Assembly: GCA_902633855.1 (NCBI GenBank)
Contig: CACPHU010000012.1
Coordinates: 1-33,718, forward strand
Length of the DNA: 33,718 nt
Direction of reading: 5' to 3'
Origin: an uncultured OCS116 cluster bacterium
Lineage (GTDB): Bacteria; Pseudomonadota; Alphaproteobacteria; Rhizobiales; TMED25
The position numbers and the translations under genes were made by a program. Shown here piece after piece: positions 1-33,718 of the stretch (positions within the stretch are counted from its first letter, which is position 1; each line of letters opens with the position of its first letter). The notes under the pieces are model-generated. The model was not told the DNA's origin. It saw only the letters and a list, made by a program, of their open reading frames with translations, and made no database searches.

Positions 1-2
1 CA

Positions 3-83
3 AGTCCCGTTTTATCAATATCTTCCCCTGGTCAAACAGAAGAAGCTTGTGCACCATGTGGAGCCCCATGTAAGGAAGAATAA
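3..83 (+). CDS. C-terminal end of an unknown upstream protein (partial)
   Basis: An open frame enters from the left edge and stops at TAA 81-83, two bases before the ATG of the next gene. The Shine-Dalgarno-like AGGAAG of that next gene lies in the last codons, as is typical for tightly coupled genes. The 26 visible residues are polar and end in a cysteine-rich tail, ACAPCGAPCKEE, with four cysteines in two CxxC-like steps. That could bind a metal or form disulfides. No domain is visible, so I cannot name the protein. In some alphaproteobacteria a Com1-type DsbA gene follows a secreted metalloprotease gene, but nothing here tests that. The choice of frame rests mainly on the stop-to-start spacing; the other two forward frames encode less plausible tails. 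Confidence 0.5.
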   Translation, partial: SPVLSISSPGQTEEACAPCGAPCKEE

Positions 84-85
84 CA

Positions 86-790
86 ATGAAAAAATTAATA
101 AGCATTTTTATCATTTTAGTTTGCTTTGTATCTAAATCAGAGGGGTCTGCAATTGAGAGGTTGTATTTAGAGTCAAGACTAATTGATAAATTTCAAAGTG
201 ATCTTTATGAAAACCCTGATGATTTTATAATTGGCAATCCGGAAGGTGATATCACCATTGTAGAATTCTTCGACTATAATTGTGGTTATTGCAAAAGGGC
301 ACTAGCTGATTTAAATGCGGTGATTTCAAAAAATCCAAATGTTCGTGTTGTGTTAAAGGATTATCCAATTTTAAATGAAAATTCATATGAGCTGTCTCAA
401 TTATCTATCGCGGCAGGGTTTCAAGGAAAATATTTTGAATATCACACTGAATTACTTAATAAACCTGGAAGAGTAACATATCAAATGGCGATAGACATTG
501 CCGCAGAAATTGGTCTTGATATCGAAAAATTAGAGCAGGATTTTAAGAGCCAAGAAGTAAATGATATGATTGCCAATAATAAAGTTTTAGGTTATTCTCT
601 ATCAGTCTCTGGTACGCCATCCTATTTTATAAGGGATCTAAATATGAGAGGCGCGGTTGGTTTTGAAGCCCTGCAGGAAGCTGTTAATTATGCGTCAGAA
701 TACGAACGGATAGATAACTACATAAGTCAGCAAGCCGAGTCAGGGAATAAAGAAGCTTACAAAGTAATGTTAAGATATGGATTATATTAG
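86..790 (+). CDS. DsbA/Com1-type periplasmic thiol:disulfide oxidoreductase
   Basis: A 234-residue exported thioredoxin-fold protein. Residues 1-20 form a signal peptide (MKK, hydrophobic core, small residues at the end). The thioredoxin domain starts near residue 50, with FFDYNCGYCK giving the CxxC redox pair C66/C69. The cis-proline loop SGTPSYF places the conserved proline at 178. The helical insertion between these motifs is typical of the DsbA/Com1 family (Coxiella Com1, DsbA-like 27 kDa proteins). It probably forms or shuffles disulfides in periplasmic proteins, several of which in this window are cysteine-rich. The start is supported by AGGAAG seven bases upstream of the ATG. It is coupled to the partial gene before it. 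The exact role (oxidase or isomerase) is not readable from sequence. DsbA and DsbC are not distinguished, so no symbol is given. Confidence 0.88.
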   Translation: MKKLISIFIILVCFVSKSEGSAIERLYLESRLIDKFQSDLYENPDDFIIGNPEGDITIVEFFDYNCGYCKRALADLNAVISKNPNVRVVLKDYPILNENSYELSQLSIAAGFQGKYFEYHTELLNKPGRVTYQMAIDIAAEIGLDIEKLEQDFKSQEVNDMIANNKVLGYSLSVSGTPSYFIRDLNMRGAVGFEALQEAVNYASEYERIDNYISQQAESGNKEAYKVMLRYGLY

Positions 791-819
791 TCGTTTAATT
801 TTAGAATAGGATTTAAAAA

Positions 820-1356
820 ATGGATAAAGGAATTTTATGGAGAGCTGGATTAGTTATTGGCTTTGCGCTTATTATTTGGGCTGGGTACTCATCATCATCA
901 GATATGAGAGATGGAGCCGCTGCGCAACAAGGTAAACGCTACGATCAGGCAATTGCCATATATGAACCAATTGCAGAAAAAGGTTCTTGGATACCTTTCT
1001 GGAATCCTCAAACTAGAGCGCAACAGGAAATTGGGCACATACACGCATTCAGAGATGATGGTCAAGACAGAATGGATGAAGCAATAAAGTGGTGGGAAAG
1101 AGCTTCGAAAGGCGGTAACGTAGTTGCACAATTCGCTTTAGGTCAAGCATACTATCAAGGAGATGCTGTCGAACAGGATTTAGAAAAGGCATATACTTGG
1201 GTAATGGTTTCAGCAAGTCCAAAGTCAAAAAGTCAAAGAAGATATCAAAAGCAAGCTTCAGCCTATAAAATGGAACTAACAGATGCACAATTGGCGTCAG
1301 CCACAAAAGCAATAGATGCTTGTTTAAGTTCAGATTATGTTGACTGTCCATACTAA
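820..1356 (+). CDS. Membrane-anchored Sel1-repeat (TPR-like) protein
   Basis: A 178-residue protein with one N-terminal hydrophobic segment (about residues 8-24) that acts as a signal anchor or uncleaved signal. The rest is predicted to be periplasmic. Two Sel1-like helical hairpins are visible: residues about 32-60 (QGKRYDQAIAIYEPIAEKGS) and a clearer one at about 88-130, with GGNVVAQFALGQAYYQG followed by LEKAYTWVMVSAS. Sel1 repeats are protein-protein interaction scaffolds; no enzyme activity is expected. The C-terminus carries two cysteines (DACLSSDYVDCPY) that may form a disulfide, fitting the upstream thiol oxidoreductase. The gene follows that gene after 29 bases on the same strand. 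The specific partner is unknown. Confidence 0.72.
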   Translation: MDKGILWRAGLVIGFALIIWAGYSSSSDMRDGAAAQQGKRYDQAIAIYEPIAEKGSWIPFWNPQTRAQQEIGHIHAFRDDGQDRMDEAIKWWERASKGGNVVAQFALGQAYYQGDAVEQDLEKAYTWVMVSASPKSKSQRRYQKQASAYKMELTDAQLASATKAIDACLSSDYVDCPY

Positions 1357-1367
1357 TTAAAAAGATA

Positions 1368-1399
1368 CATTGAGATGCTAATTTTTTAGCATCTCAATG
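1368..1399 (-). terminator. Rho-independent terminator of the GST-like gene
   Basis: A perfect 14-bp stem (CATTGAGATGCTAA with its exact complement) around a four-base loop. Read on the minus strand it is followed by TATCTTTTT, a proper U-tract (complement of the A run at 1359-1363). On the plus strand no T run follows, so it mainly serves the minus-strand gene. It may also slow readthrough from the Sel1 gene. The stop codon of the minus-strand gene (1394-1396) lies inside the stem, so the hairpin includes the last codons. Confidence 0.85.
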
Positions 1400-2059
1400 G
1401 CCTAACCTTATCGTCAACTCATTTTTCCAAGCTGACAATCTCTCAAATTTTTTTTCAATTTGCGTATTTTCGCTAACCTTTTCGCCCCATGTAAAAGAGC
1501 CAAGAACAATCATCTCTGCATATGTAATATTTTCACCAAGTAAATACCTTTGATTCTCTAAAATCTTATCAAGAAAATTACAGCATTTATAAAAACTATT
1601 TTCAGATTTCTTCATATTGCATGCCTGAAAATCTTTTGGGCTCATCCCAAATCTTTTACTACGACTTTCAATAAAGTATTCAATATCCTTATCATCAAGA
1701 ACACTAATAATATCATAGGCCACTCTCTCTAATATTGAGGCATTAAGAAAATGATCAGACCAATGATTTATGAAATATAATGATGACTTATTCTCTGAGT
1801 TAATTATTCTTTGATCAATATCCACATACTTATTTTCAATGTGCTCTGCAATATTAAATGAGTTTGATATTTTTATACCATCATCCGTGATTGTCGGTAA
1901 CTTTGCATCACCAAAAAAAGTATTATTCAGTCTGTCAGTAAAACAGGTTGGCTTAGTTTGATATTTAATTTTCCTAAAATTTAATAGATATTTTACCCTC
2001 CAGCAGTAGGGGCTGAAGCGCAAATCATTTTTTCCAGATAAATCAAATAGAGTAATCAT
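1394..2059 (-). CDS. Glutathione S-transferase family protein
   Basis: A 221-residue cytosolic protein. The N-terminus LFDLSGKNDLRFSPYCWRVK is the thioredoxin-like N-terminal domain of a GST subgroup. The SPYCWR motif supplies the catalytic Ser/Cys region, as in LigE-like and related alphaproteobacterial GSTs. The TLPTIxD-type segment (KLPTITDDGIKISNSFNIAEHIE, about residues 54-76) is the cis-proline plus glutathione-contacting Ser region. The remaining residues form the helical C-terminal domain. The substrate is unknown, and conjugation or reductive cleavage are both possible. It is transcribed away from the nuo operon and ends in a strong hairpin. No strong Shine-Dalgarno is visible, only an A-rich AAAAG before the ATG. 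Confidence 0.78.
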   Translation of the reverse strand: MITLFDLSGKNDLRFSPYCWRVKYLLNFRKIKYQTKPTCFTDRLNNTFFGDAKLPTITDDGIKISNSFNIAEHIENKYVDIDQRIINSENKSSLYFINHWSDHFLNASILERVAYDIISVLDDKDIEYFIESRSKRFGMSPKDFQACNMKKSENSFYKCCNFLDKILENQRYLLGENITYAEMIVLGSFTWGEKVSENTQIEKKFERLSAWKNELTIRLGH

Positions 2060-2110
2060 CTTTTTATCAATTATTTGAGATTCATAAAAGTTGCTTATAA
2101 TGTAAATTTT

Positions 2111-2139
2111 AATATTAAATTACTTGTTATGACAGTCAA
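2111..2139 (-). promoter_or_regulatory. Candidate sigma-70 type promoter of the GST-like gene
   Basis: On the minus strand TTGACT (2139-2134) is followed after 17 bases by AATATT (2116-2111). This would place the transcription start near 2104 and give a leader of about 45 bases. The -35 matches the consensus at five of six positions and the -10 at four of six. The whole gap is very AT-rich, so chance matches are likely. Confidence 0.35.
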
Positions 2140-2141
2140 TT

Positions 2142-2147
2142 TATAAT
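2142..2147 (+). promoter_or_regulatory. Candidate -10 element of the nuo operon
   Basis: A perfect TATAAT lies 33 bases before the nuoA ATG at 2180, in the only sizeable gap upstream of the operon. No convincing -35 stands 16-18 bases upstream (TTACTT is poor; TTGTTA at 2124 is too close). The element overlaps the opposing candidate promoter, so the two genes may share a divergent control region. Confidence 0.3.
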
Positions 2148-2179
2148 AATAATAATTTAAATTACACATGGAATTATTT

Positions 2180-2545
2180 ATGAATCCAATCATTCTTGAT
2201 TACCTACCTATTCTAATTTTTATTGGTGTTGCAATAGTTGTATCTGCTGCTCTTATGGGGTCATCCTTTATATTAGCGAAATCAAATCCAGACAATGAAA
2301 AATTATCCACTTACGAATGCGGTTTTGAACCATTCGAAAATGCCCGTGTAAAGTTTGACATAAGATTTTACCTAGTGGCAATTTTATTTATTATATTTGA
2401 TCTTGAGGTAGCATTCCTATTTCCTTGGGCGATTACACTCGGTAAAATTGGTGTGTTCGGTTACATATCCATGATGATCTTTTTAGCAGTTCTAACCGTT
2501 GGTTTTGTATATGAATGGAAAAAAGGCGCACTCGAGTGGGACTAA
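2180..2545 (+). CDS. nuoA: NADH-quinone oxidoreductase subunit A
   Basis: A small membrane subunit of complex I. Three transmembrane helices are visible: around residues 10-30, 60-82 and 88-108. Between the first two is the family loop with [24 protein letters not shown], whose cysteine is the conformational-switch cysteine known from mitochondrial ND3. I chose the ATG at 2180 over 2168. GGA stands seven bases before 2180, no ribosome site precedes 2168, and the resulting 121 residues match the usual length. It is the first gene of the nuo operon, and its stop is one base from the nuoB start. Confidence 0.95.
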
Positions 2546-2546
2546 T

Positions 2547-3068
2547 ATGACAATACAAGATCAAACCATAGATCAAGACGAGTATTTCAAAGGTTTATCA
2601 GGGGAATTATCTGATAAAGGCTTTCTTGTAACCTCTGTTGATGAGTTAATAAATTGGGCTAGAACTGGCTCTTTGATGTGGATGACATTTGGACTCGCTT
2701 GTTGTGCAGTCGAAATGATGCAGGCATCAATGCCAAGATATGATCTTGAAAGATTTGGTACTGCGCCAAGGGCTTCACCAAGGCAATCCGATCTCATGAT
2801 TGTCGCTGGAACACTTACAAATAAAATGGCACCGGCTTTAAGAAAAGTTTACGACCAAATGCCTGAACCACGCTATGTTATATCTATGGGTAGTTGTGCA
2901 AATGGTGGAGGATACTACCATTATTCATACTCTGTAGTTAGAGGTTGTGATAGAATCGTACCTGTAGATGTCTACGTTCCCGGTTGCCCCCCAACAGCAG
3001 AAGCGTTGTTGTATGGTATCCTCCAATTGCAACGAAAAATCCGAAGAACCGGAAATATAACAAGATAA
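2547..3068 (+). CDS. nuoB: NADH-quinone oxidoreductase subunit B
   Basis: A 173-residue peripheral-arm subunit that holds cluster N2, the last iron-sulfur centre before quinone. The ligands are the adjacent pair C52/C53 ([11 protein letters not shown]), C117 ([10 protein letters not shown]) and C147 ([11 protein letters not shown]). The quinone-site segment [19 protein letters not shown] is conserved. The frame stays open into nuoA, but the start at 2547, one base after the nuoA stop, gives the normal N-terminus. It is coupled to nuoA and followed by nuoC after 12 bases. Confidence 0.97.
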
Positions 3069-3080
3069 TTAATTATTCCA

Positions 3081-3701
3081 ATGCCTAAAGAAAACCCTGC
3101 AAACCTAAGTGATGAAGACATTCAAAAACTACTCTATGCAAACTTCAAAAAATCAATTCTAAATATCAAATTCAACCATGATTTTTCGATTTCTATTGAA
3201 TCAGATATTACTCAAGATTTTATTAGATTTTTAAAAGAGTCACGAGACCTACAATATTCAATATTAATTGATATTTGTGGAGTTGATTACCCAAATCGGC
3301 CTGACAGATTTGATGTCGTATATCACCTATTGTCTATGACAAAAAATAAACGAATAAGAGTTAAGATTTCAACCAGTGATAGCCAACCAGTCCCGTCAAT
3401 TGTCAACATATTTCCAGCAGCAGAGTGGTACGAAAGGGAGGCATATGATCTATACGGAATAAATTTCTCCAATCACCCGGATATGAGACGCATGCTAACG
3501 GATTATAATTTTCAGGGATTCCCTTTACGTAAAGATTTTCCTCTCACTGGTTACACTCAAGTTAGATACGATGATACACAAAAAAGGGTAATTCAAGAGC
3601 CTGTTGAGCTCGGGCAAGAATTTAGAGATTTTGATTTTGAGAGCCCATGGTTAGGACATATTTCAGAAGCAGACAGGAATGAGGGCAGTGAAGATGACTA
3701 A
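3081..3701 (+). CDS. nuoC: NADH-quinone oxidoreductase subunit C
   Basis: A 206-residue peripheral-arm subunit (30 kDa subunit family). The signature region [20 protein letters not shown] (about residues 117-136), followed by [19 protein letters not shown], is intact. It is a separate protein and not fused to NuoD, as usual in alphaproteobacteria and unlike enterobacteria. The last codons overlap the start of nuoD, pointing to translational coupling. Confidence 0.96.
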
Positions 3702-4881
3702 TGCAAAAAAAGATAACACTTTCACAATAAATTTTGGGCCACAGCATCCTGCTGCGCATGGTGTCTTAAGATTGGTGCTTGAGCTTGATGGTGAGATCGT
3801 AGATCGAGTTGACCCTCATATCGGACTTTTGCATCGGGGTACAGAAAAGCTTATTGAAAATAAAACTTATACTCAGGCAGTACCATATTTTGACCGCTTA
3901 GACTATGTTGCACCTATGAACCAAGAGCATGCATTTTCTCTTGCGGTGGAGTCTTTATTGGGTATTGACGTTCCTCGTCGTGGACAGATCATTAGAGTGT
4001 TATACTCAGAAATTGGAAGAATATTATCACATTTACTGAATATCACAACACAAGCAATGGATGTCGGTGCCTTAACACCACCTCTATGGGGTTTTGAAGA
4101 ACGCGAGAAATTGATGTGCTTTTATGAAAGGGCATCCGGAAGTAGGATGCATGCAGCATATTTCCGCCCTGGTGGTGTGCATCAAGACCTGCCAGACGAT
4201 CTTATTGATGATATTGAGAATTTTACTGAAACGCATCCGATTGTCATTAATGATATCGAAGAGCTCTTAACTGAGAATAGAATTTTTAAACAAAGAAATG
4301 TTGATATTGGCTTCATAAGTCAGGAAGACGCTCAACAATATGGCTTTTCTGGAGTAATGATTAGGGGGACTGGGCTTCCTTGGGATCTGAGAAGATCTCA
4401 ACCTTATGAAATATACTCGGAGCTGCAATTTGAAATTCCTGTTGGAAAGAATAGTGATTGTTATGACAGATATCTATTGCGGGTTGAAGAAATGAAGCAA
4501 TCATTAAAAATAATGTCACAGTGTATAGATATGTTAAGAAAAGAGGGTGGCCCTGTATCCACAGAAAATAATAAATTATTTCCACCCAAAAGAGCTGAAA
4601 TGAAAAAGTCAATGGAAGCTCTGATACATCACTTTAAATTATACACAGAGGGATACCATGTGCCTAAAGGTGAAATTTATAGAGCTGTTGAAGCACCAAA
4701 AGGTGAATTCGGTGTGTACTTAGTTTCTGATGACTCAAATAAACCTTATCGCTGTAAAATTAGGGCGCCAGGTTTCGCTCATTTACAAGCAATGGATTAC
4801 ATGTGTAAAGGGCATATGCTCGCTGATGTGTCAGCTGTACTCGGCTCTCTTGATATCGTTTTTGGTGAAGTAGATCGGTAG
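3694..4881 (+). CDS. nuoD: NADH-quinone oxidoreductase subunit D
   Basis: A 395-residue 49 kDa-type subunit that forms the quinone pocket with NuoB. Family blocks are [22 protein letters not shown] at the N-terminus, [35 protein letters not shown], and near the C-terminus [37 protein letters not shown]. The histidine of GPQHPAAHG and the tyrosine of KTYTQ are the known quinone-contacting positions in the family. Two ATGs are possible, 3679 and 3694. I prefer 3694 because GAGG lies about nine bases upstream and the N-terminal length matches relatives. Both starts overlap nuoC, the chosen one by eight bases. Confidence 0.96.
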
Positions 4882-4889
4882 ACTATACT

Positions 4890-5534
4890 ATGATAGAAAA
4901 CAAAAAAAATAATAATAGCTTTAGCTTCACTAAGGAGAATTTATTACTAGCTGAAAGGGAGCTTAAGAAATACCCCAAAGGCAGAGAAGGATCGGCGATT
5001 ATATCAATTTTGTGGATTGCACAGAGACAAAATAAAGGTTGGTTATCTTCGGATATTATAGATTATATTGCCAAATTTCTAGATCTACCACAAATTCGTG
5101 TAATGGAGATCGCAACTTTCTATACTATGTTTAACCTTAACCCAGTTGGCGCTCATCATTTTCAAATATGTGGTACTACACCATGTATGTTATCAGGTTC
5201 GGAAAAATTAAAGAGTCTACTGCGTGAAGAAATTGGAGAGCAGAATTCAGTGAGCAAAGACAACCTATCGTGGGTGGAAGTGGAATGTCTGGGTGCTTGT
5301 TGTAATGCACCAGTAATCCAGATAAACGATGACTATTACGAAGATTTAGCGGTAACTGATTTAAAAAATATTATAGACGATCTAAGGAGTAAAAAAGAGA
5401 TAAAACCTGGCTCTTATAAAGACAGGCTTTCATCAGCTCCAGATAATAAAAATATAAAAATTTTAACCGAGGATGAAATAGAAGAAATTGCAAAAAATAG
5501 AACAAAACCGGGTTTAGAGGGCAAAAATGCTTAA
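4890..5534 (+). CDS. nuoE: NADH-quinone oxidoreductase subunit E
   Basis: A 214-residue 24 kDa-type subunit with the [2Fe-2S] cluster N1a. Ligands are visible as C94 and C99 (CGTTPC) and C133 and C137 (CLGAC). The helical N-terminal part and the thioredoxin-like cluster domain are complete. After about residue 165 comes a polar, lysine- and glutamate-rich tail, commonly variable in this subunit. The gene overlaps nuoF by eight bases. Confidence 0.96.
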
Positions 5535-6786
5535 GAATGAAGATAAAATATTTACAAATATATACGGGGCCAACAGCTCAGAAATTAGTGCTGCAATCCG
5601 TAGGGGTAATTGGGATAGCACGAAAACTTTATTGAGTAGGGGCAAAGATTGGATAATTGAAGAATTAAAGGCATCCGGCCTGAGGGGTCGGGGTGGTGCC
5701 GGTTTTCCAACTGGATTAAAATGGTCCTTCATGCCAAAAGAGGTTAAGGATCGCCCACACTATCTTGTTGTCAACGCAGATGAGTCGGAGCCTGGCACCT
5801 GTAAAGATAGGGAAATATTACGAAATGAACCGCATCAATTCATAGAAGGATGTCTAATTGCTTCATTCGCAATGAGTGCCAATGTCTGCTATGTTTATGT
5901 TAGAGGAGAGTACGTGAATGAGAGATATTCTTTGCAAAAGGCAATTGACGAGGCCTATGACGCTGGTTTTATTGGAAAGAATGCATGTCAATCGGGTTGG
6001 GATTTTGATATTTATGTACACCATGGAGCTGGGGCATACATATGCGGCGAGGAAACTGCATTATTGGAAAGCCTTGAAGGTAAAAAAGGGATGCCAAGAC
6101 TTAAACCTCCATTTCCAGCGAATTGTGGGCTTTATGGTTGCCCAACCACTGTAAACAACGTAGAGTCAATAGCGGTAACACCTGAAATATTGAGGCGAGG
6201 AGCCGAGTGGTTTTCCTCATTAGGGAAGCCAAACAATACAGGTACCAAATTATTCTGTATATCAGGTCATGTTAATACACCATGTAATGTTGAAGAAGAA
6301 ATGGGAATAACTCTTCGTGAGCTGCTCGAAAAACATGCTGGTGGTGTAAGGGGTGGATGGGATAACTTACTTGCCGTAATACCTGGCGGCTCTTCTGTAC
6401 CATGTTTACCTGCTGATCTATGTCAGAATTTATCAATGGATTTTGACACCCTCAAAGAGTTAAATTCTGGGCTTGGCACTGCTGCAGTTATTGTTATGGA
6501 TAAATCGACTGATATTGTTGGGGCAATAGCTAGGCTGAGCTATTTCTATAAGCATGAGAGCTGTGGTCAATGTACACCATGTCGTGAAGGAACTGGATGG
6601 ATGTGGAGAGTGATGGATCGAATGACAAAAGGTGATGCCAGTATTGATGAAATTGACATGCTGCAAGAGGTTACAAAGCAAGTTGAAGGTCACACCATAT
6701 GCGCCCTTGGAGATGCTGCTGCTTGGCCCATCCAAGGTTTAATTAGACACTTCAGGCATGAAATTGAAAACAGAATAAATAAATAA
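5527..6786 (+). CDS. nuoF: NADH-quinone oxidoreductase subunit F (NADH and FMN binding)
   Basis: A 419-residue 51 kDa-type subunit, the entry point for NADH electrons. The glycine-rich NADH/FMN loop [16 protein letters not shown] is near residues 52-67, and [15 protein letters not shown] follows. [19 protein letters not shown] is the second nucleotide-site block. Cluster N3 ligands are in [13 protein letters not shown] (near 340-352) and the later cysteine of [10 protein letters not shown]. The length is usual. It starts inside the end of nuoE and is followed by nuoG after eight bases. Confidence 0.97.
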
Positions 6787-6794
6787 GAATTACA

Positions 6795-8849
6795 ATGTCA
6801 AAAAAAATATTAATAAATGGCAAAGAACACGAATTTGAAGAGAATTTAACTTTAATTCAGGCACTGGAATTAACGGATATAGAGGTTCCGCGATTTTGCT
6901 ATCATGATAAATTATCAATAGCAGGGAACTGTAGAATGTGTCTAGTTGAGGTTAAGGGTGCCCCAAAACCGGTTGCCTCATGTCATTTCTCCTTGTCTGA
7001 TTTAAGACCGGGTCCAAATGGAGAGTTGCCCGAGGTTCTAACAAATACAGATCAGGTTCATAATGCAAGAAAGGGCGCAATGGAATTTCTCTTGGTTAAC
7101 CATCCATTGGATTGTCCTATTTGTGACCAAGGTGGTGAGTGTGACTTGCAGGACCAAGCTCTGCATTATGGAATAAATAAGAGCAGGTACAAAGAGAATA
7201 AGAGAGCTGTTGATAACAAGAATATTGGTCCGCTAGTAAAAACGACAATGACCAGATGCATTCACTGCACAAGATGTGTAAGATTTACATCAGAGGTCGC
7301 TGGTACTGAAGAGTTGGGAGCAATCCATAGGGGTGAAAATATGGAGATAACCACCTACTTAGAAAAGGGTATGTCCTCAGAGCTACAAGGAAATATTATT
7401 GATCTTTGCCCAGTTGGTGCACTAACATCAAAACCTTACGAATATCATGCGAGACCTTGGGAGCTGCGGAAAACTGAATCCATAGATGTTATGGATGGTA
7501 TAGGATCTAACATACGGATCGATTCAAAAGGTTCCGAAGTAATGCGCATTATGCCAAGGTACAATGAGGATATAAATGAAGAGTGGATTTCCGATAAAAC
7601 AAGATTTGTTTGGGATGGCTTAAAGACTCAAAGGATTGATACCCCATACATTCGTGAAAATGGTAAATTGATTGCTGTGTCATGGGATAGGGCGCTAACA
7701 TTGTTAACAAAGCTCATAAAAAAAACTGACCCAGGTAGGATTGGGGCTATAGCAGGTGATATGGTCTCGGCTGAGGAAATGTTTCTTATGAAGAAATTAA
7801 TGGAAAAAATTGGTTCAAATAAGTACGACTGTAGACAAGATGGATCAATTTTAGGTAATCAATACGGGAGATCATCATACATCTTTAACCCAACAATAGC
7901 TGGTATTGAAAACGCCGATGCAATAGTTATTATTGGTTCAAATCCAAGAATGGAGTCTCCTGTTTTGAATGCTCGTATACGCAAAAGATGGCTTACTGGG
8001 AATCTGAGTGTATATGTTATTGGTCAAGAGCATGATCTAACTTATAATTATACTCATATTGGCGACTCACCAAAGAGTATAGATCTAAAAAATATTCCAT
8101 TGAATGACTTTAAAAATATTATTTGGCTACTGGGTGATGATGTGTTCTTAAGAGATGATGGAACGGATATTCTATCGCAGGTTATAGACTGCGCAGAAAA
8201 AACTGGTTCAATCAGAGAGGATTGGAATGGGGTCGCTGTTTTACATAAATACGCATCGCGAGTTGCTGGCTTAGATCTCGACTTCCTACCTCAAGATGAA
8301 AAATATAATGCTCAAAAAATGGCGTCATCCAGTGAAATAGAATTACTATTCCTTCTCGATGCCGATGAGGTCGATGCAAAAAATAAATATACAGTATACA
8401 TTGGGAGTCACGGAGATAGAGGTGCTACAGACGCCGATATAGTCCTTCCCGGAGCCTGCTACACAGAAAAAAATGGTTTATACATGAATACTGAGGGCAG
8501 ATTACAGGCGACAAACCGAGCAGTTTTTCCACCTGGAGATGCAAGAGATAATTGGAAGATAATTGTTGAGATATCAAAAAGAATTAGAAAATCACTTAAC
8601 TATATTAATTTTGAGGATGTTAGAGCCGGTCTAAGAAAAGAGTATCCTATTTTCACAAATATCAATCATATTGAAAAAGATAATTTTCAGAGTTTAGATC
8701 GCCTATCAGATAAAAAAAAGAAGTTAAACAGTGACGTATTCTCAAATACTATTACAGACTATTACCTGACAAATTCTATAGCGAGATCAAGCAAGGTTAT
8801 GGGTGAATGCAGCATGCAAAAGAATAGCATCGAGATTAAAAATGGATAA
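6795..8849 (+). CDS. nuoG: NADH-quinone oxidoreductase subunit G
   Basis: A 684-residue 75 kDa-type subunit carrying several iron-sulfur clusters of the peripheral arm. The N-terminal [2Fe-2S] ferredoxin-like domain has C35, C46, C49 and C63. The next cluster uses H103, C107, C110 and C116 ([14 protein letters not shown]). A [4Fe-4S] set begins C155, C158, C161 (CIHCTRC) with the fourth cysteine in DLCPVGAL. The rest is the molybdopterin-oxidoreductase-like fold, which binds no cofactor in this family. I see no extra N7 cluster motif. The end overlaps the chosen nuoH start by eight bases. Confidence 0.96.
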
Positions 8850-9849
8850 TATTTTCTCAATGTATCTCTATCCTGCGGCGATCATCGCCGCAAAGAGTGT
8901 TTTTTTGATAACAGCACTATTAATTACAATAGCTTTTCTATTGTTAGCAGATCGTAAAATATGGGCAGCTGTGCAAATGAGACGAGGTCCAAATGTTGTT
9001 GGTGCATTCGGTCTTTTGCAATCTTTTGCAGACCTATTAAAGTTTGTATTAAAAGAAGTCATTATCCCTTCTAAAGCAGATAAGGCAGTTTTTTTACTTG
9101 CGCCATTTATTACAACAGTATTTGCGATTTCGGCTTGGGCTGTAATTCCATTCGATGCAGGTATTGTTTTGGCCGATATCAATATAGGCGTATTGTATAT
9201 CCTTGCAATTTCATCTTTGGGTGTTTATGGGATTATCATGGGTGGATGGGCATCAAACTCCAAATATCCTTTCCTCGGCGCCCTTAGATCTGCAGCGCAA
9301 ATGGTGTCTTACGAGGTGTCCATTGGGTTTGTGATAATTACAGTTATTTTATTGAGTGGTTCGCTCAATTTAAGTGATATTGTAAACGCCCAATCGGGTG
9401 ATTACGGAATTTTAAACTGGTACTTCATCCCATTGTTTCCAATGTTTGTGGTGTTTTTTATTTCTGCCTTAGCCGAAACGAATAGGCCTCCATTTGATCT
9501 ACCTGAAGCTGAGTCAGAGCTCGTTGCTGGTTTTATGGTGGAATACTCATCCACGCCTTACCTGATGTTCATGCTCGGTGAATATGTATCGATTGTTTTA
9601 ATGTGCGCCTTTGCAACCATTTTATTTCTTGGTGGATGGAATGCACCCCTGCCAATTCTCGACTTTATTCCTGGTTTTGTTTGGTTTGTAATAAAAGTAT
9701 GTTTTATGTTCTTTATGTTCGCAATGGTCAAAGCGATGGTTCCGAGATACAGGTATGACCAGTTAATGAGATTAGGATGGAAAGTTTTTCTGCCACTATC
9801 ACTTTTGATGGTTGCGGTAACGGCAACATTCGTTGTTTTTTTTAAATAG
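8842..9849 (+). CDS. nuoH: NADH-quinone oxidoreductase subunit H
   Basis: A 335-residue membrane subunit with about eight transmembrane helices, which forms the quinone channel entrance with NuoB and NuoD. Family blocks include [39 protein letters not shown] and the acidic loop [21 protein letters not shown]. The frame opens earlier, at 8803, but that stretch lies inside nuoG. The ATG at 8842 begins [11 protein letters not shown], the normal N-terminus just before the first helix. Confidence 0.96.
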
Positions 9850-9863
9850 AATAAGAGAAAGAT

Positions 9864-10355
9864 ATGAAGAGATTAATCAGGGTTTTTAGAAGTTTTTTAT
9901 TAATTGAATTCATTCGTGCATTCAGGCTTGCAATGCGTTACTTTTTTAAGCCCAAAGCGACAATTAACTACCCATTTGAGAAGGGTTCACTCTCTCCAAG
10001 ATTTAGGGGAGAACACGCACTGCGAAGATATCCAAATGGTGAGGAGAGGTGTATTGGTTGTAAGCTGTGCGAGGCCATATGCCCAGCACAAGCTATTACA
10101 ATCGAAGTTGGCCCACGTCAAAATGATGGTACACGAAGAACAACTCGTTATGATATTGATATGGTAAAGTGTATATACTGTGGGTATTGTCAAGAAGCAT
10201 GCCCAGTTGACGCCATCGTTGAAGGTCCGAATTTTGAGTTTGCAACTGAAACCCGAGAAGAATTGTATTACGATAAAGAGAGATTGCTCTCCAATGGAGA
10301 TAGATGGGAAGAGGCAATTTCAAAAAATATAGAGCTAGACGCAAAGTATAGGTAA
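9864..10355 (+). CDS. nuoI: NADH-quinone oxidoreductase subunit I
   Basis: A 163-residue peripheral subunit of the 23 kDa type, carrying two [4Fe-4S] clusters (N6a and N6b) that pass electrons to N2. The two ferredoxin motifs are complete: C63, C66, C69, C73 ([11 protein letters not shown]) and C103, C106, C109, C113 ([11 protein letters not shown]). The amphipathic N-terminus (residues 1-30) sits on the membrane. A purine-rich AGAGAAAG precedes the ATG. Three bases separate it from nuoJ. Confidence 0.97.
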
Positions 10356-10358
10356 AAA

Positions 10359-10967
10359 ATGATCGTAGTGAACTTATTATTCTATTTGTTCTCATTTATT
10401 ATGATAGCTTCTGCTTTCATGGTGATATTATCGCGTAATCCAGTACATTCTGTCCTTTTTCTGATTTTGTGCTTTTTCAATTCCGCAGGGATATTTCTGA
10501 TACTTGGCGCAGAATTTTTAGCTTTCATACTGGTCATAGTTTACGTTGGGGCTGTTGCGGTCCTCTTCTTATTTGTGGTGATGATGCTTGACGTTGAATT
10601 TAAATCAATTTCATCAACAGTGATAAGTTACTTGCCGATCGGGATGACCATCGGGGTTATCGTACTGGCCGAGCTTATGCTGGTGTTATTCACATGGAAG
10701 CGTGATTATTCGGTTACAGACAATTTGAGTATAACTTCTGATAAGCAATACTCAAATACAGAAATAATCGGCCTAGTCCTATATACGGATAATATTTTGT
10801 TCTTTCAATTAGCTGGCCTGATACTTTTGGCATCTATGATAGGTGCAATTGTACTGACGGTTAATCATCGCCCCTCTGCTAAAAGGCAAGATATTAATAA
10901 GCAAGTTGAAAGAGACGCGGAGAACTCCATTAAAAATATAGATATGAAACCAGGAAGCGGAATATGA
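10359..10967 (+). CDS. nuoJ: NADH-quinone oxidoreductase subunit J
   Basis: A 202-residue membrane subunit (ND6-like) with five hydrophobic helices. The helix with [27 protein letters not shown] (about residues 51-77) holds the pi-bulge region known to move during the catalytic cycle. A hydrophilic C-terminal tail of about 35 residues follows the last helix. The stop overlaps the nuoK start by four bases (ATGA), a translational coupling signature. Confidence 0.95.
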
Positions 10968-11269
10968 TAGCTATTAATAACTATCTAGCACTTGCATCAA
11001 TCCTATTTGTAATTGGTATTTTTGGTGTTTTTCTAAATAAAAAAAATATAATTATCATACTGATGTCAATTGAGTTAATGCTGTTAGCAGTAAATATTAA
11101 CTTGGTAGCATTTTCAACTTATCTAAATGATATTACGGGACAGGTATTTTCTCTATTGGTTCTTACGGTAGCAGCTGCAGAGGCAGCAATTGGTCTTGCT
11201 ATATTAGTCATCTATTTTAGAAATAAGGGCTCAATAGCAGTTGAAGATATTACCGAGATGAAGGGTTAA
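10964..11269 (+). CDS. nuoK: NADH-quinone oxidoreductase subunit K
   Basis: A 101-residue three-helix subunit (ND4L-like). The two conserved membrane glutamates of the proton path are visible in [17 protein letters not shown] and [15 protein letters not shown]. The length is normal for alphaproteobacteria. It is coupled to nuoJ by a four-base overlap and followed five bases later by nuoL. Confidence 0.96.
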
Positions 11270-11274
11270 TAGTC

Positions 11275-13230
11275 ATGCTGTACTCATCAATTGTTTTTTT
11301 GCCGCTCATTGGCGCAATATTAACAGGGCTCTTTGGTAAAACAATCGGTGCTAGAAAATCTGAATTAATAACTTCAACATTGGTTGCTATATCTGCATTG
11401 TTATCGTGGTACGTTTTGTTGAATGTTGGTTGGGTTGGTGGCAAGAATGATCAAGTTATTATTATCTTAAAGTGGCTTACTTCAGGAGCATTGGATTTAA
11501 GTTGGTCGTTTCGTATAGATACGCTAACCGCAGTTATGTTGGTAGTGGTAAACACTGTTTCTGCTGTTGTTCATTTCTATTCAATCGGATATATGCACGA
11601 TGACCCATCTAGGCAACGATTTTTTTCTTATCTATCATTATTCACATTTGCAATGTTAATGCTTGTGACATCAAATAATTTTCTTCAGTTATTTTTTGGA
11701 TGGGAAGGGGTTGGATTAGCTTCCTATCTACTCATTGGTTTTTGGCATCACAAGGAAAGCGCAAATAATGCCGCAATAAAGGCGTTTATTGTAAACAGAG
11801 TGGGCGACTTTGGCTTCGCACTCGGTATCTTTTGTATTTTTTATTTCTTTGGCTCACTTGATTTTAATACTGTATTTTCAAATGCATCTGATCTAGTAGA
11901 TAAAAAGATTAATGTATTTGGTAACTCTATTGGTGCCATTTCCTTTATATGTTTTCTGCTTTTTATAGGCGCAATGGGAAAATCAGCACAATTTCTTCTG
12001 CATACTTGGTTACCAGATGCCATGGAAGGTCCAACGCCTGTGTCTGCATTAATACACGCCGCTACAATGGTAACCGCCGGTGTATTTCTAGTCGCAAGAT
12101 GCTCACCCCTTTATGAGCTTGCGCCATCTATAATGTCTTTTATAGTTTTTATTGGCGCAACAACTGCTATTTTTGCAGCTTCTGTTGCTTTGGTTCAAAA
12201 TGATATTAAGAAAGTTATAGCCTATTCTACGTGTTCACAACTTGGCTATATGTTCGTTGCTCTCGGGGTTGGCGCTTATCAGGTTGGAATTTTTCATCTA
12301 TTTACCCATGCTTTTTTTAAAGCCCTATTATTCTTGGGTGCGGGTTCTGTAATTCATGCAATGTCCAATGAGCAAGATATGAGGTATATGGGAGGTCTTA
12401 GGAAGTTTATACCAAAAACATATATACTCATGCTGGTAGGAACATTGGCATTGACTGGATTTGGTGTTCCTGGTCTGTTTGGAATGGCAGGGTTTTATTC
12501 AAAAGATGCAATCGTTGAAGCGGCTTATGTATCAAGTCTCGGCATAGGCTCTTACGCATTCACCATGCTTCTAGCCGCAGCATTAATGACATCGTTTTAT
12601 TCTTGGAGGCTTATATTTATGACTTTTCATGGAACGCCACGCGCATCAAAAGAGGTAATGTCGCATTTACATGAGAGTCCAAATATTATGTTAATTCCAT
12701 TAATTATATTAGTTTTTGGATCAATTTTTTCAGGATATGTGTTCTATGACTCATTCATTTATGCAGGGTTTAAAGAATTTTGGGCTAGTTCGATATTTAT
12801 CTTAAAAGACAACTACATATTAAAAGAGCTTCATGACGTATCATATCTCATTAAATGGTCACCAACAATCATGATGATTATCGGTGTTACCGTTGCTTAT
12901 TACCTATACATCAGAAATCCACATATTCCTCAAAAAATTGCAAAAGACCAAGAGGTTCTATATAGCTTTCTTTTAAACAAATGGTACTTTGACGAAATTT
13001 ATAATTATATTTTTGTACGCCCAGCCGTTTTAGTCGGTAAGATATTTTGGAAAAGTGGGGATGAAAATATTATAAATAGGTTTGGTCCTGATGGGATTTC
13101 CAAGCAAGTTGTGAGAATTACCAAAAAAATTGTTCAGCTTCAATCAGGGTTAATATATCATTATGCCTTCTCTATGATAATAGGTCTAACTTTTATAGTA
13201 ACATTTTATATAATCGTGGGTAAGGGGTAA
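11275..13230 (+). CDS. nuoL: NADH-quinone oxidoreductase subunit L
   Basis: A 651-residue antiporter-like proton pump at the far end of the membrane arm. Hallmarks include the glutamate-bearing helix FFGWEGVGLASYLLIGFWH, the lysine of GKSAQFLLHTWLPDAMEGPTPVSALIHAATMVTAGVFLVAR, and AYSTCSQLGYMFVALGVGAYQVG-type blocks. The C-terminal part (after about residue 500) includes the long lateral helix and a final transmembrane anchor. Only two bases separate it from nuoM. Confidence 0.96.
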   Translation: MLYSSIVFLPLIGAILTGLFGKTIGARKSELITSTLVAISALLSWYVLLNVGWVGGKNDQVIIILKWLTSGALDLSWSFRIDTLTAVMLVVVNTVSAVVHFYSIGYMHDDPSRQRFFSYLSLFTFAMLMLVTSNNFLQLFFGWEGVGLASYLLIGFWHHKESANNAAIKAFIVNRVGDFGFALGIFCIFYFFGSLDFNTVFSNASDLVDKKINVFGNSIGAISFICFLLFIGAMGKSAQFLLHTWLPDAMEGPTPVSALIHAATMVTAGVFLVARCSPLYELAPSIMSFIVFIGATTAIFAASVALVQNDIKKVIAYSTCSQLGYMFVALGVGAYQVGIFHLFTHAFFKALLFLGAGSVIHAMSNEQDMRYMGGLRKFIPKTYILMLVGTLALTGFGVPGLFGMAGFYSKDAIVEAAYVSSLGIGSYAFTMLLAAALMTSFYSWRLIFMTFHGTPRASKEVMSHLHESPNIMLIPLIILVFGSIFSGYVFYDSFIYAGFKEFWASSIFILKDNYILKELHDVSYLIKWSPTIMMIIGVTVAYYLYIRNPHIPQKIAKDQEVLYSFLLNKWYFDEIYNYIFVRPAVLVGKIFWKSGDENIINRFGPDGISKQVVRITKKIVQLQSGLIYHYAFSMIIGLTFIVTFYIIVGKG

Positions 13231-13232
13231 TA

Positions 13233-14756
13233 ATGGATTGGCCAATATTATCGACTATAATTCTGATCCCTTTACTTGGATCTCTAACAATCTTGCTAAT
13301 AAATAGCGAGGATGAGATTGGTAGAAGAAATATAAAAATTGTTGCTTTATATACGTGTATTGTTAATTTTCTAGCTTCAATTTTTTTATGGGTCAATTTC
13401 GACAAATTAACGTCTGAATTTCAATTCATTGAACGATACGCATGGCTAGCAGAAAATATAACATATCATGTCGGGATTGATGGCATTTCACTGTTTTTAA
13501 TAATACTTACTACATTTCTGATGCCATTTTGTATTTTGGCAAGCTGGTCTAGCATTTCTAATAAAATTAAGGATTATATGGTTGCATTCTTAATTCTCGA
13601 ATCTTTGATGATTGGAGTATTTTGCGCTTTAGATCTTGTAGTATTTTATCTTTTTTTTGAAGCCTGTCTTATTCCTATGTTCCTTATTATTGGTGTTTGG
13701 GGTGGAGCTAGGCGTGTCTATGCAACATTCAAATTTTTCTTATACACATTAAGTGGGTCTGTCTTAATGTTAATTGCAATTATTTATATATATATAGTCA
13801 CTGGTACAACGGACGTCACAATTCTAAGTGGGTATGATTTTAATTATTCAATCCAAAACTGGCTCTGGTTAGCATTTTTTATTTCGTTTGCTGTTAAAAT
13901 GCCAATGTTTCCAGTGCATACTTGGCTTCCAGATGCACATGTTGAAGCTCCAACTGCAGGGTCTGTAATCTTAGCAGGTGTTTTACTAAAAATGGGTGGT
14001 TATGGTATATTGAGATTTTCTATCCCACTATTTCCAATTGGATCATTTGTTTTTACTGACCTTGTTTTTGTTCTCTCTGTGATAGCAATTATATATACTT
14101 CCTTTATCGCAATTGCGCAGGAAGATATTAAAAAACTTATTGCATATTCTTCTGTTGCGCATATGGGTTTTGTGACAATGGGAATATTCACATTCACTGA
14201 TCAAGGAATTCAAGGTGGTGTATTTCAAATGATTAGCCATGGACTTATCTCATCAGCTTTATTTTTATCAGTTGGTGTTATTTATGACAGATTACACACA
14301 AGAGAGATTGAGGTATATGGTGGTGTTGTAAAGAAGATGCCAATTTATGCAGCCTTTTTCCTCGTATTTACAATGGCAAATATTGGTTTACCTGGAACGA
14401 GCGGATTTGTCGGTGAATTCTTAACATTACTTGGCGCATTTAAAGTGAATTTGTATGTTGCATTTTTTGCAACTACCGGTGTCATACTATCTGCAGCCTA
14501 TGCTCTTTGGTTATACAAAAGAGTTATTTTTGGTGTGATTACAAATGATGAAGTTGAAAAGTTATTAGACCTAAATCTAAGAGAGTATATAATCTTATTA
14601 CCATTCGTGTTGCTGATAATCTTATTCGGTGTTTACCCGAATATGGTAATTGATTTGACTGCTGCAAGCACAACGAATTTAATAGACAATTATAATTATG
14701 CAATTGAACAGTACCAATCCCATTTGGTTAGCGTTAATCTGGAAATAGGCACTTAA
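13233..14756 (+). CDS. nuoM: NADH-quinone oxidoreductase subunit M
   Basis: A 507-residue antiporter-like membrane subunit with about 14 helices. Conserved pieces are HVGIDGISLFLIILT, the acidic helix FYLFFEACLIPMFLIIGVWGG (its glutamate pairs with the pump lysine), and KMPMFPVHTWLPDAHVEAPTAGSVILAGVLLKMGGYG. It lies one base from nuoN. Sequence and length are ordinary. Confidence 0.96.
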   Translation: MDWPILSTIILIPLLGSLTILLINSEDEIGRRNIKIVALYTCIVNFLASIFLWVNFDKLTSEFQFIERYAWLAENITYHVGIDGISLFLIILTTFLMPFCILASWSSISNKIKDYMVAFLILESLMIGVFCALDLVVFYLFFEACLIPMFLIIGVWGGARRVYATFKFFLYTLSGSVLMLIAIIYIYIVTGTTDVTILSGYDFNYSIQNWLWLAFFISFAVKMPMFPVHTWLPDAHVEAPTAGSVILAGVLLKMGGYGILRFSIPLFPIGSFVFTDLVFVLSVIAIIYTSFIAIAQEDIKKLIAYSSVAHMGFVTMGIFTFTDQGIQGGVFQMISHGLISSALFLSVGVIYDRLHTREIEVYGGVVKKMPIYAAFFLVFTMANIGLPGTSGFVGEFLTLLGAFKVNLYVAFFATTGVILSAAYALWLYKRVIFGVITNDEVEKLLDLNLREYIILLPFVLLIILFGVYPNMVIDLTAASTTNLIDNYNYAIEQYQSHLVSVNLEIGT

Positions 14757-14757
14757 A

Positions 14758-16188
14758 ATGAATCTCTTAATATTTACACCAGTTTTACCGGAAATAGCCA
14801 TAACGATTGCATCAATGTTTCTATTAATAATTGGTGTATTCAAAAAAAATGAAAAAACTTATACAACAATTTCTAATTTGGCAATTTTTAGCCTATTAGC
14901 GGTTTTATTTTTAATATTTTCAGGCAGTGTTCCGAAAGGAATTAGTTTTGGGGGCTCATTAATTACAGACTCTTTCTCTTTATATTTGAAAACATTAATA
15001 CTTATATCTTCAATAATAATATTAGTTGTATCAAACATTTATCTGAGAAATATTAATCTACTTAAGTTTGAATATATTATTTTAATCTTACTTTCAGTTG
15101 TTGGAATGATGATTATGGTTTCATCCAATGATCTTATTTCGCTTTACTTATCTATAGAACTACAAAGCCTGCCTCTCTATGTTTTAGCATCAATCCGTAA
15201 TAAATCATCAAAATCAACTGAGTCTGGATTAAAATATTTTGTTCTTGGTGCTCTCTCTTCATGCATACTACTGTATGGTTTATCTCTTATATATGGGTAT
15301 ACGGGATCAATATATTATAATGAGATTGCATCAAATTTATCAGAATATGATGTTGGTATTTTAATTGGCGTTGCTTTCACTCTTGCTGGTTTTGCATTTA
15401 AAATTTCGGCAGTCCCTTTTCATATGTGGACGCCCGATGTTTATGAAGGCTCACCAACAACAGTTACCGCTTTCTTCGCTGTTGCTCCAAAGATTGCAGC
15501 TCTTGGTCTAATTGTCAGAATATTAATTACAGCTATGCCAACCTTGATAGAGGATTGGCAGTCAATACTTATTTTACTATCTATATTTTCTATGTTACTG
15601 GGTGCATTTTCTGCAATTGGACAGCGTAACCTAAAACGACTATTGGCTTACTCATCTATTAGCCATATGGGTTTTGCATTGATGGGTGTGATTAATGGCT
15701 CTTTTGATGGTGTGAGAAGCCTATCTCTCTATATGCTAATTTATCTTGTGATGTCACTTGCTCTGTTTATATCAATCATTGCGCTCAAAAATAATGATGA
15801 ACATATTGAGAATATCGAAGATATTTCGGGGCTTGCAAAAATAAATCCTGTTATGGCTTTAATAATATCCATCCTTCTCTTCTCATTAGCAGGCATACCG
15901 CCATTAGCTGGGTTTTTTGCCAAGTTTTATGTTTTGTATGCGGCGATCGATGCAAAACTTTATTATCTTGCAATATTTGGTGTTTTATCAAGTGTCATAA
16001 GTGCATTTTATTACCTTAGAATTATCAAGGTAATGTATTTTGAAGAGTCTGCAAATTCATTTGATCCGATATCAAAGAGATTAAAGACTATTATCTATTT
16101 GCTGACAGCAATCACACTCTTATTCTTTCTAAGACCTTCAATCTTTATAAATTTCGCAGGCACTGCATCTGCCTCTTTATTTATATGA
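14758..16188 (+). CDS. nuoN: NADH-quinone oxidoreductase subunit N
   Basis: A 476-residue antiporter-like membrane subunit and the last of the complete 14-gene set. Visible blocks are the acidic helix YLSIELQSLPLYVLASI, the lysine helix FKISAVPFHMWTPDVYEGSPT and the ISHMGFALMG segment after KRLLAYSS. The stop overlaps the start of birA by four bases, so complex I and biotin ligase are translationally linked. Confidence 0.96.
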   Translation: MNLLIFTPVLPEIAITIASMFLLIIGVFKKNEKTYTTISNLAIFSLLAVLFLIFSGSVPKGISFGGSLITDSFSLYLKTLILISSIIILVVSNIYLRNINLLKFEYIILILLSVVGMMIMVSSNDLISLYLSIELQSLPLYVLASIRNKSSKSTESGLKYFVLGALSSCILLYGLSLIYGYTGSIYYNEIASNLSEYDVGILIGVAFTLAGFAFKISAVPFHMWTPDVYEGSPTTVTAFFAVAPKIAALGLIVRILITAMPTLIEDWQSILILLSIFSMLLGAFSAIGQRNLKRLLAYSSISHMGFALMGVINGSFDGVRSLSLYMLIYLVMSLALFISIIALKNNDEHIENIEDISGLAKINPVMALIISILLFSLAGIPPLAGFFAKFYVLYAAIDAKLYYLAIFGVLSSVISAFYYLRIIKVMYFEESANSFDPISKRLKTIIYLLTAITLLFFLRPSIFINFAGTASASLFI

Positions 16189-16922
16189 TGACCTCATGGC
16201 CCCCAAATAAATTATTAATTAAGCGATTAAGTTCAGTTAATTCAACCAATGAAACTGCTATCAATCTTCTCAAGAATAAGGAATATTTCAATTGGATTAT
16301 TGCCGATCAACAAATAGATGGGCGTGGTAGACGAGGAAATATTTGGTCTTCTCCAATGGGCGGACTGTATGCGACCACAGTTATTAGTGATGCTAAATTA
16401 GATTATTCACATGTTAGTCAGTTAAGTATATTAAGTGCAGTAGTAGCAGCCAAAACTATAGAGGATATAATTGGGAAAAATAAAATACAGTTGAAGTGGC
16501 CTAACGATGTATTCTTAGATGAAAAAAAGCTCTGCGGAATCTTATTGGAGTCCGTTTTCATTGAAGATAAATTTTATTTGATTGTGGGCTTTGGTATAAA
16601 TGTTAGATATACCCATGATAAGAATGAAGCATTTTTTTCATACTTACAGGAGGTTCAAAAGAATGTTACTGTTGAAGAGTGCTTAAATAAATTAATTATA
16701 AATTTTAATAAAATGATAAATATATGGAATTATGGTGAATCATTCACGCATTTCAAGGATTATTGGTTAATGTTAACGCGTGATCACGGTAGAGTTATAA
16801 AAGCAAAGAAAAAAAATATTACGATCGAAGGTGTATTCGAAAACATTGATGATAAAGGAAACTTGATCCTTAGGGTTGGAAGTAAGAAAGAAATTATTGA
16901 TACTGGAGAAATATTTAGTTAG
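16185..16922 (+). CDS. birA: Biotin--[acetyl-CoA-carboxylase] ligase, class I without DNA-binding domain
   Basis: A 245-residue cytosolic enzyme that makes biotinyl-5'-AMP and attaches biotin to carboxylase carrier domains. The ATP/biotin loop GRGRRGNIWSSPMGGLY begins at residue 46, and LKWPNDVFLDEKKLCGILLE (near 100-120) is the second signature. The small C-terminal SH3-like domain is present at the end. No N-terminal helix-turn-helix is present, so it should not act as the biotin repressor. A second in-frame ATG at 16188 is equally possible. The position behind nuoN is typical of alphaproteobacteria. Many of those also have a pantothenate kinase gene (coaX) next, which is absent here. Confidence 0.93.
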   Translation: MMTSWPPNKLLIKRLSSVNSTNETAINLLKNKEYFNWIIADQQIDGRGRRGNIWSSPMGGLYATTVISDAKLDYSHVSQLSILSAVVAAKTIEDIIGKNKIQLKWPNDVFLDEKKLCGILLESVFIEDKFYLIVGFGINVRYTHDKNEAFFSYLQEVQKNVTVEECLNKLIINFNKMINIWNYGESFTHFKDYWLMLTRDHGRVIKAKKKNITIEGVFENIDDKGNLILRVGSKKEIIDTGEIFS

Positions 16923-16929
16923 GAGTCGC

Positions 16930-18606
16930 ATGGCAAAAGATAAAATGGAAGTTTTTTATAGTCCTATTGGTGGTGCTGGTCAGATTGGTATGAACCTATA
17001 TTTATATGGATATAAGCTTCCAAATAACGAGACTAATTGGATAATGGTTGATTGTGGTATCGGATTTGCTGATGATTACTATCCAGGGATCGATATAATG
17101 GTGCCAGATATCGACTTTCTTAATAATAAACAAAATAATTTGTTGGCGATAATATTAACACACTCACATGAAGATCATTATGGTGCGGTTGGTTCAATAA
17201 TCAACAATAAGATTGATGTCCCAATATATTGTACAAAATTTACATCAGAACTTCTGAAAGAAAAAATATCCGAAGACTATTCTGAAAATTATCTTGATAT
17301 TAAAATATTAAAAGATAATGCCGCTTTCACTATTGGTAAGTTTAAGTGTAATTTAATTAATGTTGCGCATTCTATTCCAGAACCAAATGCAATTAATATA
17401 ACTATAGGTGATATAAACATTATCCATACAGCTGATTGGAAGATTGACGAAAAACCGGTAATAAACAGAAAAACGGATCTCGAAAAGTTTAAAAAAATTG
17501 GAAATAATAAATGCGATATCCTTGTATGTGACTCTACAAATATATTTAGAAGTGAACCATCCATTACAGAAACGAAGGTCGCCTCAAACTTAAAGAAGGC
17601 TATAAAATGTATAAAAGGCATGGCCATTGTAACAACTTTCTCTTCAAATGTTTCGCGCCTAATATCTATAATAAATGCAGCGCATAGTAATAAAAGGAAA
17701 GTTGTCCTATCGGGTAGGTCAATAAAAAGATTTATCAAAGTTGCAAAGGTATGTGGCTATATAGACAAGGACATTTTTTTTATAGATGAAAGGGATATTA
17801 ACAAGAATTCAAAAAAAGATATTTTACTTATTTGTACAGGTAGTCAGGGTGAGCCAAACGCTGCATTGAGTAAAATTGCGAATGGTAGGAATAATATAGT
17901 TCAGTTAGCAAAAGATGATACAGTAATTTTCTCTTCTAAGACCATACCGGGTAATGAAAATTCAATAGGGTTTTTAAAAAATAAAATTATAGAATATGGT
18001 GCTAGTATAATCGATGACTCAACGCAGGACATTCATACGACAGGTCATCCGTCAAGACCTGAAGTTGAAAAGTTGTATAACCTACTCAAGCCCAATACAC
18101 TTATACCAATGCACGGTGAATTATTTCATTTGGCAGAGCATATAAAAGTTGCTAGAGAAAATAACATAAAGAATCCCATCTTTGCAAAAAATGGTGACCT
18201 TGTAAGATTATATCCAGATAGTCCAATGCTTTGGGATCAAAACGAACCAAATTTTTACCTTAGAGATGGTGATATATTTATTACACCAAATGATAGAGCG
18301 TTAAAAGACAGAAGAAGGCTTCAGGAGTCAGGTGTAGTTTTCATAAATCTTGTTTTAGATAAAAATTTTATACTTTATGTTGATCCAATTGTGGAAACGT
18401 TTGGAATACCAAATAAAATGGATGATATAGATAATGTTTTAGAATTTATAGAATATAAAATTGATGATGCGCTTGATTCGCTTCCTAAAGCAAAAAAATC
18501 AGATGATGATTATCTGATAGGATATATTGAGAAAAATATAAGAAACCATTTATTTTTAATATGGGGTAAAAAGCCTTTTATAAAGGTTTGTTTAACATTT
18601 GTATAA
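16930..18606 (+). CDS. rnj: Ribonuclease J
   Basis: A 558-residue metallo-beta-lactamase/beta-CASP nuclease for mRNA turnover and rRNA maturation. The zinc motif HxHxDH is H78, H80, D82, H83 (LTHSHEDHYGAVGS). Further metal-site elements are VAHSIPEPNAI, HTADWKID and the late IPMHGELFHL. The beta-CASP domain has VTTFSSNVSRL, SGRSIKRF and CTGSQGEP. The frame stays open upstream into birA, but AGGAG at 16921-16925 five bases before the ATG at 16930, plus the normal N-terminus (MEVFYSPIGGAGQIGMN), fixes the start. The gene belongs to the nuoN-birA-rnj cluster common in alphaproteobacteria. Confidence 0.93.
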   Translation: MAKDKMEVFYSPIGGAGQIGMNLYLYGYKLPNNETNWIMVDCGIGFADDYYPGIDIMVPDIDFLNNKQNNLLAIILTHSHEDHYGAVGSIINNKIDVPIYCTKFTSELLKEKISEDYSENYLDIKILKDNAAFTIGKFKCNLINVAHSIPEPNAINITIGDINIIHTADWKIDEKPVINRKTDLEKFKKIGNNKCDILVCDSTNIFRSEPSITETKVASNLKKAIKCIKGMAIVTTFSSNVSRLISIINAAHSNKRKVVLSGRSIKRFIKVAKVCGYIDKDIFFIDERDINKNSKKDILLICTGSQGEPNAALSKIANGRNNIVQLAKDDTVIFSSKTIPGNENSIGFLKNKIIEYGASIIDDSTQDIHTTGHPSRPEVEKLYNLLKPNTLIPMHGELFHLAEHIKVARENNIKNPIFAKNGDLVRLYPDSPMLWDQNEPNFYLRDGDIFITPNDRALKDRRRLQESGVVFINLVLDKNFILYVDPIVETFGIPNKMDDIDNVLEFIEYKIDDALDSLPKAKKSDDDYLIGYIEKNIRNHLFLIWGKKPFIKVCLTFV

Positions 18607-18618
18607 GGTGATTTTAAT

Positions 18619-18876
18619 ATGAATTATTTCACATTATTCGGTATTTTCTTTATTTTATGGTGGATAGTGTTCTTTATTGTCCTGCCTTTAAATATTACCA
18701 CTCATATGGATAAAGGTATAGACGTTGAGGGAATACATGGAAGCGTACCGATCAATCCGAATCTACTCTTTAAAATCATTGTTACAACATTTGTTACATT
18801 TATTATATTATTAATTTTAGTCGTAATTTTTTATTTTAATATTTTAACAATAGACGGAATATTGGGTATTAATTGA
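18619..18876 (+). CDS. DUF1467 family small membrane protein
   Basis: An 85-residue protein with two transmembrane helices (about residues 5-27 and 48-74) joined by a short polar loop containing GIDVEGIHGSVPINP. The layout and its place between RNase J and proS match the alphaproteobacterial DUF1467 family, which has no established function. It has 12 bases to rnj and seven to proS, so it is co-transcribed. The first helix is rich in aromatic residues (FFILWWIVFF). Confidence 0.8.
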   Translation: MNYFTLFGIFFILWWIVFFIVLPLNITTHMDKGIDVEGIHGSVPINPNLLFKIIVTTFVTFIILLILVVIFYFNILTIDGILGIN

Positions 18877-18883
18877 GTTAGTT

Positions 18884-20200
18884 ATGAGATTAAGTGAATA
18901 TTTTTTGCCAACTTTAAAGGAATTTCCAAAAGATGCTGAGATTATCTCGCACCAGTTGATGCTACGCACAGGCATGATTCGCCAAGCAAGTTCTGGTATT
19001 TATGTTTGGTTACCTTTTGGTTATGCAGTTTTGAAGAAAATTGAACAAATTGTGAGAGAAGAGCAGGTTCGCGCAGGGGCTATTGAATTATTAATGCCAA
19101 CAATACAATCTGCAGATTTATGGAGAAAAAGTGGTCGGTATGATGACTACGGCGCCGAGATGCTTAGAATGAAAGATAGGCATGATAGAGATATACTCTA
19201 TGGACCAACGAATGAAGAGCAAATTACAGATATATCAAGCCATTACTTTAAATCCTATAAAAATCTTCCAAAAACTCTATTTCACATTCAATGGAAGTTC
19301 AGAGACGAAATACGCCCTCGTTTTGGTGTGATGCGTTGCAAAGAATTTCTAATGAAAGACTCATATTCTTTCGATATTAGCGAAGAAGAGGGGAGAATAT
19401 CATACAGTCGGATGTTTTTATCTTATTTAAAGACTTTTCAAAGAATGGGATTAAAGGCAATTCCTATGGAGGCTGAGTCGGGGCCTATAGGTGGCAACTT
19501 AAGCCATGAGTTTATAATATTAGCAAATACTGGTGAGAGTAAGGTTTATATTGATAAGAGGATATTAGACTTAGAAATTGCAGACAATGTTGATTACGAA
19601 AATGACTCAAAAAATATCGTTGAGGAATGGACACAATATTATTCTGTAACAGATGATATGTATGATCAGGAGACTTATGAGAAAAAGGTTGGTCAGGAAA
19701 ATAGATTAGAAATGAGGGGTATTGAGGTTGGTCATGTATTTTTCTTTGGTGATAAATACACAAAGCCACTCAAAGCAAATGTTCAAGATAGTGAAGGAAA
19801 AATAAATCCAATTCAATCTGGCTCATACGGTATTGGGGTCTCACGCCTAGTTGCAGCAATAATTGAAGCAAGTCATGACGATAAAGGTATTATTTGGCCA
19901 AAAAGCGTTTCACCGTTTGACTACGTGCTTCTAAATCTTAGCCCGAAAGATGAAAATTTGGCCAAACTCTCGGAAATGATTTACAAAAAAATATCTCAAA
20001 ATAACAGCCTTCTCTATGATGACACCACCAGCTCTGTAGGTGAAAAACTAAATAAAGCAGATCTAATTGGCATACCACAGCAAATAATACTAGGTAAAAA
20101 TTCTATCCAGAATAATACACTCGAATTGAAAGAGAGGTCTACGGGAAAAGCGCAAGTAATAAAAATTGATGAGTTCCTGAAGCAATTTAATAATGGTTAA
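18884..20200 (+). CDS. proS: Prolyl-tRNA synthetase, short alphaproteobacterial type
   Basis: A 438-residue class II aminoacyl-tRNA synthetase. Motif 1 lies in RTGMIRQASSGIYVWLPFGYAVLKKIE. Motif 2 is FHIQWKFRDEIRPRFGVMRCKEFLMKDSYSFD (about residues 127-160). Motif 3 is GSYGIGVSRLVAAIIEASHD, followed by the anticodon-binding domain. The large editing insertion between motifs 2 and 3 found in E. coli ProRS is missing, as is usual in alphaproteobacteria, so proofreading of Ala-tRNAPro would need a separate protein. The stop overlaps lolC by eight bases. Confidence 0.94.
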   Translation: MRLSEYFLPTLKEFPKDAEIISHQLMLRTGMIRQASSGIYVWLPFGYAVLKKIEQIVREEQVRAGAIELLMPTIQSADLWRKSGRYDDYGAEMLRMKDRHDRDILYGPTNEEQITDISSHYFKSYKNLPKTLFHIQWKFRDEIRPRFGVMRCKEFLMKDSYSFDISEEEGRISYSRMFLSYLKTFQRMGLKAIPMEAESGPIGGNLSHEFIILANTGESKVYIDKRILDLEIADNVDYENDSKNIVEEWTQYYSVTDDMYDQETYEKKVGQENRLEMRGIEVGHVFFFGDKYTKPLKANVQDSEGKINPIQSGSYGIGVSRLVAAIIEASHDDKGIIWPKSVSPFDYVLLNLSPKDENLAKLSEMIYKKISQNNSLLYDDTTSSVGEKLNKADLIGIPQQIILGKNSIQNNTLELKERSTGKAQVIKIDEFLKQFNNG

Positions 20201-21464
20201 AAAGACTAAATCAAATAAACAGACCCTTCCATTTGCATCGTTTGAGTGGGGCATAGCATTTAGATATTTACGCTCAAAAAAGAAAGAAGGCTTTATATCT
20301 ATTATAAGCTTGTTTTCATTAGTCGGCATAATGTTGGGCGTAGCCACTCTAATTATTGTCCTTGCTGTTATGAATGGTTTTCGATCAGAATTATTAGATA
20401 AAATCCTTGGTATAAATGGTCATATAACCATACAATCATACAGTTCAGATATTACTCTCTATGACCAAATACAAGATGATATTGAGCTTATTGATAATGT
20501 TTATTCAGTTGTGCCAACAATTTACTCTCAGGTCATGATCTCATCGGGTGAACAAACAGCCGGGGCTATCGTTAAAGCAATAGATTACAATGATATTTCG
20601 AATATTCCAAAAATAGATCAGAGCTTAGATTTAGATAGTTACAGCGAAATTGAGGGGCTGCTTATCGGTTCAGGTATGTCAAGTAATCTGATGCTGGGTA
20701 TGGGAGACAAACTTACCCTAATCTCACCAAAAGGGTCGCAAACCCCATTTGGTACAACACCAAGGATAAAGTCTTATCCCATAACAGGTATATTCAATAT
20801 TGGTATGTCAGAGTATGACACAAATTTTGTATATATGCCCCTAAAAGAGGCCCAAAAATACTTTAGTAAGAAAGATAAAGTAAATACAATAGAGATATTT
20901 TTAGATAAACCCGAAGAGCTCGATCCTGCATTAATAAAGATACGAGAAATTGTCGATGGAGTGGGCTATGTATCTTCTTGGAAAGAGCAGAATAAAACCT
21001 TCTTTACCGCGCTAGAGGTAGAGAGAGACCTAATGTTTATAATTGTATCACTTATTGTTCTGGTAGCTGGATTAAATATCATATCTAGCCTGATCATGCT
21101 GGTGAAAGACAAAAACTCTGATATTGCAATCCTAAGAACAATAGGTGCATCAAAAAGTTCGATAATCCGGATTTTTTTTATTTCAGGTTCTTCTATTGGC
21201 GTTGCTGGAACGACTCTAGGAGTGATAATTGGGGTGATATTTTGTAAAAATATAGATGCAATTCGTTTATTTATCTCAAAAATAACAGGAACTGAACTTT
21301 TTTCCCCCGAAATGTACTATTTGGCCAAGCTGCCAGCTGAGATTGATAATTACGAATTACTATCTGTTATTACTATGGCTTTGTCATTTTCAATATTGGC
21401 ATCAATATATCCATCATGGAAGGCCTCAAAAATAGATCCAGTTGAGGTTTTAAGAAATGAATAA
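20193..21464 (+). CDS. lolC: Lipoprotein-releasing ABC transporter permease (LolC/LolE type)
   Basis: A 423-residue inner-membrane protein that extracts outer-membrane lipoproteins from the inner membrane and passes them to LolA. The topology is typical: a cytosolic start, helix one at about residues 26-60 (GFISIISLFSLVGIMLGVATLIIVLAVMNGFRSEL), a periplasmic domain to about 270, then three helices of the FtsX domain. The C-terminus ASIYPSWKASKIDPVEVLRNE is the family end. Only one permease gene is present, so it probably forms a homodimer (LolF-like) with LolD, as in most non-enteric bacteria. It overlaps both neighbours by eight bases. Confidence 0.92.
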   Translation: MVKKTKSNKQTLPFASFEWGIAFRYLRSKKKEGFISIISLFSLVGIMLGVATLIIVLAVMNGFRSELLDKILGINGHITIQSYSSDITLYDQIQDDIELIDNVYSVVPTIYSQVMISSGEQTAGAIVKAIDYNDISNIPKIDQSLDLDSYSEIEGLLIGSGMSSNLMLGMGDKLTLISPKGSQTPFGTTPRIKSYPITGIFNIGMSEYDTNFVYMPLKEAQKYFSKKDKVNTIEIFLDKPEELDPALIKIREIVDGVGYVSSWKEQNKTFFTALEVERDLMFIIVSLIVLVAGLNIISSLIMLVKDKNSDIAILRTIGASKSSIIRIFFISGSSIGVAGTTLGVIIGVIFCKNIDAIRLFISKITGTELFSPEMYYLAKLPAEIDNYELLSVITMALSFSILASIYPSWKASKIDPVEVLRNE

Positions 21465-22158
21465 TAATCATATAAATCAGTTAGATGTGGTATTATCCTT
21501 AGAAAATATATCAAGAGTATATCTACAAGGGGACAATAAAATAAATGTTTTAAATAAGATAAATTTGGATATGAGAAGGGGAGAGATTGTATCTTTGGTC
21601 GGTAACTCTGGGTCAGGTAAATCATCAATGCTTCATATCGCAGGACTTCTTGAAAAACCAAATAGCGGTGAAATATTTATAAATAAGGTGAAATGTTCTA
21701 AAATGACCGACTTTGATCGTACAATTACAAGAAGAGTGTCTATTGGCTTTATTTATCAATTCCACCATTTACTCTCCGATTTTACTGCAATCGATAATGT
21801 AGCAATACCCATGCTTTTGTCAGGCTTAGAGAAAACATCCGCCAAGAGTAGAGCGAAAGATCTACTGGATAATCTGGGTTTGCAAGATAGAATAAATCAT
21901 TTGCCGTCTCAACTTTCTGGTGGCGAACAACAAAGAGTGTCTATATGCCGTGCCTTGGCTAATAACCCAGATATATTACTCGCAGATGAACCAACGGGTA
22001 ATCTTGATAGCAAAACTGCTGAGGTTGTCTTTGAGCAGTTTATATCTCTTGCTCGAAAAAATAATACAAGCGTATTACTCGCAACCCACAATACCAAACT
22101 ATCTGAAAAATCTGACAGAATAATAAAAATAATTGACGGAAAGCTTGTCGAGAATTAA
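21457..22158 (+). CDS. lolD: Lipoprotein-releasing ABC transporter ATP-binding protein
   Basis: A 233-residue ATPase partner of the preceding permease. Walker A is GNSGSGKS at 49-56, the signature LSGGEQQRV is near 150-158, Walker B is ILLADEPTGNLD and the switch histidine is in LLATHNT. All are intact. It overlaps the permease gene by eight bases. The last four bases also overlap the end of the opposing cysteine synthase gene, leaving no room for a terminator between them. Confidence 0.95.
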   Translation: MNNNHINQLDVVLSLENISRVYLQGDNKINVLNKINLDMRRGEIVSLVGNSGSGKSSMLHIAGLLEKPNSGEIFINKVKCSKMTDFDRTITRRVSIGFIYQFHHLLSDFTAIDNVAIPMLLSGLEKTSAKSRAKDLLDNLGLQDRINHLPSQLSGGEQQRVSICRALANNPDILLADEPTGNLDSKTAEVVFEQFISLARKNNTSVLLATHNTKLSEKSDRIIKIIDGKLVEN

Positions 22159-23153
22159 TTTTTTAGCCAATCTGGCACAGGTAACTCTCTCTCTTTGAGA
22201 AATTTTTGATTATATATTTTACTTTGATAACGGCTTCCATGGTCACATAAGATAGTAACTATTGTTTTTCCCTTACCGATATCCTTCGCCAGGTTAACTG
22301 CCCCAGCGATATTTATTGCACTTGATCCACCGAGAATAACACCCTCATTCTTCACAAGTTTATAGATGTAATGTAAGGCGTCTATGTCCTCAATTGAATA
22401 ACAATAATCCACTTTTTCAATTTCTTCGATTATAGGAGTTACTCTTCCAAGTCCGATACCTTCTGAAATAGAATTACCTGCGGATGGTTCAACTTTATTA
22501 TTTTGAAAAAAATTATACATTGCTGCTCCTTTTGGATCAGCAATACCAATTTGAATATCAGATTTGTTTTCCCTTAAGAATTTTGAAACACCTGAGAGTG
22601 TTCCCCCGGTCCCAACTGAACAAATAAAACCATCTATTTGTTTATTTGTCTGCGCTAGGATCTCAGGACCAGTTGTTCTGTAGTGTGCCATCATATTATC
22701 CAGGTTGTTCCATTGATCTGCAAAAATTGCACCATTTGGATTCGTTTTCATCTCCTCTTCAGCAATTCTCCTTGCAACATGTTGATAGTTATTAGGATCT
22801 GAAAATGGTACAGCTGGAACTTTTATTAGCTCAACTCCAAGTGCAATTAACGTGTCAAATTTTTCTTGGCTTTGTGTTTCTGGAATTATAATTTTGACAT
22901 TATACCCTTTAGCATTAGCAACAAGTGCTATTCCTATTCCGGTATTACCAGCGGTTCCCTCAACTATTGTTCCACCTTTTTTTAGATCACCGCGTTTTTC
23001 AGCATTTTCAATGATGCTAAGCGCAGCTCTATCTTTTACTGATAGACCCGGATTCATGAACTCAGCCTTTCCGTAAATATGGCAAGAGGTAAGTTCTGAT
23101 ACCTCTTTTAAGTATATGAGGGGCGTATTGCCAATTTGAGATATTATATTCAT
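22155..23153 (-). CDS. cysK: Cysteine synthase A (O-acetylserine sulfhydrylase)
   Basis: A 332-residue PLP enzyme that makes cysteine from O-acetylserine and sulfide. The PLP lysine is K40 (NPGLSVKDRAA). The substrate loop EGTAGNTGIGIALVANAKGY and the phosphate-binding glycine loop SVGTGGTLSGV are complete. The PETQSQEKFDTLIALGVELIKVPAVPFSDPNNY region marks the slightly longer alphaproteobacterial subtype. A cystathionine beta-synthase-like use is possible but less likely. It is convergent with lolD (four shared bases). No Shine-Dalgarno is obvious before the ATG. It may be read with the lipoprotein gene 72 bases upstream. Confidence 0.9.
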   Translation of the reverse strand: MNIISQIGNTPLIYLKEVSELTSCHIYGKAEFMNPGLSVKDRAALSIIENAEKRGDLKKGGTIVEGTAGNTGIGIALVANAKGYNVKIIIPETQSQEKFDTLIALGVELIKVPAVPFSDPNNYQHVARRIAEEEMKTNPNGAIFADQWNNLDNMMAHYRTTGPEILAQTNKQIDGFICSVGTGGTLSGVSKFLRENKSDIQIGIADPKGAAMYNFFQNNKVEPSAGNSISEGIGLGRVTPIIEEIEKVDYCYSIEDIDALHYIYKLVKNEGVILGGSSAINIAGAVNLAKDIGKGKTIVTILCDHGSRYQSKIYNQKFLKERELPVPDWLKN

Positions 23154-23225
23154 AGTTTATTTATAATAGTTCAGACACGGAAAAACAAATTAATTTATAG
23201 GAGTTTGGAATCTTATTCTAATTGG

Positions 23226-23906
23226 CTAAATTTGATTATTTTGTATATAAAATATTGGTGACCAGCCATATATTTGAAGATGTGCTGCACTGGAGTCAGA
23301 ATTCAGTATAGTTAAAATATCCCTTTTTTCCATTTCGTAATCTTCAACATAAACAGTTGGATTACCATCAACAAATCCAGGAAAAACGGATAAATTTAAA
23401 TAACGTAGATCATTATGAACATTAACGATTAAAGTGCTTTCGCTTAGATCAAGGCTTTGAAATGTTTGTGACTCAACATAATTACTTAACATACCAAATG
23501 ATAACTGATTTAGCATTGTGTAAACATAAATACCATCATCAAATTCTTGAACTAGATAGCCTATTAAGCTATCTGTATTTTCAAAATCATCTTGTGAAGA
23601 ATTGATTGGCACCCGAACCCTTGAGGTTACATATGACATAAAGTCGTTTCCCACCTCGCAGCCAATATAACTATATTCTAAGAAATAATCACTCAGCGTA
23701 CTATGCAGATCATATAAGTCCTCATCACAAGATGATACTTGGAAACTTACAAGCATTGGGATATCAATTTGACTCCTATTTTCAAGGACATCCATAAGAT
23801 CGGATGTATAAATATCACCTTCAAAATCAATTTTACATGCTGATAGAGAGGTCGTAAAAATAATTATAATAAAAAGTGACTTTATATTTCTCATGTTTCG
23901 GAACAT
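23226..23906 (-). CDS. Putative lipoprotein of unknown function
   Basis: A 226-residue protein with a lipoprotein signal: MFRNMRNIKS, a hydrophobic core, and the lipobox LSAC with the cysteine at about residue 23. The residue after the cysteine is lysine, not aspartate, which favours outer-membrane sorting by the Lol system. The mature part begins KIDFEGDIYTSDLMDVLE and is rich in beta-prone stretches. Two further cysteines (SSCDE and IGCEVG) could pair. The N-terminal pattern faintly recalls small bacterial lipoproteins with a conserved GDIYTSDL-like start, but I cannot name a family. GGAAGG five bases before the ATG supports the start. It lies upstream of cysK on the same strand. Confidence 0.7.
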   Translation of the reverse strand: MFRNMRNIKSLFIIIIFTTSLSACKIDFEGDIYTSDLMDVLENRSQIDIPMLVSFQVSSCDEDLYDLHSTLSDYFLEYSYIGCEVGNDFMSYVTSRVRVPINSSQDDFENTDSLIGYLVQEFDDGIYVYTMLNQLSFGMLSNYVESQTFQSLDLSESTLIVNVHNDLRYLNLSVFPGFVDGNPTVYVEDYEMEKRDILTILNSDSSAAHLQIYGWSPIFYIQNNQI

Positions 23907-23987
23907 AAGAACCTTCCAATCAGTAATTAATGTCCGTTTATCATTGCATAATTAAGCTAACTATAGAAGAAAAAAATTGAATTAACC

Positions 23988-24016
23988 TTGACCAATAATT
24001 GATGTGTAATTAATCT
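23988..24016 (+). promoter_or_regulatory. Candidate promoter for a possibly leaderless lyase mRNA
   Basis: TTGACC (23988-23993, five of six positions) is followed after 17 bases by TAATCT (24011-24016, three of six). The expected transcription start would fall within a base or two of the ATG at 24024. No ribosome-binding site precedes that ATG, which fits a leaderless transcript. The -10 is weak and the region AT-rich, so this is tentative. Confidence 0.3.
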
Positions 24017-24023
24017 TTACAAT

Positions 24024-24905
24024 ATGACTTATATACGAATATTGTTATTTCTGACTCTAACTTTTCAAGTTATTCTGCCAACTGATGGCATATCAAAAAC
24101 ATATACCACCGATAATGGCAAGCTTGCATTAAGTGCGCCAAAGCATTCTGGTTTCAAAACTCATACCAACTATATGGGTCAAAATTCATATAATTATGAA
24201 TACATTAAAGATGGATCAGCGGCTCGCAGGGGAGAATTTTACCAAAGATTTGAACTAAAGGATGGAGATTGTTTTGGAGATGATGGCTGGAATGATTGCG
24301 AAAATGATCGCGAACGAGTCGAATTTTCATCAAGACCCGCACAAAAACCAAGCGGCACACAGTGCTTTGCCTATAGTATTAAATTAGATAAAGATTTTAT
24401 TGATCTCCACCCAACAAACACAGACCTAGGTCAAGTCCATCAAAAGGGTGGCCCTAAAGGGACTGCAGGTGGGTTAAAATCATTTCCGCCTTTAATTCAA
24501 ATAGGAGCAAAAAGGGGCAGATTAATTTTTGGCTGGCATGAGCTGTCAGGTTCATCTGATAATGTAATTGATAAAAAAAGAGAATATCCGCTTATTAAGC
24601 TCAAGCATATGAAAGGGAAATGGACTGATATCTCTTTTTGCTTAGATTACGAGAATAAGAGAATGGATGTATGGTTAAATGGAACAAAGGTGCATGTAAT
24701 AAATAAATCACCTATAAATTTCATGCCAGAGTCAACCTACTTTAAATACGGCATTTATAGAAGTTTTATTAGTCGTTACCAAAAAGAAATAGGGGAAGGG
24801 GCAAAACTACCTACGCAAATTGTATATTATGATGAGATTAGACGCGGTAACTCAATAAATGAAGTTGATTTCAATATTAATCCTGATTTAATACCAGTCG
24901 ACTAG
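24024..24905 (+). CDS. Secreted polysaccharide lyase, heparin lyase I-like
   Basis: A 293-residue exported protein. Residues 1-24 form a signal peptide (hydrophobic core ILLFLTLTFQVILP). The mature domain looks like the jelly-roll polysaccharide lyase family annotated as heparin lyase I-like (Pfam Polysacc_lyase). Supporting segments are RRGEFYQRFELKDGDC, DRERVEFSSRP, the W-x-D strand KGKWTDISFCLDY, and the C-terminal YFKYGIYRSFISRY and TQIVYYDEIRRG blocks. By family knowledge it would cleave an acidic glycan by beta-elimination; the substrate is unknown. The conserved Tyr and His positions are plausible but I cannot assign the catalytic pair. There is no Shine-Dalgarno. It starts a plus-strand run of secreted and membrane genes. 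Confidence 0.72.
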   Translation: MTYIRILLFLTLTFQVILPTDGISKTYTTDNGKLALSAPKHSGFKTHTNYMGQNSYNYEYIKDGSAARRGEFYQRFELKDGDCFGDDGWNDCENDRERVEFSSRPAQKPSGTQCFAYSIKLDKDFIDLHPTNTDLGQVHQKGGPKGTAGGLKSFPPLIQIGAKRGRLIFGWHELSGSSDNVIDKKREYPLIKLKHMKGKWTDISFCLDYENKRMDVWLNGTKVHVINKSPINFMPESTYFKYGIYRSFISRYQKEIGEGAKLPTQIVYYDEIRRGNSINEVDFNINPDLIPVD

Positions 24906-24968
24906 ATCTAGCTTATAACATTTAATATATTTAGAGTAATAATTGCATCATCCATTAAAAGTTGTACC

Positions 24969-25844
24969 ATGGGGATTAATCATCAATTGAAAGCAAGCTA
25001 TATGTGCTATAAATATTTGCCAATAACAATTTTCTTAGTTCTTTTTTTTAGTGGGCCTGCAATTTCAGATTGCCCTGATATACCTGATATAAAAATCGCG
25101 GATAGTTTCGGTGTGAAGATATGCGCCATGCCTGATGTGGATCAAAAATATCTTGAGCATGCAAAGAAAGTTATGGCTGGTCTCATTGATTATAATGATG
25201 ATGGTATAGTTGATAATCAACCAGCAATAGATAGGGTTATATCAACTGGAAGTGTGTTTGCGGTATTTCGTAACGGCAGGGGTGAACGCAAATTCGCAGA
25301 TGTTTTTTGGTCAGAGGAAGTGTACGATGAATTTATGCCAATATTTGACGCGCAAGGGTGGGATTGTGAGAGAGATGATGAAGACAAATGTATGCATGCC
25401 GTCGAAAGTAAGTATGGAACTTTTTTGGCTGTTTTCACAAATGAGATGAATTTAAGTGGTAGTGGTTGGGATCCAACCATTGAAGAAGGTCTGCATCTTA
25501 TCACTCATATGGGCTATGCCCAAGCGTATCCTGATATTTTTGGTCAAAATAAGGACTCGCACATTGCAAAATTGATGGATATCGCCCGTGGCGGATACTT
25601 TGAAAAGGCGAAAAGAAAGTATCCTCATGGCGCGTACTACACCTATGACGATCGAAGTTGTACTTATTCCTGTCAGGTTACCGAGTTTACCTACTGGGCA
25701 ATTACTTCTCTGCGTGGTCAGCAAGAGGGCAGGGCTAGAGAAATAAGAGAAGAATGGAAACTGACTGACCCAGAAAAAATGCATGATACAGCCCCTGATT
25801 TGGTAGAGCTGCTATCAAATAAGAAATATGGTATCTATTATTAG
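24969..25844 (+). CDS. Secreted disulfide-rich protein of unknown function with a calcium-loop motif
   Basis: A 291-residue protein not assigned to a named family. The signal peptide is about residues 14-33 (cleavage near AIS-DC). If translation starts at the second ATG (25002, Met12) the signal has a more usual length, and neither ATG has a clear ribosome site. The mature part has six cysteines (35, 52, 133, 141, 231, 235), which suggests three disulfides. Residues 74-82, DYNDDGIVD, fit the DxNxDGxxD calcium loop of EF-hand/dockerin type. Residues 172-180, EEGLHLITH, place acidic residues and two histidines on one helix, a possible metal site but not HExxH. It sits between a lyase and an acyltransferase gene, so an extracellular or periplasmic role seems likely. 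Confidence 0.65.
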   Translation: MGINHQLKASYMCYKYLPITIFLVLFFSGPAISDCPDIPDIKIADSFGVKICAMPDVDQKYLEHAKKVMAGLIDYNDDGIVDNQPAIDRVISTGSVFAVFRNGRGERKFADVFWSEEVYDEFMPIFDAQGWDCERDDEDKCMHAVESKYGTFLAVFTNEMNLSGSGWDPTIEEGLHLITHMGYAQAYPDIFGQNKDSHIAKLMDIARGGYFEKAKRKYPHGAYYTYDDRSCTYSCQVTEFTYWAITSLRGQQEGRAREIREEWKLTDPEKMHDTAPDLVELLSNKKYGIYY

Positions 25845-25875
25845 TATTAGTTAATTTTAAGACAGGTTAGGTCAA

Positions 25876-27030
25876 TTGGTTGAGCAAACTCGAGTTTATA
25901 GTTTTGATTTCTTAAGGTCAATAGCGATGCTTCTCGGTCTTGCGGTTCACGCTCCGCTCATTTTTTACTTTCCAGAAGCAGCATCTGAATTCGGCATTGA
26001 GAATATAGAGCCGGCCGAAAATTGGATCTGGCTTATGTTGGACTTTATTACTATTTGGAGAATGCCTATTTTTTTTCTTCTGTCAGGTTTTTTTTCAGTT
26101 TTATTGATCAATAAGATCGGGCTAAAAAGTTATACCCTGGATAGGTTTATTCGAATTGGTCTTACCTGCTTACTTTTTTCAGCCCTTTTTGATATCCTAG
26201 ATGGAAATTTTGATCTTACCCTTAATCATTTATGGTTTTTATATTATTTGTTTATATTCATTATTGGACTCTCTTTTCTGTACCTCTTTAGTGGATTCAA
26301 GAGAATTATTTCAAAGAAATTCACAATTCGAGGATGGATGGTAATATTACTATTATTAATTATGATTGGGCAATTATCAATTTTAATAAATGGTTCTCTG
26401 TCACCATTACTATTTTACCCACCTGAAACATATTTAGACATAAATTTTGGAGCCCTTGTTTATTACTTGCCATTTTATTTGGTAGGAACACTCTTGTATT
26501 CAAATCAACAACTATTTCACGTACTTGATAAGAGGAAGTTTGTGGTTGTAACGGGGCTTTTATCAGTTTTCTTTTTCTCGCTCTTTCTTTATTTAAATAA
26601 TCTAATGCACGAGACTACCAAACATGATCTTGATCTCATTCAAAAAGGAGGTGCTATATTTAAGCATGCAGAATTTAATACAATCCTTAAAATTCTAAAT
26701 AATGCCCTAAAACAAATAAACACAATAACATGGATTATTTTTTTAATATCAATTTCTACTCGTTATATCAGATCAAACCATTCAAGCTTAAAATGGTTTG
26801 TAGAGTTATCATACCCTGTATATATATTACACCTGGCTCCCGTAACCATCATTAGCGCTGAGCTATACATTCTCGGGCTAAATCAAATTAGTATTTTTAT
26901 CTTATCTATGTTGATTGGTTTTCTCATTACGGTGATACTCTATTACACAACAATAAAATTTACACCTATTAGCTGGCTAGTTAATGGCTATCGAAAATCA
27001 TTTTTTAAAATTAGGTACTTGAATGGCTAA
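25876..27030 (+). CDS. Acyltransferase-3 family integral membrane protein (OpgC-like)
   Basis: A 384-residue protein with about ten transmembrane helices, of the acyltransferase 3 family that O-acylates sugars and glycans at the inner membrane. The N-terminal hallmark is YSFDFLRSIAMLLGLAVHAP (residues 8-27), with the conserved Arg and the catalytic-site His25. The segment WRMPIFFLLSGFFSVLL (from about 61) is the second family block. The start is TTG at 25876: no ATG precedes the conserved first helix, the next Met would cut into it, and TAGG stands four bases before the TTG. The acyl donor and target are unknown. With the lyase gene nearby a polysaccharide target is reasonable, but unproven. 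Confidence 0.78.
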   Translation: MVEQTRVYSFDFLRSIAMLLGLAVHAPLIFYFPEAASEFGIENIEPAENWIWLMLDFITIWRMPIFFLLSGFFSVLLINKIGLKSYTLDRFIRIGLTCLLFSALFDILDGNFDLTLNHLWFLYYLFIFIIGLSFLYLFSGFKRIISKKFTIRGWMVILLLLIMIGQLSILINGSLSPLLFYPPETYLDINFGALVYYLPFYLVGTLLYSNQQLFHVLDKRKFVVVTGLLSVFFFSLFLYLNNLMHETTKHDLDLIQKGGAIFKHAEFNTILKILNNALKQINTITWIIFLISISTRYIRSNHSSLKWFVELSYPVYILHLAPVTIISAELYILGLNQISIFILSMLIGFLITVILYYTTIKFTPISWLVNGYRKSFFKIRYLNG

Positions 27031-27069
27031 AAAGACGCATTAAATCAATAATATCGAGAGGATAGCCAT

Positions 27070-27180
27070 ATGAAAAGTGAAATTAGAGAGTATCGCAGAG
27101 CTAAAAGGAAGCAATTTCATATAAAAAAAAGAAAGGGCAGGTTGGACCCAAGAACCGGCCGACCTGGGAAAAGAAAATAA
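27070..27180 (+). CDS. Very basic 36-residue small protein
   Basis: ATG 27070 to TAA 27178-27180 encodes a 36-residue protein with about half of its residues Arg or Lys. The start MKSEIREYRRAKRKQF looks helical. The second half is KKRKGRLDPRTGRPGKRK, probably extended. GAGAGG eight bases before the ATG is one of the best ribosome sites in the region, which argues for real translation. It ends four bases before the stop of the convergent photolyase-like gene. There are no cysteines, signal peptide or membrane segment. The composition suggests binding of RNA, DNA or ribosomes, or a short basic peptide with another target. I do not recognise a family. Confidence 0.55.
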   Translation: MKSEIREYRRAKRKQFHIKKRKGRLDPRTGRPGKRK

Positions 27181-27184
27181 ACTA

Positions 27185-28621
27185 TCAACTCACGTGCTTT
27201 TGAAGTATTTTCCTTGTAGTTTCAGAATATCGTATTTTAGATTTTATTGAATATAGCTGACTCGATGCCTTTTTACGCGTTTCAATCTCATCGACTATTC
27301 GTGGTGCATACCTAAACTTTTTTGTTTCACATTTCCATGGCTCATGTATGTAATCAATTGGGCAGTCCTGAAGTTCTTTTACCCATCTTTTAATAAAAAC
27401 ACCATCCTTGTCTTGATCGTAGCTTTGTTTGATTGGATTATATATACGAATTGTATTAATACCTGTCGTTCCCGATTGCATTTGTATTTGTGAGTAGTGG
27501 ATCCCAGGCTCATAATCAGTAAAAATATTTGATAAATGATGCGCAAATTTTCTCCAATCAAGCCATAAATTATTGCTTGCAAAACTAACAAGCATTGCTC
27601 TCATTCTAAAATTAATCCAACCAGTTTTTATTAATGATCGCATGCAGGCATCAATAAGGGGGAAACCTGTCTGACCATCTCTCCATGCCTGGTAAAAGTC
27701 TTCATTGAATGAATCATTTCTTATACTGTCGTAAGCCTCATGAAGATTTTGACTTTCGATATTTGGCTGATCTTCAAGTTTTTGAATGAAGTGTGACCTC
27801 CATCTAAGCCGACTTTTGAAAGCGTTAATAGAACGAAGATTTATAATATTCACATTTTCTCTATTGGCCTTAAAATTATCTGTTGCGCATTTAGTGAAAT
27901 GGAAAACTTGCTTAAGTGAAATATTTCCAAAAGCCAGATGTGTAGATAATCTCGAGCATGACTCATGCGAGTATAATGGAGATGATATATTTTTAGAATA
28001 ATCATAAGATCTTGATGTAAGGAAGCTATCAATTACATCATGTGCTTCTTTTTCACCACCTATTTGTATGTAGGGGCATCCTATCGATTTTATATCTAGA
28101 TCATCTGCGCTTGGTAATTTTTCAGATTTTATATTTATATTATTTAGCTTGTCTGGCTTACCAATAGGTGCTTTATTGACCTCTTGATAAAACATTTTAG
28201 ACCAAGATTTTCTATCATTTAATCCTCTAAATACACCATTGACTTGAATTTCTTGCCATTTCACATTTTTTTTATCGAACATTGTTCGTAACTTTATATC
28301 TCTTTGGTAAGTCCAATTATTCCACGTTTCTTCATGGGACCAAATAGTTTCAACTGCATACTTCTCGATTAGCTCTGAAAAGATCTGCTCCGCATCGCCA
28401 ACTCTTATTATTAATTTTTGCCCTAAATCATGTAATGCAGAATTTAAATCTGTGATTGAGTCTGTTAAAAACTTATAGTGTCGATCACTAACATCTGGTT
28501 GCTTCCAAAAGTCTCTCTCAACAATATAAAGTGGTATTACCTTATTTTTTTTAGAAGCCCAATATAGGGGTTCATGATCATTGACCCTTAGATCTCTTTT
28601 AAACCATACTATATCAGTCAT
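27185..28621 (-). CDS. Photolyase/cryptochrome family flavoprotein, divergent clade
   Basis: A 478-residue protein. The N-terminal alpha/beta photolyase domain begins IVWFKRDLRVNDHEPLYWA. The FAD-binding helical domain includes GFPLIDACMRSLIKTGWINFRMRAMLVSF and LWLDWRKFAHHL, then RIYNPIKQSYDQDKDGVFIKRWV. Against E. coli PhrB (from memory) the first two Trp-chain positions (W306 in AWRDGQ, W359 in LDWRKF) are kept. The region around W382 reads HYSQIQMQSGTTGIN and has no Trp, so the usual flavin-proximal Trp seems replaced. It is probably a light-dependent DNA repair enzyme or photoreceptor; which one is open. It lies 11 bases downstream of the monooxygenase gene, so it is likely cotranscribed. 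No iron-sulfur C-terminus is visible. Confidence 0.85.
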   Translation of the reverse strand: MTDIVWFKRDLRVNDHEPLYWASKKNKVIPLYIVERDFWKQPDVSDRHYKFLTDSITDLNSALHDLGQKLIIRVGDAEQIFSELIEKYAVETIWSHEETWNNWTYQRDIKLRTMFDKKNVKWQEIQVNGVFRGLNDRKSWSKMFYQEVNKAPIGKPDKLNNINIKSEKLPSADDLDIKSIGCPYIQIGGEKEAHDVIDSFLTSRSYDYSKNISSPLYSHESCSRLSTHLAFGNISLKQVFHFTKCATDNFKANRENVNIINLRSINAFKSRLRWRSHFIQKLEDQPNIESQNLHEAYDSIRNDSFNEDFYQAWRDGQTGFPLIDACMRSLIKTGWINFRMRAMLVSFASNNLWLDWRKFAHHLSNIFTDYEPGIHYSQIQMQSGTTGINTIRIYNPIKQSYDQDKDGVFIKRWVKELQDCPIDYIHEPWKCETKKFRYAPRIVDEIETRKKASSQLYSIKSKIRYSETTRKILQKHVS

Positions 28622-28632
28622 TATTTGTCGTA

Positions 28633-28935
28633 TTATATAACTACAGAATATTCAACAAGGTGGGGTGGACCAAGGTATAAATCAGAATGTTTTCCGGCAT
28701 CTTTGTGGGCTAGCCGAAATGACTCGGAGTGCACCCAATTATAAAATGACTCTTGGCTATCCCAGGTACTATGTGACGCATACATTGTATGGTCAGAATG
28801 GGTGTGACCCTTAATTAAATGAAAATCTAAGAAACCAGGAACACCTTCAAGATGGCTGTCACGGTTTCTCCAAACCTCTTCAAATTCTTCTTCACGACCT
28901 ATTTTGATCTTAAAATTATTCATAACTATATGCAT
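28633..28935 (-). CDS. IsdG/HmoB-like antibiotic biosynthesis monooxygenase-domain protein
   Basis: A 100-residue ABM-fold protein (ferredoxin-like dimer). The residues equivalent to the Asn-Trp-His catalytic triad of IsdG-type heme oxygenases appear as N7, W67 (FYNWVHS) and H77 (FRLAHKDAG). The family core EEEFEEVWRNRDSHLEGVPGFLDFHLIKG is clear. Heme degradation to release iron is therefore a good hypothesis, although many ABM proteins do other oxidations. The frame opens earlier, at 29040, inside the upstream gene. GAGG five bases before the ATG at 28935 and the family N-terminus decide the start. It follows the deacetylase-like gene by 70 bases and precedes the photolyase-like gene by 11. 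Confidence 0.82.
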   Translation of the reverse strand: MHIVMNNFKIKIGREEEFEEVWRNRDSHLEGVPGFLDFHLIKGHTHSDHTMYASHSTWDSQESFYNWVHSESFRLAHKDAGKHSDLYLGPPHLVEYSVVI

Positions 28936-29005
28936 AATATCCTCAATTGTTATAGTATATATATGCACCAACCTTAAACTTGCAACCCGCTTGCATTTTG
29001 ATAGA

Positions 29006-29920
29006 TCATGCCTTGGAAGTAAATATTTGGGCAGCTGCATGGAAAATTAGGGTATGCCTTTCAGCGAGTTCAATATTATCAGTCGAATATCCACCACCAA
29101 TGACGGTTGCAATTGGTATGTCTTTGCTCTTAAAAAAATTGAGCACCTCTAAGTCCCTCTCAAGTATGCATTTACTGCTAATGTTTAATCGACCTAATTT
29201 ATCATTTTCATGGACGTCCACGCCAGCATCATACAATACCAGATCTGGCTCGATATTTTTAATGCATGTAGCGAGGGCAAATTTAATTTTTTCAAGGTAA
29301 TTTTCATCAGAAATTTTATCATCTAGGCCAATATCTAAATCACTTTTTGCTTTTAGACTTGGAAAATTATTTGAGGCATGGACAGAGCAGGTAAAAATAT
29401 TTGTTTCATTTTTACAAATTTCAGCAGTCCCATCTCCTTGGTGAACATCACAATCAATAATTAAGACTTTTTTGCATTTACCATCAGAAATTATATTTTT
29501 AGCAGCATACGCCAAATCATTGTAAACACAGAAACCTGAACCATAATTTGCGTGAGCGTGATGTGTGCCGCCCGCAAGGTGGCAAGCAATACCATTAATG
29601 AGTGCTAGTTTTGCGGCAAGATAAGTTCCATTAACCGCTAAGTATGAGCGCTTTGATAAGGTTTCTGACCAGGGAAGGCCGAGTATTTTTTCCTCTTTGT
29701 TAGATAAATTTCCATTCTTTATCTTACTAATGTAATCACGTGTATGCACTTCTGTAAGCTGGCTATCTTCTGCTGCATTTGGTACAAAGACTTCAGCAGA
29801 TTTTGCTAACTCTGAGTCAATTAAAAGAGTATATAAGTCACCAAATTTAGATGATGAGAATCTATGATTTTTTGGTAAAGGGATGTCGTAATCCTTATGA
29901 AAGATCCATGGTATTTTCAT
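29006..29920 (-). CDS. Histone deacetylase family amidohydrolase
   Basis: A 304-residue zinc-dependent deacetylase of the bacterial HDAC/acetylpolyamine amidohydrolase superfamily. The active-site pair is H120/H121 (GGTHHAHANYGSGFCVYND). The zinc ligands are D158 and H160 (DCDVHQGDGT) and D240 (HENDKLG). The transition-state tyrosine is Y278 (GGGYSTD). All key residues are present, so it should be active on an acetylated amine such as a polyamine, small amide or protein lysine; the substrate is not readable. It is probably the first gene of a minus-strand group with the monooxygenase and photolyase-like genes. No clear Shine-Dalgarno. Confidence 0.88.
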   Translation of the reverse strand: MKIPWIFHKDYDIPLPKNHRFSSSKFGDLYTLLIDSELAKSAEVFVPNAAEDSQLTEVHTRDYISKIKNGNLSNKEEKILGLPWSETLSKRSYLAVNGTYLAAKLALINGIACHLAGGTHHAHANYGSGFCVYNDLAYAAKNIISDGKCKKVLIIDCDVHQGDGTAEICKNETNIFTCSVHASNNFPSLKAKSDLDIGLDDKISDENYLEKIKFALATCIKNIEPDLVLYDAGVDVHENDKLGRLNISSKCILERDLEVLNFFKSKDIPIATVIGGGYSTDNIELAERHTLIFHAAAQIFTSKA

Positions 29921-30022
29921 TCTATATATATGTTTGAAAATTTATAAAAAGTAAATTTAAAAAACAAATATTCAAGTGCCTTTTTAAAGAGACTTTATTA
30001 GATAGTTGACTGTATCACCTAT

Positions 30023-30051
30023 TTGCTCAATCACTGTGTCTATGCTATAAG
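30023..30051 (+). promoter_or_regulatory. Candidate sigma-70 promoter of the carboxyltransferase-like gene
   Basis: TTGCTC (30023-30028), a 17-base spacer and TATAAG (30046-30051) give a start near 30058, about 30 bases before the ATG at 30088. The -10 matches five of six positions; the -35 only its TTG. The gap 29921-30087 separates two divergent genes, so promoters are expected here. I did not find a good match for the minus-strand gene. Confidence 0.4.
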
Positions 30052-30087
30052 CTATTTGTATGTCAAACTCAGTTAGGTTCTTTTAAA

Positions 30088-32004
30088 ATGAAACTCATAC
30101 GTTTTCATGATGTTCTCAGAGATGGTATTCAATCATTGATGGGTACAAATCCATCTGCGGATGAGATAATTCAAGCATATCCAACTGCTCATCAAACAAA
30201 TTGTGATATGGTGCAAACAGCAGGTGGAACCTTTTTTGACCTATTTGCAAAAAAGGGTCGTGATGAGTGGGCTGAGGTTGAAAAGATTATTACCCACTTT
30301 AGTAAGCATAATGTAAAGCAATCGGCGCTAGTAAGAGGAGATTTTCTATTCGGTTATGAACCATATTCATATGACGTGGTAGAAGGAGTTATTCTAGAAT
30401 TTGCAAAAATGGGAATAAATGTTTTCCATAACTTTCATGGTATGAATGACCATATACCTCTCATTGGTGTGTGTGAGGCCGTAAAAAAAGCACAAGAAAA
30501 GGGTTATAATGTGATAGCGAATGGGACTATCTGCATTGAAGATAACCCTAATATAACTATTTCTAATTGTCTGAAATTTGCAAAAAAGTTAGTGGATCTT
30601 GGACATGAGGGCTTTTATTTAAAATCTGCAAGTGGAAGATTGAATCCCGAATTCGTATATATGTTAACATCGCAATTAATAAATAGGTTTCCTGATCAGG
30701 AAATTACTATTCATGCACACTCCACATATGGAGAGGCGCCCGCTTGTTATATCTCCGCAATTCTTGCAGCGTTATTAAATAACAAACCTATAACAATTGA
30801 TGTTCAGCATCCCGCACTTTCAGGCTCTACTGCGCAACCTAGTATGACAAAAATGGCAGAGCTAGTAGCTAACTACCCAGATCCAAGTGTAAATATCCAT
30901 GCGCCAGAGTTAAATAAGAAAGCAATCAAGGACAGTCTAGAGTCACTTTTAAGATTAAGATTCCGTTACAGGGAATACGAAACTGCATATGATAAGCCAC
31001 TCTTGGATACAATGTATGAGGCGAGGGTACCGGGCGGTGCATCTTCTACGCTTAAATCGATACCGGGTCTTGTCGATAACCTCGCTAGAATTCTAGAACT
31101 TGAAAATGAGTCAGATAAATGGGAAAAAATACAATCTCATATATATAAACAACAGAGAAAAATACTGAAGGACTTAGGTGAACCGACTCAAGTAACTCCA
31201 TATGCTGCAAATACTACAGGGCAGGCTGCAATATCTCTATGGAATGTTTTAGAGGGTAGAGATCCATACTCAACATTGTATCCTGGAATAATAAATTACT
31301 TGAGTGGAATGCATGGGATGGTTCCAGATACTGTGAATAAGGAGCTGGTATCTAAAGCGCTCGATCAGAAAGGGTTTAAAAAAGTTGTTGAATATCAAAG
31401 CTCAACAAAGAGGGCAAATATGTTAAAAAAAGCTGAGAGTGACCTGATTGACGCGGGTATTGCGTGCCCCACAACACGCCAGAAGCTCTCGTACCTTCTG
31501 CTTGGAGATATCGATCATATTTTGGCAGTCCATAATGGGGATAACAAGCCGCAAACTCCACCGGATCTCCCATTCTATGCATCTGAGCCAGTTTCATTAG
31601 AAAAAAAGAAATTATCTTCAGATGGAAAAACTTATTTGTTTGATATAAGAGATGCCATAACATCTATTGGTGGCATACCAGTTCTTCAAGAAATTGCAGA
31701 GAGAACCTTACATTTAAAACAATTAAATGATGGCCACTATATTTTTCCTGATAGTTACAGTGATTTAGGAAAAATTTGGTTTGATATTAATATGAAGAAG
31801 CTCACGAAAATAATTGATTCTATTGAACAAAATATGATTAATAGTGGCTTTAACTCATTGCAGGTTGAGAGCTTTACAAAACAGCAGGGACATTTAACAA
31901 TTTTTGAATGTATCAGAGAGGTGCTTAATAATAGAGGTGAAGGTTTATTTGAATATTTCTATGAACTGTATGAAGAGAAAATAGTTACTGGTAAGGCTGA
32001 GTAA
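30088..32004 (+). CDS. Carboxyltransferase-like protein related to pyruvate carboxylase subunit B / OadA, without biotin domain
   Basis: A 638-residue protein. Residues 1-290 form an HMGL-like TIM barrel and about 300-500 a PYC/OADA-like domain. Compared from memory with Rhizobium etli pyruvate carboxylase, the metal and pyruvate residues are kept: R11, D12 and Q15 (LRDGIQS), R83 (LVRGDFLFGY), the carboxylated-lysine position K179 (YLKSASG), and H209/H211 (IHAHSTYG). The catalytic-Thr motif PGGQYTN reads PGGASST here, giving Ser320. The usual FDALND loop is FHGMND. No biotinyl Met-Lys-Met motif occurs at the C-terminus, and no biotin carboxylase or carrier gene is adjacent. The enzyme may use a carrier encoded elsewhere, or catalyse a non-biotin reaction. 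It lies upstream of urtA but probably on its own transcript. Confidence 0.78.
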   Translation: MKLIRFHDVLRDGIQSLMGTNPSADEIIQAYPTAHQTNCDMVQTAGGTFFDLFAKKGRDEWAEVEKIITHFSKHNVKQSALVRGDFLFGYEPYSYDVVEGVILEFAKMGINVFHNFHGMNDHIPLIGVCEAVKKAQEKGYNVIANGTICIEDNPNITISNCLKFAKKLVDLGHEGFYLKSASGRLNPEFVYMLTSQLINRFPDQEITIHAHSTYGEAPACYISAILAALLNNKPITIDVQHPALSGSTAQPSMTKMAELVANYPDPSVNIHAPELNKKAIKDSLESLLRLRFRYREYETAYDKPLLDTMYEARVPGGASSTLKSIPGLVDNLARILELENESDKWEKIQSHIYKQQRKILKDLGEPTQVTPYAANTTGQAAISLWNVLEGRDPYSTLYPGIINYLSGMHGMVPDTVNKELVSKALDQKGFKKVVEYQSSTKRANMLKKAESDLIDAGIACPTTRQKLSYLLLGDIDHILAVHNGDNKPQTPPDLPFYASEPVSLEKKKLSSDGKTYLFDIRDAITSIGGIPVLQEIAERTLHLKQLNDGHYIFPDSYSDLGKIWFDINMKKLTKIIDSIEQNMINSGFNSLQVESFTKQQGHLTIFECIREVLNNRGEGLFEYFYELYEEKIVTGKAE

Positions 32005-32085
32005 GATCGAAATTTCTGGTTAATTATTAAACTATTAATCACCTCCCATGCACAGATCTTAGTCACTATATTAATAAAATACGTA

Positions 32086-32125
32086 GATTTTTTTATATTT
32101 GATTTTTTTATATTTGATTTTTTTT
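32086..32125 (+). repeat. AT-rich 15-bp tandem repeat upstream of the urt operon
   Basis: The 15-base unit GATTTTTTTATATTT occurs twice in tandem (32086-32100 and 32101-32115). It is followed by a partial third copy, GATTTTTTTT (32116-32125). It abuts the dyad at 32126. The T runs repeat every 15 bases, not every 10-11, so strong in-phase bending is not expected. Slippage at the T runs is likely. Confidence 0.85.
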
Positions 32126-32166
32126 CTATACTCATCAAATGCACTGTAGAACGTTTGTGAGTATAG
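32126..32166 (+). promoter_or_regulatory. Imperfect dyad, candidate upstream activator site for urtA
   Basis: CTATACTCATCAAA (32126-32139) and TTTGTGAGTATAG (32154-32166) are inverted repeats that match except for one extra T, around a 14-base centre. The centre lies about 115 bases before the expected sigma-54 transcription start, the usual distance for an enhancer-binding activator such as NtrC. The sequence is not a good NtrC consensus, although TGCAC occurs in the centre. It could instead form an RNA hairpin near the end of the upstream gene, but no T run follows. Confidence 0.5.
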
Positions 32167-32235
32167 CTTTACTTAGTATTCATTTTATTCCTAAAATATA
32201 CTTTTGTTAAATTTAGAAAAGGTATTTTTCTATGT

Positions 32236-32251
32236 TGGCATGGTTTTTGCA
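32236..32251 (+). promoter_or_regulatory. Sigma-54 (RpoN) -24/-12 promoter of the urt operon
   Basis: TGGCATG, four bases, TTGCA matches the sigma-54 consensus TGGCAYG-N4-TTGCW. The GG of the -24 element (32237-32238) and the GC of the -12 element (32249-32250) have exactly ten bases between them, as required. The expected start is near 32262, leaving a leader of about 40 bases before urtA. Sigma-54 promoters need an ATP-driven activator. For urea transport this is normally NtrC, so induction under nitrogen limitation is the natural reading. Confidence 0.85.
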
Positions 32252-32302
32252 TTTAGGTAATTGTCTAATAAATATTAATCATAAATAGAAAGGATATATT
32301 AA

Positions 32303-33577
32303 ATGAAAAAGTTATACACACTCATAGCAACTATTTTGTTGTGTGTCGGTGTTAGCAACGCAAATGCTGAAAAGATAAAAGTAGGTGTTTTGCACTCCCT
32401 ATCAGGAACAATGGCAATTAGTGAAACTACATTAAAAGATACTGTCTTGATGATGGTGGAAAAGCAAAATGAAGCAGGTGGACTACTTGGTATGGAATTA
32501 GAGGCAGTAGTTGTTGACCCCGCTTCAGACTGGCCTCTATTCGCTGAAAAAACACGAGAGCTTATCGAAGTTCACGATGTTGATGTGATATTCGGGTGTT
32601 GGACTTCCGTGTCGCGAAAATCTGTACTTCCTGTTATTGAAGAGCTGAATGGACTGTTATTCTACCCTGTTCAATATGAAGGTGAAGAGTCTTCAAAAAA
32701 TGTTTTCTACACTGGAGCGGCGCCAAATCAACAGGCAATACCAGCTGTTGATTATTTCATGAATGATCTTGGTGTAGAAAGATTTGTTTTAGCAGGTACT
32801 GACTATGTCTACCCACGAACAACAAACAAAATACTGGAAGAGTATTTACTATCAAATGGTGTAGCGGCGGATGATATAATGATAAATTATACCCCATTTG
32901 GTCACTCCGATTGGCAGACAATTGTCGCAGATATCAAAGAGTTTGGAACTGCCGGTAAAAAAACAGGTGTTATTTCTACTATCAATGGTGATGCCAATGT
33001 ACCATTTTACAAAGAGCTTGGTAATGTGGGAATAGACGCTACAGAAATACCTGTGGTTGCTTTTTCTGTTGGTGAAGAAGAATTGGCTGGGTTGGATACC
33101 GCACCTCTCGTTGGACACTTGGCGGCATGGAATTATTTCATGAGTGCGGAGGCTGATATAAATGATGAAATGATTGATGCATGGCATGAATTTACTGAGA
33201 ATCCTGATCGTACATTTAACGATCCAATGGAAGCGACAGTTATTGGATTCAATATGTGGGCTAAAGCCGTTGAAATTGCAGGTACAACTGAGGTTGATGA
33301 TGTGAGACCATCAATGTATGGGCTTACCGTTCCAAACTTAACAGGTGGAACCGCAGTCATGAACACAAACCACCACTTAACGAAGCCAGTTCTCATTGGA
33401 GAGATTCTTGATGATGGTCAGTTTGAAATAGTTTACGAAACACCAGCAGGTGTTATTGGAGACGCATGGACAGACTACCTACCAGAGTCATCAGTGATCG
33501 TTGCAGATTGGACTTCACCAGTAAGTTGCGGTAATTATAATATTACGACCGGTGAGTGTTCAGGTCAAAACTACTAA
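32303..33577 (+). CDS. urtA: Urea ABC transporter substrate-binding protein
   Basis: A 424-residue periplasmic binding protein. Residues 1-22 form a signal peptide ending ANA. The mature domain starts EKIKVGVLHSLSGTMAISETTLKD, the characteristic UrtA start. FGCWTSVSRKSVLPVIEE, FYPVQYEGEE and NYTPFGHSDWQTIVADIK are further family blocks, so urea is much more likely than a branched-chain amino acid. The C-terminus is unusual, with a cysteine pair in SCGNYNITTGEC. AAAGGA eight bases before the ATG is a good ribosome site. It is first in the operon, with urtB 27 bases downstream, and is driven by the sigma-54 promoter. Confidence 0.95.
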   Translation: MKKLYTLIATILLCVGVSNANAEKIKVGVLHSLSGTMAISETTLKDTVLMMVEKQNEAGGLLGMELEAVVVDPASDWPLFAEKTRELIEVHDVDVIFGCWTSVSRKSVLPVIEELNGLLFYPVQYEGEESSKNVFYTGAAPNQQAIPAVDYFMNDLGVERFVLAGTDYVYPRTTNKILEEYLLSNGVAADDIMINYTPFGHSDWQTIVADIKEFGTAGKKTGVISTINGDANVPFYKELGNVGIDATEIPVVAFSVGEEELAGLDTAPLVGHLAAWNYFMSAEADINDEMIDAWHEFTENPDRTFNDPMEATVIGFNMWAKAVEIAGTTEVDDVRPSMYGLTVPNLTGGTAVMNTNHHLTKPVLIGEILDDGQFEIVYETPAGVIGDAWTDYLPESSVIVADWTSPVSCGNYNITTGECSGQNY

Positions 33578-33604
33578 TTTTGATCGTAATAGTAGTAACT
33601 ACAT

Positions 33605-33718
33605 ATGAGAAATCTTCCAAATTTCATAGTTATGCTATTTATTATTTTGTGTGTAGGATCTTCGCAGTCCTACACACAAACATTAGAAGAAGTCCTTAGT
33701 GCATTACCTAAGGCAAAA
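33605..33718 (+). CDS. urtB: Urea ABC transporter permease UrtB, N-terminal part (partial)
   Basis: The first 38 codons of a gene that runs off the right edge. It has an N-terminal hydrophobic signal segment (IVMLFIILCVGSS) followed by SYTQTLEEVLSALPKAK. This resembles the short helical periplasmic region that precedes the permease helices in UrtB proteins. Identification rests mostly on position directly behind urtA, since the permease domain is outside the window. No strong ribosome site is visible before the ATG. Confidence 0.72.
   Translation, partial: MRNLPNFIVMLFIILCVGSSQSYTQTLEEVLSALPKAK

Follow-up and report, generated by a model that had tools for sequence, protein, structure and literature searches.

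The carboxyltransferase (CT) domain is the textbook case of biotin-dependent carboxyl transfer. Transcarboxylase 5S has no biotinyl domain, biotin being carried on 1.3S, and the DRE-TIM lyases and synthases (HMG-CoA lyase, DmpG aldolase, isopropylmalate and citramalate synthases) perform metal-assisted enolate chemistry without biotin. In the pyruvate carboxylase (PC) of L. lactis (PMC9581989), Arg533, Asp534, carboxylysine 703, His732 and His734 lie around the metal, pyruvate is bound by Arg606, a mobile residue that moves over to Asn609 in the empty site, and the hydroxyl of Thr867 contacts both pyruvate and biotin. In R. etli PC, either the Thr882Ala substitution or loss of the biotinyl domain abolishes biotin-dependent oxaloacetate decarboxylation (PMC5895798). 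A change of substrate in CTs devoid of a biotinyl domain also has a precedent, the acetophenone carboxylases HpeB and XccC (PMC9618137).

The protein described here, hereafter the orphan, is a CT-like protein encoded in the window, i.e. the whole stretch of 33,718 nucleotides that was analysed, which is one complete contig of a 1.17-Mb genome (the home genome, G000; 73% complete). Reading of the frame confirmed the ORF and its limits as first annotated, with no internal stop between positions 30088 and 32004. The start Met is present in 10/10 aligned orthologues, the protein of one distant genome, G405, being 4 residues longer at its start. The gene is real and under purifying selection: two pairs have a dS below 1, and their dN/dS values are 0.081 and 0.068; three further pairs, whose dS is near saturation (2.5-2.8), give 0.034-0.093, and dS was beyond estimation in three more. 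In addition, pN is lower in codons 1-435 (0.016-0.265) than in the remainder (0.108-0.449) in 8/8 comparisons. The contigs on which relatives at 66-100% identity are found bear the names OCS116 cluster, Rhodobiaceae, Hyphomicrobiales or Rhizobiales in their titles, which makes the host an OCS116-type alphaproteobacterium and suggests a marine habitat.

Table. Features of the orphan gene and related loci (window coordinates unless a locus is named).
Feature	Position	Strand	Basis or remark
ORF, orphan CT-like protein, 638 aa	30088..32004	+	ORF reading; orthologues; dN/dS
CT TIM barrel, residues ~1-297	30088..30978	+	alignments; model match to PycB/OadA/5S/PC barrels
FHGMND, residues 116-121	30433..30450	+	FD[ASC][ML]N[DW]-type in other CTs; Asp to His in 10/10
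KSASG, residues 179-183	30622..30636	+	KDMAG/KDMSG/KDASG in other CTs; Lys kept, Asp to Ser in 10/10
RVPGGASSTLKSIPGLVDN loop, residues 313-331	31024..31080	+	family insert of ~10 residues at the catalytic Thr/Ser site; alignment ambiguous
Funnel region, PYC_OADA match, residues 328-471	31069..31500	+	Pfam PF02436, 30.9 bits, cut-off 27
C-terminal helical region, residues 472-638	31501..32001	+	conserved in the family, no recognised domain
Biotin protein ligase gene	16185-16922		in the window
Remnant of the orphan gene in G012, 87-aa ORF	L081 9529-9792		between leuA and tRNA-Lys

The orphan has a CT barrel and part of a PYC_OADA funnel, and its Pfam match to the HMGL-like family is below threshold. 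Its top NCBIfam match is oadA (TIGR01108), at 158.2 bits against a cut-off of 756.5. By comparison, of 120 genomes sampled from the phylum, 61 had an oadA match counted as over the cut-off (745.7-971 bits); in this sample full-length PYC-type proteins scored 436.8-484.8 bits, one separate-carrier CT 385 and three partial pieces 99-343. The orphan shares with OadA/PycB (TIGR01108, NF006761) the barrel, the funnel, R-D-x-x-Q, GG...FD, RG....GY, the carboxylysine Lys and HxH; it differs from them in that no biotinyl domain or biotin carboxylase (BC) partner was found, in the Asp117His, Asp180Ser, Asn86Phe and His14Ile changes and in a loop insert.

By sequence, the closest proteins of solved structure are transcarboxylase 5S, OadA, PycB and PC. 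The best single-sequence PDB match is 5S (1s3h, 1rqb; E 3.6e-25), although the identity in structure alignments is ~20-22% and 5S retains FDAMND and KDMA. The AlphaFold2 model of the orphan, built from seven alignment rows, has a mean pLDDT of 61.6 and a pTM of 0.49. This low-confidence model superimposes on PycB (5ks8) with a VIA Z of 22.8 over 307 residues at 4.0 A, and on the PycB, OadA, 5S and PC barrels with VIA Z values of 19.1-22.8. The lyases score lower: 18.5 for DmpG, 18.2 for HMG-CoA lyase and 17.8 for homocitrate synthase. The orphan resembles the DRE-TIM lyases and synthases in its barrel (VIA Z 17.8-18.5) and RDGxQ, and both the barrel and the metal site formed by RD..Q and HxH are those of the DRE-TIM metallolyases in the broad sense. 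Unlike them, it has the funnel and the Lys179 of CTs, and it lacks their strand-6 Asp (xDTxG or KDxxG).

Two trees place the orphans apart from the described CTs. In the first, 10 orphans lie on one side of a 100/100 branch, opposite 27 OadA/PycB, 9 PYC and one separate-carrier CT; the second, of 44 rows (10 orphans, 18 OadA/PycB comprising 13 of the earlier 27 and 5 from plasmids, 9 PYC and 7 separate-carrier CTs), shows the same separation at 100/100. Both trees are unrooted and the orphan branch is long. L161 was left out of the first tree (its longest ORF is not the CT) and L169 out of the second (a different ORF had been picked for this locus, and its CT frame, recognised afterwards, was not added); similarly, L019, L104, L107, L112 and L119, whose longest ORF is not the CT, are absent from the residue alignment. 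From the trees we claim only that the orphans lie outside the OadA/PycB, PC and acetophenone-type CT groups. The view taken in the first-pass annotation, of the orphan as a CT-like enzyme distinct from the ordinary biotin-dependent subunits, thus withstands the check proposed there: the orphan is not placed inside the PycB/OadA clade, and no partner BC beyond an AccC-type one was found (see below).

The putative metal and substrate residues listed in that annotation, R11, D12, Q15, R83, K179, H209 and H211, are indeed present in 10/10 orthologues and aligned with CT residues. Their columns are fixed in 27 OadA/PycB and 7 PYC, with one exception: at H209, 11 of the 27 OadA/PycB have Gln. Altogether, the barrel keeps R11, D12, Q15, D51, R83, Y90, K179, H209 and H211, and is changed at I14, Q43, F86, H117, S180 and A181. 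D51 and Y90 are presumably the counterparts of the biotin-pocket residues D590 and Y628 of R. etli PC, and their retention is a point against biotin independence. Among the 78 columns invariant in the 27 OadA/PycB and 7 PYC, 35 (including R11, D12, Q15, D51, R83, Y90, K179 and H211) are kept in 10/10 orphans and 25 are replaced by another, equally fixed residue (H14I, E43Q, N86F, D117H, D180S and M181A, for example). By motif, the channel through which we matched the L. lactis PC residues to the orphan, Phe86 corresponds to Asn609, the partner of the mobile Arg606.

Comparison with 34 more diverse CTs, some of which have probably given up pyruvate as a substrate, left 14 invariant columns. The orphans keep 11 of these and change three: two Asp, present in 34/34 other CTs, are His117 and Ser180 in 10/10 orthologues, and a Gln is Ile, Lys or Leu at position 335. 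The first Asp belongs to the FDALND motif, whose replacement by FHGMND had been noted and proved correct, the Asp to His change being the diagnostic one. The second change, KDMAG to KSASG, had been missed. Asp180 is also present in 3/3 HMGL-like paralogues looked at, namely CimA of G001 and two proteins of the home genome, LeuA and one further HMGL-like enzyme (LeuA and CimA score above the NCBIfam cut-offs; the home genome, 73% complete, gave three HMGL matches, none of them CimA). Asp180 is therefore a superfamily feature, the loss of which is unusual under any reading. Note that with Ser in place of this Asp, even the ordinary lyase chemistry of the superfamily is not assured.

The acetophenone-type CTs, which were found on plasmids, show the reverse pattern. 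We assigned them as HpeB/XccC-type phosphophenylethanone CTs by operon content, without direct comparison to those proteins: the L166 operon encodes a PEP-using enzyme, a PEP/pyruvate-binding protein, a carrier, a carboxylase, a CT and a HAD hydrolase, the same set of genes as in the Hpe pathway (PMC9618137), with the order of carboxylase and CT swapped. Like the orphan, these CTs have a divergent barrel and no biotinyl domain. They differ from it in forming a separate clade and in having their own carboxylase and carrier-type gene adjacent, as seen in 6/6 annotated loci (the carrier-type gene of L170 being labelled only 'acetyl-CoA carboxylase'); the orphan neither has such neighbours nor groups with them. 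Moreover, they have partly lost the pyruvate pocket (the R83 equivalent is changed in 3/8 rows, that of K179 in 3/8, and Y90 is Phe or Trp in 7/8, counting L169, which was later dropped) and keep both Asp in 7/7. Since these CTs alter the pyruvate pocket yet keep both Asp, we infer that the two Asp are probably tied to biotin-dependent carboxyl transfer and not to pyruvate.

The catalytic Thr of PC lies in PGGQ[FY]TN, where the orphan has VPGGASSTLKSIPGLVDNLAR. The profile alignment to PYC pairs this Thr with Ser320 (Ala in 1/10 orthologues), whereas the joint alignment and the one with OadA/PycB put an insert of ~10 residues here and assign the Thr to position 330, occupied by Asp in six, Glu in three and Gly in one of the 10 orthologues and adjoining an invariant Asn331. 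Because the alignments disagree and Ser is common at the Thr position in OadA/PycB (10/27, against 17/27 for Thr), a Ser at this site is, contrary to the initial proposal, not evidence of altered catalysis. It is the Thr loop as a whole that is altered.

The orphan has no biotinyl domain, as first noted: a Pfam search to E 10 gave PYC_OADA and HMGL-like only, and a pattern search found no biotin-lysine motif. Likewise, the absence of a BC or carrier gene nearby was upheld, all BC and biotinyl/lipoyl matches of the home genome being on other contigs than the orphan. 'No biotin machinery', however, is too strong a wording: a biotin protein ligase gene is present in the window, and AccB and AccC in the genome. 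Each of the 12 gene-bearing genomes has exactly one BC match (7 of the 12 are 93-99% complete), and no second BC was found in the home genome and 14 related genomes (family controls 13/14). The BC of the 73%-complete home genome is AccC, located beside AccB, both over the NCBIfam cut-offs. The biotin motif EAMK[TV] lies beside 13/14 carboxylase loci, the exception being that of G013.

The three biotinyl/lipoyl matches of the home genome are one AccB and two of lipoyl type. Over all genomes, 30 of the 70 biotinyl/lipoyl matches were read at the motif, giving 6 of AccB type, 23 of lipoyl type and one without a pattern match; the AccB beside 13/14 carboxylase loci and five lipoyl loci were also read (partly the same genes), and the remainder was judged by ORF length. 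No second biotinyl protein besides AccB was found among the matches read at the motif. A 79-aa gene considered as the orphan's biotin carrier was rejected: it has the lipoyl motif ETDKTT and adjoins E1 alpha and beta genes. The suggested search for an unpaired BC or carrier thus returned, in the home and 14 related genomes, at most one BC per genome, of AccC type, and, at the motif, AccB and lipoyl proteins save the one without a pattern match. As to CTs of other bacteria, the short OadA subunit of Monoglobus has its carrier gene next door. By contrast, for the short OadA of Ilyobacter (460 aa, no biotinyl domain by length), which retains both Asp, an incomplete gene table lists neither a carrier nor a carboxylase within 8 kb; lone CT genes thus occur outside the orphan family as well, and being alone does not in itself prove biotin independence.

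The C-terminal region occupies the place of the association and biotinyl domains of OadA/PycB. Its length, previously given as 140 residues, is 167 residues when counted from the end of the PYC_OADA match at residue 471. For residues 430-638, the fold search gave no Foldseek match at E 0.001 and a best VIA Z of 6.8, which is within the chance range, and the best E of the PDB profile search was 0.51. A PanM match of the C-terminal region was discarded (16.2 bits, cut-off 68; E 0.041 for the whole protein and 0.0072 for the region alone; absent in the G405 orthologue). A defence gene was also discarded, with no PADLOC match at E 0.01, as was a phage gene: PHROGs gave only two matches of unknown function, at 19 and 15 bits, and there were 0 relatives among 78 candidate stretches of viral contigs.

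The gene is present in 11 of the 14 genomes of the host family, one copy (G010) being divided between two contigs, and in G405, a genome of another alphaproteobacterial family (94% complete, 6% contamination) whose orthologue is 54% identical. Two family genomes, G004 (90% complete) and G008 (95%), have no match to it, and G012 (97%) contains an in-frame internal-deletion remnant in which residues 1-32 are joined to the last part of the protein; the genes flanking this remnant also flank the intact gene in G013. In overlapping samples, whose counts are not additive, the gene was found in 11/397 genomes of the order, all of the host family (E 1e-25), in 2/385 of the class, the home genome and G405 (E 1e-40), in 1/398 of the phylum, the home genome (E 1e-40), and in 1/96 relatives of G405, G405 itself (E 1e-30). 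Plasmid records gave 61 matches, all below 60% identity, with 28.1% as the best value among the 20 listed of the 61. As far as Pseudomonadota were sampled, the orphan family is therefore rare and clade-bound, with one outlier.

The gene neighbourhood does not confirm a 2-oxo acid substrate, since no neighbour is common to all loci. A histone-deacetylase-like gene is adjacent or one gene away in seven loci (G000, G001, G002, G003, G005, G009 and G010), and a small glyoxalase-superfamily gene is adjacent on the same strand in three (upstream in G007 and G011, downstream in G003). A link to urea uptake was rejected: urtA follows the orphan gene in three loci only (the window, G006 and G009) and not in the others read. 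In G013 the orphan gene ends the run ilvB-ilvH-ilvC-leuA (names assigned from sequence reading), an amino-acid context that fits 2-oxo acid chemistry in this one locus and its deleted twin in G012. In G405 it follows genes for an MTHFR-like and a RACo-type protein, beyond which lie a DNA-methylase-like gene and a corrinoid methyltransferase. A promoter scan gave 11 hits for 11.0 expected. With regard to metabolism, PEP carboxylase (PEPC) was found in 0/15 genomes (controls 7/14), and isocitrate lyase (ICL) in 0/14 family genomes and not in G405 (controls 8/14); at most one BC per genome in these 15 means that no pyruvate carboxylase was detected either. To these searches the family thus shows no PEPC, pyruvate carboxylase or glyoxylate shunt.

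Judged by its sequence, the orphan is a rare and divergent member of the CT superfamily that lacks most hallmarks of biotin-dependent CTs and keeps the pyruvate and metal pocket. Our preferred reading, to which we assign a probability of roughly one half, is that it is a biotin-independent, metal-dependent enzyme acting on pyruvate/oxaloacetate-type enolates, be it a lyase, an aldolase or a decarboxylase. A divalent metal would be bound by D12, H209, H211 and (carboxylated) K179, and a small 2-oxo acid, e.g. pyruvate or oxaloacetate, would be held by R11, Q15 and R83; a C-C bond would then be made or broken at C3 via an enolate, in a retro-aldol/aldol reaction or an oxaloacetate-type decarboxylation. 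Titles and abstract openings of the literature on biotin-independent CTs, on OCS116 anaplerosis and urea, and on PYC_OADA with HMGL-like domains name no such enzyme.

Several other explanations were weighed against this one. That the orphan is an ordinary PycB/OadA subunit, with partners elsewhere or missed, is already contradicted and very improbable: oadA is its best NCBIfam match and lone short OadA subunits do exist, as in Ilyobacter, but its 158 bits are to be set against a cut-off of 756.5 and the 745.7-971 bits of the 61 passing genomes, it falls outside the PycB/OadA clade at 100/100, there is one BC per gene-bearing genome (12/12, including the seven that are 93-99% complete), and the biotinyl domain and both clade-wide Asp are missing. 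We also regard as unlikely a scheme in which AccC carboxylates AccB-biotin and the orphan passes the carboxyl group to pyruvate, yielding oxaloacetate. His117, Ser180, Phe86 and the changed Thr loop argue against such a transfer, as do G004, G008 and G012, all at least 90% complete, which have neither an intact orphan gene nor PEPC, ICL or a second BC. On the other hand, the pyruvate-binding and metal residues are kept, AccB and AccC are present, and a source of oxaloacetate is missing on paper (PEPC in 0/15, ICL in 0/14 and a second BC in none of 15). Given that the family shows no PEPC, pyruvate carboxylase or glyoxylate shunt, this borrowing of AccBC is worth an assay.

The loss of two otherwise invariant Asp, together with a large conserved C-terminal helical region that has no assigned role, could also indicate a catalytically dead CT that has become a binding or regulatory protein. 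We consider this unlikely, as all metal and substrate residues are invariant in 10/10 orthologues and codons 1-435 evolve more slowly than the remainder in 8/8 pN comparisons. Finally, the orphan might be a CT-fold enzyme with an acceptor other than pyruvate, after the manner of HpeB and XccC. The precedent for substrate change in CTs without a biotinyl domain (PMC9618137) speaks for it, but the acetophenone group alters the pyruvate pocket and keeps the Asp and the partner genes, which is the opposite of what is seen in the orphan, and we hold this possibility, too, to be unlikely.

If the orphan did draw on AccBC, one biotin carrier, AccB, would serve two unrelated acceptor enzymes, and the orphan would have an anaplerotic role in a streamlined marine clade. 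More generally, the orphan lineage is a natural experiment as to which CT residues serve pyruvate and which serve biotin. No PEP carboxylase, pyruvate carboxylase or isocitrate lyase was detected in this clade, so that the reaction of the orphan bears on how the clade's members refill the TCA cycle.

In the host-family genome G012, the orphan carboxyltransferase (CT)-like gene is represented by a remnant that lies between leuA and tRNA-Lys and corresponds to a natural in-frame internal deletion; in G013 (locus L078), the full-length gene is flanked likewise by leuA and tRNA-Lys. In three genomes, a small glyoxalase-superfamily gene adjoins the orphan gene, on a side that varies; it was not found at the remaining orphan loci looked at. 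Within the window itself, a histone-deacetylase-like gene and a photolyase gene adjoin the HmuQ-type gene, and a polysaccharide-lyase-like gene adjoins a 291-aa ORF to which no Pfam family could be assigned at E 1e-5.

Features at the orphan loci, in the window and at comparison loci (L, locus on a genome contig or plasmid; coordinates after the colon are within the locus)
Feature	Location	Remarks
Small glyoxalase-superfamily gene	L079:10547-11068; L027:7461-7922; L028:7455-7916	same strand as orphan gene
Orphan-gene remnant	L081:9529-9792 (G012)	87-aa ORF
Lipoyl-domain protein locus	L083:7131-9352 (G000:C2); also L084, L085, L086, L087	with E1 alpha and E1 beta genes
HmuQ-type heme-degrading protein gene	window 28633-29040	137.3 bits vs cut-off 130
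Polysaccharide-lyase-like gene	window 24024-24905	
291-aa ORF	window 24969-25844	
Plasmid-borne acetophenone-type CTs	L167:3046-4524; L170:3043-4527	labelled 'biotin carboxyl carrier protein'
Short OadA	L176:7971-9353	460 aa; Ilyobacter polytropus plasmid

At the OCS116 lipoyl-domain loci, the E1 alpha and E1 beta genes of a PDH/acetoin-DH-like complex are followed by a stand-alone lipoyl-domain gene, whose product at L083 is a 79-aa protein with the motif ETDKTT; no E2 acyltransferase gene came next at the loci read among L083-L087. G008 (L086), a genome without the orphan gene, also has this arrangement.

As judged by alignment, the two proteins labelled as biotin carriers are CT subunits devoid of a biotinyl domain. 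The genes annotated within 8 kb of the short OadA (oxaloacetate decarboxylase CT subunit) include none for a biotin carrier, a carboxylase or a subunit of the sodium pump. Finally, neither PEP carboxylase nor isocitrate lyase was found in the 14 host-family genomes (G000-G013), each of which has at most one biotin carboxylase.
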